A stretch of DNA of 64,000 nt from Pontixanthobacter gangjinensis. Lineage in GTDB: Bacteria; Pseudomonadota; Alphaproteobacteria; Sphingomonadales; Sphingomonadaceae. The position numbers were made by a program, and so were the translations under genes. Numbering within the stretch: the first letter of the stretch is position 1; each line of letters starts with the position of its first letter. The notes under the pieces are model-generated. The model ran no database searches. It was not told the DNA's origin and saw only the letters and a list, made by a program, of their open reading frames with translations. The stretch is from positions 496,001 through 560,000 of the forward strand of contig NZ_WTYS01000001.1 in assembly GCF_009827545.1 (NCBI RefSeq), read 5' to 3'. Positions 1 to 64,000 of this stretch are shown here, in pieces.

Positions 1-33
1 AGAATGCCAATCTGGTTGCCCGAATATTCACAA

Positions 34-636
34 TTAGAAACTCCAGCTTGCCGCTTTGTCAAATTCAGATAGGCGCGGAATGCCAATTTCGGCGAGTGGT
101 AGCAGCGCCACGTCGCTTGCAGACTTGCGACCGGTGGCGAGACGCGTGACCCCGTTCTTAAGCACTCCGGTGACGATGCGTCCGCCATCGGCCAGCCTTT
201 TGGCGAGGGGTGCGGGCACATGCTCTATCGCGCCGTCGACTAAAACCAATGAATAGGCCGACTTTTTGCGGCTCTTCGTGATTGCTTCGTTTGGAGAAAT
301 TACGTCAACGCTGGCAACCAACGTGCGGATTAGCTCGGGCAAATATCCGCTACCTGCATCAACCACGAGCACAGTGTCATCAAGCTTCGGCTGGGCCTCA
401 GCCAGAACCATACCGTAGAATAAGGGGGCAGCGATCCGGCGACCGTTCTCAAGCGTAATTGCGCGGTCGATATAGGCTGTTCCGCGTGCAGCCTCAGGCA
501 CAAAATCTTCGCGCGGCACGGTGTTCATCCGGTTGAGAACAAATTCCTCATTCACTCCGCTGGTGCGCAATTGGCTGTCGACCATTGCACGGCGTGCCGT
601 GCTGTGATTTCCTGATGGTGCTTCTAAAGTGGTCAA
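34..636 (-). CDS. Protein-L-isoaspartate O-methyltransferase family protein
   Basis: A 200-residue protein of the PCMT family, a SAM-dependent methyltransferase fold. The SAM-binding motif I is visible near residues 88-98 (VLVVDAGSGYL), and the N-terminal part (ARRAMVDSQLRTSGV, then VPREDFVPEAAR) is typical of alphaproteobacterial PCMT paralogues. It is short for Pcm, and the region after motif I is compressed, so isoaspartate repair is not assured and these paralogues often have no tested substrate. Its stop lies 33 bp from the window edge, so the next gene downstream is not visible. It is divergent from the fumarase gene. Confidence 0.8.
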   Translation of the reverse strand: MTTLEAPSGNHSTARRAMVDSQLRTSGVNEEFVLNRMNTVPREDFVPEAARGTAYIDRAITLENGRRIAAPLFYGMVLAEAQPKLDDTVLVVDAGSGYLPELIRTLVASVDVISPNEAITKSRKKSAYSLVLVDGAIEHVPAPLAKRLADGGRIVTGVLKNGVTRLATGRKSASDVALLPLAEIGIPRLSEFDKAASWSF

Positions 637-817
637 AATTCTGGCTCTCTATTTTCAAACGCTGTATTACCAGCATAACACAGCCCGTCAATCCGTGGCG
701 TGTCAATTCTATCTCTCGGACGCTTTAGGATGATAGTGGGGAGTGGCCAAGTGCTTTGACCGTAATGCCAAGTCCCGCCTATGGGACATTCATTCGACCG
801 GCAGGAGTATGGAATCG

Positions 818-2338
818 ATGAGCGACATGATCACAATCCGCGAAGAAGACCTTATCGAAAGCGTTGCCGACGCTTTGCAATATATTTCTTACTATCACCC
901 GATGGATTATATTCGCGCTTTGGGCGAGGCATATAAGGTCGAGCAAGGCCCCGCTGCAAAGGATGCAATTGCGCAAATTTTGACCAACAGCCGGATGTGC
1001 GCAGAGGGGCACCGTCCGATCTGTCAGGACACTGGCATCGTCAATGTGTTCGTCAGATGGGGGCAGAATTGCCGTCTCGATTCCGAGCGCAGCCTGCAAG
1101 AAGTAGTCGATGAAGGGGTTCGCAAGGCATACACCCACCCGGAAAATAAGCTGCGCGCTTCGATACTGGCCGATCCTGCCTTCACTCGCCGCAACACGCG
1201 CGACAATACGCCATCTGTGTTGTCGGTTGAAATGGTCCCAGGCGATAAGGTTTCGATTGATGTTGCGGCCAAGGGTGGGGGCAGCGAGAATAAGTCAAAG
1301 TTCAAGATGATGAACCCGAGCGACAATATCGTCGATTGGGTCATCGAACAGATACCTAGCATGGGTGCGGGTTGGTGCCCACCGGGCATGCTCGGCATTG
1401 GTATCGGCGGCACAGCCGAACATTGCATGAAACTTGCCAAGCAAAGCTTGATGGACCCAATCGATATGGCTCAGCTTAAGCTGCGCGGTGCTCAAAATGA
1501 TATCGAGCAGCTGCGGATTGATATTTTCGACGCGGTCAATGCACAGGGTGTCGGCGCGCAGGGCCTGGGTGGGCTCTCTACTGTGCTTGATGTAAAGATT
1601 TATGACGCGCCGTGCCACGCCGCGGGCAAGCCGGTCGCGATGATTCCCAATTGTGCCGCGACGCGACACGCACATTTCACGCTTGATGGTTCTGGGCCGA
1701 CCTATCTTGAACAGCCCAAGCTGGATGAATGGCCAGACGTGAATTGGGCGCCCGATGCCGCGGCAAAGCGGGTTAACCTTGACACATTGACTCAAGAGGA
1801 GGTCGCCAGCTGGGAGCATGGAGACCGGATATTGCTTTCGGGCAAGATGCTGACCGGGCGTGATGCCGCGCATAAACGGATTCAGGATATGCTTGCCAAG
1901 GGCGAAGAGTTGCCAGTGAACTTTAGAGGACGGGCGATTTATTATGTCGGGCCGGTGGATCCGGTCATGGGCGAGGCGGTTGGCCCAGCCGGGCCGACCA
2001 CGGCCACCCGAATGGATAAATTCACAGAAATGATGCTCGATCTTGGGCTACTGGCGATGATCGGCAAAGCAGAGCGCGGCGCTGACGCGGTGGATGTTAT
2101 CAGCCGGTTTAAGGTCGCCTATCTGATGGCCACGGGCGGAGCAGCTTACCTCGTCAGCCGCGCGATCAAAGAAGCCAAAGTTGTCGGCTTTGAAGACCTC
2201 GGCATGGAGGCGATTTACGAATTCACAGTTGAAAATATGCCGGTGACCGTGGCCGTCGATAGTGCTGGTAATAATGTTCATACGCTAGCACCGGCACACT
2301 GGAAAAAACGGATTGCCGAGGAGGACCTGCTCGCCTGA
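818..2338 (+). CDS. Class I fumarate hydratase (iron-sulfur, FumA/FumB type)
   Basis: Reversible hydration of fumarate to malate in the TCA cycle, using an oxygen-sensitive [4Fe-4S] cluster. The protein is about 506 residues, normal for the single-chain class I enzyme, and it covers both the alpha part (GHRPICQDTGIVNVFV, WCPPGMLGIGIGGTAEHC, IPNCAATRHAHF hold the probable cluster cysteines) and the beta part (RGRAIYYVGPVDP, GPTTATRMD). The reading frame is open back to a GTG at 743. I prefer the ATG at 818 because an AGGAG sits 10 bases before it, and the 25 extra residues upstream do not look like family sequence. Confidence 0.92.
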   Translation: MSDMITIREEDLIESVADALQYISYYHPMDYIRALGEAYKVEQGPAAKDAIAQILTNSRMCAEGHRPICQDTGIVNVFVRWGQNCRLDSERSLQEVVDEGVRKAYTHPENKLRASILADPAFTRRNTRDNTPSVLSVEMVPGDKVSIDVAAKGGGSENKSKFKMMNPSDNIVDWVIEQIPSMGAGWCPPGMLGIGIGGTAEHCMKLAKQSLMDPIDMAQLKLRGAQNDIEQLRIDIFDAVNAQGVGAQGLGGLSTVLDVKIYDAPCHAAGKPVAMIPNCAATRHAHFTLDGSGPTYLEQPKLDEWPDVNWAPDAAAKRVNLDTLTQEEVASWEHGDRILLSGKMLTGRDAAHKRIQDMLAKGEELPVNFRGRAIYYVGPVDPVMGEAVGPAGPTTATRMDKFTEMMLDLGLLAMIGKAERGADAVDVISRFKVAYLMATGGAAYLVSRAIKEAKVVGFEDLGMEAIYEFTVENMPVTVAVDSAGNNVHTLAPAHWKKRIAEEDLLA

Positions 2339-2437
2339 TTGTGAACCGACACCTGATGTCGCTCGACGAAAGGCATCGTGTTTTCGACGACGGAACTGGC
2401 CCGTAGATGAAGAATCAAGCTAAGGCGGCACCACGAT

Positions 2438-3655
2438 ATGAACCACGAACTTTCCAGCCCTAGCCTAGCACGCGTATCGCTGCGTACTGTCATCATCTCC
2501 ATGGCCGTGCTGTGGACGCTCTATTTTGTCTTGCAAACAATTCGCGGATCAATCGTCGGACTGGAATTCGAGACTGATATTCTCTTCCGGCGCGCGCTGG
2601 TCACGCTGGCGGGCCTCGCAATTACTTTTTGCCTTTGGACCCTCCTTCGATTGTTCGATGCGCGCGCGCTATGGATGAAGATCGCCGCGGCTTTCATTCT
2701 TGCGCTTCCCGCTTCGGTATTGATCGCTCAGGTCAACCAAATGGTGTTCGCACCCGTTCAAGGCCAAATGGCAGAGAAAATGGGGAAAGAGCGCGGTGTC
2801 GGCATCCGGCGCGACGAGGCGGGCAATATTTTTATCGAAGTGCCAACCGCCAGTGTTGGTGATGAAGCCGAGTCTTTGGTCGAAGATACACCTTCACAAG
2901 AAGTCCTTATTGCTAAGGCTCCGGTCGGTTGGGAGCGTTGGCGAATGATTGTTGATATCGCGCTGGGGCGGTATTTTTTGCTGCTCGCTTGGGCATCGAT
3001 ATACTTTGCGATGCTGGCAGTAGCGCAAACCAAAGTGGCCGAACGAAGAGAAGGTGAATTCAGGCGTCAGGCGAAAGAGGCCGAGCTTCGGTCATTACGG
3101 TATCAAGTGAACCCGCATTTTCTTTTCAACTCGCTCAACTCGCTCAGCGCTCTGGTTATGACTGGCAAGACTGATCGCGCCGAGAATATGATCCAGACTT
3201 TGTCGAGTTTTTATCGCCACAGTCTGGCCGATGATACGACCTCCGATGTCGATTTGGCAGATGAATTCGCGCTGCAACAACATTATCTGGAGATTGAGCA
3301 AATTCGCTTTCCGGAACGGCTGATGACTGAAATTGATTTACCAGATGCCCTCGCCAATGCGCGTGTGCCTGGAATGATCTTGCAGCCCCTGGTCGAAAAT
3401 TCGGTTAAATATGCCGTTGCGCCGCTTACACGCCCCGTGACCATCAGAATCGCTGCTCGAGAAGAATATGAGCGGCTGGTGATCACTGTCAGCGACGATG
3501 GACCCGGTGCCAAGGACATCGCAGAGCCTGGTTTCGGAATTGGACTCGCCAACGTGCGTGACCGGCTGAAGGCACGCTTTGGTAACGAGGCCGCGATATC
3601 GGCTGGCCCAACTGATGATGGGTTCTGCACCGAAATTCGGCTTCCAATGAGGTGA
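2438..3655 (+). CDS. LytS/AlgZ-type sensor histidine kinase
   Basis: A membrane sensor kinase of 405 residues. The first 190 residues hold about four hydrophobic membrane segments interrupted by a hydrophilic loop. Then follow a His_kinase domain (PF06580) with the phosphoacceptor region LRYQVNPHFLFNSLNSLSAL and a C-terminal ATPase domain with an N box (LQPLVENSVKYAV) and G boxes (DDGPG, GFGIGLANVRDRL). Its stop codon overlaps the start of the LytTR regulator that follows, so the two are translationally coupled and form one two-component system. The signal sensed is unknown. A second pair of the same kind lies at 39.7-41.7 kb. Confidence 0.9.
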   Translation: MNHELSSPSLARVSLRTVIISMAVLWTLYFVLQTIRGSIVGLEFETDILFRRALVTLAGLAITFCLWTLLRLFDARALWMKIAAAFILALPASVLIAQVNQMVFAPVQGQMAEKMGKERGVGIRRDEAGNIFIEVPTASVGDEAESLVEDTPSQEVLIAKAPVGWERWRMIVDIALGRYFLLLAWASIYFAMLAVAQTKVAERREGEFRRQAKEAELRSLRYQVNPHFLFNSLNSLSALVMTGKTDRAENMIQTLSSFYRHSLADDTTSDVDLADEFALQQHYLEIEQIRFPERLMTEIDLPDALANARVPGMILQPLVENSVKYAVAPLTRPVTIRIAAREEYERLVITVSDDGPGAKDIAEPGFGIGLANVRDRLKARFGNEAAISAGPTDDGFCTEIRLPMR

Positions 3656-4473
3656 CCATGTCTGAAAACGGAAATGAAAACGCCCTGCGCACCCTGATCG
3701 TCGATGATGAGCCGCTTGCCGTAGAGCGGATGCAGGTGATTTGCGCCAAGCTGAAAGATTTGAATGTGGTTGGTACCGCCAGTGACGGTTCGGCGGCCCT
3801 TAGGTTGATTGAGGCGCTGACACCGGATCTGGTCCTGCTCGATATGACAATGCCAGAGATTGATGGCCTGTCAGTCGCGCGCAAACTTGCCGAAATATAC
3901 GGCAATGACGAGGCAAATTCAGGCGCCAATTCAGGCGCCAATGCAAGTGCCAAAGCAAAAGAGCGTCCGGCGGTAATCTTCGTAACCGCGCACGACCACT
4001 TTGCCGTTGAAGCATTTGACCTCGATGCGGTAGATTATGTCCTCAAGCCAGTGGCAACCGACCGGCTTGAACGGGCCATAGAACGCGCCCTTGCCCGTCG
4101 CGGAGAGAGAGAGGCCAAGGGTGGCGATTGGTTAAGCGAATTGTGGGTTCCGCATCGCAGCGAGCTGATTAGGATCGAAGTTAGCCAAGTCAGCAGGATC
4201 GATGCCGAGCGCGATTATGTCCGGCTCCACGTGGGCGTACCCGGCGAGGCTGAGCGTACCTATCTGTTGCTGCAGACCATTGCAGGTCTCGAAAAACGTC
4301 TCGACCCCACAGAATTTATCCGGATCCACCGATCGACCATTCTGCGCCGTGATAAGATTCGCGGCCTCAGGCACGATGGATTAGGTGTCTGGTCAGTAGA
4401 ACTGGGAGGCGGCGAAGCAGTTAGAATCGGCCGCACCTATTTGTCCAAAGTGAAAGCAATGGCTGGACGTTAG
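3652..4473 (+). CDS. LytTR-family response regulator
   Basis: The cognate regulator of the kinase just upstream: a receiver domain with acidic pocket VDDEP and probable phosphoacceptor Asp64 in LVLLDMTMPEIDG, then a C-terminal LytTR DNA-binding domain (ERDYVRLHV, FIRIHRSTILRRDKI, GRTYLSKVKAM). The GTG at 3652 overlaps the kinase stop; an ATG at 3658 is the alternative start. A low-complexity Asn-Ser-Gly-Ala insert, coded by a 12-bp tandem repeat, sits in the receiver between the beta3 and beta4 strands. The TAG stop uses the TA that flanks the adjoining insertion sequence. Removing the whole element restores the same stop codon, so the protein end is unchanged by the insertion. Confidence 0.9.
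   Translation: MTMSENGNENALRTLIVDDEPLAVERMQVICAKLKDLNVVGTASDGSAALRLIEALTPDLVLLDMTMPEIDGLSVARKLAEIYGNDEANSGANSGANASAKAKERPAVIFVTAHDHFAVEAFDLDAVDYVLKPVATDRLERAIERALARRGEREAKGGDWLSELWVPHRSELIRIEVSQVSRIDAERDYVRLHVGVPGEAERTYLLLQTIAGLEKRLDPTEFIRIHRSTILRRDKIRGLRHDGLGVWSVELGGGEAVRIGRTYLSKVKAMAGR
3916..3951 (+). repeat. 12-bp tandem repeat coding for an NSGA-type insert in the response regulator
   Basis: Two perfect copies of AATTCAGGCGCC followed by a diverged third copy (AATGCAAGTGCC). It stays in frame and adds Asn-Ser-Gly-Ala-like tetrapeptides to the receiver domain. The repeat length is a multiple of three, so copy number could change without breaking the gene. Confidence 0.9.
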
Positions 4474-5281
4474 GCGGCGTGGACAAATTTGAGCCAGTAT
4501 CTGGCTGATGCGATGTGGACCATGGAGAGGAAGCTTTCGGCGAGTTGGTCGTATCGGGTTGCAATGGCGCGGTTGATTTTCAGACGACCGAAGAAGCGCT
4601 CAATCTGGTTGCGTTCCTTGTAGAGTGTCCGGTCATATTCGATCTTCACCCGGCGGTTTGACCGTCCCGGAATGACGGCTTCGATGTTCCTGTTGGCAAG
4701 ATCGGCCCGGATGGCATCGGCATCGTATCCCTTATCTGCCAGGACGCCTGCGGCACTCGCCCTGGCAGAGTGATTAGCGTGTCATAGGCCTTGCAATCCG
4801 CCGCTTCGCCGACTGTCAGGTGGAAGGCGAGTGGCCGTCCTCGTCGATCAGCCAGACAGTGGAGCTTACTGGTGAACCCGCCCCGCGAGCGGCCAAGAGC
4901 TCTTCGACGAGTCCCCTTTTTTCCGCCCGCTGCCGAGACATGGGCGCGAACCGTGGTGCTATCGATGCTGTAGTGGCCGCTGTCCGCCATGATCTCGGCC
5001 AGTGTGACCGACACTGCCTCCCAGACCCCAGCTTCGCTACACCGCCTGAACCGCCGATAGATCGTGTTCCAATTACCGTACTTGGGCGGAACATCGCGCC
5101 AGGGCGTGCCGCAGCGAAGCCGCCAGAGTATGCCGTTGATAATCGAATGGTTCTCTTCTGGCCGTCGTCCACGCCCTCGGTTTGCCGCATCGATCGGCAA
5201 CAAACCCTTCAAAACACGCCAGTCCGCTTCGCTCAGATCACCCCGGCTCAAGCCCGCCTCCAAAAGGAAGCCTGGAATCAA
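4470..5281 (-). pseudogene. IS5-family DDE transposase, frameshifted
   Basis: The 5-prime part (4646-5281) gives the N-terminal insertion domain (LSEADWRVLKGLLP, WRLRCGTPWRDVPP) and the first catalytic Asp (YSIDSTTVRAH). After ITLPGRVPQ, near 4760-4770, homology moves to the -1 frame: VLADKGYDADAIRADL, then YKERNQIERFFGRLK with the catalytic Glu, ending WLKFVHAA at 4470. The two frames overlap between about 4646 and 4781. Some IS5 groups use programmed frameshifting, but I see no A-rich slippery run in the overlap, so an inactivating indel is the simpler reading. If no frameshifting occurs, the protein lacks its last catalytic residues. Confidence 0.85.
4473..4495 (+). repeat. Left terminal inverted repeat of the IS and of the larger unit
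   Basis: A 23-bp end starting GGCGGCGTGGACAAATTT. It is the exact reverse complement of 6730-6752 and a near match to the reverse complement of 5297-5319. TA precedes it at 4471-4472. Confidence 0.9.
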
Positions 5282-5296
5282 TCGCCGAGTCTCGCG

Positions 5297-5319
5297 TCAA
5301 CCAATTTGTCGACGCCGCC
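5297..5319 (-). repeat. Internal (transposase 5-prime) inverted repeat of the IS
   Basis: Reading ATTTGTCGACGCCGCC at its outer part, it differs from the outer ends by one base in the outermost 18 and by a few more inward. TA follows at 5320-5321. It marks the normal right end of the 0.85-kb insertion sequence. Confidence 0.8.
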
Positions 5320-5446
5320 TAGAGCCGTTCTTCGAAGCTCAATATCCAAATATCGGCAACCTTGCATTGCGCTTATCGATGATGCACACCCGCCAGAACA
5401 GCTGCCGGGGGGACAGACAATTTCATACGATGAGAAACCACCGCGC

Positions 5447-6730
5447 GTGGTTGGCATGGGCGGAGCCATCCTGACCAGCCTCAACGGGGTCGTCGGTTCA
5501 GGCATTTTCGCTCTTCCCGCACTGCTCTTTGCAGCGGCCGGGAGTTTCTCGCCCATCGCAATCTTGCTGTTCGCCTGCCTTTACGGGACCATGCTGGCCG
5601 TCACTGCCAAACTCTCGACCGTCTTTCGGCAATCGGGCGGGGCGCAGCTTTATGCGCAGCACGCCTTTGGTCCCGCGGTAGGCTTTCAGGTGGGCTGGTT
5701 TGCGGTCGCAGGCAGCATGGCGGGCGCGTCAGCCAGCCTGCATGTGATGGTGTCGTATCTGGCGGCAGTGTTCCCGGTATTTGACGATCCTGTCATTCGC
5801 CTTGCGACGATGACGTTTGCCGCAGTCACCTTTTTCGCGATCAGCGCCAGCGGCACGGTGCGGGCGATTGAGGCGATCGCTGTGGGCACCGTACTCAAAC
5901 TGACGCCAATCCTGATCCTGATCGCTGTCGGCCTAACGCAGAACGGCATCCCCACCGACATCACGCTCCCAACGTTCAGCGCGTTCGAGTCCGTTGCGCT
6001 CCTGCTCGCGTTCGCCTTTTCGGGGTGCGACATGGCGGTGAACGCCGCCGGTGAGGCAACGAATCCGCGCAAAACGTTGATGCGCGCGCTGTTCGCCAAT
6101 CTGGCGATGGTCGCAGCGTTCTACGCGCTCGTCCAGCTGGTATATTCGGCCTCTGCCCCCGATGCCTCGCAGGCGGACATTCCGCTCGCAGCGATGGGGA
6201 CCAGTTTGCTCGGACCAACCGGCGCATTGATGGTCAGTGTCGCAGCGATCTTCTCCACCGCGACCCTCGGCCTCAACCTGTTTTTCCTAGCACCGCGCAT
6301 CTTGTTCGGGATGGGGCGGCGCGGACTTTTACCACATGTCTTCGCCTATGTGTCGCCCCGCTTCAAATCGCCGGTTGTTGCTATCGGCTTCTTTGGAGCG
6401 TTCGTTGCCGCTCTTGCTCTGTCCGGTACTTTTGAGCTGCTCGCGGAGCTGCTTGTTAGTGTCGAACAGCTCGCCTTTCTCGTGACGATTGGGTCGCTCA
6501 TCGTCATGTGGCGGCGCAATGATGCAGGCTTGCGTGAGACGATGGGCTTTCGCTGGGCCATCATAATACCGGTCGCGACCGGCTACGTCGTGTGGTTGCT
6601 TTTGCAGCTTGATGCGAACTCCGTATTTTACACCGGAATTATGATTGTTGTGGGCACGGCGCTTTATCTCGCCTCGAAAGTCGGCGCGGTGCAACAGGAC
6701 GGGATCGATCTGCCCGAGGGCAGGGCCTAG
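5447..6730 (+). CDS. APC-superfamily amino acid/polyamine permease
   Basis: An inner-membrane transporter of about 425 residues with roughly 12 hydrophobic segments. The first segment carries the APC signature SLNGVVGSGIFALPALL, and later FSGCDMAVNAAGEATNPRKT resembles the TM6 region of amino acid antiporters and permeases. The substrate cannot be read from the sequence. The frame stays open far upstream, antisense to the transposase, but only the part from the GTG at 5447 (or ATG at 5456) looks like permease; the ribosome-binding signal (GAG at 5432-5434) is weak. The gene lies wholly between the inner and outer IS ends, so it looks like a captured passenger and may have lost its native leader. 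Confidence 0.8.
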   Translation: MVGMGGAILTSLNGVVGSGIFALPALLFAAAGSFSPIAILLFACLYGTMLAVTAKLSTVFRQSGGAQLYAQHAFGPAVGFQVGWFAVAGSMAGASASLHVMVSYLAAVFPVFDDPVIRLATMTFAAVTFFAISASGTVRAIEAIAVGTVLKLTPILILIAVGLTQNGIPTDITLPTFSAFESVALLLAFAFSGCDMAVNAAGEATNPRKTLMRALFANLAMVAAFYALVQLVYSASAPDASQADIPLAAMGTSLLGPTGALMVSVAAIFSTATLGLNLFFLAPRILFGMGRRGLLPHVFAYVSPRFKSPVVAIGFFGAFVAALALSGTFELLAELLVSVEQLAFLVTIGSLIVMWRRNDAGLRETMGFRWAIIIPVATGYVVWLLLQLDANSVFYTGIMIVVGTALYLASKVGAVQQDGIDLPEGRA

Positions 6731-6752
6731 GCTCAAATTTGTCCACGCCGCC
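6730..6752 (-). repeat. Solo IS end downstream of the permease
   Basis: An exact inverted copy of 4473-4495 with TA at 6753-6754. No other transposon sequence accompanies it. Its first base is the last base of the permease TAG stop codon, so the gene ends at the border of the IS end. Confidence 0.88.
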
Positions 6753-6808
6753 TAGCAAGTTTGAGCAAAGTCTTAACAGCTAGATATCAAATCCACGTCT
6801 GCAAAGAA

Positions 6809-6843
6809 TAGCCCGAACCGGGGGACTGGTCCGGTTCGGGCTA
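6809..6843 (-). terminator. Strong hairpin downstream of the UrcA gene
   Basis: A perfect 13-bp stem (6809-6821 with 6831-6843, TAGCCCGAACCGG and its complement) closes a 9-base loop. It lies 60 bp beyond the stop of the UrcA-family gene, reading leftward. The following bases are only moderately T-rich (TATTCTTT), so this is a likely rather than textbook intrinsic terminator. Confidence 0.6.
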
Positions 6844-6903
6844 GGGGCCCGCGCGTGAATTAAGGGGCGCGGGGGATGAATGCCTATTGAGAGCTGGTAA
6901 TAC

Positions 6904-7197
6904 TCAGCCTCCAAGGCGTTGTTCATCGACCACGGCCGCCATTTGTTGCGTGGCTTGCTTCTTGGCGTTGTCGAAACATTTCTTGGCGCCACGGTTTGGG
7001 AACCGCGTGCCCGAGCGCTGCTGATCGAGACCGCAGACGTCACGGGCAGCTTTGTCGATCCGGCGCTCAAGCGCTTCTTGTCCGGCAGGGGAGGACAGGT
7101 TGAGATCATCATATTGGATTTGCACATTGCCTGCGAAGGCAGGAGTTGTCGACATCATGGCGCCTACGGCAGCCAACGCGATAAGGGATTTTTTCAT
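6904..7197 (-). CDS. UrcA family exported protein
   Basis: A 97-residue secreted protein of the UrcA family, known mainly from Sphingomonadales and Caulobacterales and without a firm function. A Sec signal peptide is clear (KKSLIALAAVGAMMSTTPAFA, cut after AFA). Two cysteines (VCGLD and KKCFD) probably form a disulfide in the periplasm. The start at 7197 is chosen because GGAGG stands a few bases before it; the frame is open a little further, but those residues precede the signal peptide. Confidence 0.82.
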   Translation of the reverse strand: MKKSLIALAAVGAMMSTTPAFAGNVQIQYDDLNLSSPAGQEALERRIDKAARDVCGLDQQRSGTRFPNRGAKKCFDNAKKQATQQMAAVVDEQRLGG

Positions 7198-7409
7198 TTC
7201 TTTTCCTCCATTTGCGGGCCTCTCTGTCAAAGAAGGGGGGTGAAAGGCACTTCGCAATTGTTGGAATACGCCAACTGTGTTGGGAATGCAGCACAGTGTC
7301 GATAGTGCGCGTCATCCTCTCGACCAAATCAGCGGTGCCCAGACCGAAGGCGGAAACTGCGGGACGAACCGCGCTTGCGGCCCGACCAAGGATTGGGCAG
7401 TAGCAAGGT

Positions 7410-7676
7410 ATGGAGATTTTCGTCATCTTTTTGCTCGGAATTGGAAATTTCGCGCTTCACCGGGCGGTTATGGAGAGTAAACATCCCGCGATTGGTGCGA
7501 TCAGTTGGTTTGCAGACCGGGCTGGCCGGCGATTGGCCCTCGGCTTGGAATTTGGCGTTCTGCTCGTGGCAATGTTGCTCGCGGCGAATGGCTGGCCCGA
7601 ACTCGTCTGGGGCTATTTGATCTATAGCGGTTTGAACGGAGTTTCCGGCTGGCTCATTCTGACCGGCAGGATTTGA
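7410..7676 (+). CDS. Small integral membrane protein, unknown function
   Basis: An 88-residue protein with about three hydrophobic stretches (FVIFLLGIGNFAL, FGVLLVAMLLAANG, LVWGYLIYSGLNGVSGWLIL). No family is recognised. It ends immediately before the metallophosphoesterase gene, in fact overlapping a possible TTG start at 7673, so the two are probably co-transcribed. Start at ATG 7410 after a weak AAGG. Confidence 0.6.
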   Translation: MEIFVIFLLGIGNFALHRAVMESKHPAIGAISWFADRAGRRLALGLEFGVLLVAMLLAANGWPELVWGYLIYSGLNGVSGWLILTGRI

Positions 7677-7687
7677 GCAATGTATCC

Positions 7688-8437
7688 ATGAGCACCGCGC
7701 TTCGCCTGTTCCATGTAAGTGATATCCATTTCGGGGTCGAGCATCATACCGCCCTGCGCTGGTTTGAAGATGCCGTTCACGCTGAACGTCCCGACGCCGT
7801 GATTTGCACCGGCGATTTGACTCAGCGTGCAACGCATCAACAATTCGGCCAGGCGCGGGCGTTCTTCAGCAGCCTTAATACTCCGGTCGCGCTTGAGCCT
7901 GGCAATCATGACATGCCCTATTACAATCTTTGGGAGCGGTTTACGCAGCCTTATAAGCGCTATGGCGCATTGGCTGATGCGGTCGGTGCGGTGCTCGAGT
8001 TCGAGCAGATGGTCATTGTTCCGCTCAAAACTACAGTTCGCGCGCAACCACGTTTCCCCTGGTCCGATGGTTATGTGCGACACGAAGCCTTAGCCGAAAC
8101 AGTTGGAGTGCTGGAGAGTTTAGAGTCCGACCATCGTTACAAGATTGTTTCGTGTCACCATCCGCTTCTGCCTGCGGAGGAGGGAATGAAGAACCCTACG
8201 ATTGGCGGTGATCGGGCATTTGCCGCTGTTGCGGCGGCGGGCGCCCAAGCCATTCTGACGGGCCATGTGCACGTGCCGTTTGATCTGGTTCGGGCTTCGG
8301 ACAACAAGTCAGTCAGGATGATCGGCGCAGGCACCTTGTCTACCCGTCTTCGCGGGGCCGAGCCGGGTTATAATGTCGTGATCTATTCGCCGGAAGACGG
8401 CCTGACAGTTGAGCAGCGGACGTACCGCGACGGCTAG
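7688..8437 (+). CDS. Calcineurin-like metallophosphoesterase
   Basis: A 249-residue phosphoesterase with the full dimetal motif series: HVSDIHFG near the N-terminus, CTGDLTQRA, PGNHDMP, SCHHPLLP and GHVHVPF. These ligate two metal ions and support hydrolysis of phosphodiesters or phosphomonoesters. The order and size resemble CpdA-type cyclic nucleotide phosphodiesterases, but substrate specificity cannot be decided. The ATG at 7688 gives the family-like beginning MSTALRLFHVSDIHFG; a TTG at 7673 overlapping the upstream stop is the alternative. Confidence 0.85.
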   Translation: MSTALRLFHVSDIHFGVEHHTALRWFEDAVHAERPDAVICTGDLTQRATHQQFGQARAFFSSLNTPVALEPGNHDMPYYNLWERFTQPYKRYGALADAVGAVLEFEQMVIVPLKTTVRAQPRFPWSDGYVRHEALAETVGVLESLESDHRYKIVSCHHPLLPAEEGMKNPTIGGDRAFAAVAAAGAQAILTGHVHVPFDLVRASDNKSVRMIGAGTLSTRLRGAEPGYNVVIYSPEDGLTVEQRTYRDG

Positions 8438-8455
8438 CCGCGCAAGTTTGCCAAT

Positions 8456-8486
8456 AACAAAAAAGGCGGCCCGTTGCCGGACCGCC
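8456..8486 (-). terminator. Intrinsic terminator of rplM-rpsI
   Basis: Read on the minus strand, a 9-bp stem (8478-8486 with 8465-8473, one G-U pair) closes a GCAA tetraloop and is followed by six Ts. It lies about 30 bp beyond the rpsI stop. The opposite strand has a shorter T run (TCTTT), so it may also stop the convergent phosphoesterase transcript. Confidence 0.85.
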
Positions 8487-8517
8487 TCTTTGATTGGCAA
8501 TTGCCTGAATTCCCGAA

Positions 8518-9222
8518 TTAACGTTTCGAGAACTGGAAGCTCCGACGAGCTTTGGCCTTGCCGTATTTCTTACGCTCAACCACGCGGCTATCGCGGGTCA
8601 GGAAGCCTGCCGCCTTAACAACAGCGCGCAATGTCGGCTCGTAACGGGTTAGTGCCTGGCTGATGCCGTGCTTAACCGCGCCAGCTTGGCCCGACAGACC
8701 ACCACCTTTGACGGTGGCGATAATGTCATACTGGCCTTCACGCTCTGTGATTGTGAAAGGCTGGTTGAGAACCAAACGCAGCGTGGGGCGTGCGAAATAG
8801 GTTTCCTGATCGCGGCCATTAACCGTAATCTTGCCGGTGCCGGGCTTTAGCCAAACACGGGCTTTGGCATCCTTGCGGCGGCCAGTGGCATAAGCGCGGC
8901 CGAGATCATCGATCTCTTGCTCACGAAGCGGCATGGCTTCGACAACGACGTTTTCAGCAGTCGAAGCGTCGGCAGCGGGCGCGTCACCAGCGATGTCTTT
9001 CAGATCGGCAAGATCGGAAATGGTACCGGTTTCAGTAGCTGGAGCAGCTTCGGCTTCAGCTGCAACTTCCGGTGCTGCCTCAGTCTTGGGCTCATCTTTG
9101 GCTTCAGTCTTTGCTGCAGCTTTCTTAGGGGCCTTCTTAGCCGCCTTCTTCTCGGGTGTAGCTTCCACTACGGCCTCGGGAGCCGCTTCCGCAGCAGCGT
9201 CTTTTTTGGTTTCTTCAGTCAT
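8518..9222 (-). CDS. rpsI: 30S ribosomal protein S9, with long Ala/Glu/Lys-rich N-terminal extension
   Basis: The last 130 residues are canonical S9 ([33 protein letters not shown], and the C-terminal tail [11 protein letters not shown] that reaches the P site). The first 105 residues are an extension rich in Ala, Glu, Lys and Pro, followed by a short segment ([16 protein letters not shown]) that is common in sphingomonad S9 proteins. Total length is 234, against about 130 in E. coli. The start overlaps the rplM stop (TAATG), the usual S13-S9 pairing. The extension is probably disordered and exposed on the ribosome. Confidence 0.95.
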
Positions 9223-9701
9223 TATGAGGAAGCCTTATTCTTGCGGTTCATCGATGCGACATCCATCACTTCAGGCTTCTGGCCGTCATGTGGGTGCTCG
9301 GTGCCGGCATACAGGTGCAGGGCACGCATTTGGTCACGGCCAAGTGGGCCGCGCGGGATCATGCGTTGGATGGCTTTTTCGAGCACACGCTCAGGGAAAC
9401 GGCCTTCCAGAACTTTCGCCGGAGTTGTTTCCTTGATGCCACCAGGGTGGCCGGTGTGCTTGTAATAAATCTTGCCGGTCATCTTGTTACCGGTGAATTG
9501 CACCTTGCCTGCGTTGATGATGATGACATGGTCACCGCAATCAACGTGCGGAGTGTAGCTTGGCTTGTGCTTGCCGCGCAGGAGGTTGGCAACGATTGCC
9601 GCCAGACGTCCAGGGACGAGACCGTCGGCATCGATAATGTGCCATTTCTTTTCGACCTCGGCCGGCTTTACCGACCGGGTCATTTTGCTGAGAGCCTTCA
9701 T
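9222..9701 (-). CDS. rplM: 50S ribosomal protein L13
   Basis: A 159-residue L13 with the family blocks [24 protein letters not shown] (in part), [22 protein letters not shown] and MIPRGPLGR. It is an early-assembly protein of the large subunit. It leads the rplM-rpsI operon, and the 179-bp gap upstream should hold its promoter. An internal Met seven codons in ([10 protein letters not shown]) is a possible alternative start. Confidence 0.96.
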
Positions 9702-9880
9702 GGGCTGTGTCCATTCCTAAAATTCTTGGGCTGCTTCGGTTGCAGCGGTAATCCGCGAATCCCGTCGGGGACCCTCGAAGAGCGGGCGATTTGTTCGTTT
9801 AAGGCCACAAAGTCAAGCAATTCTGCGCCCTTCAGAGGAGGTAAAATAATACCGTGACTGTCGAGCCCAGTTATTTGGCG

Positions 9881-10588
9881 CTATTTTTTTACGAGAGACC
9901 AGTGCTCAATCGAAGTGCGCGTTGTGGCATTCACACTTGTTTCGACCGTCCGGCTAGCATGCGTCATTAGTCCGGAGGTATCCGATGTTCGAGCCCGGAA
10001 CGCGATTTTGATCTGGCCAACACTGCCATCTGGCAGGGGCAGGGCGCGGGCATGCAGGCTTTCCGGAGTTCTTGGCACAAACAAGTCTCGTGGCAAATGT
10101 GTGAGGGCCTGCGAGGCAGAATTCTGCAGCGCCTGCAGAAATTTACCGCTATCCTCGGTATTTACGCTTTCCAACTTTTCGATTGCATAAGCCACCGCTT
10201 TATCGATCTCTGGTTGGTTCGAGCTTGTGTTGGCATTGAGTATCAAACCTTCGGATCCCAGCAAGATAGGAAACAGCCCGCTCTCATCGCGCTGCTTTTC
10301 AATCCGGGCGAGCCCATCGAGTTTCGGCGGGACGATGGCCTCGACTGCGGTCTGGATGCCTTCGATACGGTAGCCTTGCCCTAACCGGTTGAACCTGATC
10401 TCGAACCTCCGCGTGATCTCGATTAGCGCACCATCAGTCAATTCTCGTATCAGCTTGCGAGTGAATAGCATGGGCGAGGCCGTCGGGTTGAAAAGCCGAT
10501 CCTGTGAATGCACTCTGGTCGCGGCGAGTGAAACGACGAGCATCGCCCCGCCAGTGAATATGGCGTTACGCCTCGTTAGTTCCGTCAT
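9881..10588 (-). CDS. Exported protein of unknown function, possible Tat substrate
   Basis: A 235-residue protein with an N-terminal signal: TRRNAIFTGGAMLVVSLAATRVHSQ has a twin-arginine pair before a hydrophobic run and a plausible cleavage site after VHS. The mature part has no family I recognise and looks like a mixed alpha/beta periplasmic domain. Its ATG overlaps the cutA stop (ATGA), so it is the third gene of a ctaA-cutA operon. The Tat assignment rests on the RR pair alone; Sec export is also possible. Confidence 0.6.
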   Translation of the reverse strand: MTELTRRNAIFTGGAMLVVSLAATRVHSQDRLFNPTASPMLFTRKLIRELTDGALIEITRRFEIRFNRLGQGYRIEGIQTAVEAIVPPKLDGLARIEKQRDESGLFPILLGSEGLILNANTSSNQPEIDKAVAYAIEKLESVNTEDSGKFLQALQNSASQALTHLPRDLFVPRTPESLHARALPLPDGSVGQIKIAFRARTSDTSGLMTHASRTVETSVNATTRTSIEHWSLVKK

Positions 10589-10908
10589 TGCCGCCACCCT
10601 TTTGCCAGTTTGCTCAGCCATGACTGGGTTGCGACCCCGGCCCCTTCGCAATTCCATCCCAGAATGGCGGGTGTTTGGTAGGGATGCAATTGTTCAAGAC
10701 GCTTTATTGCGGCTTTCAGCAAAGACGCGTCAGTCTTGAACAACCCTCCACATTCGTTCGTTTCGTCAATCTCGCCTTCCCAGACGAACATCGACTGCAT
10801 ACCATCATGGAAATTGGCGCAAGCAATCAACTGTTCCTGCATCAGCAATTTGGCAATTGATCTGGCTTGCTCGATATTTTCGAATGGTGACCAGATCAGC
10901 GCGCTCAT
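10585..10908 (-). CDS. cutA: Divalent-cation tolerance protein CutA
   Basis: A 107-residue member of the CutA1 family, small trimeric ferredoxin-like proteins linked to copper tolerance in E. coli although their molecular role is unsettled. Typical blocks are ACANFHDGMQSMFVWEG, EIDETNECGGLFKT and LHPYQTPAILGW. The ATG at 10908 overlaps the ctaA stop (ATGA), which decides the start; residues read further upstream are ctaA in another frame. Coupling to heme A synthase may reflect shared service to cytochrome oxidase and copper, but that is inference. Confidence 0.85.
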   Translation of the reverse strand: MSALIWSPFENIEQARSIAKLLMQEQLIACANFHDGMQSMFVWEGEIDETNECGGLFKTDASLLKAAIKRLEQLHPYQTPAILGWNCEGAGVATQSWLSKLAKGWRQ

Positions 10909-11930
10909 TTGCCGCGGCCGATGAGATGCAGGCCCCAAGCTGTGGCCGCGACCAGCAAGGCCCCCACTCCTTGATGCGCGGTGGCGATCCACAAATTAAC
11001 CCCGGTCCATACTGTCGCAATCCCAAGAATTATCTGGAGGCCAAACGCCGAATGGATGATGATCGACGCACGCCGGTCAAAAACTCGCGCTTTACGTGCC
11101 AGCACAATCAACGCTGCGACCGCAACCCACGCCCACCAGCGGTGGAGGAAATGCAGCAGGAACGGATCATGCGTCAGCGCATAAAGTGCTCCGCGGGACA
11201 TATCGATTTCTGGGAATAGCCGCCCTTGCATCAGCGGCCAGCTATCCGATGCAAGCCCCGCATTCAGCCCTGCGACCCATGCGCCAAGCAGCAATTGGAT
11301 GAACAGCACTGCGCTCAATGTCCATGCAAATCCGGTTAATCGGGCCGGGCGGGCATTTGGGATTTGCGCCAGCCTGAGCAAATCAAGCGCGGTCCAAATC
11401 AGCCCTGCAAGTGTAAACAAGGCTGTGAGCAGATGGATGGATAACCAGAAATGGCTGACATCGGTCATTTCAGCCGAAAGGCCCGAGCGCACCATGTACC
11501 AACCGAAAGTCCCCTGCAGCGCGCCCAGCGCCAGCAGCGCGAGCAGGCGGGGCTTATATCCAGCTGGGATTTGGCGCTTGACCCAGAACCACAGCAGCGG
11601 GAGTGCATAGATCAAGCCAATGAACCGGCCTAGAAGGCGATGGAACCATTCCCAGAAATAGATGAATTTATAATCAGCCAGGGTCATTCCGGCAGGTCCA
11701 TTAACCAGCTGATATTCGCCGATCTCCTTGTAGGCATCGAACTCTGCCTGCCACTGCGATTCATTCAATGGCGGTAACGCCCCGGTCACCGGCTTCCATT
11801 CGGTGATGGAAAGGCCCGATTCGGTCAGCCTGGTGATCCCGCCAACAATCACCATGATGACGATCACCGCAGCCACAGCAAACAGCCAGCGTGCGAGTAG
11901 AATTGGACGGGCTTCAGGGTTAATTGGCAT
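10905..11930 (-). CDS. ctaA: Heme A synthase (COX15/CtaA)
   Basis: Converts heme O to heme A for aa3-type cytochrome oxidases, in the inner membrane. The 341-residue protein has about eight membrane segments and the four expected heme-ligand histidines in WFHRLLGRF, FWLSIHLLTALF, FLHRWWAWVA and TAHQGVGALL. The N-terminal GGITRLTESGLSITEWKPV is a family hallmark. It is the first gene of a three-gene minus-strand operon with cutA and an exported protein, all joined by ATGA overlaps. It is divergent from the MerC-family gene. Confidence 0.93.
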   Translation of the reverse strand: MPINPEARPILLARWLFAVAAVIVIMVIVGGITRLTESGLSITEWKPVTGALPPLNESQWQAEFDAYKEIGEYQLVNGPAGMTLADYKFIYFWEWFHRLLGRFIGLIYALPLLWFWVKRQIPAGYKPRLLALLALGALQGTFGWYMVRSGLSAEMTDVSHFWLSIHLLTALFTLAGLIWTALDLLRLAQIPNARPARLTGFAWTLSAVLFIQLLLGAWVAGLNAGLASDSWPLMQGRLFPEIDMSRGALYALTHDPFLLHFLHRWWAWVAVAALIVLARKARVFDRRASIIIHSAFGLQIILGIATVWTGVNLWIATAHQGVGALLVAATAWGLHLIGRGK

Positions 11931-12059
11931 AATATCTGTTCACCAGCACAATAGCGATATCGAGAGCAAGTTCCATGAAAGCAGGGTGGCGGTTGCGCAA
12001 GACGATAAAATGCAACTCCACTTGCAGAATGTTACACCATCACATACATAGAGCTCCGG

Positions 12060-12443
12060 ATGCGGCATGTACTTCCCCTGATTCGTTCGCGGCTCGACCG
12101 CGCTGGAATAGTCCTTTCCGGGCTTTGTGCCGCTCATTGTCTGCTAAGCATTCTTATCGTTTCTGCCTTGGGAATTGGCGGTGAGTTCTTTTTCGCGCCT
12201 GCGATCCACCGCGTAGGCCTCGCGATTGCGCTGGTGATTGCAGCGGTCGCAATCGGTTGGGGCGCGCTCCAGCATCGGCGGGCAGTGCCGTTTGTGGTTG
12301 CGATGATGGGGCTCACCTTTATGGGCGCGGCACTGGCTGTGCCGCACGGTATGCACGAAGTGGTTTTGACAGTGATCGGTGTGACGCTGGTTTCGGCAGG
12401 GCACATCCTCAACTTACGCTCGCACTTGCCTGCGGCTGATTGA
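12060..12443 (+). CDS. MerC-domain inner membrane protein
   Basis: A 127-residue protein with four hydrophobic segments and the paired cysteines GLCAAHC in the first, as in MerC mercury transporters. No other mer genes are nearby, so it may handle another metal or have a general role, as chromosomal MerC-domain proteins in sphingomonads often stand alone. It ends 17 bp before the preferred thiSG start, and its TGA overlaps an in-frame TTG of that gene. Confidence 0.78.
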
Positions 12444-12460
12444 GCGCTATTTGGCAGGGT

Positions 12461-13453
12461 ATGACCCAGCCAATCTCTGTTACCGTCAATGGCGACACCC
12501 GCCAATCCAGCGCACCGACAATCTCAGGCCTAGTGCAAGAACTGGAGCTTGACCCCGCAAAAGTGGCGGTCGAGCGCAATGGCGAGATTGTGCCGCGTTC
12601 AACTTTGGCTGATGTCTCGCTTATTGATGGCGACATTCTGGAGATTGTTCATTTTGTTGGCGGCGGCGATCATACGGATAAGGCTGCCGACACTTGGGAC
12701 GTTGCAGGCCAGACTTTCACCTCACGGCTGATTGTCGGCACTGGCAAGTACAAGGATTTCGAACAGAACGCCGCTGCTGTCGAAGCGTCAGGGGCAGAGA
12801 TTGTCACTGTAGCGGTGCGCCGCGTGAATGTGACGGACCGCAATGCGCCGATGCTAACCGACTTCATCGACCCCAAAAAAATTACCTATCTTCCAAACAC
12901 CGCAGGCTGCTTCACTGCAGAGGACGCGATACGCACCTTGCGGCTGGCCCGCGAGGCTGGCGGTTGGGATTTGGTGAAGCTGGAGGTACTCGGCGAAGCG
13001 CGCACGCTCTATCCCGATATGCGCGAAACGCTGAAAGCCACTGAAATCCTGGCCAATGAAGGCTTCAAGCCGATGGTCTATTGCGTAGATGATCCGATTG
13101 CAGCGAAGCAATTGGAAGAAGCCGGAGCGGTCGCGGTGATGCCGCTGGGTGCTCCGATTGGATCGGGCCTCGGCATTCAGAACCGGGTGACAATCCGCCT
13201 CATTGTTGAGGGCGCAAACGTACCTGTGCTGGTCGATGCTGGTGTTGGAACAGCTTCGGAAGCTGCTGTCGCCATGGAACTTGGTTGCCACGGTGTGCTG
13301 ATGAATACCGCGATCGCAGAGGCGAAAGACCCGATCAGAATGGCCCGCGCGATGAAGCTGGCGGTGGCAGCCGGACGTGATGCCTATTTGGCCGGGCGGA
13401 TGGGCACGCGCAAATATGCCGACCCGAGCAGTCCGCTTGCCGGATTGATTTAA
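12461..13453 (+). CDS. thiG: ThiS-ThiG fusion: sulfur carrier and thiazole synthase
   Basis: Forms the thiazole-phosphate moiety of thiamine. Residues 1-70 are the ThiS ubiquitin-like sulfur carrier ([11 protein letters not shown], ending HFVGGGDH) and the rest is ThiG ([60 protein letters not shown]). In the free carrier the Gly-Gly is the C-terminus and becomes a thiocarboxylate; here it is internal, followed by Gly-Asp. Start at ATG 12461; an in-frame TTG at 12440 overlaps the merC-like stop. Confidence 0.92.
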
Positions 13454-13521
13454 TCCGGGGCGCTAACTCAAAATTAACCATGACACGCGACAAGTCTCCT
13501 TAGAAACAAAGGGGCATCGCC

Positions 13522-14049
13522 ATGGCGACGACAAATACTGCTTCACTGACAATTTCCGAGATGCGCGAATTCGCTAATTTTGATGCTGCCGAGCAGCGTT
13601 ATATCCGCCGCAGTCTCGACATTGGTCTTGGCCGTGAGGATGCATTCAAACTGTGGGCGCGTGACGCAGCGGAGAATGCCGCCATTCGCAGCCAATATGT
13701 CACCTATCAGGAATTGAAAACTCTGCGTGACAGCGTGCCAACCGAAACAGGCTTTGATGCGATCGAAGTCTTCATCGGCAAATTAACCCGAATTGCTGCA
13801 TTTGACCTTGGCCAAGAGCGGTTGAGTTGCTTCTCGTCTTTCCGCTTTCTCTACGAACGGCTGTTGGGTGCAGATGCTCGCCCTTGGCTGCCAAGCGCTT
13901 TCTGTGCCGCCGCTGCGTTGCCGCAAATCCGCCCCGGTCGGCGTAAAATGCTGCTGCAAAGCCTTAGCGAGGCGGCTGCGACCGCTCCTGGCTGGAGCGA
14001 CGCTAAACCGACCTTCTATCCCGAATTTATCGAGAAAGAGGCGGCATAA
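13522..14049 (+). CDS. Conserved hypothetical protein, soluble
   Basis: A 175-residue protein, rich in helix formers, with no signal peptide or membrane segment. No family is recognised. An AAAGGGG stands before the ATG at 13522. It follows thiSG by 68 bp on the same strand but probably has its own promoter. The 130 bp after it hold small GC-rich inverted repeats and no gene. Confidence 0.6.
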   Translation: MATTNTASLTISEMREFANFDAAEQRYIRRSLDIGLGREDAFKLWARDAAENAAIRSQYVTYQELKTLRDSVPTETGFDAIEVFIGKLTRIAAFDLGQERLSCFSSFRFLYERLLGADARPWLPSAFCAAAALPQIRPGRRKMLLQSLSEAAATAPGWSDAKPTFYPEFIEKEAA

Positions 14050-14179
14050 GATTGTTGGGCCTCAATCGCCGGCGGAGCCGTCCGGCCCCCTAGGCTTTCG
14101 CGCCTACAGGCGCGGTGGTCAGTCACCCTCGGGCTACCGCGACTAGGTCTTGAAATTGATAAAAGTCAGAATTGGCGGA

Positions 14180-16024
14180 TCAGCTCCGGTAAAGCCCATC
14201 CAACTTCGCCTGATACCGCTCACGAATCTTGTGGCGGCGAATTTTCATGCTGGGGGTCATTTCTTCATTCTCGACGGTGAAGGCTTCGTCCGCGAAAGCG
14301 AATTGGCGGACTTTCTCGGTGACCGACAATTCTTTGTTCACACGCGCAACCGCTTCGCTCACTGCACTGCGGAATGCGGGCAAATCTTGTAGTGCTTTCA
14401 TGTCGAATTTCTCGCCATTGGCGCGCGACCATTCGAGCGCCCATTCGGCATCGGGGACAATTAACCCGACAACATAAGGGCGCTTGTCGCCCGAAACCAT
14501 CGCTTGAGAAATTTCCGATTGTAGCGTCAGCATGCCCTCAATCTTTTGCGGGGCAACATTGTCGCCCTTGTCATTGACGATCATATCTTTCTTGCGGTCC
14601 GTGATCTTGATCCGGCCCTTGTCATCGATATGGCCGATATCACCAGTGTGGAGCCAGCCTTCCTGCAGGGTACGCTTGGTCTCCGCGTCATTTTGCCAAT
14701 AGCCATTCATCACCAGCTCGCCGCGCACCAGCAATTCGCCGTCTGCAGCAACCTTCAGCTCTACGCCTCTCATCGGTGGGCCCACGGTATCCATGGCGAT
14801 GCCAGCGGCCGGGCGGTTACAGCTGATTACGGGCCCGGCTTCGGTCTGGCCGTAGCCCTGCAGCATGGTCAGGCCCATTGCGTCGAAAAAGATACCTACC
14901 TCGGGATTGAGTGGAGCGCCGCCCGACACCATCGCCTTCATCCGGCCGCCGAATTTCTGCCGAATTTTGGGGCGCAGCGCCTTTTCCAGAATCAAGTTCA
15001 TCGGGCGATCGCGCAACCGGACGCGGCCCTTTGCATTGGCTTTGTGCTCGCCGATGGTTAGCGCGCGGTCCATCATATAATTGGCCGCTTTGCCCTGCTT
15101 GGAAACCTGCTTCATGATCCGCGTGCGCAAGACCTCGAACAGGCGCGGGACAACGACCATGATTGTCGGGCTGGTTTCTTCGATGTTGCTGGCGAGTTTT
15201 TCCAACCCTTCAGCATAATAGATTTGTGCGCCGACACCGATTGGCAGGAATTGGCCGCCAGAATGCTCATAAGCATGGCTTAGGGGAAGAAAGCTAAGGA
15301 AGCGCTCTTCCTGAGCGAGACCGAAATCAGCTTCAAGAATTTCTGCTGCACCCGCCACATTGCACAATATCGACCCGTGATGCTGCATTACGCCGCGCGG
15401 TGCGCCGCCGGTACCGCTAGTGTAGATGATGCAAGCAGTCGCATCGCGTGGGATCTTTGAAATCCGCTCATCCACTGCCGCCCGCGCCGCCAATGCGTCG
15501 CCAATCAACATTGATTCCCAGCTGCGGCATGTCAGATCGCCCGTCTGATGCTGTCTGATGCCGTCAATCGGGATGATATGGCTCGCCATTCCGGACCGCA
15601 TGATGGCCGGTAGCAGCGGCTGCGACAGTTTCTCATTCGATACAATCACTGCTTTCGAACCGGAATTATCGAGAATATGCTGGTGATCGCGCTCGGTGTT
15701 GGTGATGTAGGTTGGCACAGTGATGCAGCCCGCCGCCATGATCGCTAGATCTGCGATGCACCATTCGGGCCGGTTTTCCGAGACCAGCATGACCCTGTCG
15801 CCATCGACCAGCCCTAGCTTTCGAAGGTTTTCGGCGAGTAGGCAAACACGCTCTGCGGTTTCGCGCCAACTGATCGTTTGCCACTCGCCGTTCCGCTTGG
15901 CGCCAAGGAAAGCCTCATCGCCCTTCGCGTCTGCGCGTGCTAGAAACAGCTCGACCAAATTCTTGGCCGTATCGATATCGGCTAGCTGCAAGGCTCGCTC
16001 CTCATCCCGAAATTGACGCCGCAT
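14180..16024 (-). CDS. Long-chain acyl-CoA synthetase (AMP-forming)
   Basis: A 614-residue ANL-superfamily adenylating enzyme of the FadD15/FACS type that activates fatty acids to acyl-CoA. Motifs: P-loop-like YTSGTGGAPRGVMQHH, then GYGQTEAGPVISCN, and the hinge and C-terminal region GWLHTGDIGHIDDKGRIKITDRKKDMI. The C-terminal end (EMTPSMKIRRHKI) is typical of bacterial long-chain synthetases. It has no tight neighbours. Confidence 0.9.
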   Translation of the reverse strand: MRRQFRDEERALQLADIDTAKNLVELFLARADAKGDEAFLGAKRNGEWQTISWRETAERVCLLAENLRKLGLVDGDRVMLVSENRPEWCIADLAIMAAGCITVPTYITNTERDHQHILDNSGSKAVIVSNEKLSQPLLPAIMRSGMASHIIPIDGIRQHQTGDLTCRSWESMLIGDALAARAAVDERISKIPRDATACIIYTSGTGGAPRGVMQHHGSILCNVAGAAEILEADFGLAQEERFLSFLPLSHAYEHSGGQFLPIGVGAQIYYAEGLEKLASNIEETSPTIMVVVPRLFEVLRTRIMKQVSKQGKAANYMMDRALTIGEHKANAKGRVRLRDRPMNLILEKALRPKIRQKFGGRMKAMVSGGAPLNPEVGIFFDAMGLTMLQGYGQTEAGPVISCNRPAAGIAMDTVGPPMRGVELKVAADGELLVRGELVMNGYWQNDAETKRTLQEGWLHTGDIGHIDDKGRIKITDRKKDMIVNDKGDNVAPQKIEGMLTLQSEISQAMVSGDKRPYVVGLIVPDAEWALEWSRANGEKFDMKALQDLPAFRSAVSEAVARVNKELSVTEKVRQFAFADEAFTVENEEMTPSMKIRRHKIRERYQAKLDGLYRS

Positions 16025-16085
16025 CTTTTGCGCGACGATACTATTGTGACGATTTAGGCCGCCTTAGGCAAAGCGGCAAGCCGGG

Positions 16086-17852
16086 TTAATCCTGTCCTGC
16101 CGCCGAAGGAGTGATTTCCAGCATTCCCACTAGTCGCGGATCGCGTGCTGACACCCACTTTACTCCGTCCCAATGGACGGCTCCTGCCTTAAGCGGGGGC
16201 GTGCGCGCCACTATTCCACTGTGGCCCAGCGTTTCGAATGCGCTGATTTCTTGCTCCAGCCAAGCACCCTTTTCGACCATCACATTGTCACCAAAAGCCA
16301 TGATCAGGGGCAGGCCTAGCGCGTCTTCGACCGGCAGTCCGAAATCGATAATGCCGACAATGCTTCGTGCGGTCTGGACCGGGATGGTCGATCCGCCAGC
16401 GGCGCCAATCGCTGCCACTGGCCTGCCCAAGGGATCATAAATGATGGTCGGTGCCATCGAGCTGCGCGGGCGCTTGCTGCCTTCGACCCTATTGGCAACA
16501 GGCTTACCATCCACTTCGGGCGACCGGCTGAAATCGGTCAATTCGTTGTTGAGGAAAAAGCCGCCAAAAGTCAGGCCAGAGCCGAACGGACCCTCGATGG
16601 TCGAGGTATAGCTAACCATCGTGCCTGTGTCGTCCACGACTGCGAAATGCGAGGTGCCGTTCTCCACCGGCTCGTCGCCGTCAGCAAGAGCGACAGTTGC
16701 GCCTTCAGGAATGCCGAAAATTGCTGTTTCCATCGTGGTGTTCGCGCTGATCAAGGTGCTTCGTCGCGCAATATAATCTTTCGCGATCAATCCGCTCACC
16801 GGAACGCTGACAAAGTCTTCATCGGCCAGGTAAATCTCACGGTCGGCATAGGCAAGGCGCTGCGATTCGAGGAACAGGTGCCATGTCACCGGATTGTCTG
16901 CACCCAGCGCGGCCAAATCAAACCGCTCCAACTGCCCAAGGATTTGTACTACAGCGATACCGCCGGAGGAAGGCGGACCCATGCCGCAAATCTTGTAATC
17001 GCGATAAGTCCCGCAGACCGCCTCGCGCTCCATTGCGGTATAGGCGGCGACATCGGCAGCGGTCATTCCGCCATCGCGGGGTGTCGCAGCGCGGACAACA
17101 TCCGCCAAATCAGAAGCGGCCTTGCTCCGGTAAAATGCCTCGGGCCCGGCGCTGGCAATTTCGGCCAGAGTGACGTGTAATTGAGGGTTTTTAAGTATCG
17201 TGCCGACAGGTTTGGGCTGACCTTCCGCGGTATAATAGAGTTCGCGCCCAAATTCGGTCATCCCCGCCCGGCCAATTTGCCCGTCTAGCGAATCATTAAG
17301 CCGCCGGTTTATGGCAAAGCCGTCTTGCGCCAGCTTCATCGCTGGCGCGAACAAATCGGCCCAGAGTAGCTTACCATGCCGTCGATGCGCTTCTGCCACC
17401 ATCGCGATGTTGCCCGGAATACCGACGCTGAGACCACTCAGAACCGAGCTGCGGTAATCACGTAATTCGCCATCCTCGCCTAAAAACCACTGTGGATCAG
17501 CACCAGCAGGCGCCTTTTCGCGGCCATCGAACGTGTTGATTGCACCGGTCGCAGTGCCTCTGACTAAAAATCCGCCCCCGCCAATGCCAGAGCTTTGCGG
17601 TTCGACCACGGTGAGCGCCAGCATTACAGCGATGGCTGCATCAGTTGCCGAGCCGCCTTGCGCCAAAATCGCTTCGCCAGCGGCTTGCGCCCGTGGGTCA
17701 GCGGCGCTGACGGCTCCTGTTGCCGCATTCATTGCGGTCGGCGAAATGCTATCAAGTGATGGCTCGCTGCCGGCCATAGTTTGGCAGGCGGCGAGGGTCA
17801 CACTGGTCACAGCAACGAGCGATACCCGGCTGAAAGATTGGCGCATGTTCAT
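16086..17852 (-). CDS. ggt: Gamma-glutamyltransferase (lipoprotein signal)
   Basis: Cleaves gamma-glutamyl bonds of glutathione in the cell envelope. The proenzyme self-cleaves before a catalytic Thr, here in ENGTSHFAVVDDTG; the small-subunit motif GPFGSGLTFGGFFLNNELTDFS follows. The large-subunit part has GGGGFLVRG (as GIGGGGFLVRG) and GNIAMVAEAHRRHGK. The N-terminus has a hydrophobic signal ending LAAC, a lipobox, so the enzyme is probably membrane-anchored. The ATG at 17852 is chosen because the signal begins there; the frame continues into pyrD. Confidence 0.9.
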   Translation of the reverse strand: MNMRQSFSRVSLVAVTSVTLAACQTMAGSEPSLDSISPTAMNAATGAVSAADPRAQAAGEAILAQGGSATDAAIAVMLALTVVEPQSSGIGGGGFLVRGTATGAINTFDGREKAPAGADPQWFLGEDGELRDYRSSVLSGLSVGIPGNIAMVAEAHRRHGKLLWADLFAPAMKLAQDGFAINRRLNDSLDGQIGRAGMTEFGRELYYTAEGQPKPVGTILKNPQLHVTLAEIASAGPEAFYRSKAASDLADVVRAATPRDGGMTAADVAAYTAMEREAVCGTYRDYKICGMGPPSSGGIAVVQILGQLERFDLAALGADNPVTWHLFLESQRLAYADREIYLADEDFVSVPVSGLIAKDYIARRSTLISANTTMETAIFGIPEGATVALADGDEPVENGTSHFAVVDDTGTMVSYTSTIEGPFGSGLTFGGFFLNNELTDFSRSPEVDGKPVANRVEGSKRPRSSMAPTIIYDPLGRPVAAIGAAGGSTIPVQTARSIVGIIDFGLPVEDALGLPLIMAFGDNVMVEKGAWLEQEISAFETLGHSGIVARTPPLKAGAVHWDGVKWVSARDPRLVGMLEITPSAAGQD

Positions 17853-17862
17853 GGGCGGACTG

Positions 17863-18891
17863 CTATTCGCTCCCGACCGCTGCGGCAATAGTTGAAAAAC
17901 CATCACGCTTCATAAGCCGTTCCAGCCCCCGCGTGATTGATCGGGCCAAACCTGGGCCTTGATAGACCATTGCGCTGTAAAGCTGGACCAGACTGGCCCC
18001 TGCACGAATGCGTTCCCATGCGTCTTCTGCGCTGGAAATTCCGCCTACTCCGATCAACGGGATCGAGCCGCCGCTCGCCTTCCGAAAATCACGGATACGT
18101 TGCAGCGCGAGCGGTTTAAGCGGAGCGCCTGACAAGCCTCCAGCTTCAGCGACATGTCGTGATTGCAGCGATGGGCGACTGATTGTGGTGTTCGATACAA
18201 TCAGAGCGTCCAGTTGCTTATCGGAGGCAATCCTTGTGATTGCATCGACATCTTTCGGCGTCAGATCGGGGGCGACCTTCAAGAATACTGGCGGGCCTTG
18301 CTGTCCGCGAGCCTCCAGCACTGCATCGAGTAATTCGATCAACGCACCTTCATCTTGCAGCGCACGAAGCCCAGGTGTGTTTGGACTGGAGATATTGACC
18401 GCGAGATAGGTCGCAAGTGGTGCCATAATCCCGGTCATCACCGCGTAATCCGCGATACGGTCGGGCGAATCCTTATTGGCACCGATATTGATCCCCACGA
18501 TCCCGCCCTTGTCTTTTCGTGCAATCAACCGCTTCTTCGCAGCCTCTGCGCCGCCATTGTTGAATCCCATGCGGTTTATGACGGCCTTGTCTTCTACCAG
18601 ACGGAAAAGCCGCGGCTTGGGGTTCCCGCTTTGAGGTAGAGGTGTGACCGAGCCGATTTCTGCGAAGCCGAATCCTAGGCCAAGCACGGCATCGGGGACT
18701 TCGGCATCCTTGTCGAAGCCGGCGGCCATGCCAACCGGATTTGGGAAAGTGATTCCCGCTACATCAATCGCTAACTTGCCTGGCTTTGGCGCGGGGCCTG
18801 CGGGAGCAGCACGCAGGGCGGCGATGGTCAGGCGGTGAGCGCGCTCGGGATCAAGCGTAAAAATGGCGGGTTTAAGAAACTGGAATATCAT
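17863..18891 (-). CDS. pyrD: Dihydroorotate dehydrogenase, class 2 (quinone)
   Basis: The fourth step of pyrimidine synthesis, oxidising dihydroorotate with FMN and passing electrons to quinone at the inner membrane. At 342 residues it has the class 2 N-terminal helix (FQFLKPAIFTLDPERAHRLTI) and the core blocks NPVGMAAGFDKDAE, RMGFNNGGAEA, NISSPNTPGLRALQ and GVGGISSAEDAWERIRAGAS. It is directly followed by ggt, 10 bp away, so they may share a transcript. Confidence 0.95.
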   Translation of the reverse strand: MIFQFLKPAIFTLDPERAHRLTIAALRAAPAGPAPKPGKLAIDVAGITFPNPVGMAAGFDKDAEVPDAVLGLGFGFAEIGSVTPLPQSGNPKPRLFRLVEDKAVINRMGFNNGGAEAAKKRLIARKDKGGIVGINIGANKDSPDRIADYAVMTGIMAPLATYLAVNISSPNTPGLRALQDEGALIELLDAVLEARGQQGPPVFLKVAPDLTPKDVDAITRIASDKQLDALIVSNTTISRPSLQSRHVAEAGGLSGAPLKPLALQRIRDFRKASGGSIPLIGVGGISSAEDAWERIRAGASLVQLYSAMVYQGPGLARSITRGLERLMKRDGFSTIAAAVGSE

Positions 18892-19103
18892 CGCGTCTTG
18901 CTATGCCGATGGCTGGCATCTCTGTCGATATCGGTAGTGATAATTGCGCAATTTGGCCGGTCATGTTTGAAAATAACGCGAAAATGTATGGCAGAGCGCC
19001 GAATCTGTCGCGTCTATACAATCGGTTTTTCGATTCGCCGCATATATCACTCCTTGCGACCCGAAGGGCTCTAGCATCACTGCACAGAGTTCCTCGACTT
19101 TAT

Positions 19104-19140
19104 GGGGGGCGGTTCCGGCAACGGCGCCGCCCCCCTTTTT
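19104..19140 (+). terminator. Rightward intrinsic terminator in the DUF885 leader region
   Basis: A perfect 9-bp GC stem (GGGGGGCGG at 19104-19112 with CCGCCCCCC at 19127-19135) is followed directly by five Ts. No plus-strand gene ends upstream, which makes its purpose unclear. Confidence 0.75.
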
Positions 19141-19176
19141 GTCGCCGATCCTGCCCCCTTTTTGTCGCCGATCCTG
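19131..19176 (+). repeat. 23-bp perfect tandem duplication of the terminator 3-prime arm and T tract
   Basis: The unit CCCCCTTTTTGTCGCCGATC plus CTG occurs at 19131-19153 and again at 19154-19176. The copy carries five of the stem cytosines and the T run, so the G-rich 5-prime arm could pair with either copy. Confidence 0.9.
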
Positions 19177-19261
19177 ATTATATTGAACCTCTCTGGAACA
19201 AACTGGCCAAAACAGACATTTCTCGCTTAGAGACAACTCATGTTTCTTTGAGGAGTTTTTG

Positions 19262-21079
19262 ATGTCCAAGCGCGCCCCTTTTCTATCCGGTTCCGCATTT
19301 GCCGCTCTAGCGCTCTCGGCCTGTTCTCCGGTCTATCCCGATGCACAAAGCGCTAGCACAGAGCCGGTTGCTGCGGTTGACGAGCTAGAGGTCGCTGCAA
19401 TCGGCACACTATTCGCGGATTATGACGCCGCGCAATTGGCCGAATCGCCCTTGGGGAAAGCCTATCGCGGTATTCGCGACGAGGATTACGGCAAATGGGG
19501 CGATTATTCCGATGCAGCTGATGTGAAGCAGCACGAGCTTGTGCAAAATACAGCGCAGCGGATGCGAGACACATACGACATTGCCGAATTATCCGATGAA
19601 GACGCGCTGTCTTACCGTCTGTTCAATGCTCAGGCAGAGCGGTCCGCCTCGTTGTTTCCATTCCGCCAATATGGCTACATCTTTGACCAGATGAACGGTT
19701 CGCAAAGCCGCCTTCCGGCCTTTTTGATCAACATTCACCGAGTTTCTAGCGTTGCTGATGCCTCGGCATATGTCAGCCGCATTGAAGGAATGGGCGAAGT
19801 ACTCGATACGCTCGCTGCTGACTCAAAGGCGAGAGCCGATGCCGGAGTAATGCCGCCTGATTGGGTCTATCCTTATGTTATCAAGGATATCGAGAACCTT
19901 CTCTCGGCTGATAGTCCAAATCCGATTTTAGTCGATTTTGGAGAGAAGCTTGATCGACTCGAAATGACAATCGACCAAGGAGGCGACTTGCGCGGTGCAG
20001 CACAATTGGCTTGGGTGAATTCAGCCCGCCCGGCTTTCGAACGCCTGCTTGCCGAGATGAAGCGCCAGCAAGCCATTGCACCGACGGATGACGGTGTATG
20101 GCGCTTTCCTAAAGGTGAAGCGTATTACAAGGCACTGCTCGCCAATTACACCACCACCGACCTGACGGCTGACGAGATTCATAATATTGGCCTGCGCGAA
20201 GTTGACCGCATTCACGGCGAAATGCGCGCAATCATGAAGACCGTCGGTTTCGAAGGGACCTTACAGGAGTTCTTCGAACATACGCGGACCGGTGACCAAT
20301 TCTTCTACACCACTCGCGAGGAATATCTCGCTGACGCGCAAACGAAGCTGGATGCGATGGAGGTGAAGCTTCCCGAATTCTTCGCCACGCTTCCCAAAGA
20401 CCCGATGATTATCAAGCCGGTTGAGGCGTTCCGCGAACAAAGCGCGGGCAAGGCCTTTTATCAAAGCCCCGCGCCCGATGGTTCGCGCCCCGGCACCTAT
20501 TATGTGAACCTGTATAATCTGCGTGATATGTCGAAGAACGAACTCGAAGCGCTTGCCTATCATGAGGGGCTTCCCGGGCACCATTTGCAGCGTTCGATCC
20601 AGACAGCACTGGGTGACGTGCCAGCTTTCCGAAGGTTTGGCGGAGTTACAGCCTATTCGGAAGGATGGGGCCTTTATACTGAGGAATTGGGCAAGGATAT
20701 GGGATTCTATCAGGATCCCTATTCCGATTTTGGCCGTCTTGGAATGGAATTGTGGCGCGCCTGTCGATTGGTGGTCGACACCGGCATTCATGACAAGCGC
20801 TGGAGCCGCGAACGGGCGATCCAATATTTGACTGACAACACCCCCAATCCCGAGGGAGATATTCGCAAAGCTATCGAACGCTACGTCGTCTATCCCGGCC
20901 AAGCGACCGCCTATATGATTGGCAAACTCAAAATCATGGAATTGCGCGGACGCGCCCAGACCGAATTGGGAGACAAATTCGACATTCGCGGATTTCACGA
21001 TGTTATCCTGAAGAATGGCCCGGTGCCGCTATCGATTATGGAAGAGAATGTCGAAGCGTGGATAAGTTCGCAAAGTTAA
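19262..21079 (+). CDS. DUF885 family lipoprotein, probable zinc-dependent hydrolase
   Basis: A 605-residue protein with a lipobox signal (FAALALSAC), so anchored in the envelope. The DUF885 domain carries a metallopeptidase-like motif, LAYHEGLPGHHLQ, followed by the downstream Glu block YSEGWGLYTEELG. This is the usual arrangement in this family, which is thought to hydrolyse peptides or esters. No substrate can be named. The ATG at 19262 follows GAGGAG by six bases, a strong ribosome-binding site. Confidence 0.82.
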   Translation: MSKRAPFLSGSAFAALALSACSPVYPDAQSASTEPVAAVDELEVAAIGTLFADYDAAQLAESPLGKAYRGIRDEDYGKWGDYSDAADVKQHELVQNTAQRMRDTYDIAELSDEDALSYRLFNAQAERSASLFPFRQYGYIFDQMNGSQSRLPAFLINIHRVSSVADASAYVSRIEGMGEVLDTLAADSKARADAGVMPPDWVYPYVIKDIENLLSADSPNPILVDFGEKLDRLEMTIDQGGDLRGAAQLAWVNSARPAFERLLAEMKRQQAIAPTDDGVWRFPKGEAYYKALLANYTTTDLTADEIHNIGLREVDRIHGEMRAIMKTVGFEGTLQEFFEHTRTGDQFFYTTREEYLADAQTKLDAMEVKLPEFFATLPKDPMIIKPVEAFREQSAGKAFYQSPAPDGSRPGTYYVNLYNLRDMSKNELEALAYHEGLPGHHLQRSIQTALGDVPAFRRFGGVTAYSEGWGLYTEELGKDMGFYQDPYSDFGRLGMELWRACRLVVDTGIHDKRWSRERAIQYLTDNTPNPEGDIRKAIERYVVYPGQATAYMIGKLKIMELRGRAQTELGDKFDIRGFHDVILKNGPVPLSIMEENVEAWISSQS

Positions 21080-21201
21080 GCTGCAATGTCGCTGGAATAC
21101 AATCTATTGGAGGTGAAGCTGTATATACGCCTGAAGCAGAGTTGTCGGTATCGGGTTATGATTAGCCCTCCCTCCCGGCACTCGGGGCGGCTTCGCGCTG
21201 A

Positions 21202-22074
21202 ATGGGTCGCAATCATTTAGTCATGCCGCCCCGCTTCCATCTTGAATATTTTGATCCTCCGGCGGCGCTGCAGCGATATGTGCTGACGCTGTTTTCTTTC
21301 GTGTGGGACGAACCGGTGATTAGCGATCGCCATCCTGGCGCGTTGGCCCAGTTTTCCTTATTCCCTTATGGCAGCGGCTGGGTTGAATTTGCCGGCAAAC
21401 GGGACTCGCTGACTGGCGAAGCGCATATGCTTGCCGGCTTCTCAAGCGCCGCACCCTTCGCGATGAAGGGTCCGTGGCACGCCATTGGCGCGTCCTTGTC
21501 ATCGCTTGGCTGGGCGGCGCTCACGCAGAAGCCTGCCAACCGGTTTGTGGACCGCTTTATTCCGCCGCAGGAATTGATAGGAGGCGAAGTGCTAAGCTTT
21601 GCCGCCGACACGAATGAACATTATCGCAGCGGAAAGCTATCCGGCAAACAAGCTGCATTCGCGGTGGCGGATTGGCTCGCGCCGCGTTTTGGTGAGGTTC
21701 CCGAGCTTCATGAGCGACTGATCGGGCAAGTGACTGACTGGCTTGGCGGCTCATTCAACCCTGATTTGGAAGATTTGTTTTCGGCATTGCCCTATTCACG
21801 CCGTCAGGCCGAACGGTTAGTCGAACGATATTTCGGCTTTCCGCCAGCAGCGCTTGCCCGCAAATACCGGGCCATCCGTGCGGCTAGTTTGTTGGCCGAG
21901 CATAATCTGACGAGCGAGGAACAGGCGCGGATAGAAGAAGCATTCTATGATCAGCCCCACATGATTCGCGAAATTCGCCGCTATTGTGGCTATACGCCGT
22001 CGCGGCTTGGAGGGGATGAAGAGCCACTGTTCCAAGCAATGCTACGGATGAAGAATTTCAACAGGATTGGATAA
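21202..22074 (+). CDS. AraC-family transcriptional regulator
   Basis: A 290-residue regulator. The C-terminal part holds two helix-turn-helix segments of the AraC type (LPYSRRQAERLVERYFGFPPAALARKYR as first unit, in part; then FYDQPHMIREIRRYCGYTPSRL, shortened here). The N-terminal 180 residues are the variable sensing domain, which begins HLEYFDPPAALQRYV. The target is unknown. It lies between the DUF885 gene and the suf operon, with 120-bp gaps on each side. Confidence 0.82.
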   Translation: MGRNHLVMPPRFHLEYFDPPAALQRYVLTLFSFVWDEPVISDRHPGALAQFSLFPYGSGWVEFAGKRDSLTGEAHMLAGFSSAAPFAMKGPWHAIGASLSSLGWAALTQKPANRFVDRFIPPQELIGGEVLSFAADTNEHYRSGKLSGKQAAFAVADWLAPRFGEVPELHERLIGQVTDWLGGSFNPDLEDLFSALPYSRRQAERLVERYFGFPPAALARKYRAIRAASLLAEHNLTSEEQARIEEAFYDQPHMIREIRRYCGYTPSRLGGDEEPLFQAMLRMKNFNRIG

Positions 22075-22198
22075 TCTGCCAAAGCGGAACGGCTGCAATT
22101 GCTAACGACTCGCAACAATGCCTTTACCATTGAAACAGCTTGCTTGCATCTCTAGCTGAAATTCGGAACGAATCAGTCCGATTTAGAGTTTATCCTGT

Positions 22199-22624
22199 AT
22201 GCGCCTGTCGAATCTTGCCGATTATGCTGTTGTTACAATGACCGCTGCTGCTGGCCATTGTGGTGGCGGGCGTGTTTCAGCAAGCGAGTTGGCCGCTGAG
22301 ACCAATCTGCCAGCGCCGACCGTGCAAAAAGTGGTCAGCAAGCTGACTGCGGCTGGTTTGCTCCGTTCGGTCCGCGGCGCGAAGGGCGGGCTGCAGCTTG
22401 CCCGCCCTGCTGCAGCGATCACCTTGGCCGACATAGTCGAAGCCATCGAAGGGCCGATTGCGCTGACCGCTTGCGTCGATACTGGCACACATGATTGCGG
22501 ATTAGAGTTAAATTGCGCAGTCAAACCACATTGGGCGGTCGTCAACCAAGCCGTTCGTGGCGCGCTGGCGGATATTCCGCTGACGCAGCTTACTCAGAAC
22601 ACACACCAGCGGGAACTGGCATGA
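22199..22624 (+). CDS. Rrf2-family regulator of the SUF operon
   Basis: A 141-residue Rrf2/IscR-type regulator of the group found at the head of SUF operons. It has the N-terminal winged helix ([28 protein letters not shown]) and three cysteines, [19 protein letters not shown], placed as Fe-S ligands in IscR-like proteins. It probably senses cluster supply and controls its own operon. Its stop overlaps the sufB start (ATGA at 22621), and all following genes to sufA are on the same strand with minimal gaps. Confidence 0.88.
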
Positions 22625-24117
22625 ACGAACAAACAACCCTTCCTGAAGCCGAGATTCAGGACAAGGCTGCGCGCGATGCAGCCAAGAAGCTTGAGACATA
22701 CGAGCATGGCTTCCACTCGGATATCGAACAGACATTCGCGCCCAAGGGCCTGAATGAAGACACTGTCCGGTTTATCAGCGAGAAGAAGGGCGAGCCCCAA
22801 TGGATGCTTGATTGGCGGCTGAAGGCGTTTCGTCTGTGGCTGACGATGGAAGAGCCCGATTGGGCCAAAGTGGGCTATCCCAAGATCGACTATCAAGACG
22901 CGTATTATTACGCCGAGCCGACCAAGAAGCCGACGTTGGAATCGCTCGATGAACTCGATCCTGAAATCAAGCGCGTTTACGACAAGCTGGGGATTCCGAT
23001 TGCCGAACAGGAAGTGCTCGCCGGCGTAGAAGGTGCGCGAAAGATCGCGGTTGACGCGGTGTTTGACAGCGTTTCAGTTGCGACGACATTCCGCGCAGAA
23101 TTGGAGCGGGCGGGAGTTATTTTCCGCAGCATCTCCGAGGCGATCAAGGAATATCCTGAACTGGTCAAAAAATGGCTCGGCAAAGTGGTGCCGCAGCGCG
23201 ATAATTATTTCGCCACGCTCAATTGCGCGGTCTTTTCGGATGGGACGTTCGTTTACATACCGGAGGGCGTTCGCTGCCCGATGGAGCTTAGCACCTATTT
23301 CCGTATCAATGCCGAAAATACCGGCCAATTCGAACGCACTTTGATCGTTGCGGAAAAGGGCGGCTATGTGTCCTACCTAGAAGGTTGCACCGCCCCGATG
23401 CGCGATGAAAACCAGCTGCATGCCGCGGTAGTGGAACTGGTCGCGATGGATGATGCGGAGATTAAATATTCGACCGTCCAGAACTGGTATCCCGGCGACG
23501 CTGAGGGGAAGGGCGGAATCTACAATTTCGTGACCAAACGTGCGCTATGCCAAGGCGCGCGGTCGAAAGTCAGCTGGACGCAAGTTGAAACCGGCAGCGC
23601 GGTGACGTGGAAATACCCGTCCTGCGTACTCAACGGAGAAGACAGCGTGGGCGAGTTCTACTCGGTCGCGGTGACCAACAATTACCAGCAAGCTGACACC
23701 GGCACCAAAATGATCCACAATGGCAAGGGTTCGCGCAGCACGATCATTTCCAAAGGTATCAGCGCGGGCAAATCGGACAATACCTACCGTGGCTTGGTCC
23801 GCGTTGGCGCGAATGCCGATAATGTCCGCAATTTCACGCAGTGCGACAGTCTGTTGCTCGGCGATAAATGCGGCGCACACACCGTGCCCTATATCGAAGT
23901 GAAGAACCCGACCGCACAGATCGAACACGAAGCGACCACCAGTAAGATCAGCGACGACCAGCTTTTCTACGCGATGCAACGCGGCTTGGGCGAGGAAGAG
24001 GCGGTCGCACTGATAGTCAACGGCTTCGCGAAAGAAGTGATGAAACAACTACCGATGGAATTTGCCGTGGAAGCTCAGAAACTGCTGGCGATTTCGCTTG
24101 AAGGGAGTGTCGGGTAA
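22621..24117 (+). CDS. sufB: Fe-S cluster assembly scaffold SufB
   Basis: Core scaffold of the SufBCD complex that builds Fe-S clusters. The 498-residue protein has the family blocks [43 protein letters not shown] (in part), [34 protein letters not shown] and [16 protein letters not shown]. The ATG at 22621 overlaps the regulator stop; the frame extends further upstream but only as an out-of-frame shadow of the regulator. Confidence 0.96.
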
Positions 24118-24617
24118 TGACTGAACGCAAAACACTCTCCCTGGGCTCCGGCGAAACCGCCAATGCCGATAAAACCGCTGGCTGGAATATTTCCGAATCA
24201 CGCAAGGACAAGCTGTATGATCGTGCGCGGTATAACCGGCGGCATCCTTCGGAGGCGCATAAGCGGCTTTGGGGTCTGCTCGACAAGAAAGGCGTCGGCA
24301 ATTTTGCGTTTAACCGTGAAGTTGTGATGGGCTCCTCCGTGGTCGATTTTGCCTGCAAGACGCGTTGGCTGGTGGTCGAAATCTCGGGCGAGACCGAGGC
24401 TGACCGCACCATTGAGGAACTGTCCGACCGCAAGCTGAAAGAAGTCGGCGTGCGCATCATACGGTTCACTGCCGAAGAAGTGATGGGCGACTTGGAGCCT
24501 ATCGAGCAAGCAATTCTGGAAGAGCTGGAAAGGCCGTTCGACAAACCGGGCAAGTCAAAACCTTCTCGGCCGGCTTATGAAAAGCGTGAATTCAACCGGA
24601 GCGGCACCGTCAGGTGA
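24117..24617 (+). CDS. DUF559 (Vsr-fold endonuclease-like) protein inside the suf operon
   Basis: A 166-residue protein with a DUF559 domain at residues 36-135 (RRHPSEAHKRLWGLLDKKGV, VVMGSSVVDFACKTRWLVVE, VGVRIIRFTAEEVM). DUF559 belongs to the PD-(D/E)XK/Vsr nuclease fold. Here Asp77 and Glu88 are kept, but the usual E-[LI]-D-G-x-x-H segment reads EISGETE. One acidic residue and the His are therefore missing, and catalysis is doubtful. The start overlaps the sufB stop (TAATG), so it is translated with sufB. Its role in cluster assembly, if any, is unknown. Confidence 0.78.
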   Translation: MTERKTLSLGSGETANADKTAGWNISESRKDKLYDRARYNRRHPSEAHKRLWGLLDKKGVGNFAFNREVVMGSSVVDFACKTRWLVVEISGETEADRTIEELSDRKLKEVGVRIIRFTAEEVMGDLEPIEQAILEELERPFDKPGKSKPSRPAYEKREFNRSGTVR

Positions 24618-24665
24618 GCCCCCTCATTCTCCGGCGCATTAAACAAATACGAGACACACAGACCA

Positions 24666-25418
24666 ATGCTTAAAATTGAAAACCTCCACGCCAATGTAGG
24701 CGACACTGAAATTCTCAAGGGACTGACGCTCGAGGTTGGTGCGGGAGAGGTGCACGCAATCATGGGGCCCAATGGGGCAGGAAAATCGACCCTGTCCTAT
24801 GTCCTTGGCGGGCGTCCGGGCTATGAAGTCACCGCTGGTACAGCCACGCTGAACGGGGTCGATCTGCTCGATCTGGACCCGCATGAGCGCGCCACTGCCG
24901 GTCTGTTCCTGGGTTTCCAATATCCGGTTGAAATTCCCGGTGTGTCCAACGTTCAGTTCCTGCGCGAGGCCTTAAATGCCCAACGCGGCGCTCGCGGCGA
25001 GGAACCGCTTTCGGGCGGTGAGTTCCTGAAGCTTGCAAGAGAAAAAGCTGCGCTGCTCAAACTCGATATGGAAATGCTCAAGCGGCAGGTGAATGTAGGC
25101 TTCTCCGGCGGCGAAAAGAAGCGCGCCGAGATGGTCCAGATGGGTATTCTCGATCCCAAATTTGCGGTACTAGATGAAACTGATAGCGGCCTCGACATTG
25201 ATGCTTTGCGTACGGTCGGTGACGGGATCAATTCGATCATGCGTGCGCCCGACAAAGGCGTGCTGCTGATTACCCATTATCAGCGCCTGCTTGATTATGT
25301 GAAGCCTGACTTCGTCCATGTTCTGGCCAATGGCCGGATAATCACATCCGGCGGCCCCGAACTGGCGCTGCAACTGGAAGAAGAAGGTTATGACGGCGTA
25401 ATGGAAGCGGCGGCCTGA
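24666..25418 (+). CDS. sufC: SufC ATPase
   Basis: The ABC-type ATPase of the SufBCD scaffold, cytosolic and not a transporter. The 250-residue chain has Walker A (GPNGAGKSTLSYVLGG), the signature (FSGGEKKRAEMVQM), Walker B (FAVLDETDSGLDIDAL) and the H loop (LLITHYQRLL). ATP turnover drives the conformational change that exposes the assembly site. It follows the DUF559 gene after 48 bp and overlaps sufD by one base. Confidence 0.96.
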   Translation: MLKIENLHANVGDTEILKGLTLEVGAGEVHAIMGPNGAGKSTLSYVLGGRPGYEVTAGTATLNGVDLLDLDPHERATAGLFLGFQYPVEIPGVSNVQFLREALNAQRGARGEEPLSGGEFLKLAREKAALLKLDMEMLKRQVNVGFSGGEKKRAEMVQMGILDPKFAVLDETDSGLDIDALRTVGDGINSIMRAPDKGVLLITHYQRLLDYVKPDFVHVLANGRIITSGGPELALQLEEEGYDGVMEAAA

Positions 25419-26185
25419 TGTCACAAGCCGCTACCTTGCCAACAAAGCGCGACGAAGACTGGCGCTATGCCGATGGCGACTATCTCGCTGCGTCCGATCC
25501 TGTGTCCCTAACACATTGGCGTACCTTGAAAGTTCCCGCTGGCGAAACGCGCAGCGAATTCCAAACACATCTGTCGGGCGATGCTTGCAAAGGCTCGGTT
25601 GATAGGCTGCGTGTCCATGTCGGCGCTGGCGGCCGTTTCGAAGCATTTCACACTATTGCAGGCGGAAAATATCAGCGCGTCGAAGTTGAAGTGACGTTGG
25701 AAGAAGGCGCCCATTTTGAATTTGGCGGCGTGACTTTGGGCGGAGGCGATAAAGTGCAGGAATTTGTGACCTGTACTAAGCACTCGCACCCGAATGCTAC
25801 ATCCAACCAAGTGGTGCGCGCCGTGCAATGGGGCAAGGCGACAGGCAATTTCCTGGGCCGTATCGAAGTTGCGCGTGATGCGCAGAAAACCAATGCAGCG
25901 CAAAATTTCCGCGCAATCCTGCTGGAAAAGGGTGCAAGCGCCAACACCAAGCCGGAACTCGAAATTTTCGCCGACGACGTATTGTGTGCGCATGGGGCGG
26001 CCATCGGACAGCTGGACGAGCAAGCAAGCTATTATATGGCCGCGCGCGGTATCCCGCCAATGGTCGCGAAGAAGCTGCTGATACAAGCCTTTATCGGCGA
26101 TGCGTTCGAAGCGATTACCGATGATGCGGTTCGTGAGCGGATGCTGGAAGGCGCGCTGCATGAACTTGATCAGGGGGTTGTGTGA
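25418..26185 (+). CDS. sufD: SufD scaffold subunit, short form
   Basis: The partner of SufB in the SufBC2D complex. At 255 residues it is much shorter than E. coli SufD (about 420), a length usual in sphingomonads; the N-terminal helical domain is reduced and the beta-helix core is kept. Visible blocks are KRDEDWRYAD at the start, TSNQVVRAVQWGKATGNFLGRI, AQKTNAAQNFRAILL and ADDVLCAHGAAIGQLDEQASYYMAARGI (in part). The start overlaps the sufC stop (TGATG). Confidence 0.9.
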   Translation: MSQAATLPTKRDEDWRYADGDYLAASDPVSLTHWRTLKVPAGETRSEFQTHLSGDACKGSVDRLRVHVGAGGRFEAFHTIAGGKYQRVEVEVTLEEGAHFEFGGVTLGGGDKVQEFVTCTKHSHPNATSNQVVRAVQWGKATGNFLGRIEVARDAQKTNAAQNFRAILLEKGASANTKPELEIFADDVLCAHGAAIGQLDEQASYYMAARGIPPMVAKKLLIQAFIGDAFEAITDDAVRERMLEGALHELDQGVV

Positions 26186-27399
26186 ACGAGGCTACTACCC
26201 TTTCCCGTAAAGCTGACTTCCCTGGGCTGGTCACGTCCGAGGGCAAGCCTTGGCACTATCTCGACACCGCAGCCACCGCGCAAAAGCCGCAGGCGGTAAT
26301 CGATGCGATGTCAAATGCGCTGGGCCGCGATTATGCGACCGTCCACCGCGGCGTTTACTCGCGTTCGGCCAATATGACGCTCGCCTATGAAGCGGCGCGG
26401 CGGCGGGTGGCGGATTTCATCGGAGCCAAGGGCGAAAACGAGATTGTTTTTGTGCGCGGCGCAACCGAGGGCATCAATCTGGTCGCGCAAAGCTGGGGCG
26501 GACTGAACCTTAAGGCTGGCGACCGGATCATGCTCAGCCAATTGGAGCATCATTCCAACATCGTGCCATGGCAGATGATCGCGCAGCAAACCGGCGCTGA
26601 AATTGATGTGTGCCCACTTACGGAAGATCATCTGATTGATCTTGATGCGCTCGAGCAGATGTTGACGCCCAAGCACAAAATCGTCGCGTTGGCGCATGTT
26701 TCCAACGTGCTCGGCTCGATTTTGGGCGTTAAGCGTGCGGCCAAACTGGCACATTCGGTGGGCGCAAAATTTCTGCTTGATGGCTGCCAGGCTGCGCCCC
26801 GGATGCGGCTCAACATGGCCGAGCTGGATTGCGACTTTTACGTTCTGTCCGCGCATAAACTCTACGGTCCAACCGGTATCGGCGTGCTGTGGGCGAGGGA
26901 ACACCTGCTTGAAGAAATGCCGCCGTATCAAGGTGGGGGCGCGATGATCGATACAGTCAGCTTCGCCAAAACGACCTATGCTCCGCCGCCACAGCGGTTT
27001 GAAGCGGGCACGCCGATGATTACCGAGGCAATCGCGCTTCATGCTGCCATCGATTACGTTGATGCGATGGATATGGAGAGCCTGTTTGCGCATGAAAGCG
27101 CCTTGGCGATCACGCTTCGCGATGAGCTGCGCAAGATCAATTCCATACGCTTGTTCGGACCGGAAAAAACCGCCGGAATCGTTTCCTTCGAGATGGAGGG
27201 GGTTCACCCGCATGATCTAGGCACCATATTGGATGAAGAAAATGTGGCTATCCGGGCGGGTCATCACTGCGCTCAGCCGCTGATGATTTATCTCGGAGTG
27301 CCGGCAACAGCGCGGGCGAGCTTCGGACTGTATAGCGATGAAAGCGATATCGACGCGTTGTTGCGCGGTATCGAGCGAACCAAGAGGATCTTCGGATAA
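26182..27399 (+). CDS. sufS: SufS cysteine desulfurase
   Basis: A PLP-dependent class II cysteine desulfurase that supplies sulfur to SufBCD. In 405 residues it has the PLP lysine in DFYVLSAHKLYGPTGIG, the cofactor-contact HHSN in LEHHSNIVPW, and the persulfide Cys in IRAGHHCAQPLM. The start is a GTG at 26182 overlapping the sufD stop. No SufE is visible next to it, so a SufE or SufU partner would be coded elsewhere. Confidence 0.95.
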   Translation: MNEATTLSRKADFPGLVTSEGKPWHYLDTAATAQKPQAVIDAMSNALGRDYATVHRGVYSRSANMTLAYEAARRRVADFIGAKGENEIVFVRGATEGINLVAQSWGGLNLKAGDRIMLSQLEHHSNIVPWQMIAQQTGAEIDVCPLTEDHLIDLDALEQMLTPKHKIVALAHVSNVLGSILGVKRAAKLAHSVGAKFLLDGCQAAPRMRLNMAELDCDFYVLSAHKLYGPTGIGVLWAREHLLEEMPPYQGGGAMIDTVSFAKTTYAPPPQRFEAGTPMITEAIALHAAIDYVDAMDMESLFAHESALAITLRDELRKINSIRLFGPEKTAGIVSFEMEGVHPHDLGTILDEENVAIRAGHHCAQPLMIYLGVPATARASFGLYSDESDIDALLRGIERTKRIFG

Positions 27400-27899
27400 T
27401 GACCGAAAGCATTGGCCAAGAGCGGAAAATCGAAGTCGAGGAAGTTTTGGCGGTCAGCCCGTCAAAGCGGGCCCGGGTGGAAGATGCAGTAGAAGATGCC
27501 CCTGAAACTATGGGCGAGAAACTGGAGCGTAAGCGAGATTATCTTGAGGGCTTCCTTCAAAAGAAACCCGAGAAAGTCGCAGCCGGGGATCCGGGCGGCG
27601 AATTGCACGATGCAATTATTGACGCGCTCAAAGAGATTTACGATCCCGAAATTCCAGTCAATATCTATGATCTTGGTCTGATTTACGGCGTTGAAGTCGA
27701 TGCAGAAAGCGACGTGATCGTCAGCATGACATTGACCACACCAAATTGCCCTGTCGCGGAATCCATGCCTGCCGAAGTCGAGCTTCGCGCAGGATCAGTC
27801 CCGGGTGTTCGCGACGCAGAAGTCGTGCTTGTATGGGACCCGCCATGGGACCCGAACAAGATGAGCGATGAGGCTCGCCTCGAATTGGGGATGCTGTGA
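27399..27899 (+). CDS. sufT: SufT-like MIP18-family (DUF59) protein
   Basis: A 166-residue protein whose C-terminal 100 residues are the MIP18/DUF59 domain (DPEIPVNIYDLGLIYGV, LTTPNCPVAESMP, VLVWDPPWDPNKMSDEARLELGML), a factor for Fe-S cluster delivery. The first 65 residues are a charged extension (KRARVEDAVED, KLERKRDYLEGFL) seen in many alphaproteobacterial SUF-linked members. The start overlaps the sufS stop and its end overlaps the sufA start, both by one base. Confidence 0.88.
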   Translation: MTESIGQERKIEVEEVLAVSPSKRARVEDAVEDAPETMGEKLERKRDYLEGFLQKKPEKVAAGDPGGELHDAIIDALKEIYDPEIPVNIYDLGLIYGVEVDAESDVIVSMTLTTPNCPVAESMPAEVELRAGSVPGVRDAEVVLVWDPPWDPNKMSDEARLELGML

Positions 27900-28267
27900 T
27901 GGCCGACATGAATGCACCAACCAAAACCCGCCAAATTCCTGCTGCTGTAACCCTGACAAAGGGCGCTGAGGGGCGGATAGCCGACCTTATGTCCAAAGCA
28001 CCCTCCGATGCGATTGGGGTTAAGCTTTCGACTCCGCGGCGCGGTTGTTCAGGCCTTGCGTATTCGGTAGATTATGTGACCGAAGAAGTGAAATTCGACG
28101 AAAAAATCGAAACACCTGCGGGCACTTTTTACATCGACGGCGCGAGCGTGCTTTATCTGGTCGGATCGATAATGGATTGGGTCGAGGATGATTTCACTGC
28201 TGGCTTCACTTTCGAGAACCCCAACGCCAAGGGCGCCTGCGGCTGCGGCGAAAGCTTTATGGTCTAA
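27899..28267 (+). CDS. sufA: SufA/HesB-family A-type Fe-S carrier
   Basis: An A-type carrier that takes clusters from SufBCD to target proteins. The 122-residue chain has the three conserved cysteines in PRRGCSGLAYSVDY and GACGCGESF. It is the last gene of the suf operon; a long inverted repeat follows the stop. The ATG at 27899 overlaps the sufT stop. Confidence 0.93.
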   Translation: MADMNAPTKTRQIPAAVTLTKGAEGRIADLMSKAPSDAIGVKLSTPRRGCSGLAYSVDYVTEEVKFDEKIETPAGTFYIDGASVLYLVGSIMDWVEDDFTAGFTFENPNAKGACGCGESFMV

Positions 28268-28318
28268 TTTGGGTTTTGGCGGGCTGCGATCGCATTCTCG
28301 TTCCCCAAACCCAAATTA
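28265..28318. terminator. Inverted repeat between convergent sufA and the next gene
   Basis: Perfect 12-bp arms (TAATTTGGGTTT at 28265-28276 and its complement at 28307-28318) enclose 30 bases. The left arm includes the end of the sufA stop codon. Being symmetric and located between converging genes, it could serve both directions, although the loop is long and the T run short. Confidence 0.5.
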
Positions 28319-28331
28319 TTGCCTGCAAATA

Positions 28332-29276
28332 TTAGCCTAGCTCGCTGGCGATCCGGTCTAGCAGGGCCTTCTCTAATGCATCGACTTCACCATCGGCCTC
28401 GATCATCCCGTTAAGCCATTTCTGTTCGTTCTCGGTGACGACATGGCCTTCTGCTTCACGTGCGGTGACGTCTGGTGAAGCGGTCTTCCTGCCGAACACT
28501 TTGCCGAAATGATTGTGAACTTGCGGCGCTTCTTTTGCCATTCGGCCAAAGAAGCGACCGACATTGACGCTGTCGTCGGCAATGAAATCTTCGAGTTCCT
28601 TGCGGCGTGAGTGGCTCAATTGCGCCTTTTGCAGCGAGAAGCCTTTCAGGTAATTGGCAACACCATCCACAAACAGCTGTTGCCATTCTGCGGCATTATC
28701 ATGGCCCAATGTTGTGTCCTTCAGGCGGAACAGCATTTCGGCATCGAACCGGCTGACTGCAGCAGGACCGTGGCCCCCACTGGCAAAAATGAATCGCCTG
28801 ATCAATTTGCATTCTGCACTGGTGATACGGGTATCGGACAATTCGCCGCCGCAACGCGTCGGACCGGTGCCGGTCAGAACAGCGGTCTCAATGCGCTTGA
28901 GGGCAAAGTGCTTGAGCCGGTCAGGAACGTTGCCCGCGCGTTCCATCACTTGGGCGAGTAGCTCGAGCTCAGCCATCGATTCCAGCCGTCCGTCCTGATC
29001 GAGCGCGGCTATCAACCAATCAGCCTCTGCATCGTCTACATAGCCACGCGGCTCGGTGCCGTTGAGGATGAATTCACCCATCGCCTCGACGAAGAAGTCA
29101 GTCCATGCCGCATCTGGCGCATCCATCGCTGCATTGATCGCAAAGATCGCCTCGGCTTCTCCGCGGTGGATTTGTCCATCGCCCCAGCCAAGCTGGCGCA
29201 AAGCGAGCAATTCCTCTGGTGTAACCACACGATCTGCACTGACAGCTTTGGCAAGCTCTGAAAATTGAAAGCTCAT
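28332..29276 (-). CDS. Conserved hypothetical protein with four EF-hand/TerB-like repeats
   Basis: A 314-residue soluble protein without a signal peptide. It is made of about four helical repeats, each with a charged helix, an Asp/Gly turn and a second helix: WGDGQIHRGEAEAIF, DQDGRLESMAELELL, ASGGHGPAAVSRFDAEMLF and EADGEVDALEKALL. The turns resemble degenerate EF-hand or TerB metal sites. No function is known. The start at 29276 (MSFQFSELAKAVSADR) is preferred over the longer frame for its family-like beginning. Confidence 0.65.
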   Translation of the reverse strand: MSFQFSELAKAVSADRVVTPEELLALRQLGWGDGQIHRGEAEAIFAINAAMDAPDAAWTDFFVEAMGEFILNGTEPRGYVDDAEADWLIAALDQDGRLESMAELELLAQVMERAGNVPDRLKHFALKRIETAVLTGTGPTRCGGELSDTRITSAECKLIRRFIFASGGHGPAAVSRFDAEMLFRLKDTTLGHDNAAEWQQLFVDGVANYLKGFSLQKAQLSHSRRKELEDFIADDSVNVGRFFGRMAKEAPQVHNHFGKVFGRKTASPDVTAREAEGHVVTENEQKWLNGMIEADGEVDALEKALLDRIASELG

Positions 29277-29357
29277 TTGGTCGAAACCCCTATTCAAGTT
29301 CCTCCCGCTATCGCACAAGAGCCTTAAATTCGGGTTATCGCCCGCCTCTTACGCAAA

Positions 29358-29810
29358 TCAGCGCCTCAGCGCAGCCACACAGGACGCACGGTCGACATCC
29401 AACCCATCGCTGGCTCGCCGTGCATCGACATAGGTTACGGTCGGCTCTGCGCCCCGGCTGAGCGGATACAGATAAACGTCGAGAACGCAGGCCTCGCTCG
29501 TGAATTGCAACTTCCGCGCATCGCCTTCGCGCACATTCAGCCGTGCTGTGCCGAACTGGCGTCGCAAGCTTGCGCTATCGGCCCCGATCACGCCCTCCAG
29601 GCCAGGCATGGACATTATTCTGGGCATCCTGAGGTCGTGCGAAGTCAGGGGCGGCTCGGGCTGGGTAGGTGGCGGCGTTGCGGGCCTGCTTGGAAGGCCG
29701 ACTGATGCTTGGGGTGTTGTTCCCGGCGACGGCGGAGGCAGTGTCGTGGCGCAGGCGCCGAGTAGAGGCACCATACTAAACGCAAAAAGACGCTGAATTC
29801 TGTTAGACAT
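29358..29810 (-). CDS. Small lipoprotein, unknown function
   Basis: A 150-residue protein with a lipobox signal (FSMVPLLGAC), a Pro/Thr-rich linker and a compact C-terminal domain (LRRQFGTARLNVREGDARKL, TSEACVLDVYLYPL, DRASCVAAL). Two cysteines in that domain may pair. The gene overlaps the end of the EI24-type membrane protein gene by 8 bp, so the two are co-translated. The longer open frame upstream of 29810 is a shadow of that gene. Confidence 0.7.
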   Translation of the reverse strand: MSNRIQRLFAFSMVPLLGACATTLPPPSPGTTPQASVGLPSRPATPPPTQPEPPLTSHDLRMPRIMSMPGLEGVIGADSASLRRQFGTARLNVREGDARKLQFTSEACVLDVYLYPLSRGAEPTVTYVDARRASDGLDVDRASCVAALRR

Positions 29811-30492
29811 TGCGATTTCCGTGTCGGCGATGGACGAGATGGGTTGCCCCGGCAGCCCCGATAATCGGTGCGAGCAAATTGAGGAAGGGGACTGCGAGCA
29901 ATGCGGCGATAATTCCGCCGAACAGAAACCGGGTTGCCAGCGATAAGGGCTGCGTGTCTTGTGCCGACGCGCGATGGCGGAGCCACACCATATCTTGCAA
30001 TTCGCGCCCCAGCAGCCAGCCATTCACCGCCCAGAAGACAATTGCAGGGCCGATTGCAGTAAAAAATAGCGGGATCGCGACAATCAAAGCGGCGCCATTG
30101 GCAAGAAGAGTCCGGACAACACCCCTTGCGCTGTTCGCCAATTCCTCGCGCCAAGGTATACTGCGGGCATGTTGAACCAGATCGGGATAATGCCGGGCCT
30201 CGACCGCCATGATTACCTTATCAGCAAAGAACTGAAGGACGGCGAGCGCGACAATCCGGAATAGCAACCAGCCTCCAAGCAACACCACCACAATGGCCAC
30301 TATCGCGCCGAGTTCTTCGCTGCTTTCACCGATCCAGCCGACCAGATAACGATCCAGCGCAAGCCATAGGGCAAACCCAGCCCCGGCGAAAATCGCCAGA
30401 GTGACCAAAATAGTTTTCGAAAGCACGCGTATGATGCGCGGATCGGTTAATTGGGCCAAAGCAAGGGTCAAGGCAGTTGGAATGTTTTTCAT
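29803..30492 (-). CDS. EI24-domain (CysZ-like) membrane protein
   Basis: A 229-residue inner-membrane protein with about five hydrophobic segments, of the EI24 family, which includes the CysZ sulfate permease. Typical blocks are FFADKVIMAVEARHYPD and GPAIVFWAVNGWLLGRELQDMV. Sulfate transport is possible but no cys genes are nearby. It is divergent from the adenosine kinase gene and leads the pair with the lipoprotein. Confidence 0.75.
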   Translation of the reverse strand: MKNIPTALTLALAQLTDPRIIRVLSKTILVTLAIFAGAGFALWLALDRYLVGWIGESSEELGAIVAIVVVLLGGWLLFRIVALAVLQFFADKVIMAVEARHYPDLVQHARSIPWREELANSARGVVRTLLANGAALIVAIPLFFTAIGPAIVFWAVNGWLLGRELQDMVWLRHRASAQDTQPLSLATRFLFGGIIAALLAVPFLNLLAPIIGAAGATHLVHRRHGNRNV

Positions 30493-30623
30493 GGCTAGCG
30501 GCCTTGCCGGTGCCGGACCGCTGCCGTCAATTCAAACCTTGGCGGTGGCTCCGGAAACCCTTGGCTTGGCCAACCCAAACGGCTAGGCGCGCCGCCAACA
30601 ACTTCTAGTTCCAAGGATTGAGA

Positions 30624-31619
30624 ATGACCCAGCCCCGCTACGACGTAATTGCCATCGGAAATGCCATCGTCGATGTCATGGCGCCTTGCGATGAAGCGCT
30701 GATTGATGAGCTACAGCTTGCCAAAGGTGGGATGTCCTTGATTGATGCTGACGGTGCGCGTGATTTGTATGCGGCAATGGGTCCGGCAAAAGAAATTTCA
30801 GGCGGTTCGGCTGCAAATACTCTGGCTGGCCTTGCTTCGCTTGGGGCGCAATGTGCGTTTATCGGTCAAGTCGCCAAGGATCAGTTGGGCGATGTTTTCA
30901 GTCACGATATCCGCGCCGCCGGAATTGATTTCGATACTCCTGCTCGCGAAGGTGAGCCGCCGACCGCGCGCTGCCTGATCTTCGTCACTCCCGATGGCGA
31001 GCGGACAATGAACACGTTCCTTGGAGCAAGCCAGTTCCTTCCGCCAGCCGCGCTGAGCGAGGACGCTATTCGTGACGCGGCGGTGCTATATCTCGAAGGC
31101 TATTTGTGGGACCCCGAAGAGCCGCGCAGCGCAATGCGCAGAGCGATCGAAGTGGCCCGTAGCGCTGGGCGCAAAGTGGCCTTTACCGCTTCTGAAAGCT
31201 TTGTGATCGACCGCCACGGCGATGATTTTCGCAGCCTGATTGAAGAAGGTTTGATCGACATTCTGTTCGTCAATCATCTCGAGTTGGCCACGCTAACCGG
31301 GGAATCTGACCTCGAAGCCGGAATCGACGCGATCAAAGACAATGTCCCGACGCTGGTAGTTACACGGAGCGCGGAAGGCGCGGTGGCACTATCGGGCGGA
31401 GAACGCGCCGAAGTGGCCGCAGAGCCGATTGACAAAGTCATCGACACTACAGGCGCCGGGGACCTGTTCGCCTCGGGATATTTGTCGGGTCACGTGAAAG
31501 GCGAGAGCCTGTCTGATTGTCTCACTCGCGGAGCGATCTGCGCCGCAGAGATCATTTCGCACTATGGCGCACGGCCCGAAGCTGATTTGAAGGAATTGGT
31601 CGCAAAGCGCCTAGGCTGA
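30624..31619 (+). CDS. Adenosine kinase, PfkB family
   Basis: Phosphorylates adenosine to AMP in purine salvage. The 331-residue protein has the PfkB blocks GNAIVDVMA at the N-terminus, SGGSAANTLAGLASLGAQ, and the C-terminal anion-hole motif DTTGAGDLFASGYLSG with the catalytic Asp. It is the alphaproteobacterial adenosine kinase type rather than ribokinase, judged by the overall pattern. The ATG at 30624 follows AAGGA by seven bases. Confidence 0.88.
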   Translation: MTQPRYDVIAIGNAIVDVMAPCDEALIDELQLAKGGMSLIDADGARDLYAAMGPAKEISGGSAANTLAGLASLGAQCAFIGQVAKDQLGDVFSHDIRAAGIDFDTPAREGEPPTARCLIFVTPDGERTMNTFLGASQFLPPAALSEDAIRDAAVLYLEGYLWDPEEPRSAMRRAIEVARSAGRKVAFTASESFVIDRHGDDFRSLIEEGLIDILFVNHLELATLTGESDLEAGIDAIKDNVPTLVVTRSAEGAVALSGGERAEVAAEPIDKVIDTTGAGDLFASGYLSGHVKGESLSDCLTRGAICAAEIISHYGARPEADLKELVAKRLG

Positions 31620-31636
31620 GTTTTCGGTCCGAGATG

Positions 31637-31948
31637 CTAAGCCGGGGGCCGCCAGTCCGAATTGTCGAGCGTATTCTTAATATGTTCGAAGACCGGCCCA
31701 TAAATCGGGTTGGCGAATTGAACGCCCACCCTATCTTCCGACATCCACTTTACGATCGCGTCAAAGGGTCCGAGCGTCTGGATCCTTAACGTCAGTGTCG
31801 ATCCGATTTGCAAGACAGATCGGCGATCGTAAAAACGGCAGCCTGTTTCGGACAAATCGGTCATCGTTACCTGACGTTTAAGGCCTGAACCGGAGCGATA
31901 ATTACCGATTATTGTGACCGAATGGCGGGGTGATGAGCGGTCCTGCAT
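31637..31948 (-). CDS. PilZ-domain protein
   Basis: A 103-residue single-domain PilZ protein. The c-di-GMP-binding pattern is partly visible: RSSPRHSV at the N-terminus stands for the RxxxR region, and LSETGCRF for the (D/N)xSxxG region (here DLSETG). Such proteins act as c-di-GMP effectors, although the first motif is weak here. It is convergent with the adenosine kinase gene. Confidence 0.75.
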   Translation of the reverse strand: MQDRSSPRHSVTIIGNYRSGSGLKRQVTMTDLSETGCRFYDRRSVLQIGSTLTLRIQTLGPFDAIVKWMSEDRVGVQFANPIYGPVFEHIKNTLDNSDWRPPA

Positions 31949-32039
31949 GGCGGCAGCCTATACACCAGCGCACAAGATGTAAAATGAAGAACCGTTAAAT
32001 TTCAAGCATATCACCAACTACACCTCAACACACAAATGA

Positions 32040-33329
32040 TTATTGCTCGATTTCTCTGAGGATTTCTCGCCACCCTATATCGCGGCGGCAGAATCCTGAA
32101 GGAAAGTTGATATTGTCGACGGCGCGGTAGGCTTGTTCCTGAGCTTCGCGAACATTTCGCCCCTTTGCCGTTACATTGAGCACCCTTCCCCCACTCGCAA
32201 CGAGCCCGTTTGGTGTCTGCCGTGTGCCCGCATGGAAAATCTTGGCGCCCTCGGCTTCGCCATCACCCAGATAAATCGCACCACCTTTTTCCGGTGCATC
32301 TGGATAACCATTTGCGGCCATCACCACGGTCAGAGCGGTTTCATCGGCAAAGCGTACAGGTTGGCAGGCCGCCAGCTTGCTGTCTGCGCATGCGAGCATC
32401 AAATCGCCCAAATCGCTCTGTAGGCGGGTCATCAGGACTTGGCATTCCGGATCACCAAAGCGGCAATTATATTCGATTAGCTTGGGGCCTTCGTCGGTCA
32501 ACATCAGCCCTGCAAACAACACTCCAGAATAGGGCATCCCTTCATCCGCAAGCGTTTTGACGGTCGGCGCGATGATTTTTTCGAGTACTTCGCCGCGCAT
32601 CATCGAGTCCAGAACCGGAGCTGGGCTGTATGCACCCATCCCGCCAGTATTTGGGCCGGTATCGCCTTCGCCAACGCGTTTATGATCCTGCGCGCAACCA
32701 AAGGACAGGATTGTCGCGCCGTCAGTCAGGGCAAAGAAGCTTGCTTCCTCGCCTTGCATGAATTCCTCGATGACCACCTCGGCACCGGCTGCGCCAAACT
32801 TTCCGCCGTACATGTCTTCCAACGCGGCCACGGCCTCGTCATAGGTCTCGGGAATAACCACGCCTTTACCCGCAGCCAGGCCGTCGGCTTTCAGGACATA
32901 AGGCGGTTTGAACTTATCTAAAGCTGCCACAGCCTGGTCGAGACTGGTTGTGCGGACATATCCTGCGGTCGGAATGCCTGCACGTTCGCACAAATCTTTG
33001 GTGAAGCCCTTACTGCCTTCCAACTGAGCCGCAGCTTTCGATGGCCCGAACACAGAAACTCCCACGCCGCGCAGGCTGTCGCCCAAGCCATCGACAAGCG
33101 GGGCTTCGGGACCGATTACAACCAATCCTATCTGCTTCTCTTCACAGAACGAGATAATTGCAGCGTGGTCGGTCGCATCTAGAGCCACGCATTGTGCATG
33201 TTCAGCAATTCCGGGGTTGCCCGGCGCGGCATAAAACCTATCCTGTGGGCCAGACAGCAAATGTGATTGCGCCAGCTTCCATGCCAGCGCATGTTCGCGA
33301 CCGCCCGATCCCAACAACAGGATATTCAT
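32040..33329 (-). CDS. purD: Phosphoribosylamine-glycine ligase (GARS)
   Basis: The second step of purine synthesis, an ATP-grasp ligase of 429 residues. Visible are the N-terminal [17 protein letters not shown], the ATP-grasp part [49 protein letters not shown] and [12 protein letters not shown]. The start at 33329 is fixed by this N-terminus and by GAAGG upstream. That ribosome-binding site lies inside the first codons of the divergent xseA gene, and the two start codons overlap. Confidence 0.95.
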
Positions 33330-33347
33330 GCCCGCATCTTCCTTCGA
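33310..33347. promoter_or_regulatory. Overlapping divergent translation starts of purD and xseA
   Basis: A CATG at 33327-33330 carries both start codons: purD reads ATG leftward (33329-33327) and xseA reads ATG rightward (33328-33330). Each gene has a purine-rich ribosome-binding site located within the other's first codons: AGGA for xseA around 33319-33322, and GAAGGAAG for purD on the minus strand around 33338-33345. The promoters must therefore lie inside the opposite coding sequences. Confidence 0.75.
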
Positions 33348-34794
33348 CAATGATAGCTCGGCCGGCTTGGTAGCGCGGAGCGACGAGGGCGACAACGCTG
33401 CACCGCTGTCGATCACCGAGATTTCGGCAATGTTGAAGCGAACAGTCGAGGATCGCTTCGGCTTTGTCCGCCTGCGCGGTGAGCTTTCAGGCGTGAAACG
33501 CGCGGCGTCGGGCCATCTCTATTGTAGCCTGAAAGACGAAAAGGCGGTCATCGATGGGGTGATGTGGCGCGGCAATGCCGGGCGGCTTGGCTTTATGCCC
33601 GAAGATGGGATTGAAATCGTCGCGACAGGCAAGCTGACGACCTATCCTGGACGATCAAAATACCAGATCGTGATGGAAAGCATGGAGATTGCTGGCGAGG
33701 GCGCGCTGCTCGCCTTGCTGGAAAAGACTAAGGCCAGATTGGAGGCGGAGGGACTTTTCGCGCCCGAAAGAAAGCAGCAATTGCCGTTTTTGCCGCGGAC
33801 GATTGCAGTCGTTACCTCGCCAACCGGCGCGGTCATCCGGGACATTCTCCACCGGCTGGCGGACCGCTTCCCTTGCGAAGTTCTGGTTTGGCCGGTGCTG
33901 GTTCAGGGCAAGGGATCATCGGATCAGGTCGCTGCGGCAATTCGCGGTTTTGCGCAATTGCCCGAGGGAATTTCGAAGCCTGATATCTTGATTGTCGCGC
34001 GCGGCGGCGGCTCGATCGAGGACTTGTGGGGCTTTAACGAAGAAGCTGTGGTTCGCGCAATTGCAGACTGCCCGATTCCGGTCATTTCCGCAGTCGGGCA
34101 CGAAACCGATACGACATTGGCCGATTACGCAGCCGATCGCCGAGCACCGACCCCGACTGCTGCCGCAGAAATGGCAGTTCCCGTCCGCGTAGAACTGGTT
34201 GCCGCAATTGAAGATCTTGTCCACCGCAAGAGGCGCGCAATTACTCGCCCGGTCGGGCTTGGCCGGGAACGGCTCGAGGCCCGGCTTCAGCGAATGCCAA
34301 GGGCGGAAACGCTTCTCCAGCCGCAAATCCAGAAACTCGATGATCTCTCGGACAGGCTAGGGCGCGGATTGAAAGATAGCGCCGCCAAAGCGCGCGAAAA
34401 ATTGCAAGCCGATCCGGCGCGACTGTCAGCGCCCTTGTTGCTCGCACGGGTAGATCGCGCGCGCGACAGGCTGGGCGCTAGCCGCTTCACTCCGGCACTC
34501 GTGCAAGATCGGGTGAGGCTCGTTTCGGAGCGCTTTTCTGCCTTTGAGCGACTGTATCAATCGCTCAATCCCAAGGCACCGCTGAAACGCGGATTTGTGC
34601 TGGTTAAGGATGCGAGCGGGCGTTTGGTGCGAACCAAGCTAGCAGCTGCAAAAGAGACTGCGCTGGGTATCGAATTTATTGATGGCGTGCTGAATGTGGC
34701 ACCAGGCACCGTCGCTTCAGCTCCCGCTAAGCCAAAGCGTGCAAAAACCCGTCCCAGCGCAGAGCAAACCCAGCAAGATGATTTGTTTGGTTGA
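33328..34794 (+). CDS. xseA: Exodeoxyribonuclease VII large subunit
   Basis: Degrades single-stranded DNA with the small subunit XseB. The 488-residue chain has the N-terminal OB fold ([39 protein letters not shown]) and the catalytic core ([22 protein letters not shown] in part, [45 protein letters not shown] in part), then a long coiled coil and a KRGFVLVKD end block. The start at 33328 is supported by AGGA; an acidic N-terminal extension of some 25 residues precedes the OB fold, as in relatives. Confidence 0.94.
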
Positions 34795-34860
34795 ACCAGT
34801 TTTGTTAAGGTGCGTTTGAACAAAGTTGTGGCCCGATCTCGGGCAAATGAAGGATTTGGC

Positions 34861-35064
34861 ATGTTAATGTCTTCAGGCGAAAATGCAGCGAAACTCGCGT
34901 TCGGCCCTAATGGTTTTCGCGTTTTGAGGCCCGGGCCCTATGTTTTGTGCGCAGTAACCAGCGAGCAAATTTCACTGGAGGAACTACGCTATTGGAGCGT
35001 CGATTTACAGGAGGCCTACGCCAGCGCAGAGATCGCCACGCGCCGTCTCGCGGACGAGCAATAG
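34861..35064 (+). CDS. DUF2093 family protein
   Basis: A 67-residue cytosolic protein of the DUF2093 family, confined to alphaproteobacteria and of unknown role. The diagnostic block is FRVLRPGPYVLCAVTSEQISLEELRYWSVDLQEAYAS (given here only as landmarks FRVLRPG, LCAVTSEQI, LEELRYWSV). It often sits beside xseA, as here, and ends one base before the M23 peptidase start. Start at ATG 34861; an in-frame GTG at 34810 is possible. Confidence 0.8.
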   Translation: MLMSSGENAAKLAFGPNGFRVLRPGPYVLCAVTSEQISLEELRYWSVDLQEAYASAEIATRRLADEQ

Positions 35065-35065
35065 G

Positions 35066-35998
35066 ATGATCGTGAAACCCACTTCAATCGGGTTCCTGTC
35101 GCTGAGCTTATTATCATGTAGCGGTGCATCACTTGACCCGCAGGCCAGCGAAACCGAGGCTGCTGTGGTGCCTGTAGTGGCAGCACGGGAGGTAGTCGCC
35201 CCCGCTCTTCCTCCTCTGCCACCAGAACCTACTGGTCCGGCGGACTTCGTCTATAACGGCCAGTTGATTCAAGGCGGTTGGTTGCGCGGGCAAGCACCCG
35301 CAGGGTCGGTTTCTGCCAGCTTGGGCGGTCAGCAATTAACACTCGACGAAGCCGGATATTTTTTCGCTGCATTTGACCGTGACGCGGGGGAAACAGCTAG
35401 GCTGACTGCACAAATGCGCAACGGAAGCATTGTGCAGAAACCCCTGTCTATATCCCCGCGTCAATGGAATATCGAACGGGTCAATCTCGCCCGTCCGCAA
35501 GGCAAGGCAAGCGAGGCCTTTATGGTCCGCCGCCGCCCGGAACTTGCGCAGATCAACGCCGCTCGCAAAGTGGACGCCGACAGCAACGGTTGGCGCCAGA
35601 ACTTTATCTGGCCGGTCACCGGCAGAATTTCGGGCCGATTTGGCTCGCAGCGGATCTATGCTGGCGTTCCCGGCAGCTATCACTCAGGCATCGACATAGC
35701 CACGGGGTCCAGCGGCACCCCCTATGTCGCGCCCGCTGACGGGGTGGTGGTGCTGGCGACCGAGCGGCCATTCTCACTAGAGGGGTATCTGTTGATTATT
35801 GACCATGGCAACGGGTTGAACAGCGCCTTCTTGCACAATTCCAAGCTGGTAGTCAGTGAAGGCGATGTTGTTCGCCAGGGCGAGCATATCGGCAATATCG
35901 GTTCGACGGGCAGCGCTACCGGGCCGCATTTGCACTGGAGCATCAAGTGGCACGGCGCTCGGCTCGATCCGCTGTTGTTCACCGGACCGATGCCCTGA
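35066..35998 (+). CDS. M23-family peptidase-like lipoprotein
   Basis: A 310-residue envelope protein with a lipobox (LSLSLLSC) and a C-terminal LytM/M23 domain at about residues 185-305. The zinc ligands are visible in SYHSGIDIATG (H and D) and GPHLHWSIKW (HxH). M23 enzymes cut peptide cross-bridges of peptidoglycan. The N-terminal half (residues 60-180) is a separate beta-rich domain. It follows DUF2093 directly and is probably co-transcribed with xseA. Confidence 0.88.
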   Translation: MIVKPTSIGFLSLSLLSCSGASLDPQASETEAAVVPVVAAREVVAPALPPLPPEPTGPADFVYNGQLIQGGWLRGQAPAGSVSASLGGQQLTLDEAGYFFAAFDRDAGETARLTAQMRNGSIVQKPLSISPRQWNIERVNLARPQGKASEAFMVRRRPELAQINAARKVDADSNGWRQNFIWPVTGRISGRFGSQRIYAGVPGSYHSGIDIATGSSGTPYVAPADGVVVLATERPFSLEGYLLIIDHGNGLNSAFLHNSKLVVSEGDVVRQGEHIGNIGSTGSATGPHLHWSIKWHGARLDPLLFTGPMP

Positions 35999-36030
35999 TC
36001 CAGCCAGCTTTGCCTGCGGATATTTAGCTG

Positions 36031-36990
36031 ATGCGAAAATTACTGCTGTTGGCTTTTGTGGCCGCCTGTTTGACGCCCGGAACATGGGTTCGCAGTCCCG
36101 TACCACGTTGGAGCCACAGCCAAGACCTCAGTGTTACCAAGCTGGATGCCGAACAGACCGCTTTCGGGGAGTTGCAGTTTCGAGGCGCTTGGCAATTGGA
36201 CAGTCAAAATACCGGTTTTGGCGGCTATTCGGCGCTGCTGGGTCATCGTGATGACCGGCTGTTTGCCGCGAGCGATAGCGGCGGCGTTCTTCAATTTCCC
36301 AAGCCCGGGGCTGCTGGCGATGTTCAAATCAGGCGTTTTGCCGGACGCGGTGCCAGGCGCAAAAACCTGATCGATATTGAATCGCTGACCCGCGATCCGT
36401 CCAGCGGGCAAATTTGGGCTGGCTATGAAGGCACGAATTCAATCGAGCGGCTAAATGCTGACTTGACCGGTGCGAAGGCGGTGCGCCCCGCCGCCATGTC
36501 GGGTTGGCGCAGTAATGCCGGGCCCGAGGCGATGGTGAGATTGGCTGACGGGCGGTTTATAGTCTTGTCCGAAGGGCCGCGCAGGTGGCTTGGCGATGCC
36601 TACCCAGCATTGCTATTTCCCGCAGATCCCGTGTCGGGCGCAATGCCTCTGCAGTTTGTCTTCGAATCGGCTGGCGGTTTTGCGCCGGTTGATATGGTGC
36701 AAATCCCCGACGGGCGGGTGTTGGTTCTCGTTCGCGATTTCAGCCTGGGATTGCCCCCTACGTTCGCGGTGAAATTGGTTTTGGTCGATCCTGCGGAGAT
36801 CGCGAACAATGCGGCTTGGGCCGGACGCATTCTAGGAGAGATAAATACGAGCGATCTGCAGGATAATTATGAAGGCATGATCGTCGAGCCGGGGCCTGAG
36901 GGAATGCTCGATATCTGGCTGATATCGGACGACAACAACGCGACATTTCAAAGAACGCTATTGCTCAATCTGCGATGGGACCCGGCATAG
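36031..36990 (+). CDS. Esterase-like activity of phytase family protein, exported
   Basis: A 319-residue protein with an N-terminal signal (KLLLLAFVAACLTPGTW) and a beta-propeller-like domain of the 'esterase-like activity of phytase' family (PF13449). Blocks include GGYSALLGHRDDRLFAASDSG, DIESLTRDPSSGQIWAGYEG and NYEGMIVEPGPEGMLDIWLISDDN (in part). Actual phytase activity is unproven for the family. It starts 32 bp after the M23 gene. Confidence 0.8.
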   Translation: MRKLLLLAFVAACLTPGTWVRSPVPRWSHSQDLSVTKLDAEQTAFGELQFRGAWQLDSQNTGFGGYSALLGHRDDRLFAASDSGGVLQFPKPGAAGDVQIRRFAGRGARRKNLIDIESLTRDPSSGQIWAGYEGTNSIERLNADLTGAKAVRPAAMSGWRSNAGPEAMVRLADGRFIVLSEGPRRWLGDAYPALLFPADPVSGAMPLQFVFESAGGFAPVDMVQIPDGRVLVLVRDFSLGLPPTFAVKLVLVDPAEIANNAAWAGRILGEINTSDLQDNYEGMIVEPGPEGMLDIWLISDDNNATFQRTLLLNLRWDPA

Positions 36991-37033
36991 AGTTAGAGGT
37001 TCAAGGGCTGGCCCAGAGGGAAGTAGCATAACG

Positions 37034-37067
37034 CAAAAAGGCGCGCGAGATACCCGCACGCCTTTCA
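37034..37067 (-). terminator. Intrinsic terminator of rpmB
   Basis: On the minus strand AAAGGCGTGCG pairs with CGCGCGCCTTT across a seven-base loop, with one G-U pair, and runs into five Ts (plus-strand As at 37034-37038). It lies about 45 bp beyond the rpmB stop. Confidence 0.75.
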
Positions 37068-37109
37068 CAATCTGGTTGATAGCTCTTCCCGCAACGGGAG
37101 AGGTGGCAA

Positions 37110-37409
37110 TTAGGCAGCTTTTTCGGCTGTCTTCGCCATTTTCTTCAGCTCACGCTTAACTTTTAGCGCGCCCTTGGACAGTTTTTCGTCCTTGGTTTTC
37201 AGCAGCCAATTGTCGAGACCGCCATTGTGCTCAACCGAGCGCAGGCCGTGAGTCGACACGCGGAATTTGAAACCGCGATCCAGCTTTTCGCTCAACAAGG
37301 TAACGTGCTGAAGATTGGGCAGGAAGACACGCTTGGTCTTGTTGTTGGCATGGCTAACATTGTTGCCAGTTAAGCGGCCTTTGCCGGTCAGTTCGCAAAT
37401 GCGCGACAT
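37110..37409 (-). CDS. rpmB: 50S ribosomal protein L28
   Basis: A 99-residue L28 with the opening [23 protein letters not shown] (in part), the block [15 protein letters not shown] and the [19 protein letters not shown] region typical of alphaproteobacterial L28, which is longer than the 78-residue E. coli form. It has its own terminator and is divergent from tadA. Confidence 0.96.
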
Positions 37410-37564
37410 GATGTCTCTCGTTCGAATTTGGGGCCGCCAGCAAAATGCCGAAAGCCAGTTAAATCTTTGGGGTTATCCCGGAAAGGCGGGCGCTTAGCTT
37501 GGCACTGCCGAATCGTCAAGCAAGAAGGGCGCGGCTTGCAGCCTTTGCTTACCGCCGCTAGCGC

Positions 37565-38026
37565 ATGGGAATGACCCGGTGGCCCCTACCCGAACCCATG
37601 CAAGAAGCAATCGCGCTTGCAGCAAGGGCGGCAGAACTAGGCGAGGTTCCGATAGGCGCGGTGATAACGCATGACGGTCAGATTATCGCTGCCAGCCACA
37701 ATTCACCGCGAAAGGATCATGACCCGACGGCTCATGCAGAGATCGCAGCGATTCGTGCGGCTGCAAAATCATTGGGACAGCAGCGTCTGGAGAACTGCGA
37801 ATTGTGGGTCACGCTGGAACCATGCGCGATGTGTGCCGGGGCCATTTCACACGCGCGGATTGCCAAGCTTTACTACGCCGCCTCGGACCCCAAAGGCGGA
37901 GCGGTGGAACATGGCGCTCGCGTATTCGAGCAAGATCAATGTTTACACCGCCCCGACGTGTATTCTGGCATTGGCGAAGCACAAGCTGCTGAAATTCTGC
38001 GGAATTTCTTCAGGAAGAGACGCTAG
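37565..38026 (+). CDS. tadA: tRNA adenosine(34) deaminase TadA
   Basis: Deaminates A34 to inosine in tRNA-Arg(ACG), needed to read CGN codons. The 153-residue zinc enzyme has the catalytic HAE motif in PTAHAEIAAIRAA and the zinc cysteines in LEPCAMCAGAISHARI. The end block FFRKRR is typical. ATG at 37565 or 37571 could be the start; neither has a strong ribosome-binding site. Confidence 0.93.
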   Translation: MGMTRWPLPEPMQEAIALAARAAELGEVPIGAVITHDGQIIAASHNSPRKDHDPTAHAEIAAIRAAAKSLGQQRLENCELWVTLEPCAMCAGAISHARIAKLYYAASDPKGGAVEHGARVFEQDQCLHRPDVYSGIGEAQAAEILRNFFRKRR

Positions 38027-38060
38027 TTGATTTTGGATCGCAACTCAAGTGGGTGCATCT

Positions 38061-38774
38061 TCATAGGCCGCGCCAGATTTTGATTTTGACATTGTCCCGC
38101 GGCCCAATCCGGCGGGCGTCACATTTGACTGGTCTGAAATCCTTGCCGTAGCAAAGCCGTAGTTCCTGCAGCCATCCACGCCGGTTGATGTCTATCCCAA
38201 CCGCTTCTCTTGGCCATTCGGGGTTTCCGGCCACAAAGGCATCACGCAAATTGCCTGCGGTCAGCGCATCGTTGCGCGAGAGCCGGTCGGCTTCAGGAAA
38301 CTGAATACTGTTCCACAAAATCCGCGTGACTTTGAAATAGGTCTCGGGCCTTTGAACCATGCAGCTGCCATGCTTTGCCCATTGGCTGGCCACCAGCCGC
38401 GCAGAGGGCATCATACACATATTGCGCCGCAGTTCTGCTGCTGGGACCGTGCGCCGGGTTGCGCACCATTGCGGCCAAGCACCCCGCCCTTCGGGCCACA
38501 GCCCGTGCGCAACAAAGCCAAACCGCCCATTGCGGCCCGAACATTGCGTCCGGTGTCGCGATTCCATCTCGCGTCCCTTGCAAAATTCAGGCGACCAGCT
38601 GGCGGCTAGCGTATAGCCAGTTACGGGTAGGCGTCTTGGCTTGGCCTGCGGGCTGATCCTAGGAGCTGAAATGTTCTGCGGCATCCGGCACTGATAGGCT
38701 TGCGCAGTTGCGGGTGAAGGAACACTCAGAGCTGCCGCTAATGCTACGGCAAACATAGTCGCTGCTATCTTCAT
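38061..38774 (-). CDS. Secreted ribonuclease T2 family protein
   Basis: A 237-residue protein with a Sec signal (MFAVALAAALSVPSPATA) and both RNase T2 active-site segments: FVAHGLWPEG (CAS1) and SQWAKHGSCM (CAS2), each with its catalytic His. Several cysteines suit disulfides in the periplasm. It would cut RNA unspecifically with 2',3'-cyclic phosphate ends. It lies 38 bp downstream of nadC on the same strand, probably in that operon. Confidence 0.88.
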   Translation of the reverse strand: MKIAATMFAVALAAALSVPSPATAQAYQCRMPQNISAPRISPQAKPRRLPVTGYTLAASWSPEFCKGREMESRHRTQCSGRNGRFGFVAHGLWPEGRGAWPQWCATRRTVPAAELRRNMCMMPSARLVASQWAKHGSCMVQRPETYFKVTRILWNSIQFPEADRLSRNDALTAGNLRDAFVAGNPEWPREAVGIDINRRGWLQELRLCYGKDFRPVKCDARRIGPRDNVKIKIWRGL

Positions 38775-38789
38775 TGGGGCATGCTCAAA

Positions 38790-38817
38790 GGGACATGTTC
38801 ATAGGGACATGTTCATA
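38790..38817. repeat. 14-bp tandem repeat at the nadC 3-prime end
   Basis: Two perfect copies of GGGACATGTTCATA (38790-38803 and 38804-38817). The right copy includes the nadC stop codon, so the gene's end has been duplicated into the gap before the RNase T2 gene. Each copy holds an ACATGT palindrome. Confidence 0.85.
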
Positions 38818-39676
38818 GGGGCGTGAAATCCAACCCAATATCGGCGGCTGGTGCACTTTGGGTCAGCCTCCCAACCGAAACAAAGTCCACGCCCGTCGCG
38901 GCTTTGGCTTTGATGGTGCTAAGGTTGATCCCGCCCGATGCCTCGGTCGGGACGCGTCCGGCGACGAGTGCCACCGCCTCGCGCAGCACATCAGGCTCCA
39001 TATTATCGAGCAACAGCCGCGTAGCGCCGGCCGATAATGCTGGTTCGATCTGGTCAATCCGGTCAACTTCGCAAATGATATCCGCCACGCCGGCATCCTT
39101 CGCCCGGCGCACAGCTTCGCCGACATTTCCGGCGACCAATACATGATTGTCTTTAATCATCGCGGCGTCCCACAATCCCATTCGATGATTGCTCGCGCCG
39201 CCCATCCTTGTGGCGTATTTTTCGAGATGCCGCAGGCCGGGGATGGTCTTGCGTGTGTCGAGCAGAGTGCAATCGGTGTTGTCCATTGCGGTCACGTATT
39301 CGCGCACCATAGTGGCGATGCCCGACAGATGCTGGACTGTGTTAAGCGCGCTGCGTTCGGCAGTCAGCATGGCGCGGGCATTGCCGCTGAGCCGCATCAA
39401 ATCGGTGCCTGGAGCGACAGCTGCCCCTTCCTCCACCAATATCTCAATGTCCATTTCTGGCTCAAGCGCGCGGAAGAATGCCTCGGCAATTGGTAGGCCT
39501 GCGACGATAATCGGATCGCGGCTGTCCATCACACCAGCAAATCGCGCAGCGGCAGGGATTACGCTTTCGGAGGTTACGTCTCGGCCGCCACCGGGCAGGC
39601 CTTCGCCCAAATCTTCCGCCAAAGTGTCCCGCACAAATTCATCGAGGTCGAACCCCGCAAGCGACCACTGTGTCAA
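38813..39676 (-). CDS. nadC: Nicotinate-nucleotide pyrophosphorylase (carboxylating)
   Basis: Makes nicotinate mononucleotide from quinolinate and PRPP in NAD synthesis. The 287-residue enzyme has the blocks DLGEGLPGGGRDVTSESVI, ERSALNTVQHLSGIAT, LLDTRKTIPGLRHLEKYATRMGG (in part), GLWDAAMIKDNH and ASGGINLSTIKAKAATGVDFVSVGRLT (in part). It starts 12 bp after the stop of the LytTR regulator, an unusual neighbour that may share its transcript. No nadA or nadB is in the window. Confidence 0.95.
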   Translation of the reverse strand: MTQWSLAGFDLDEFVRDTLAEDLGEGLPGGGRDVTSESVIPAAARFAGVMDSRDPIIVAGLPIAEAFFRALEPEMDIEILVEEGAAVAPGTDLMRLSGNARAMLTAERSALNTVQHLSGIATMVREYVTAMDNTDCTLLDTRKTIPGLRHLEKYATRMGGASNHRMGLWDAAMIKDNHVLVAGNVGEAVRRAKDAGVADIICEVDRIDQIEPALSAGATRLLLDNMEPDVLREAVALVAGRVPTEASGGINLSTIKAKAATGVDFVSVGRLTQSAPAADIGLDFTPL

Positions 39677-39688
39677 AATCCGGTCTCC

Positions 39689-40486
39689 TTAGTGGACAAA
39701 GCGCGCGACGACATCGCGATACGACCGGCTGACTTTCACCTCAGCACCCGAATCGAGCACCAGGAAGCATTCGCCATTGGTATGCGGTTTTACCTGACGC
39801 ACCTGATCGAGATTGACGATCCAACTGCGGTGGACACGTTGGAACACGCGCGGATCCAGCCGCCGCTCCAGATCTTTCATGGTTTCACGCAAGATTAGCG
39901 AATTTTCGGCGGTGTAGATGCACATATAGTCGCCAGCGGCTTCAATCCGCTCGATTGTGTCTACTTCGACCCGGAATATCTGGCCGCGATCCTTCACGTT
40001 AATAAGCTTTTCAAAGCGCTCGGTGCTTTCCCCGTCGCCGTCTGTGAATTCCTCGGCTGCATCGGGAGCGACTTCAGCAAGGACATTGAGCAGCTTCTCC
40101 GCTTCTTCAGATGATTTCTGCTCAGCGAGCCGGACGCGGATGCGCTCAATCGTATCTGCCAATTTGTCTTCATCGACAGGTTTCATCAGATAGTTGACAG
40201 CGTTTGCCTCAAAAGCGCGGATCGCGTGCTCCTGAAACGCTGTAACGAAGACAATCAGTGGAGGGTCTATCTCCATCACGCCTTTGACCACGCTAAACCC
40301 GTCAAAGCCGGGCATCTGGATATCTAGGAACACCACATCGGGTTTGAGCGTTTTAATCTTGCGAATAGCTTCGCGGCCATTGGCGCAAGTGTCGATTATC
40401 TCAACGTCTTCAAAGGCCTGAAGCCGCAATTGCAGGCCTTGAATAGCCAGTTTTTCGTCATCAACAATGATTGCACGAATGGTCAT
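39689..40486 (-). CDS. LytTR-family response regulator (second pair)
   Basis: A 265-residue regulator with a receiver domain (IIVDDEKLAI, phosphoacceptor Asp in VVFLDIQMPGFDGF, Lys in NYLMKPVDEDKL) and a LytTR domain (AAGDYMCIYTAENSLILRET, FQRVHRSWIVNLDQVRQVKP). Its ATG overlaps the kinase stop (ATGA). It is a clear paralogue in architecture of the regulator at 3.7-4.5 kb, but lacks the repeat insert and has an acidic linker between domains. Confidence 0.92.
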   Translation of the reverse strand: MTIRAIIVDDEKLAIQGLQLRLQAFEDVEIIDTCANGREAIRKIKTLKPDVVFLDIQMPGFDGFSVVKGVMEIDPPLIVFVTAFQEHAIRAFEANAVNYLMKPVDEDKLADTIERIRVRLAEQKSSEEAEKLLNVLAEVAPDAAEEFTDGDGESTERFEKLINVKDRGQIFRVEVDTIERIEAAGDYMCIYTAENSLILRETMKDLERRLDPRVFQRVHRSWIVNLDQVRQVKPHTNGECFLVLDSGAEVKVSRSYRDVVARFVH

Positions 40487-41736
40487 GATTGTGTTCCGAT
40501 CTGCCGCGGCATCGCGGCGGTTGCAGCGGCTTGTCCCGGCGAAGGCGAGGGGGATGCCGTCGAAGGGGCCGCAAGGCTAGAGGCGAAGCCGGGAAGAATG
40601 GGTACTGCATCTTCGCCGTTTTCTTGGTCTGTCTTCTCAAACGGCAATTCTACGATGACAGTAAACCCACCTGTTGGCGGGGAGCGGATTTCGAACAAAT
40701 GATCATCGCCATAAGCCTGCGCCAGCCGGTCGCGAATATTTGCCAAACCTACTCCGGTGGAAACGGTTTGCCTGTCTCCTGTTAATGCATCAGGTAGTCT
40801 GCGGGTCGCGCCGTCTGGCTGCAAGCCCGGACCTGTGTCAGAAACGCTGATCCGCAGCCTGTGTCCGACGACTCGCGCTGAGAGCGTGATTTTGGCGCCC
40901 TCCTCTTGCGGGGACACGGCATATTTGATTGCATTTTCGACTAGAGGTTGCAGCAGCATCGCAGGTAAGCGGCCCTTCGCTGCTTCGGGGTCGACATCGA
41001 ATTCGGTTCGCAACCGCTCCTCAAAGCGCATCAATTCTATCCCGAGATAGAGCTTCAGCGTTTCCACTTCCTGCGACAAAGTCACAGTCCCGCTTTGTTT
41101 GGTCAACAAAGTGTGCCGTAGGAACGAGGACAGCCGTGTCAGCATCGCATTGGCGGGCTCTGTCTGTTTCAAAAGTACCAGCGTGCTGATCGAATTTAGC
41201 GTGTTGAAAAGAAAATGCGGATTGAGTTGATAGCGCAGCATCGCCAATTGCGCGCTTGTCGCCTGCGCTTCGAGCCGTTCGAGCTTGTCAGCTTGTTCTT
41301 CCACCTGAAGGAAGAAATTGATCGCGTAATACAGGGCAGACCACGCGCCCAGCAGCGTCATAGGCAGATAAAACAGTCCGATCAGCAATTGGGTGAAAGA
41401 CGCCTCGCTGCTCGGGCGGGTCAATTCGAGCACCCACGCATCGATAAAAGTGTATAGCCCCACCGAAAAGACCAGAACAATCGCTGTTACGCTCCATGTG
41501 ATAACTGGCCGACGATTGATCAACTCACGGTAAATGACGGAAAGCACCAGAGTTATTGAAAAGCCCGTGATTGCGCTGATCAGCAATTGCAGCAGCGCGA
41601 AGGATGGTAATTGGTTGGCGATGGCGGCAGCCGACCGTAGCAAAAATGCCCCGCCCCATCCGGCGAATTGCATGTTCCAGAAAGCGCGATTCTTGTTCGC
41701 GAAAAAGGGTCTCGGTTCAAAAGGCAATACGGCCAT
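40483..41736 (-). CDS. LytS/AlgZ-type sensor histidine kinase (second pair)
   Basis: A 417-residue membrane kinase with four hydrophobic segments in the first 150 residues, a short coiled coil, the His_kinase block MLRYQVNPHFLFNTLNSIST, and the ATPase domain (LLQPLVENAIKYAVSP, VSDTGPGLQ, GVGLANIRDRLAQAYG). A Pro/Ser/Ala-rich tail ends the protein. The ATG at 41736 is preferred for the AAGGTGAG before it; a GTG at 41745 is the alternative. It is divergent from the HD-domain gene. Confidence 0.92.
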   Translation of the reverse strand: MAVLPFEPRPFFANKNRAFWNMQFAGWGGAFLLRSAAAIANQLPSFALLQLLISAITGFSITLVLSVIYRELINRRPVITWSVTAIVLVFSVGLYTFIDAWVLELTRPSSEASFTQLLIGLFYLPMTLLGAWSALYYAINFFLQVEEQADKLERLEAQATSAQLAMLRYQLNPHFLFNTLNSISTLVLLKQTEPANAMLTRLSSFLRHTLLTKQSGTVTLSQEVETLKLYLGIELMRFEERLRTEFDVDPEAAKGRLPAMLLQPLVENAIKYAVSPQEEGAKITLSARVVGHRLRISVSDTGPGLQPDGATRRLPDALTGDRQTVSTGVGLANIRDRLAQAYGDDHLFEIRSPPTGGFTVIVELPFEKTDQENGEDAVPILPGFASSLAAPSTASPSPSPGQAAATAAMPRQIGTQS

Positions 41737-41845
41737 AATTCTCACCTTAGCCGAAAATTTATCGCCGCGTCACACTTGTTTTACTCGGCTGGCGACATGC
41801 GGTATCGTACATGCGATAGATGGGTGAGAATCGGGAGAATTGAGC

Positions 41846-42463
41846 ATGGATGTTAAAACAGGCGATATGGAGGCTCAGCGGATGGAACATTCGCAGGAAC
41901 AGGCCAAATTCCACGCGATGGAGGAAGGCACCGCCGAAGATTGGGCGATCATCAGCAAGCATTATATGGCATTTGCCTCTGATTTGCCCGACCGTGTCCT
42001 GACTCATTTGAAGCTGCTTGAAGGCGATTTTGGCGGCTTTCCTGTTTGCCGGCTCGAGCATTCTCTGCAAACCGCGACTCGCGCACATCGCGACGGACGC
42101 GGGGAGCGTTACGTAGTGATGGCTTTGCTACATGACATTGGCGACACGTTGGGCACCTATAACCATCCTGATGTTGCGGCAGCGATTATCAAGCCGTTCG
42201 TAACCGAAGAAGAACACTGGATTTGCCAGCATCACGGCGCGTTTCAGGGATATTATTTTTTCCACCATCTGGGAATGGACCGAAATGTTCGCGATAATTT
42301 CCGTGACAGCCCCCATTTCGATGCCTGCGCAGAATTCTGTGCGAAATACGATCAGGCGGCATTTGATCCCGCCTATGAAAGCGAACCGCTCGAATTCTTC
42401 GAACCGATGGTGCGCCGCGTAATGGCTAAGCCGCTTTCATCAATGTATGTGAACGAGGACTAA
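41846..42463 (+). CDS. HD-domain protein (PhnZ/COG4341-like)
   Basis: A 205-residue HD-superfamily protein with the metal-ligand series VCRLEHSLQTATRAHRDG, VVMALLHDIGDTLG, HWICQHHGAFQGYYFFHHLG and a later acidic YDQAAFDP. The extended ligands and the QHHGAFQGYYF block resemble the di-iron oxygenase branch (PhnZ, TmpB) and the predicted hydrolases of COG4341 more than common HD phosphohydrolases. The substrate is unknown and no phosphonate genes are near. Start at ATG 41846 after GGGAG. Confidence 0.75.
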   Translation: MDVKTGDMEAQRMEHSQEQAKFHAMEEGTAEDWAIISKHYMAFASDLPDRVLTHLKLLEGDFGGFPVCRLEHSLQTATRAHRDGRGERYVVMALLHDIGDTLGTYNHPDVAAAIIKPFVTEEEHWICQHHGAFQGYYFFHHLGMDRNVRDNFRDSPHFDACAEFCAKYDQAAFDPAYESEPLEFFEPMVRRVMAKPLSSMYVNED

Positions 42464-42488
42464 TCAGTCATATTCGGGCTGGGAACCG

Positions 42489-43457
42489 TTACCTCCAATC
42501 AGCTTGGCCTTGATCATTAGTAGCTGCCTTAATCAGCGGCAATTGCTGTTCTATAGTTTCGGCTCGCTCGTCCCAGCCGTCATGGGTGCGCTTGCGGAAC
42601 AGGCCGCCGCTATGCTTGGGGCCCCAACGTTTCATGAAACGCACGGCTGCGGCGGGGTCATACCCTGCATTTGCCAGCAGCCACGGCATCAATTGGTCGG
42701 CCTCACGTTCGGTGTTGCGGACATTCTGCCTTCCTCGCCCATTGGCATCAAGCCAGTCGGGGTGCTGCAACAGAATATGCGCCAGCTCATGCGCCAAAAC
42801 AGCGGCGAATTCCTCTTCGGGATAGGATAGACCGACGAAATCGGAACCAATTGCCACCCGCTCGCGATTGGCCGAGGCAGTGCCAAGACCGGTGATCAGC
42901 TCGAACCGCCCGGGGCAAGCTGCAATACCGCGAATTTCGACGGGTTTCTGCAGATGGCTCACCGTCACATAGACCGTACCTGTTTCAGCCAGCTCGCTGC
43001 GGATCATTGCGTTGACTGTCTCCAGCCTGCGCCACTTCTCCTTGGCATCGACATCAAGCGAGGCCAATTCTGTGCTGCCTACGGAGACAACTTCCATTGC
43101 TGGCTTGAGGCCCGCGAGTTCTGCCGGGCTACCCGGCACCACAGAATGCACGAAGAAATCACCATTTACCGCGTTAACGCGGCGAACGGCGGAAATGTCG
43201 GGGTAGGCTGCTGCATCTTGCAGCATCAGGCCGATATCGGCGGGGGGCCTTGAACAAAATGCGGCATTGCCGGTGCGCAATCGCCACCCGATTTTCTGGA
43301 GGTAATCATCCTGAGCGCGTAACTTGCCGAATTGGACAGCAAATTCATCCGCGGGCGCATCTGCTGCTTTGGTCGCATTGTTATCAGATGCGCTTGCAGA
43401 TGGCACCCAAGCTACGCCCGAAACTGCGAGCAATAGCGCCATCGCCAAGCGGCGCAT
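42489..43457 (-). CDS. M48-like peptidase with PDZ domain, exported
   Basis: A 322-residue envelope protein with a signal peptide (MALLLAVSGVAWVPSASA), a PDZ-like domain around residues 100-170 (FFVHSVVPGSPAELAGLKP) and a zinc peptidase segment AAVLAHELAHILLQH with a downstream EREADQL Glu, the M48 pattern. It closes a five-gene minus-strand run and overlaps the DsbA-like gene through an upstream GTG; the ATG at 43457 has the better ribosome-binding site. Confidence 0.85.
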   Translation of the reverse strand: MRRLAMALLLAVSGVAWVPSASASDNNATKAADAPADEFAVQFGKLRAQDDYLQKIGWRLRTGNAAFCSRPPADIGLMLQDAAAYPDISAVRRVNAVNGDFFVHSVVPGSPAELAGLKPAMEVVSVGSTELASLDVDAKEKWRRLETVNAMIRSELAETGTVYVTVSHLQKPVEIRGIAACPGRFELITGLGTASANRERVAIGSDFVGLSYPEEEFAAVLAHELAHILLQHPDWLDANGRGRQNVRNTEREADQLMPWLLANAGYDPAAAVRFMKRWGPKHSGGLFRKRTHDGWDERAETIEQQLPLIKAATNDQGQADWR

Positions 43458-43459
43458 CT

Positions 43460-44167
43460 TCACGATCCCCGGGCGGTATCTATAGCCTTTTGCAGGCCTT
43501 CTTGGCCAATCGCCCCTTCAAAGGCCTGGTCGCCCACCACCCAGCTCGGTGTTCCGCCGAAACCGAGTTGCTGAGCCAAAGATGTATTCTTGGCCAATTC
43601 TCCCTCCGCTTCGGGTGAATAGATCACCTCCTGCGCTTTCGCCATGTCGATTCCTGCGGTGGTTGCTGCGGATAGAATGTTCTCTGCAGATGGGCCGCCG
43701 GTTGCAAACATCGCCGTGTGAAATTCCGAGAACTTGCCTTGTTTGGCGGCCGCCAAAGCCATTCTCGCGGCCTGATCGCTGCCCTCAAATATGGGCCATT
43801 CGCGGATCACCACTTTCAAATCGGGGTTTGCCGCGATCAGCTCGCGAATTTGTGGTTCGCTCATCCGGCAGAAAGAACATCCGTAATCTGTGAACTCGAC
43901 CAGCGTGATGGAACCGTTCGGATTGCCAAGTATGGCGCCGGGGAAGGGGGCGTTTACATCTTCGGCTACGCCAGAAAGCCGCTCACTGGCCTGCTGTTTT
44001 TGAAAATTCTCGGCCATCTGTGGGAGGATATCGGGATTTTCGAGCAAATATTCGCGCGTTTGCCCGTTGCCAAGGCCTGATGCTGTCCAGATTGCGGCGC
44101 CGCCGAATCCAAAGAACAAAGCGACGAGAGCCGTCACAATTAGCGAACGTATGCTGGTCTTTTCCAT
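43460..44167 (-). CDS. DsbA-family thiol-disulfide protein
   Basis: A 235-residue protein with an N-terminal membrane anchor (LIVTALVALFFGFGGAAIW), a helical segment, and a thioredoxin-fold DsbA domain with the active site DYGCSFCRMSEP and the cis-Pro region GFGGTPSWVVG. It resembles the Com1/ScsC-like periplasmic group. It lies between two M48 peptidase genes, which suggests joint envelope protein quality control. Confidence 0.88.
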   Translation of the reverse strand: MEKTSIRSLIVTALVALFFGFGGAAIWTASGLGNGQTREYLLENPDILPQMAENFQKQQASERLSGVAEDVNAPFPGAILGNPNGSITLVEFTDYGCSFCRMSEPQIRELIAANPDLKVVIREWPIFEGSDQAARMALAAAKQGKFSEFHTAMFATGGPSAENILSAATTAGIDMAKAQEVIYSPEAEGELAKNTSLAQQLGFGGTPSWVVGDQAFEGAIGQEGLQKAIDTARGS

Positions 44168-44177
44168 AATCTAGGCG

Positions 44178-45545
44178 CTAGCGGCGCTCTTTCAGCCGTT
44201 CAAGCTCGGCGCGCGCTTGCAGGCCAATATCTTGGGCGCGGATCCAGTCTGGAGACCCTGGCGGTAATCCCGATTCGGCAAACCCGGCACTGCGGATTGC
44301 CAGTTCATATTGGCGGCTCATAACTTGCTGTTCAGCGCTGGCCAGGCGCGCACGTGGCATGTCACCTTTGGCTGCATAAACGACGCCGAGCTGGTACCAA
44401 GCAAACGGATTGAACCGGTCTTTCGCAACTGCGGCGCGCAAGACTCTCTCAGCCTCGGCAAAATTCTGTTGGTCTTCGGTTGCAATTAATGCGTGTCCGA
44501 ACAATGATGCGATTAAAGGCTCATTGAGAGTAAGCCGTGATGCTTTTCGCAAAGCCTCCAGCGCCTCTGCTGGCCGCCCGGATTCGAGCAGAACCTGCCC
44601 CTTCAACTCAAGGAAATAGGGGTCGTCGGGATTGATTGTTATCAATGCCTCGGTCTCGCGGAGTGCATCTTCGATTAAAGCACTCTTATGATAGGCGTAG
44701 GCGCGGGCATATCGCGCAGGTATATCTTGCCTTGTTTCAGGATAATTCTGAAGCGTTTTGCCCGGTTCAGCCTGATAACCGTAAAGCTTGGCTTTTACCC
44801 TTTCAAAGCGGGACTGAAGCGCAGGATTTACGGGGGCGTCCCAAGCAGGATCAACGATGTAGTTCTCTCGCAGGCGCGCAATCCGGTCGCCCGAGAGCGG
44901 GTGAGTTCGGCTGAATTCAGCTTCGTCCGCCTGACTACGAGCATAGCGAAATTCGAGGTTCTGCAGTTTGCGGAAGAATTCCAATGACCCTCGGCCAGAT
45001 ATTCCGGCCTTAGACAGATATTCTGCGCCAGCTGCATCAGCGCTCGATTCCTGCACTCTGGTGAAGGCGAGAAACCGGCCAGCCGCCGCTTGCTGCCCTG
45101 CCGCCATAATGCCCATTCCGGCCTCACCAGAACCGGCAAGCGCGGCAGCTGCGCCCAATATCATCGACAAGATGGAAATGTTGGTTGCCGCGCCAATGCC
45201 TTCACTGCGCCGGTTGATGTGGCCGCCAGTTATATGGCCGAGCTCATGCGCGATTACACCCTGAACCTCGTCGGCCTCATCGGCTGCCTCGATCAGGCCT
45301 GAATGAATGTACACCGCTTGACCGCCAGCGACGAAGGCGTTGATTGACCTGTCATTGATTAACACGACATCGACATTTTGCGGTTCCAGACCGGCAGCAG
45401 TAATGAGCGGCGCCGCCATATCGCGCAGCAGCGCTTCGGTTTCCGCATCGCGCAAGATTGACTGAGCTGCCACCGGCTGTGCGGCCATTGTGACCATCGC
45501 AAGGATTGCCAGAGATCTGGCCAAGAGGTTTTGGATTCTGCGCAT
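44178..45545 (-). CDS. M48-family metalloprotease with TPR repeats (BepA-like)
   Basis: A 455-residue periplasmic protease with a signal peptide (LAILAMVTMAAQPVAAQ), the M48 zinc motif VIAHELGHITGGH with the third ligand in SADAAGAEYL, and C-terminal TPR repeats (from about residue 270: ARAYAYHKSALIEDALRETE, then DPYFLELKGQVLLESGRPAEALEALRKA in part). This is the BepA/YfgC layout, used for outer-membrane protein quality control. Confidence 0.9.
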   Translation of the reverse strand: MRRIQNLLARSLAILAMVTMAAQPVAAQSILRDAETEALLRDMAAPLITAAGLEPQNVDVVLINDRSINAFVAGGQAVYIHSGLIEAADEADEVQGVIAHELGHITGGHINRRSEGIGAATNISILSMILGAAAALAGSGEAGMGIMAAGQQAAAGRFLAFTRVQESSADAAGAEYLSKAGISGRGSLEFFRKLQNLEFRYARSQADEAEFSRTHPLSGDRIARLRENYIVDPAWDAPVNPALQSRFERVKAKLYGYQAEPGKTLQNYPETRQDIPARYARAYAYHKSALIEDALRETEALITINPDDPYFLELKGQVLLESGRPAEALEALRKASRLTLNEPLIASLFGHALIATEDQQNFAEAERVLRAAVAKDRFNPFAWYQLGVVYAAKGDMPRARLASAEQQVMSRQYELAIRSAGFAESGLPPGSPDWIRAQDIGLQARAELERLKERR

Positions 45546-45554
45546 CTGAAGTTG

Positions 45555-46562
45555 CTAGCGACTTCCGGCCTGAACCGAGACTGAAGCTTCACCGCGTTCA
45601 GCGCCCGCTTGACCTTCCTGTGCAGCTAATTGCGATCTTTCAGCCAGCACTCTTGATGTGAAATCTGTGAGTGTGTCGGTGAAGCCGCGATCTCTGCGCC
45701 ACGGGCTCGCCAGCGCCAAAATTGGAGCGTTGTGGTCCATATCAGCGAACATCGCGGTTTCCACTTTACCGCCGTTTTGGGTGATAGCACGGGCTAATGC
45801 CGTGGTGTTGCGCGGCTTGACCACCGTGTCTTTCTCGCCTTGGACCAGCAGCATCGACGGGGCGTCCGCGCGAGCGAAATTAATTGGTTGCGTCGTCAAA
45901 GGATCATTCGCCCCGCCAAATGCCAGCTTGGTCGAATCTGCAGTGAAAGGGTGGAAATCATAAGGGCCCGACAGGCCGATAATTCCCGCAATTGCCTCGG
46001 TGCCCAGCCCTTCGCGGCCCAGCCATTGCCGGTCGAGGCCCAGCATAGCGACATTATACGCGCCAGCCGAATGTCCAGATATGAAAATTGCCTCAGGATC
46101 GCCGCCAAATTTGGCAATATTGGCTGTCGTCCATGCGACTGCCTTCGCGCTGTCTTCCAGCATTGCGGGGAAGACACCGTCCGGGCCAAGCCGATATCCG
46201 GCCAGCACGACAACATAGCCTTCTGGCGCCAATCCGCGTGCAAGGAAGCCGTAATCGTCAATGTCGCCGCTGCGCCAGCCTCCACCATGGATGAAAAGGA
46301 AGACCGGCTTGGCCGCCGCAGTATCCGAACCAATGGCAGCAGCGCTGTAGACGGTCAGTTTCTGCTTGGCATGATCGCCCAGACTTTCCGTATGCACCAG
46401 CGAAACGTCGCGCGAACCGCCAGTGATACGGTCGACTGTATCAAGGACTTTGGGCCCGTTGCGTCCGATGGAATAATTGAGTGCCAGCGCCGCCGCGCCC
46501 AACAACACAATGACGATTAACAAAAGCCATCCCATTCGCCGCAATCCTCTTCGTCCTATCAT
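45555..46562 (-). CDS. Alpha/beta hydrolase (HSL/BD-FAE-type esterase)
   Basis: A 335-residue hydrolase with an N-terminal membrane anchor (WLLLIVIVLLGAAALALNY), the oxyanion motif FIHGGGWRSGD and the nucleophile elbow ISGHSAGAYN. The C-terminal tail is Ala/Gln-rich. It starts one base after the App1 gene ends and is followed after 9 bp by the M48-TPR gene, so it belongs to the same transcript. The substrate is unknown. Confidence 0.85.
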   Translation of the reverse strand: MIGRRGLRRMGWLLLIVIVLLGAAALALNYSIGRNGPKVLDTVDRITGGSRDVSLVHTESLGDHAKQKLTVYSAAAIGSDTAAAKPVFLFIHGGGWRSGDIDDYGFLARGLAPEGYVVVLAGYRLGPDGVFPAMLEDSAKAVAWTTANIAKFGGDPEAIFISGHSAGAYNVAMLGLDRQWLGREGLGTEAIAGIIGLSGPYDFHPFTADSTKLAFGGANDPLTTQPINFARADAPSMLLVQGEKDTVVKPRNTTALARAITQNGGKVETAMFADMDHNAPILALASPWRRDRGFTDTLTDFTSRVLAERSQLAAQEGQAGAERGEASVSVQAGSR

Positions 46563-47669
46563 CTAATCTGCCTTCAGTTTTGACTCGATTGTTTCGACGA
46601 TGTGCGTTGCATCGCTGTCCTTGTCTAGCCCGGTAGCATTGAGGAACTCTTCGCCAGTCGAAAAATCGGGGCCGAGCCAAAGGGGCACTTCCGAGGCCTC
46701 GATATTTGCCTTGGCTAATGCCTCTTCGGGTGAAAATTGCTCGCCTGCGGTGCGGATAAAGATTGCTGCTATGCGATCAGGATAATCGGTCACGATGCCA
46801 TTAAAGGCAGTAAGGTCACCCTGCGTATCATCACCAATAAGGGCGAATTGCATCGCTGGGTAGGTGGCAAGAATTTTCTCGATTGCGCGGCGTTTATGCG
46901 CGCCATGGCTTCCTGAACCAAATGTTTCGCGGTTCAGGCCCCAGTCGCGTAAAGCTATCGGGCCAAGCGGCAGACCGCGTACTTTCTTATAGGCCACGAG
47001 GTAGGAATAGAGGTTCCACGGGCTAGATGAAACGTAGAAGAAGGGCCGATCTGTTGGCGCCGGGTGCTCATCGGATGATCGCCTTAAGCCGGGCATTGGA
47101 GGAGCATTGCCGCCAAGCGCATTGTAGAAAATATCCGCGTCAGGAACTTGAGCCCTCTCCTCAGGCATTTGCGCGAGCACGCGCTTCCAATTTCGCAAGA
47201 TTGCCCGGACATTGCCGGTAATGCCGGTTTCAATAATCGTATCGTCAATATCTGAAATCACGCCCAATTGGGTGCCTTCGCCGGGTGCGAGCACATGCCC
47301 GTTGACCGATTGTGATGAAGCGCCGTCATTCCAATGAAGCGAAACAGCTTCCCATGTGGGAGCTGGCGGGAATCGCCAGTCGTCCAACTCTATCTCGAAC
47401 CGAACGAATCCTTCGGCGTCGGTAGTTGCTAAATGGCTATGTGCCGCCCCCTTTGGGCAGGTCAATTGCAGAGTAACAGGCAAGCCTGGCACCTCGTGCG
47501 AGACGAATTGGGAGATCATGGTACGCATTGCTTGTCTGCGGCCACCGGCGGCAAACTTGGCCTTCGCCGAGCGCAAAGCGCGGCCCGAGACATGGAGCGT
47601 GGTTTGGCTGCGATACCCGAAATAGGGCTCGACGCGGACCGGATGGTTGGAAAACGGGTATGGGGGCAT
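46563..47669 (-). CDS. App1-family phosphatase (DUF2183)
   Basis: A 368-residue protein with the App1 (DUF2183) domain; the yeast relative is a phosphatidate phosphatase. The HAD-like motif is VISDIDDTIIETGITG, followed by RPFFYVSSSPWNLYSYL and IGDDTQGDLTAFNGIV. The N-terminal domain (HVSGRALRSAK, GLPVTLQLTCP) is beta-rich. It heads the run App1, esterase, M48-TPR, DsbA, M48-PDZ, and may act on membrane lipids. Confidence 0.85.
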   Translation of the reverse strand: MPPYPFSNHPVRVEPYFGYRSQTTLHVSGRALRSAKAKFAAGGRRQAMRTMISQFVSHEVPGLPVTLQLTCPKGAAHSHLATTDAEGFVRFEIELDDWRFPPAPTWEAVSLHWNDGASSQSVNGHVLAPGEGTQLGVISDIDDTIIETGITGNVRAILRNWKRVLAQMPEERAQVPDADIFYNALGGNAPPMPGLRRSSDEHPAPTDRPFFYVSSSPWNLYSYLVAYKKVRGLPLGPIALRDWGLNRETFGSGSHGAHKRRAIEKILATYPAMQFALIGDDTQGDLTAFNGIVTDYPDRIAAIFIRTAGEQFSPEEALAKANIEASEVPLWLGPDFSTGEEFLNATGLDKDSDATHIVETIESKLKAD

Positions 47670-47724
47670 TGCCCCGCGCTAGCGGTTGGCGGGGAAGCCG
47701 CAAAGTCTCAATTGATTGAAGAGA

Positions 47725-49506
47725 CTAGAGGAGCACCTTGCGAGCGACCCTTTCCACCAACGGAATATCGTCCGAAACTTCGCCCAGCATAACAATTTCA
47801 CCATTTTCAAGCCGTCGGATCAGCACAACACCGAATTCGGCACCTTGTGGGTTAATAGAATCGAGTGATTGCCCTTCCAGCTCCCGCAATTTCTTGGCGA
47901 TGGATGCTCTTGGTGCGTCGGTCGGCTCGACCTGCTGGCCACTTTCTTCCTTACGGATACGGCGTTCGGTTTGAACAACGGCTTTGAGGCCGCCTTCGGC
48001 CTTCGACAGAAAGGCTGATAATTGACCGCGCTCGATGCCGACACGCTGTGCGTGGGAAAGAACTGAAGCGTATTCTGTCAACCGGGTTTTGTCATAGTCG
48101 GCCCCGAAAACGAGCTTAACCACAGGGGTCATCGGCGCCCGTTCCTGAATCGTCAGGCCATTTTCGGCGATAAGCTCCTCAAATTCCTCAGGAGATTCTT
48201 GCGCGGCGAGGCTGACATCATAAGCGCGGCCAACTGCTGCATAGAGGTTTGCGCGAGTGCGGTCTTCAGAGGTGCGTGCGGCCTGAGCCAATTCGCGCGC
48301 CTCGGCCAAGCAATCATGAAGCCCGGCTTCTGGATCCAATTCGGCTGACACCTCAATAATTGGTTCAATTTCAGTAGGCGCCTCGTCGGCGCTGGGCCCT
48401 GCTGCTGCGGCCCTCCGATTGTCTTCGACAATCTGATCGACCGATCTTAGCAGCGGGTTGCTGGGCAGATTCATTTCCCAATCGCCGTCCTCTGCAGAGA
48501 AATCCTGATCCTGATCTGCGGCGCTCGGTTTTGCCATGCCGCGGGGCTGGATTAGCGAGGCAAGGCGCGCAACGACAGCATTGTCATCATCTTCAATCGT
48601 CCCGGCTTCATATTCATCACCCTCGCATTCATCGTATTCGTATTCGTCTTCTTCGTCTTCTTCATTCTCGTCATATTCGGAATCATAATCGGCGGCGGCT
48701 TCGTTTGCTTCAGCAAGCTCGCCCGTCCCAAATGCGGGAGCAGGGAAGGCATCGTCGTTAGCGTCTTCAAGGTGGATGCTATCGCTTAACGGTATATCGG
48801 AAACTGGGTCGGGCAATGCTGTGCTCGGTCCATCCGCCCAATCTGTAACCGGGTCTGTTTCACGCGCCGAATCTTCCTCATCATCTTCGATGCCAGATTC
48901 AGCATCGGTGGCATCGAGAGCCTGGTCGATTTCAAGCAGCAGTTCATCTGTAGTGATCTGATCAGCCAGTTCTTTCCAGTTGATCACGCCATAGATAAAA
49001 TCGATTGTTTCGCCATCGCTAGAATATGGCAGCAGGATTCCGCGATACGCAATAGTTGAAGATCGCTGATTCACGAATTCCGCCTCGAAGCCGATTGGGG
49101 CCTGATTCGCCAGAATTTGCATATAGTGATCGGTAATCCGGCTAAGCAAAGAACGGCTTGGCACATCGGAAAGCTGCGAAATTTCTACGTCTGTACCGCA
49201 TTCGCCGGCCAATTCTTTACCCAAATAAAGGATCGCCGGATCTTCAATTCCAGAAGTGAAATCAAGCAAAACACTGTATGGGCCGAAATCGGGCAAGTCG
49301 GCAGGTTCAAGGTCTTCAATCGAGGGAAAATTGCGATCATCGAGCAAGCTCGCCCAATGATTGTAAGCGCGCACCTGCATCCGGCGCTCGTCCGAGCCAA
49401 TCGCCGTGGGCGGCAATTCACGGGCCGTTTCATCATCGGCACCATCGAAGTCGTCATCGACGTCATAGCTGTCGGTCGATCCGAAATTTCCGCGTAGCGT
49501 ATCCAT
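47725..49506 (-). CDS. PAS-domain protein with long acidic linker
   Basis: A 593-residue protein in three parts. Residues 40-185 form a PAS-like domain (YNHWASLLDDRNFPSIEDLE, SVLLDFTSGIEDPAILYLG, GVINWKELADQI). Residues 200-370 are a very acidic, low-complexity linker with a run of Glu, Asp and Tyr. The C-terminal 220 residues are helical (DCLAEARELAQAARTSEDR, LRELEGQSLDSINPQGAEFG) and end in a small beta domain. No catalytic domain is recognised. It may be a scaffold or signalling adaptor. Confidence 0.7.
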   Translation of the reverse strand: MDTLRGNFGSTDSYDVDDDFDGADDETARELPPTAIGSDERRMQVRAYNHWASLLDDRNFPSIEDLEPADLPDFGPYSVLLDFTSGIEDPAILYLGKELAGECGTDVEISQLSDVPSRSLLSRITDHYMQILANQAPIGFEAEFVNQRSSTIAYRGILLPYSSDGETIDFIYGVINWKELADQITTDELLLEIDQALDATDAESGIEDDEEDSARETDPVTDWADGPSTALPDPVSDIPLSDSIHLEDANDDAFPAPAFGTGELAEANEAAADYDSEYDENEEDEEDEYEYDECEGDEYEAGTIEDDDNAVVARLASLIQPRGMAKPSAADQDQDFSAEDGDWEMNLPSNPLLRSVDQIVEDNRRAAAAGPSADEAPTEIEPIIEVSAELDPEAGLHDCLAEARELAQAARTSEDRTRANLYAAVGRAYDVSLAAQESPEEFEELIAENGLTIQERAPMTPVVKLVFGADYDKTRLTEYASVLSHAQRVGIERGQLSAFLSKAEGGLKAVVQTERRIRKEESGQQVEPTDAPRASIAKKLRELEGQSLDSINPQGAEFGVVLIRRLENGEIVMLGEVSDDIPLVERVARKVLL

Positions 49507-49667
49507 GGCCCCAAAAGCCCCCTTGGTCTTAGTTCAAGGAGCCTTATGAGGCTGCGTGGTAAACAAGTTGTTAATGTAAACTGCCGAAATGGCGCCTAAA
49601 ATGCCTGTTATCACTCGGCATTTGCGCTGTTTGTTCGCGACGTCACGACATTCGAATCATGCCTTGG

Positions 49668-50135
49668 CTAAAGCATATATCGCATACGAATGGTTTGGGT
49701 CTGATCGGTGGCAGTGACGTCAAAAGCAGCGGCACTGAATTTCGGCGGCCCCATGCTAACCTTGGCGTCACGCGAAAATCCGTAGCCTTCTGTCGGCATC
49801 ATCATCAGCGCGCGGTCGGCTTTGCCATTGTTGTTTTCGTCATGCAGCAAGGCAATTGCATAGCGGCCAGGTTTTACGCCTTTAAAAGTCAGCGTGACGC
49901 TGGATTGGGCGGAGACCACGACACTATATGCATTCACATCGCCCCGGCATTTGGGAAATTGCTTGGGATTGGTAGTCATACATGCCCGAACCACGCCGTT
50001 ACTGTTCCGCAAATCGTTGACAGTCACTTTGACTGAACCCGTGTCGCGCGGTGTGTTGCCTGCTAGCAGGAGAGTTGCGCTGCCCAGCAGGCCTATCGCG
50101 CAAATGCGTCCGAGATGCCCTTGTCGGTCCCGCAT
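49668..50135 (-). CDS. DUF2141 family exported protein
   Basis: A 155-residue protein with a signal segment (ICAIGLLGSATLLLAG) and a DUF2141 domain (VKVTVNDLRNSNGVVRACM, VKPGRYAIALLHDENNNGK, PTEGYGFSRDAK), a small beta sandwich of unknown role common beside carotenoid or fatty acid hydroxylase genes in sphingomonads. The preferred start at 50135 makes it overlap the hydroxylase gene end by 43 bp; an upstream start is possible. Confidence 0.75.
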   Translation of the reverse strand: MRDRQGHLGRICAIGLLGSATLLLAGNTPRDTGSVKVTVNDLRNSNGVVRACMTTNPKQFPKCRGDVNAYSVVVSAQSSVTLTFKGVKPGRYAIALLHDENNNGKADRALMMMPTEGYGFSRDAKVSMGPPKFSAAAFDVTATDQTQTIRMRYML

Positions 50136-50827
50136 ATGCGATCCCAGAATCGGAAATACAGTCCGTAATTGCATGTGTAAGCCTCGTGATGCCGCTGGTG
50201 ATGGCTGGCGGTTATCAGCCAGCCCCCCAACCGGGAATGAACAAGGGTGCGGGGAAACATTTCCCACCCCATGTGGTTAGTAACCCCCATGAGCGTCATA
50301 ATCGCGAGGACCAAGCCCAACATCGCGACATGGATAGGAATCACAAACACCAATGCCGGAATAACAATCGCTCCAGTTAATGCCTCTATCGGATGGAAGC
50401 TCATTGCTGCCCAAGCCGTTGGCGGGCGGCTGGCATGATGGACAGCATGTGCGATACGGAACAGTTTTGGCCGGTGCATCCAGCGATGCGTCCAGTAAAA
50501 CCACGTGTCATGCGCGAATAAGAACGCAAACAGCGACAATGGCAAATACCACAGCGGATAATCAGAGAAGTCGCTGTAGATCAGCGTCCAGCCCCGATTC
50601 TGCCACCCCCAAGCAATGATGCCGGCGGGAATGCCATAAACAGCTGCCGAAGCGAGCGACCAAAATATCTCTTTGCGAATTTGTGTATCAAGCGTTGCAT
50701 AAAGGCCGGGGCGCACATGCTTGGTTGCCCATGCGAATCCCCCGCTGGTGACCAGATAGCGGACAGCAACAATTGCGGTCATCGCGGCAGCTGAGATTAG
50801 CACTGAGGTCAATAATGGGCCGGTCAT
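50093..50827 (-). CDS. Sterol desaturase/fatty acid hydroxylase family protein
   Basis: A 244-residue di-iron membrane oxygenase with four hydrophobic segments and the three histidine clusters: HDTWFYWTHRWMH, HAVHH and SHHQRHH, plus FHPIEAL. Members hydroxylate fatty acids, sterols or carotenoids; the substrate here is not determined. It overlaps the DUF2141 gene downstream, and the two are probably co-transcribed. Confidence 0.87.
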   Translation of the reverse strand: MTGPLLTSVLISAAAMTAIVAVRYLVTSGGFAWATKHVRPGLYATLDTQIRKEIFWSLASAAVYGIPAGIIAWGWQNRGWTLIYSDFSDYPLWYLPLSLFAFLFAHDTWFYWTHRWMHRPKLFRIAHAVHHASRPPTAWAAMSFHPIEALTGAIVIPALVFVIPIHVAMLGLVLAIMTLMGVTNHMGWEMFPRTLVHSRLGGWLITASHHQRHHEAYTCNYGLYFRFWDRICGTDKGISDAFAR

Positions 50828-50874
50828 AGAAAGCCTTATGCCGCAGTCGTGATGCTAACGACAGAGGCTATTTC

Positions 50875-51369
50875 TCAGCTTTCTCGACGCGCCAATCCAT
50901 CGGGGTCAATTGCTAATGCCTGACGGCGCAGGGCAGCGCGAGCCAGACGCTCCACTTCTACTTTCCGCCTAGCAGCGGCTAAAGGTCGTGTGGGTGCAGG
51001 ACGGATTATCTCGGCATCATACCCATCTGCAACAACCACGCCGCAGCAATCTGGCAGAAAGCCTTCTCCATTCAGCGGGCTGCCATCCAATTCAGGGGGA
51101 ATGCCCCAATAAAAGCGGTCGCAATAATCGAGGTAGTCGGGCCATTTGCTATCACCCAACAAATCCGCACGGCTGACTTTGATTTCAACAATAATGATTT
51201 GCCCCTTGGGATCGATTCCCATCAGATCTGCGCGGCGATTATTCCGCAAAGGCATTTCGGGCAGGCACCAGATATCATTGCGACCAAATAGCCGCATGAT
51301 CCCGCGTGCGACTTGTACAGCGCTGGAGGATGGAGTCACTGAAGCGAGCGCGATAGTCTGTTCGGCCAT
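50875..51369 (-). CDS. mmcB: MmcB-family DNA repair protein
   Basis: A 164-residue protein of the MmcB family, an alphaproteobacterial PD-(D/E)XK-like putative nuclease tied to the DNA damage response in Caulobacter. The core reads CLPEMPLRNNRRADLMGID then IIIVEIKVSRADLLGDSKWPDY; the D...E-x-K residues are intact. Start at ATG 51369; a start at 51387 is possible. It lies 47 bp from the hydroxylase gene start, which is on the same strand. Confidence 0.85.
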   Translation of the reverse strand: MAEQTIALASVTPSSSAVQVARGIMRLFGRNDIWCLPEMPLRNNRRADLMGIDPKGQIIIVEIKVSRADLLGDSKWPDYLDYCDRFYWGIPPELDGSPLNGEGFLPDCCGVVVADGYDAEIIRPAPTRPLAAARRKVEVERLARAALRRQALAIDPDGLARRES

Positions 51370-51434
51370 CGGCAAGCATTGGAACATAGCAAGAACTTGG
51401 TCAAGCTCATATCTAGGGACTTTGGTAGTTTAAG

Positions 51435-51836
51435 CTACGCTGATCGCCTCGGGCCCATTGCCCCCTGTTCCGGAAGCAATCCGAGAACTGCTTCACGAGC
51501 AGCATGATATTCACGCCATAAAGTCAAGGCAGGAGAGGTCGCATCCTGGCCCCGCGCATTGGTTGCCAGCAACGCAGCCAACCCTGGTTGCATCATCGCC
51601 GCGATATCACCAACATGATTTTTTGCGAGTTCCTGCCGCCACCCCTCAGCATCCTTTATCAGCGCCGGAAAATTGCGGATGTTCTGAGCGGCCTGTTCCG
51701 GCTCAAGCCCGGCCAGCATCGCAACAGCGGCTGCAGCATCCTGCACAGCGGCCCATTGGCGGCTAAGCTGATTGCTCTCCTGCCTTGCAGGGTCAGCACC
51801 TATGCGGGGGCGTGATTCGGGGAAGCGGGGTTCCAT
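51435..51836 (-). CDS. Hypothetical protein
   Basis: A 133-residue soluble protein, helical and Ala-rich (AAVAMLAGLEPEQAAQNIRN), without a signal or recognised family. ATG at 51836 is taken; a TTG at 51857 is in frame. It precedes mmcB on the same strand with a 65-bp gap. Confidence 0.5.
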   Translation of the reverse strand: MEPRFPESRPRIGADPARQESNQLSRQWAAVQDAAAAVAMLAGLEPEQAAQNIRNFPALIKDAEGWRQELAKNHVGDIAAMMQPGLAALLATNARGQDATSPALTLWREYHAAREAVLGLLPEQGAMGPRRSA

Positions 51837-51912
51837 AGAGCCTGCGCTACAGCCCAACCGCTTGCTAAATCGCTAATGAATCCAAAAAATCAATTGGTGT
51901 TTGAGTGTTGGC

Positions 51913-52872
51913 CTAGGTCTGCAGCCAGGTCTCGGGTCCATAATCGAACGCGGCGGCAACCCCCTCGGTTACTCTTCGGATGCGCGATACTTCGCCGGGG
52001 TGCAGCCGTCCCCGCCACTTATTTAAGGCAAGCAAGCCATCGCGGCGTATATAGGATCCGCCTTTGTCAAAATCAGCGGGACCTGAAGTGAAATTTTCCG
52101 TGATAAACTGATCGATATCGTCGCTGCGCGTTGCTCCCGAAAAGGCCAATAGCCGGTTCACCGCCACATCAGTTGTCTGCACAATCTCGTCCTGCCGCAC
52201 GATGCAGGTCAAATCGTTGCCCGAAAGATAACGATCCGCGAAACCATACAGCACACGCCATAGTAATGCTGCTTGATCGATCAGATCCCCTGAAGACTTG
52301 GCCATCATTCCGATGGCTTCTGCTTCATCGGGCATTGCTTCTAGCACTTGCGGCTGGAGCAAATTTGCGAAATCGAAGCCGTTGCCAGCTCTGATAAAGC
52401 TCTCGGCAAACGCGCATGGATGCCTGACTGTCAGGACAACGCGAATCTTGGCCAAGCGCTGCAAATCGCGCGCTGAAAACAGCAGGAAGGGGTCTTTGAT
52501 AATTGCGGGTTTCGGAGCGAGTATCATCGGCAATTTACGCTGAACATAGCGCGCGACTTGCAATGCATGCTCCGCTGACCGCACCCGGCCTGCGCGTCTC
52601 AATACTTCTCGCGAAATTCCCTTGCTCTGCATCGATAACAGCAAGAATTCACCCAGCGCGGGACTGCGCGCCTCATCATAGAATTCATACCAGTGTGTCG
52701 GTGCCAACGAATCATAGCTAAGCGTGGGCTGGGCATTTGTCGGCTCGTGCAGCAGGTGGAATTGGGGTGCCGAAGCCAACAAGCGCCCAATAAGTGTCGT
52801 CATCGAATAATGGCTGCCGGTCACGATGACCGAGGATCGCAGCAAGTCACTTTGCAGAATGTCGGCAGCCAT
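51913..52872 (-). CDS. Sulfotransferase-family protein
   Basis: A 319-residue protein with the PAPS 5'-phosphosulfate loop in a variant form, VIVTGSHYSMTTLIGRLLAS, and the 3'-phosphate region KIRVVLTVRHPCAFAESFIR. Such enzymes transfer sulfate from PAPS to sugars, lipids or proteins. The loop lacks the usual Gly-x-Gly-Lys/Arg-Ser arrangement, so activity is not certain. It is divergent from tRNA-Arg. Confidence 0.75.
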   Translation of the reverse strand: MAADILQSDLLRSSVIVTGSHYSMTTLIGRLLASAPQFHLLHEPTNAQPTLSYDSLAPTHWYEFYDEARSPALGEFLLLSMQSKGISREVLRRAGRVRSAEHALQVARYVQRKLPMILAPKPAIIKDPFLLFSARDLQRLAKIRVVLTVRHPCAFAESFIRAGNGFDFANLLQPQVLEAMPDEAEAIGMMAKSSGDLIDQAALLWRVLYGFADRYLSGNDLTCIVRQDEIVQTTDVAVNRLLAFSGATRSDDIDQFITENFTSGPADFDKGGSYIRRDGLLALNKWRGRLHPGEVSRIRRVTEGVAAAFDYGPETWLQT

Positions 52873-52970
52873 GGCCAACTCTATGCAGCCATCGATTACC
52901 CCGCAAGCACTACGTTTTGCCCTAGCAAGCCGCGACCCCCTTTGCTAAGCGCCGCCCCGCAACTGCATCA

Positions 52971-53047
<77 letters not shown>

Positions 53048-53081
53048 TAATTTCAATGACTTAGTTTGAGTGTTTAGGTTG

Positions 53082-53098
53082 CATACGTAATGCGTATG
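53082..53098. repeat. Small palindrome downstream of tRNA-Arg
   Basis: CATACG and CGTATG flank five bases (TAATG). It lies 35 bp past the tRNA, in a 204-bp gap that otherwise shows no gene. It could be a protein-binding site; the arms are too short for certainty. Confidence 0.35.
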
Positions 53099-53251
53099 GA
53101 AAACTACGGTATGAATCTAACATGGAGCTGCGCGCCTAATTTTTGTAGGTTCGCGCATGGTTGGCGAATTGCTCGGTTCCGACTTGTTCCATGGTTTATT
53201 CGAGTTCTGCGGCAAACATCTCACCGAATGACCTGTGTGCCGAAGTCGCTT

Positions 53252-55465
53252 TCAGAAACTGTCATTGTCATCAAAAGCCAACGAAAGTTTAGCTGCCCTT
53301 GGCGCTAATGGATCGTCACTCGCCGCCAGTTTCTTCACCCGCGTCCGCGCATCATCGAAATTGACGAAGCTTTCGACGTTTTGACGCGTCAAAACCGAGC
53401 GGGTGCCTCGATCGCTGCTGTTGCGAACACTCGTCATCTTTTCGAGAGCTTCAACCAGCCCCTCAGACGTCCTAGCATATTCTTCAATTAGCGCTCTGGG
53501 TGAGTCTTCGTCACCAGCCTGTCGCCAAGCGAAGAGAAGATCGATTGGGCGGGATGTCGCGAGAAGCTCTTCTGCGCTCATTGCATTGAAGCGTGCTAGC
53601 ATGGCTTTGAAGATTAAGTCTAGCTCGGCAGCAGTGAATATCCATTCACTCTCTGGTTTCCGTCTGGTTCCATAGCGACCATGGAAGAAAGTTTCTCGGC
53701 GCATCACTGACGTCAACCATCCAATAGCTTCGCCTTCCTCGAACATCGTTTTGACAGTGTTGTTGCGATCGGCTGGATCAACACGCCCAATGCCGACTTG
53801 GGTCGTAGCTTCTGCGCGGTCCCACAGTGTTGTTACCCAATCCAAAGCCATCGGCCTAACCTCATGCGCTTTGTCCATGTAGTTCGAGAAAGCGATCAGG
53901 AGAGGTTTACAATGTTCGCCAGTTAACCGCTCAGGATCGGCTCCCTTGAGGCGCTCCAAAAGTAAGTCTGCTTTTCCAAAGCCTGCATGTAACTCGACAT
54001 CATGCAGCCGAAGTAGTGTTTTTCCGATATCGCTTGCCCCAACCTTCGCTGCCTCCCAAAATTCATCCACATCGCCCTGAGTCAAAGCGTGTTTGGGTCC
54101 GGTCAGAGCGAAATATAGTCGGTAGTGATCTGGACTGGCTAGACGGCGAGCATGGATCGCAGCATTCCGATCCGCCTCGTCAACGAGCTGGTAAAGATTG
54201 AAACTACCTCCCTCTTCATTGTAGTCGCAGTCTGCACCAGGTAGCGGCTCGGAAAAATAGTAACGGTAAGTGAGGTCAGAAAAATGGCCTGATGGGACCG
54301 TAGCTAGCAACGCAGAATGCTGAGCTACTTTTTCCACCTTATCCACTCGGACGGTCCCCAAGCTCATTATCGCGTTTGTCGCGCAATATTGTTCAATCCA
54401 GCGATACAGTTCAGGATTGCCGTCCCTGATGAGCTGCAACCACACGAGGTCTGCCAAGTCGCCACCGACTGCTTCAATTGGCGGCCAGAAGAAACGTAAG
54501 GAATCAAGAACTCTGTTGACCGAACGAGGCGTATTGAGCCGCCGTCCCCCTTCGAAGTCGATAACGCCTTTCAACCGGGAAAGCTCATCCTCGTTCTTTG
54601 TGAAAGCAAATCGACGCAGCTCATCGCTGAACCACTGCCGAAGGCGAAACGCCTCCGGCATCGGCACCATCACAGTTAGCTGGATGATCTTCTCGAGAAA
54701 CCCTCGCCCGTCTTCGACCCCCGCGGCATGCTGAATACTCTTTGCAAGCACTTCACCGTCGAAGCAAAGCAGGTAAGTGACGTTTGGAAAGTCCGCGACC
54801 GATCTTGCAAGCCGGAGGACTTCGATCGCCTCTGCTGGTTCCAGCCGATCGACATCATCGATAGTAACTATGAAGCGATGATTCAGCTCTTCAAGCGCCT
54901 TTACTAACTTGCCCTTTAGTTCGCTGAGGGGAGGCTCAGGCGGTTTAGCACTGACAGCGTTGCCGATAGCCGTCACGCCCTTCCCAAACCATTTGATAGG
55001 CGTGAACGCCGTTGCATCGCCAACAAGCTCAATCGCTGCACCAGTCCGGCCCAGCCCGCTCACGAACTTTCGCAGCGCTTCCGCCGCAGTCTTTGCCTTC
55101 TGCTTTGAGACGCCTGTTGCATCACCAGCTGCAAGCTCGACGCGGTTCATTTCGTCTGACAGCGCAGCAAAGAGGCTCGCGAGCAACGTATCTCGGTTGC
55201 CAATGACCCAAGGGCGGAAATTGATTATCGAAGGCTTGCGTTCGGCTGGCAGCTCCTTCAATTCCATTTCAATCAAATGAAGCAGACTGGATTTGCCCGA
55301 CCCCCATTTCCCATCAACACCAACAACGAGCCCTTTGTCAGAGGCATGATCCACTAGGGAAGTGGCGAGTCGTGCTGCTACATCGGCAAACCCTAATCGG
55401 TCATTGCCCCCCGCCTCTAAGGGCCGATCTCCTGAAATAGCTGCGCCGCTCATCGCTTTCTCCAT
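53252..55465 (-). CDS. KAP-family P-loop NTPase
   Basis: A 737-residue NTPase. Walker A is GKWGSGKS at residues 52-59 and Walker B is FIVTIDDVDRL near residue 210, followed by the sensor-like block VTYLLCFDGEVL. These are KAP NTPase (PF07693) marks, a STAND-like group used in several anti-phage systems. The transmembrane insert seen in many KAP proteins is weak or absent here, so the protein may be cytosolic. The C-terminal 350 residues are helical and unrecognised. It is separated by 192 bp from the 160-aa gene upstream. Confidence 0.85.
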   Translation of the reverse strand: MEKAMSGAAISGDRPLEAGGNDRLGFADVAARLATSLVDHASDKGLVVGVDGKWGSGKSSLLHLIEMELKELPAERKPSIINFRPWVIGNRDTLLASLFAALSDEMNRVELAAGDATGVSKQKAKTAAEALRKFVSGLGRTGAAIELVGDATAFTPIKWFGKGVTAIGNAVSAKPPEPPLSELKGKLVKALEELNHRFIVTIDDVDRLEPAEAIEVLRLARSVADFPNVTYLLCFDGEVLAKSIQHAAGVEDGRGFLEKIIQLTVMVPMPEAFRLRQWFSDELRRFAFTKNEDELSRLKGVIDFEGGRRLNTPRSVNRVLDSLRFFWPPIEAVGGDLADLVWLQLIRDGNPELYRWIEQYCATNAIMSLGTVRVDKVEKVAQHSALLATVPSGHFSDLTYRYYFSEPLPGADCDYNEEGGSFNLYQLVDEADRNAAIHARRLASPDHYRLYFALTGPKHALTQGDVDEFWEAAKVGASDIGKTLLRLHDVELHAGFGKADLLLERLKGADPERLTGEHCKPLLIAFSNYMDKAHEVRPMALDWVTTLWDRAEATTQVGIGRVDPADRNNTVKTMFEEGEAIGWLTSVMRRETFFHGRYGTRRKPESEWIFTAAELDLIFKAMLARFNAMSAEELLATSRPIDLLFAWRQAGDEDSPRALIEEYARTSEGLVEALEKMTSVRNSSDRGTRSVLTRQNVESFVNFDDARTRVKKLAASDDPLAPRAAKLSLAFDDNDSF

Positions 55466-55657
55466 GAAGTCCGTTGGTTCTAACGTGTCTTCTCAACTAT
55501 TTGCTTTCCCACTCGTCCATTTTGTCCCCGATATGATTACGTCAGTTTCTGAGATCGGCCTATCTTCACCTAACCACCTCAAATGGCCAACTGAAATGAG
55601 TGTATAGGAAAGGCGGGCTGCCCTCTCGGTCAGTTTCTCTCGCGTATATTCGCCATC

Positions 55658-56140
55658 TTAGTCCAGAGCTTCTCGTTTCCATCGGATGTCTAAATACCTG
55701 CCCCTTAAAAGCGTAATGAGTTGTCGCTCAGCTTCGAATCCAGCATCAGTGTTTTGCTCAAGAAAGATTCTGACGAACAAACTGACAATCTCAGGGCGTT
55801 CATTCCATCCGCTGACCGTTTGATGAAGCCATCGAAGCCAATCCGTCATTGTTGAGGAGGGTTTTTCCACTAGTGCGCCAAGTAGTGTCGGGTCAGGTGG
55901 ACTAACTTGATGACGCCAAACTGCGGCAAGCAAATCGTGCGCATCTTGGATTGTTCGATGATCTACCGGGCGATCTTCTTCCCACTCGCTTTCCCACAAG
56001 CTGATACCCACGATTGTGCAAGCGGAGAGGTAATGACTGCGACAACCAGTATAAATGATCCTTAGCGCTTCGTTGTAAGAGTCATGCTGCTCGCGAGCGA
56101 GTGAGAGATCGTCCCCCTCAAATTGGTCGCAAATTATCAT
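55658..56140 (-). CDS. Unknown 160-aa protein of the defence block
   Basis: A soluble, helical, acidic protein without a recognised domain (landmarks CRSHYLSACTIVGISLWESEW, in part, and DWLRWLHQTVSGW). Its ATG overlaps the stop of the GIY-YIG nuclease gene (ATGA), so it is translated with that operon and is its last member. A small accessory or immunity-like subunit is possible, but this is only inference. Confidence 0.6.
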   Translation of the reverse strand: MIICDQFEGDDLSLAREQHDSYNEALRIIYTGCRSHYLSACTIVGISLWESEWEEDRPVDHRTIQDAHDLLAAVWRHQVSPPDPTLLGALVEKPSSTMTDWLRWLHQTVSGWNERPEIVSLFVRIFLEQNTDAGFEAERQLITLLRGRYLDIRWKREALD

Positions 56141-57318
56141 TGAGGCACGATGCGGGCTTGACTGGGATCGTATCGGTAATTGGTAATCGAGCCATCACGG
56201 ATGCGTTCGACAGCTTCATCGATAGCGGTCAGCGGCACAAGGAACCACTCGCGGGGTTTGATTACCGTCCCGAAACGATCTGGGATTTCAAGATCGAGTT
56301 GTGCTGCTCCGAACACCCTATGGATCAGCTTTTCGAGCTTCGTGCGGTTGATGTTGAATAGCTGATATTGGGCGACGATCTCGACATTCGCCATGAGGAA
56401 GGTTGGTTGAAGATGCGCTCCTGCAATGCGCTTCTCGACTTTCATATTAGTAACGCCAATCTTGTGCACCAGTTCACGATGCTCGGCGACGACCGGATGA
56501 TCAGATTTGCTGCGCAGGACATATATGATCCCGCTGGCCTCATCGCCTTCCTCGGCGTGACCTGAAAATAGCGGACCAGCCTCGGGCTCCGTGATGCGAC
56601 GACCAGCATCGTCCTTGTTTAGCGCCCGCTGCAACGACCGCATGAGCATCTTGCTCTGCGTGCCATTGTCGAAGATCACGCGAAGGCGGGCATCCGAGCG
56701 CCCCTGATCATTCGTGAAAATCTCGTCCATTTCGGCAACGAAGGCCGTCTGCCCGCCAACTATGAAGAACGCGCCGGGACGAATCTCAGCCTTCACTTCG
56801 AACGGTCTCGTTTCCCGCGCACCTGACTCAAGCTCACGCTGGACCTGCTCGAACAGCGGTTCGAACTTTGCGAAGTCTTCGCATTTCTCGCGATTGGCTA
56901 CTTCCTCAGCGGCGCGACGCTCTTCTGCTGTGGGCACATGGCGAAGCACCCGAATATCGTCCCCGCCCGCAGGCTCGATGCCAAGCTCGGCCAACAAGGA
57001 ATCGTCATCAATCTCGTCAGCCTGCACAGCGTCATTGTCCCGAGTCCCCACGAGCAAGCCATGCTTGTCCATCCCGGCGAGAAGCTGACGGCAGTCTTCA
57101 AGTTCACGGAGCCGATCAAGGCGCACTGCATAGAGGCGTTCGAAAATGTCCCGATCCTCGCCATGCTGCGGCGCGCGTCCGTGCTCTTCGAAGAACCGGA
57201 CAATATCCTCCAAACCGGCGATGATCCGCTCTTCGCGCGGCGTATAAGTGCGTGCCTTCTGCTGCTCGGCCTCAACGCCGAGTTCAGCAAGCAGTTCGTC
57301 GTCAGATAATTCAGCCAT
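56137..57318 (-). CDS. T5orf172-type GIY-YIG nuclease
   Basis: A 393-residue protein with a C-terminal GIY-YIG domain of the T5orf172/Mug113 type, residues about 285-390: GIIYVLRSKSD, HKIGVTNMKVEKRI, NRTKLEKLIHRVFG and PREWFLVPL carry the expected Tyr, Gly, Arg, Glu and Trp positions. The N-terminal half has a short DDxLLAELG(V/I)E peptide twice (residues 6-16 and 105-115) and a helical block RIIAGLEDIVRFFEEHGRAP. The start at 57318 overlaps the helicase stop by 8 bp. It is the probable nuclease partner of the helicase. Confidence 0.85.
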   Translation of the reverse strand: MAELSDDELLAELGVEAEQQKARTYTPREERIIAGLEDIVRFFEEHGRAPQHGEDRDIFERLYAVRLDRLRELEDCRQLLAGMDKHGLLVGTRDNDAVQADEIDDDSLLAELGIEPAGGDDIRVLRHVPTAEERRAAEEVANREKCEDFAKFEPLFEQVQRELESGARETRPFEVKAEIRPGAFFIVGGQTAFVAEMDEIFTNDQGRSDARLRVIFDNGTQSKMLMRSLQRALNKDDAGRRITEPEAGPLFSGHAEEGDEASGIIYVLRSKSDHPVVAEHRELVHKIGVTNMKVEKRIAGAHLQPTFLMANVEIVAQYQLFNINRTKLEKLIHRVFGAAQLDLEIPDRFGTVIKPREWFLVPLTAIDEAVERIRDGSITNYRYDPSQARIVPQ

Positions 57319-59383
57319 TGGACGCCTGTGCACGGTAACGAGCGAAGGCTGCAACCCCTTCGGCCATCCGCTTTTCCCAAGCGTCTTGGGAGGTGATCTC
57401 GGGCAGGCGACCGCGCTCCTTCTTGAATCGCAATGCGCGCTCGGCAAGATCGCGTGCCTCTTCGGGCAAAATCTTGACCTTCTTGGCCGAGATCACCGAC
57501 TGGACCTGCTTGAGCACGGCTTCATTCATGGATTTAGCCAACACCGCATAGGCAGCCTCGAAAGGGTTGATGCTGTCGATGAGGTCGATGTCGAGATCGC
57601 GGACATCCATTGCGAACTTGCGCACCCCGTCGATCAGAGCCGTGTTCACCTTCTCGTCGTCACCCTTGCCAACATCGAGACCGCTGGCGATCTCCTTTGC
57701 CTTCTGGGTGAGGTTGAGCGCGGCAATCGCATGCTGGCGAACAGACTCCTGATCTTCTCCGCTCAACTCTGGGTATCGATCGCGCACGATCTTGCCCATT
57801 TTCAATTGAGTCAGTTCCTGCGGGACCGTCTCCTCGTTGAACATGCCCTGCTCAAGGTTGTTCTTATCCTGCACGAACTGCGTGATCACCTCGTTGAGGT
57901 CTTCCTTGCAGATACGCTGTGCCTCGTCGCTCTTAGGCTCGACCAATCCCTTAATCTCGAAGTGAAGTTGGCCGGTAGCCTCGCGCACACCCACATTCGT
58001 CTCGCCCTCCCTATAGCCTCCCGGACCGTAATCGAAGTCTTCGATAGGTCCGGTATCCTTCGGAGTGAAGGTGAAACGCGGCGCGAGCACCTGCTCCATG
58101 AGCAGGCTGGCTGCGATGGCTTTTAGCGTATCGTTGATCGCCCCGACCACTGCTGCTTCCGATGCATCGGGCTCAGCGATCAGGTTGGTGAAAGTGGCGC
58201 TTTCCTTTCCGGGAGCATCGCGGGTTGCGCGTCCAATTATCTGGATGATCTCGGTAAGGCTAGAACGGTAACCGACCGTCAGGGCGTGTTCGCACCAAAT
58301 CCAATCGAAGCCTTCCTTCGCCATGCCGAGCGCGATGATAATATCGACATGATCGCGGTCGTTCTTGTGCGCCGGGTCTTTAAGGGCGTTCAGCACTGTG
58401 CTGCGCTTTGATCCGTCACTGTCATCAACAAGATCAGCGATCTTGACCACACGGCCATCAGGCATCTTCACATGATGGAACCCGGTTTGGGGATCGGCGA
58501 ATTGCCATTCCCCCAGATAATCCATGATCTCGTTTACTTCTTTGATTTTATCCTTCGTGCTTTCGCGCGAATTGACCGAGGGAATGTGGACGATGGTCTT
58601 CTTGGACGGATCAAGGACGGCCTCGATCGCGGTGAGGTAGCGACCGGTGTAGAAGAAATAGCCGATGTTGAGCGCCTTGAGGTGCTCGTAGCCGTTCAAC
58701 TGCTCGTAGTAGGTGTAGGTGACCGGTTCGAACTTGTTCTCATCCTCGGGGGTGAGAACCGGCACTGCATCGCCCCGGAAGTAGCTTCCGGTCATCGCGA
58801 CGATATGCGCTTTATCGCGGCGAATGAACTCGGCCAGATGGCTCCCAAGCCGGTTGTCCTCGCTCGCCGACACATGGTGGAACTCGTCCACGGCGATCAG
58901 CCGATTATCGAATGCCTCAACGCCAAGCTGCTCGACTGCGAAACGGAAAGTCGCGTGGGTGCAGACAAGAACTTTGTCGCCGCTGGCGAGGAACTGGCCA
59001 ACAGCTTTGATCTTGGAAGGATCAACCCTCTCTTCATCTACCCCCGGCGCATTGCACAGGTTCCACTGCGGCTTCACCACCCAATCCGACCAGAAGCCGA
59101 AAGTGCTGAGCGGCTCATCCATGAAGGAACCGCCGATCGACTTCTCAGGCACGACGATGATCGCCTGTCTTAGGCCCTGATTGTGCAACTTATCGAGCGC
59201 GATGAACATCAGCGCACGGGATTTGCCTGAGGCCGGTGGTGACTTGATCAGCAAATACTGCTCGCCGCGCTTGGCGTAGGCGCGCTCCTGCATCGGGCGC
59301 ATGCCCATCTCGTTCGACTTGGTGGACGCACCAGTGCGAGCGGTCTGGAAGGAGACGGCAGGGATGGGTTTTGAAGTGGTCAT
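57311..59383 (-). CDS. DExH-box superfamily 2 helicase
   Basis: A 690-residue SF2 helicase. Motif I is SPPASGKS (48-55), motif II DEFH (166-169), motif III MTGS (197-200), motif V near GMAKEGFDW and motif VI QIIGRATRD (381-389). The C-terminal 280 residues are helical and end in a block, RFKKERGRLPEITSQDAWEKR, similar to one near the N-terminus of the adjoining GIY-YIG nuclease. Start and stop both overlap neighbours (4 and 8 bp). It probably moves along DNA like the motor subunit of a restriction enzyme. Confidence 0.9.
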   Translation of the reverse strand: MTTSKPIPAVSFQTARTGASTKSNEMGMRPMQERAYAKRGEQYLLIKSPPASGKSRALMFIALDKLHNQGLRQAIIVVPEKSIGGSFMDEPLSTFGFWSDWVVKPQWNLCNAPGVDEERVDPSKIKAVGQFLASGDKVLVCTHATFRFAVEQLGVEAFDNRLIAVDEFHHVSASEDNRLGSHLAEFIRRDKAHIVAMTGSYFRGDAVPVLTPEDENKFEPVTYTYYEQLNGYEHLKALNIGYFFYTGRYLTAIEAVLDPSKKTIVHIPSVNSRESTKDKIKEVNEIMDYLGEWQFADPQTGFHHVKMPDGRVVKIADLVDDSDGSKRSTVLNALKDPAHKNDRDHVDIIIALGMAKEGFDWIWCEHALTVGYRSSLTEIIQIIGRATRDAPGKESATFTNLIAEPDASEAAVVGAINDTLKAIAASLLMEQVLAPRFTFTPKDTGPIEDFDYGPGGYREGETNVGVREATGQLHFEIKGLVEPKSDEAQRICKEDLNEVITQFVQDKNNLEQGMFNEETVPQELTQLKMGKIVRDRYPELSGEDQESVRQHAIAALNLTQKAKEIASGLDVGKGDDEKVNTALIDGVRKFAMDVRDLDIDLIDSINPFEAAYAVLAKSMNEAVLKQVQSVISAKKVKILPEEARDLAERALRFKKERGRLPEITSQDAWEKRMAEGVAAFARYRAQASNG

Positions 59384-60567
59384 GGTTTCCAGTTCTCAGC
59401 AGCTTTAACTGCTGCTTGCCAAGCGCGTTTGATCGATGGTTGGTCAGCGAGAAAGAATTCACCGCCGAGTGACTTTCCTTCCTGACAGAGCAAGTCCTTC
59501 ATCGCATTCTCCCCCGCTATGGCGTGGTTCGAGGAAGGGAATGGATCACGCTTCTCGGCATAGGTTGAGTTTTCGATGTGCCATCCGAACGCGCATGCAG
59601 GTAGGGCCTTATTATGAGCGGCGCGCCGGGTTTGGGGGCTAACGGAGAATCCAACTTTCACGATCGAGCGGCCCTGAGCCCCATATCCAAGGAAGCTATC
59701 CTCATCGCCATGCAGACGAAGGATGTAGAGGTGCTTCGGCCCTTCGGCTTCGCGAACCATGTATCCTGACTGCGAAACTGGTCCCGGCCTGCTCGGCTTG
59801 AGCACAGTTTCTGCCGGCCCCGGCATCAAAGCTTCGACTGGCAGTCCGCCATATATGTCGGTTTCGAAGATTGGGAGCTTCAGGAAGCGTTGAGCTTCCT
59901 GAAAAGTGATCTGCATGCCGTATGCACCAATCGCCGTCCCGTTTTTCCCTCCATTGTGTGTCTCTGGAAAGATGTCTCGAACGAAAGGCCTTTCCTCCAG
60001 GGGAATTTTCCAAGCCCGGATTGCTTTGAGCCCATGAATCCATCCGTTTACGCGATCAGGATCGTTTCGTTCTTCTTCATGGCGGGCAGGAGCCAGATAG
60101 TCCCACTTGGTGCCGTGGATGTGTGTCTGCTGCTGCATCCCAAGCACTCGCAATCGCTCGCTTGGATCGGGCGCTTTGGATGTGCCTGCGACAATAAGCA
60201 GAGCACCCGGCTTGCTTTCCCGAACGAATTTATCTCGCGCGAATGCTTCGGTGAAGCCAAGGAAGCCCCAATTTTCTGGCGTGAACCCGTGGAAGCTTTT
60301 GAGGAAGACCTGCGGCGGATCGGTTTTGAATGCTGCTTCAACATTCAATATGGGGTTGAGCGCTTGACCATCTGCGTGGGCCTTCACGAATGAATCGACG
60401 CTCCCATAGGTTTGCACGACCTTTGTCGGAGCAATCTGGCTGATCACACGTCCGTTCGTGGTCCAGCCATGCGCTTCGAACATCGCATCAAGGCCGCCAT
60501 ATTCATCACGCGCAATCTGATTGATCGCTTGCTTATCCCACCCCGGTTGACGGCTTTCTTGTTTCAT
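59380..60567 (-). CDS. GIY-YIG-like nuclease with possible PUA/EVE-type reader domain
   Basis: A 395-residue protein. The C-terminal part has a GIY-YIG-like series: YILRL (281-285), VKVGF (303-307), RR (314-315), Glu353 in AIAGENAMKDL and GGEFFLA (368-374), the order seen in T5orf172-type domains. Residues about 100-190 (WGFLGF, KPGALLIVAGTS, RLRVLGMQQQ, NGWIHGLKAIRAWKI) resemble a PUA-like/EVE fold, which in other proteins reads modified bases. Both assignments are by eye. It overlaps the helicase gene by 4 bp. Confidence 0.6.
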   Translation of the reverse strand: MKQESRQPGWDKQAINQIARDEYGGLDAMFEAHGWTTNGRVISQIAPTKVVQTYGSVDSFVKAHADGQALNPILNVEAAFKTDPPQVFLKSFHGFTPENWGFLGFTEAFARDKFVRESKPGALLIVAGTSKAPDPSERLRVLGMQQQTHIHGTKWDYLAPARHEEERNDPDRVNGWIHGLKAIRAWKIPLEERPFVRDIFPETHNGGKNGTAIGAYGMQITFQEAQRFLKLPIFETDIYGGLPVEALMPGPAETVLKPSRPGPVSQSGYMVREAEGPKHLYILRLHGDEDSFLGYGAQGRSIVKVGFSVSPQTRRAAHNKALPACAFGWHIENSTYAEKRDPFPSSNHAIAGENAMKDLLCQEGKSLGGEFFLADQPSIKRAWQAAVKAAENWKP

Positions 60568-60648
60568 TCAGTTCAATCTTCCATCACTCTTTGTCGAAGG
60601 CGTTTTCAGCCTTATTTGAAGGCTTCATCCGCTCAATTCGTCTTTCCA

Positions 60649-60767
60649 ATCAAAACTCGATCAAAACTAAATTTGCATGCTTTCCAAAGGGAATTCCTTC
60701 TTTTTCCAGTCTTTTCCTATTTCCAAAGCTGGCTTTCAGGGCCCAAAATCAAAACACGATCAAAACT
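60649..60767. promoter_or_regulatory. Two near-identical 20-bp sites upstream of the GIY-YIG/helicase operon
   Basis: The sites at 60649-60668 and 60748-60767 differ at one base: ATCAAAAC(T/A)CGATCAAAACT. Each is itself a double ATCAAAAC, so four copies lie in the 209-bp gap. On the operon strand they read AGTTTTGATCG(A/T)GTTTTGAT, 82 and 181 bp upstream of the ATG at 60567. Spacing is 99 bp start to start. They are candidates for operators of a regulator of the second half of the block. Confidence 0.55.
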
Positions 60768-60776
60768 TTCCACAGG

Positions 60777-62270
60777 CTAAGCCCAATGCGGAACATAGCC
60801 AGCACGCGGATGCTCAGGGTCGGCGGGACGAATTTGTCCTTCGTCCAACGCTAAACGAATAACCGCAGAGGCTTGCGAAGCATTGTGTTCGGCAATCCCA
60901 AAGCGTTCGCGCAAAGTCGAATTCGTCATGCGCTCGCCACTGACATATTTTAGCGCCGCGTGCTGGTAGCAAGCTCGCACGCGTTCCTCCTGGGTCATGT
61001 CTGCGAAGCGGCGTGGGGCAAAAAGTGTTGCGCGCACGGCAGTATCGACATTCTGGAAATCGGGCGGAGGCAGTTGATGCAACTCAGCCGAAGCTAGAAC
61101 CTTATCGATCCCGGTTCCTTGCTCCTCGCAAAGACGCATCCGGCGCATCAGCGATGCCAGCGCTTCGTTCCGCGAGCGTGGCGGTGAATCGAGGAAACGA
61201 TCGGGACTGACCAAAGGCTCGCCCGGATTAGTGATCTCAAGCCGATCCTTGAACAATTCGATCATCGGTCCAGCACCCGTGATCGTCATATCTTGGTGGA
61301 TGAGCGCGTTGGCTATCAACTCGCGAATGGCGATCGATGGGTAGAGAGGTTCCTCCTCTCTGAACGCCTTACCGATATGTTCGTTACTGGGCAGCAGTCC
61401 ATCGATGTAATCGGCGAGGCCAGAAAAGCCGCAGGCATAGCCTTTCTGCCCGTCGCGACGATGGGTAACCTTGGTCGCTCGGTTATTCCCCTCATACGCG
61501 ACGAACCGAACACCTTTGCGCGCAATCGAAGGGGAAAAGTCCGCCAACTGCTTGGCAAATAGAATCGCGCCCAGATTGGTAATGTTCCACTTGCCGCCCA
61601 CATCGGCCTCGATCAGGCGATCGGCCTTCAAACGGTCGAAGATCCCGTCGCGATTGTCGGGAAGGGGCTGGTCGGTGAGTTCAAAATAGCTGGTGTGATC
61701 CAGCCTCGCCAACACCTCATCACCGCTGAGGAACTGTGCGGCCACACCGGTTTCCCATGCATAAGGTTGCAGCTTCGACCACAAGAGCTTCTGCCGCTCG
61801 GGATGATCGGAGAGGCGCGGTGTGGCACTGCCAATGCGAATATAGGGCGTCCGGTCGAACTCCACCGGGCTCGTGGCCGCCGCAGGTATTTCCAGCAGAA
61901 CAAGCCGGAGGCCATGATAATCGAGGCTCTTGAAGCAGAAAGCGATAGCCGGTTGCAGGTGCTGGCTCAGCCAGAATTCAAGCGGCTGATCCTTATGCTT
62001 GGCCGATGTCGGCTCAAAGCTTGTGCCGACAGGCTCATGGTCGCCATCCCGAATACCCCAGACGACATAGGCAAAATGCTGATCGGCGAGCCGTGCGGAA
62101 TTGGACAATGCCGAGATCAGCTTGCCGATCATCTCGCCGTCGTGCTTATTTTCCTTGAACTCGACCCATGTTGTTTCAGCGGGTAGCGCACGCAGATCAT
62201 CGATCAGAGCAAGCTGCCGTGTCTGCTCGGTCTGCGGACCGGGTGGCGGTGGCGGGGTATCGTTGCTCAT
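60777..62270 (-). CDS. AlbA_2/Schlafen-type ATP-binding protein (COG2865-like)
   Basis: A 497-residue protein. It begins with a Pro-rich stretch, then an AlbA_2 (Schlafen) domain (TTWVEFKENKHDGEMIGK, IPAAATSPVEFDRTPYIRIG), a GHKL-like ATPase part (SIAIRELIANALIHQDMTI, DRLEITNPGEPL, CEEQGTGIDKVL) and a C-terminal winged helix (YVSGERMTNSTLRERFGI). The family is usually annotated as a DNA-binding transcription factor and is frequent in defence islands. Its ATG overlaps the stop of the gene before it (4 bp). Confidence 0.85.
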   Translation of the reverse strand: MSNDTPPPPPGPQTEQTRQLALIDDLRALPAETTWVEFKENKHDGEMIGKLISALSNSARLADQHFAYVVWGIRDGDHEPVGTSFEPTSAKHKDQPLEFWLSQHLQPAIAFCFKSLDYHGLRLVLLEIPAAATSPVEFDRTPYIRIGSATPRLSDHPERQKLLWSKLQPYAWETGVAAQFLSGDEVLARLDHTSYFELTDQPLPDNRDGIFDRLKADRLIEADVGGKWNITNLGAILFAKQLADFSPSIARKGVRFVAYEGNNRATKVTHRRDGQKGYACGFSGLADYIDGLLPSNEHIGKAFREEEPLYPSIAIRELIANALIHQDMTITGAGPMIELFKDRLEITNPGEPLVSPDRFLDSPPRSRNEALASLMRRMRLCEEQGTGIDKVLASAELHQLPPPDFQNVDTAVRATLFAPRRFADMTQEERVRACYQHAALKYVSGERMTNSTLRERFGIAEHNASQASAVIRLALDEGQIRPADPEHPRAGYVPHWA

Positions 62271-62698
62271 ACCGTCACCTTCTTATCGGTTATCTTGTAT
62301 TCTGAAAGGAAAACAAGACCCCAAGCCGGTGGCTGGGGCCAATGGCGCTGCCCGTGATCCCGCCAGCGCTCACTCTCCTCGTTGAGAGCCCCGCTGGCTA
62401 TGACGGTCGCGAGCAATTCGTCGTGCGGATATACGAAGCAATCATCGCCACGGAGGAAGGCGATGTGAATGTCCTTACCGATGTATTTCTTATCGATGCA
62501 GAAACGCCCTTTCAACTGCACCTTGAGGAAAGTCTGACCATCTATGTGGCATGCAATGAAGTCTGCCCCCTGCCAGTCGTCGGTGAGGCGTAGGCAATTG
62601 AAGCCATAATCGGCGAGACGCGCGGCAACCTTGTGGAAGTTGTAGTTCTCCTGCTGCCGCGAGTTGAGTTGAGTGTATGGAACGGCCTCGAAAATCAT
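62267..62698 (-). CDS. PD-(D/E)XK nuclease-like protein
   Basis: A 143-residue protein whose layout fits a Holliday-resolvase-like PD-(D/E)XK fold: a first helix (NSRQQENYNFHKVAARLADY), then Asp46 in WQGADFIA and, after a strand, Gln61-Leu-Lys63 in LKVQLKGRF. The second acidic residue is replaced by Gln, as in some active restriction enzymes of this fold. It may be the small nuclease of the methyltransferase operon. It overlaps both neighbours by 4 bp. Confidence 0.6.
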   Translation of the reverse strand: MIFEAVPYTQLNSRQQENYNFHKVAARLADYGFNCLRLTDDWQGADFIACHIDGQTFLKVQLKGRFCIDKKYIGKDIHIAFLRGDDCFVYPHDELLATVIASGALNEESERWRDHGQRHWPQPPAWGLVFLSEYKITDKKVTV

Positions 62699-63468
62699 GC
62701 ACTCGCGGCCTTTTCAGCCTTCTCTTTGCGTAACGCCCGGTCGAGCCACTTCGGCACTTCGGCGACCTGAGAAAAGAAGATATTTTCCGGCAGTTCGCGC
62801 CAGAATGATGTGATGGCCTCGGCGAAGCGGGTGAGGTTGTCGTCCGTCACAGTCAATGCCGAGAAGTCGAGCGCCGAAACGAAGAAGGCAGGAAGGCCGC
62901 CGTTCTTTCCAGCAAGGTCCGGTGCGATCGCTTTCAAAGTCTCGAAGGACCGCCCGGTGCCGTGCTTGTAGACATTGGTGACCAATTGGCAGCGGTTCAG
63001 TTCGTCGAAGAATCCGCGAGCGCGAGCATCCCAACCGCATTTCTCAAAGAAATCGAACAGGTCGTCAAACTTTGCGGACCACACTGCTGCGTGCAAATGC
63101 TTGCCGTAACCGTGGTGGCCAAGCTCCTTTCCAAGCCAGTCCCGAACCTGCTTTTCCCACTCATGAAACATTCCGGCAATGATGCTCAACCGAGTGTTGT
63201 CCCTCAGATCAGCAAGGCTTTGATAAAAGACGATGCTCTCGTCGTTTGCTTGCTCATAATCTGACCCGGGATCGTCGTAATCAGGGTTGAATGGCTTGGC
63301 GGCCAGCCAAGCGTCTGCGAAAGCGTTAGCGTCAGCCTCCATGCTCTCATCAGTGAATTGGTCTAGTAGGCGGCGCTTGGCCTCCGACACATAGAACTCG
63401 TGGTTGGCGATCAGGAAGTCGCGCGTTGGGCCCCACATTTGCAGGAAGACGCGATCAGGATCCTTCAT
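62695..63468 (-). CDS. Unknown 257-aa helical protein next to the methyltransferase
   Basis: A soluble, largely helical protein. Landmarks are LSIIAGMFHEWEKQVRDWL and ELNRCQLVTNVYKHGTGRS. The paired helices and the NVYKHG turn recall HEPN proteins, but the exact R-x4-6-H motif is not met, so I leave it unassigned. Start and stop overlap the neighbours by 4 bp each. Confidence 0.6.
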   Translation of the reverse strand: MKDPDRVFLQMWGPTRDFLIANHEFYVSEAKRRLLDQFTDESMEADANAFADAWLAAKPFNPDYDDPGSDYEQANDESIVFYQSLADLRDNTRLSIIAGMFHEWEKQVRDWLGKELGHHGYGKHLHAAVWSAKFDDLFDFFEKCGWDARARGFFDELNRCQLVTNVYKHGTGRSFETLKAIAPDLAGKNGGLPAFFVSALDFSALTVTDDNLTRFAEAITSFWRELPENIFFSQVAEVPKWLDRALRKEKAEKAASA

Positions 63469-64000
63469 GCCGCTGCCTTCTTGCCGGTCATTTTGGTGTA
63501 GAGTTCAAACAGCTTTTCGAGGCGCTCGGTGTCGTTGCGGAAGCGGCGACCGATGTAGATGCGTTCGAGCACCTCGTCGTTTTCCTCATGCGCGCGGCGA
63601 AGGTCTTCGGGCATGGCCTCGGGATCGTAGAGGTCGGCGATGGTCGCCGGGAAATGCGCCTCGCGCGCGAGGAGAATGTTCTCGGCGCAGCGGGTGAGGT
63701 CGGCCTTGTTTTGCTCGGTGAGCTTGGGGAGCGGGAAGGTATGCCATCCCATCTTATTCGAATAGCTAAAGTCAGTCTTCATCCGACCGCATACAGCCCC
63801 GATCCAAACGAGGTGCAGCCGAGAAGCAATTATTGCGAGATTGAATGTTTCGGGGTCATAAATCGCATAGGTCAAATTGGTGGCTCTCCACCGCTCATTG
63901 AATAGATCAATAGGCAGATATTCTCGGTTTTCCGAGCTTCGGATGGGAATAACCATCACGCTATGTCGAGGAGCCTTCATCTCCCGAAATTGATGTGGTC
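63465..64000 (-). CDS. MmeI-type class I DNA methyltransferase, C-terminal part (cut by window edge)
   Basis: The visible 178 codons are the C-terminal recognition and tail parts of an MmeI-like methyltransferase: REMKAPRHSVMVIPI, SRLHLVWIGAVCG, DFSYSNKMGWHTFPLPKLT and the tail LERIYIGRRFRNDTERLEKL. An in-frame ATG at 63980 exists, but homology-like sequence continues upstream of it (PHQFRE) to the edge, so the gene is partial, not short. Full-length relatives carry the SAM-binding and NPPF/Y catalytic domains, and in some cases a nuclease domain, outside this window. Confidence 0.85.
   Translation of the reverse strand, partial: PHQFREMKAPRHSVMVIPIRSSENREYLPIDLFNERWRATNLTYAIYDPETFNLAIIASRLHLVWIGAVCGRMKTDFSYSNKMGWHTFPLPKLTEQNKADLTRCAENILLAREAHFPATIADLYDPEAMPEDLRRAHEENDEVLERIYIGRRFRNDTERLEKLFELYTKMTGKKAAA

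Follow-up and report, generated by a model that had tools for sequence, protein, structure and literature searches.

A probable split, type I-like restriction-modification system of the DnmA-YeeB-YeeC kind, with an accessory-gene slot, on a tRNA-Arg island of Pontixanthobacter gangjinensis

The stretch of DNA analysed here, called the window (64,000 nucleotides, positions 496001-560000 of the 2.89-Mb single-contig genome of Pontixanthobacter gangjinensis), ends in eight closely packed minus-strand genes (55658-64000), which raise the question of whether all eight form one restriction-like machine, as the first-pass annotation proposed, or whether a smaller set of them is the system. Sequence past the window end was also read (window coordinates 50001-69000 and 64001-83000). 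The features concerned are as follows.

53003-53048, plus strand: attL-like left end repeat, the 3′ end of tRNA-Arg(ccg) (exact repeat by script; tRNA at 52971-53047 by ARAGORN)
55658-56140, minus strand: 160-aa protein, outside the conserved core; 4-bp overlap with the GIY-YIG gene; no profile match; 0 of 80 loci
56137-57318, minus strand: core gene, T5orf172/MUG113 GIY-YIG nuclease, YeeC-like, 393 aa (Pfam; 78 of 80 loci)
57311-59383, minus strand: core gene, DEAD/ResIII SF2 helicase/translocase, YeeB-like, 690 aa (Pfam; motifs)
59380-60567, minus strand: cargo gene, 395-aa protein, GIY-YIG-like by motif alone (invariant residues, 6 sequences)
60777-62270, minus strand: cargo gene, SLFN_AlbA_2 and HATPase_c_4 protein, 497 aa (Pfam; 3 slot members)
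62267-62698, minus strand: cargo gene, 143-aa protein with D...QxK, possible PD-(D/E)XK relative (alignment of 10)
62695-63468, minus strand: cargo gene, 257-aa helical protein with invariant N-V-x-K-H-G (alignment of 10; 7 slot members)
63465-64000 and on to about 66218, minus strand: core gene, MmeI-like N6-adenine methyltransferase with target recognition domain, DnmA-like (Pfam)

Given a GIY-YIG gene start at 57318, six of the seven gene junctions overlap by 4 or 8 bp and 209 bp separate the genes at the seventh (59380-60567 to 60777-62270), so that the packing described in the first-pass annotation (most genes overlapping by 4-8 bp) is borne out, as are its MmeI methyltransferase, helicase and AlbA_2 ATPase, all of which lie above the Pfam cut-off. 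The eight genes are carried by a mobile island, which sits in a tRNA gene, as judged by a duplicate of the tRNA-Arg 3′ end at the far end next to an integrase. The second copy of this 46-bp sequence (69682-69727, outside the window) is identical in 46 of 46 bases by script and is adjoined by a Phage_integrase gene (68383-69543; Pfam 1.4e-10). Read from its left end, the island carries a PifA-like KAP NTPase (PADLOC PifA, 7.1e-223), then the eight-gene set, two small genes and finally the integrase.

The methyltransferase gene runs past the window edge, with a longest frame of 975 aa; its start is likely at window position 66218, which would give 917 aa, because homologues begin with MNxVEIE. 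In Pfam the 975-aa frame matches five MmeI domains (MmeI_Mtase 1.9e-112, MmeI_TRD 3e-72 and MmeI_N 1.5e-35 among them), PADLOC labels the protein type IIG (5.2e-278), and comparison with 5hr4 gives 448 bits. The catalytic residues of MmeI are D70...E80xK82, and mutating them abolishes cutting, according to the available part of PMC4833311. This N-terminal D...ExK nuclease motif is missing from the window's protein; the alignment is continuous across this region, with the catalytic columns substituted. The predicted model of the N domain resembles the DrdV chain and HsdR at their starts, although the score is modest, as would be expected of a dead nuclease domain. Across 78 proteins, mean pairwise identity is 41% in the recognition domain, 64-65% in the N, spacer and methyltransferase domains and 78% in the C domain, with 74% for the partner helicases and 60% for the GIY-YIG proteins; since helicase similarity decided the choice of most loci, values can fairly be compared only between domains of the methyltransferase. 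Variable recognition combined with steady catalysis is the pattern of restriction systems, and suggests that the system is live.

The helicase matches DEAD (2.3e-6) and ResIII (1.9e-5) in Pfam, and Walker A, DExH and motif VI patterns are present in 89 of 89 helicases longer than 600 aa, the window's own included. Directly after it stands the GIY-YIG gene (T5orf172 8.3e-13, MUG113 1.8e-14), whose longest frame is 436 aa from TTG 57447 and whose start is likely ATG 57318, giving 393 aa. Its product shares an invariant Y, H-K-I-G, R, E and E-W-F with the other members of an alignment of 13 sequences, and both GIY-YIG patterns are found in 82 of 86 such proteins.

Two checks suggested with the first-pass annotation were run, a search against defence models and a survey of co-occurrence in other genomes. 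No model in PADLOC or NCBIfam names the methyltransferase-helicase-GIY-YIG trio; in PADLOC the methyltransferase is called type IIG and the helicase matches only short parts of the PbeA and Cas3 models. The signature proteins of BREX, DISARM, Druantia and Zorya are PglZ, DrmA/B, DruE and ZorAB, respectively, and they are absent among the PADLOC matches listed for ten proteins (for the methyltransferase, the best 25 of 40); DrmMI and PglX match parts of the methyltransferase. Pfam gives no HsdR or HsdS either, in agreement with the earlier statement that the locus does not match BREX, DISARM, Druantia, Zorya or type I layouts.

For the second check, helicase relatives were sought in genome contigs, which gave at least 580 confirmed stretches, and the best 80 were retained. 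The methyltransferase is present in 79 of these and the T5orf172 protein in 78. Counts are far lower for the 395-aa gene (8), the 257-aa gene (6), the 143-aa gene (4), the AlbA_2 gene (2) and the 160-aa gene (0), and PifA occurs in 1 (a weak match). Co-occurrence thus holds for three of the eight genes, methyltransferase, helicase and GIY-YIG, which recur as a set, and fails for the other five, the outcome named beforehand as refuting, so that one eight-gene system is not supported. In the phylum sample the trio was counted in at least 19 of the 398 genomes, from 16 fetched loci and the genomes G000, G145 and G154; it also occurs, by annotation, on plasmids of Bacillota, Actinomycetota and Vibrio; the MmeI_Mtase and MmeI_N profiles also match in B. 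subtilis, the control genome.

The lost nuclease motif and the separate helicase and nuclease prove to be linked. When the helicase-chosen loci are pooled with 13 MmeI_Mtase loci and the window's own, there are 93 methyltransferase rows, 8 of which are partial. D...ExK is missing from every one of the 80 full-length methyltransferases that have a helicase nearby; one of these loci (L033) has no GIY-YIG match. So that loci would not be picked by helicase, a further sample was chosen by MmeI. A search with MmeI_Mtase covered 190 genomes of the class, from which the 13 best loci were fetched, own genome aside; one with MmeI_N covered 398 genomes of the phylum and gave 54 matches over the cut-off (40 fetched, 5 already included, 9 left out). 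Helicase and GIY-YIG were then sought by profiles in the 53 fetched MmeI-family loci, of which 6 end too early for judging (1 without and 5 with the motif); L118 repeats L035 and L154 repeats L026, a slight overlap of the two samples. All 24 methyltransferases without D...ExK and with more than 3 kb downstream are followed by both helicase and GIY-YIG; none of the 23 with D...ExK and room downstream has the pair (21 of the 23 were recognised by pattern, and in L172 and L176, missed by the pattern, the motif was confirmed by eye). A quick LG+G4 tree of 50 rows (49 of the 53 plus the window; L118 removed by hand, three without a usable stretch) places the 24 nuclease-less MmeI-like rows on one side of a branch with SH-aLRT 90. 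The helicase plus GIY-YIG label needs one change on this tree and the motif label three, as L172 and L176 are still scored motif-less there. The nuclease motif and the pair thus appear mutually exclusive, which supports the proposal that motor and nuclease have been split from an MmeI-type methyltransferase; this split is already in print for DnmA-YeeB-YeeC (available parts of PMC7261158 and PMC9973331).

A close look at the core junctions identifies where the remaining genes enter. Gap lengths come from 89 loci, namely 79 of the best 80, seven from the genome searches, the window and two Paracoccus plasmids; another two of the 91, L016 and L119, are without one end. The gap between methyltransferase and helicase is below 150 bp in 38 of 89 loci and larger in 51, three of which (L013, L043, L083) contain only tiny or opposite-strand frames. 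The junction from helicase to GIY-YIG, as projected from alignments, never exceeds 45 bp (88 of 88). Among the 24 trio loci chosen by MmeI, 12 have an open slot and all 24 a tight junction of helicase and GIY-YIG; two slots there reach about 7 kb, one with a reverse transcriptase. Most frames picked in open slots (82 of 88) lie on the operon strand. Grouped by similarity, these 82 give 27 clusters, some of which are fragments or frames that arose by chance. The clusters of the window's cargo, its own gene counted, have 10 members for the 395-aa protein (4 of them fragments of 65-87 aa), 9 for the 143-aa protein (spread over 8 loci), 7 for the 257-aa protein and 3 for the 497-aa protein.

Among the 20 representatives of the other clusters, 14 are over the Pfam cut-off (E 0.01), 1 is below it (PLD-like) and 5 have no match. 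The families include RhuM, DUF1016/YhcG, GmrSD_N, Fic, PDDEXK_4, CcdA, CcdB, HEPN, DUF3800, AAA_15, SHOCT, pentapeptide repeats, zeta toxin and YafQ. Against PADLOC at 1e-5, 9 of 20 match and 11 do not; PDC-S05 (RhuM), PDC-S02 (DUF1016), PDC-S67, SoFic and PDC-S26 are matched over nearly their full length, and a relative's slot gene matches HEC-05 in part. As a control, the second frame of at least 100 aa past the GIY-YIG gene, outside the trio, was taken from 20 loci; 11 of 20 match PADLOC at the same threshold, including Drt3b, pAgo, GajB, HerA, PD-Lambda-4, a type IIG enzyme and a type II methyltransferase. Slot genes are therefore no richer in known defence families, by PADLOC at 1e-5, than these outside neighbours. 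The control shows that the trio sits in defence islands, which supports a defence role for it, and at the same time weakens the claim of special slot content. The slot remains distinct by its geometry, insertions being confined to one of the two junctions, and its genes are probably further defence genes transcribed with the system. A bolder reading, made less probable by this control and in our view unlikely, takes the methyltransferase to helicase junction as a dedicated docking slot. The recruited cargo, common to several restriction-modification types, would act with the core as a second line (e.g., when marking is lost or restriction has failed), and a portable pool of defence genes would circulate among unrelated systems, lodged each time between modification and restriction genes.

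The window's own cargo is less easily placed. The 395-, 257-, 160- and 143-aa proteins have no Pfam match above the cut-off, the 160-aa protein none in Pfam, PADLOC or NCBIfam at E 0.1, and the four cargo genes no PDC or HEC match in PADLOC. Of the three nuclease-like proteins first claimed, one, the T5orf172/MUG113 protein, is solid by Pfam and two stay at the level of motifs. The supposed second GIY-YIG protein (395 aa) keeps an invariant L-Y-x-L, K-x-G, R, E and G-E-F-F in 6 sequences, and one distant plasmid relative (27.7% identity) is annotated GIY-YIG, but its profile does not match the T5orf172 GIY-YIG profile (hhalign probability 0.4%). The 143-aa protein, called PD-(D/E)XK-like, has an invariant D and a near-invariant QxK in an alignment of 10, but no HMM match in Pfam, PADLOC or NCBIfam. 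The 497-aa protein matches SLFN_AlbA_2 (2.1e-14) and HATPase_c_4 (8.6e-24), and the 257-aa protein gives a confident helical model with no clear structural match.

Relatives of these genes also occur on plasmids, in records judged by their annotation, which is incomplete there. The 143-aa family (8 records, 4 viewed) is the sole slot gene in two Paracoccus plasmids, lies behind a type ISP gene in a Sphingopyxis plasmid and has another setting in Enterococcus. The AlbA_2 family (66 records, 7 viewed) is in the slot in Actibacterium. In Acidovorax it takes the x position of a type I system ordered methyltransferase-S-x-R, and in Desulfosarcina it is flanked by DUF1156 and PLD-like anti-phage genes; no genes of this sort adjoin it in Cereibacter (where it is named MloB), Providencia, Burkholderia and Allorhizobium. 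Both records of the 395-aa family were viewed, one near a type I S gene and one not; of the 125 for the 257-aa family 3 were viewed, none beside restriction genes and one behind an AbiEii-type gene. These settings make clear that the cargo moves, but not that it is firmly bound to restriction loci.

We read the locus as, quite probably, a restriction-modification system of split, type I-like design that belongs to the DnmA-YeeB-YeeC kind, includes an accessory-gene slot and is carried by a tRNA-Arg island. The reading is based on gene content, motifs, the missing nuclease residues, co-occurrence, the slot and the island ends, from which we infer subunit hand-over, motor loading, translocation, cutting and the function of the cargo. 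The MmeI-like protein, its nuclease-like N domain probably retained and the catalytic residues lost, would recognise an asymmetric site and mark host DNA by adenine methylation; on unmarked DNA it would hand over to the separate SF2 translocase, which would move along DNA with ATP and bring the GIY-YIG nuclease for cutting. The slot between the marking gene and the motor gene would take exchangeable accessory genes, four of them here. Sparing of newly replicated DNA would need an extra rule, conjecturally two sites or a collision, because MmeI-family enzymes mark one strand (PMC7261158, in the part available; also the title of Morgan 2009).

Other readings have to be weighed against this one. 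The methyltransferase may be an orphan epigenetic enzyme beside a helicase and GIY-YIG protein that no longer restrict, as proposed for B. subtilis, where the available parts of PMC7261158 and PMC9973331 describe methylation of DNA by DnmA and, in the latter, deletions without effect on three phages. An in-frame TAG in one relative's methyltransferase (G034) and the annotation of the methyltransferase as two genes in a Bacillota (Ligilactobacillus) plasmid are in keeping with such decay, which is possible for the window's copy. Relics should, however, often lose the pair, which follows all 24 judgeable nuclease-less methyltransferases; the helicase and GIY-YIG patterns are kept almost throughout (89/89 and 82/86), the recognition domain is the most variable part, and deletions in V. 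crassostreae altered phage sensitivity (as cited in the available part of PMC9973331). We therefore hold a relic to be quite unlikely.

Joint action of all eight proteins in one machine would suit their single strand and the six junctions overlapping by 4-8 bp, yet the other five genes occur in only 0 to 8 of the best 80 related loci and the methyltransferase to helicase junction is closed in 38 of 89, which makes it highly improbable. Equally little weight goes to a trio that attacks methylated or otherwise modified foreign DNA, with the methyltransferase serving regulation, as helicase and GIY-YIG go together with a methyltransferase whose recognition domain varies, a better fit to self-marking.

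The split restriction-modification system favoured here is of a kind already published, though little studied, to which the unusually clear accessory-gene slot is an added feature. As far as the available text of PMC7261158 goes, DnmA is among MmeI homologues without the endonuclease motif, is flanked by yeeB and yeeC, and was suggested to belong to a type I-like system; that of PMC9973331 describes a conserved gene order of its neighbourhood. Compared by published description (B. subtilis; Morgan 2009 as cited), the two share a mobile-element setting and an MmeI homologue that lacks the nuclease motif and has genes for a helicase and a T5orf172 protein after it. Here, known from sequence alone, four cargo genes part methyltransferase from helicase on a tRNA-Arg island, whereas the available published neighbourhood puts the pair at +1 and +2 and describes no slot. 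Relative to type IIL MmeI, the N, spacer, methyltransferase, recognition and C-terminal domains are the same, but the catalytic D...ExK is gone and motor and nuclease are separate proteins. Type I loci with embedded genes likewise carry accessory genes between modification and restriction genes, such as DarTG2 between hsdS and hsdR (PMC12255303, available part); unlike them, this locus is without HsdS or HsdR by Pfam, its recognition domain is inside the methyltransferase and its nuclease is apart from the motor. The PDC and HEC candidates of PADLOC are described as products of 'guilt-by-embedding' (PMC12988326, as far as available); slot genes of relatives match PDC/HEC genes, whereas the window's four do not. 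Extra nucleases are reported in BREX loci in the accessible part of PMC12839542, which, like that of PMC3874165, does not describe the trio. The accessible literature searched gave no account of a cargo slot in a DnmA-type operon, which the source preprint of the PDC genes may contain.

Treating the trio as one system would change the annotation of the methyltransferase, now labelled type IIG by PADLOC, and the two highly conserved borders of the slot would, though the surroundings are defence-rich too, make it an easy place in which to find further accessory genes.

The slot between the genes for the MmeI-like methyltransferase and the SF2 helicase, where exchangeable cargo genes are held, reaches about 7 kb in two of the fetched loci carrying relatives.

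L156:3747-10797, slot of ~7 kb containing a reverse transcriptase (RVT_1, 3.4e-18)
L152:2716-9825, slot of ~7 kb

Genes for proteins of 141, 135 and 159 aa are common to both slots, as is a protein that combines an HTH and an M78 peptidase domain. In L006, L013, L029 and L069 the slot holds pieces of 65-87 aa that resemble the cargo protein of 395 aa and look like remnants of decayed copies that stayed in place. The start of the methyltransferase gene shares a 4-bp overlap with a toxin-antitoxin type gene in three plasmid relatives.

L131:2989-3267, HigA
L132:2841-3263, VapC
L178:2823-3245, VapC

The T5orf172 protein of the trio was not found in L033 at the threshold applied, though the methyltransferase and the helicase are both there. 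Some database records name relatives of the helicase (57311-59383, minus strand) “pseudomurein-binding repeat-containing protein”, a label that may stem from a weak Pfam match to PMBR close to the C-terminus (3e-5, below the cut-off). In L010, L014, L030, L038, L040, L045, L048, L051 and L073 the genes that follow the trio include many from named defence families, such as PD-Lambda-4, type IIG, HerA, Drt3b, pAgo and GajB.

The trio and its cargo are carried by an island at a tRNA-Arg gene.

52971-69727, tRNA-Arg(ccg) island, 16.7 kb, ends formed by identical 46-bp copies, right end beyond the window
53252-55465, minus strand, PifA-like KAP NTPase
66794-67351 and 67646-68278, minus strand, two small genes beyond the window, between methyltransferase and integrase

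The PifA-like gene, at the tRNA end, is a second and separate defence gene of the island (PADLOC PifA, 7.1e-223, match nearly full-length). The small proteins of the right part gave no informative family match, the 210-aa one in Pfam, PADLOC and NCBIfam and the 185-aa one in Pfam, the single collection searched with it. Three genomes of the same genus, G565, G566 and G569, also have partial copies of the tRNA end, at distances of ~8, 10 and 28 kb from their tRNA, and in G569 an integrase, 58% identical, stands at the far end. The tRNA-Arg(ccg) site is likely an integration hotspot.
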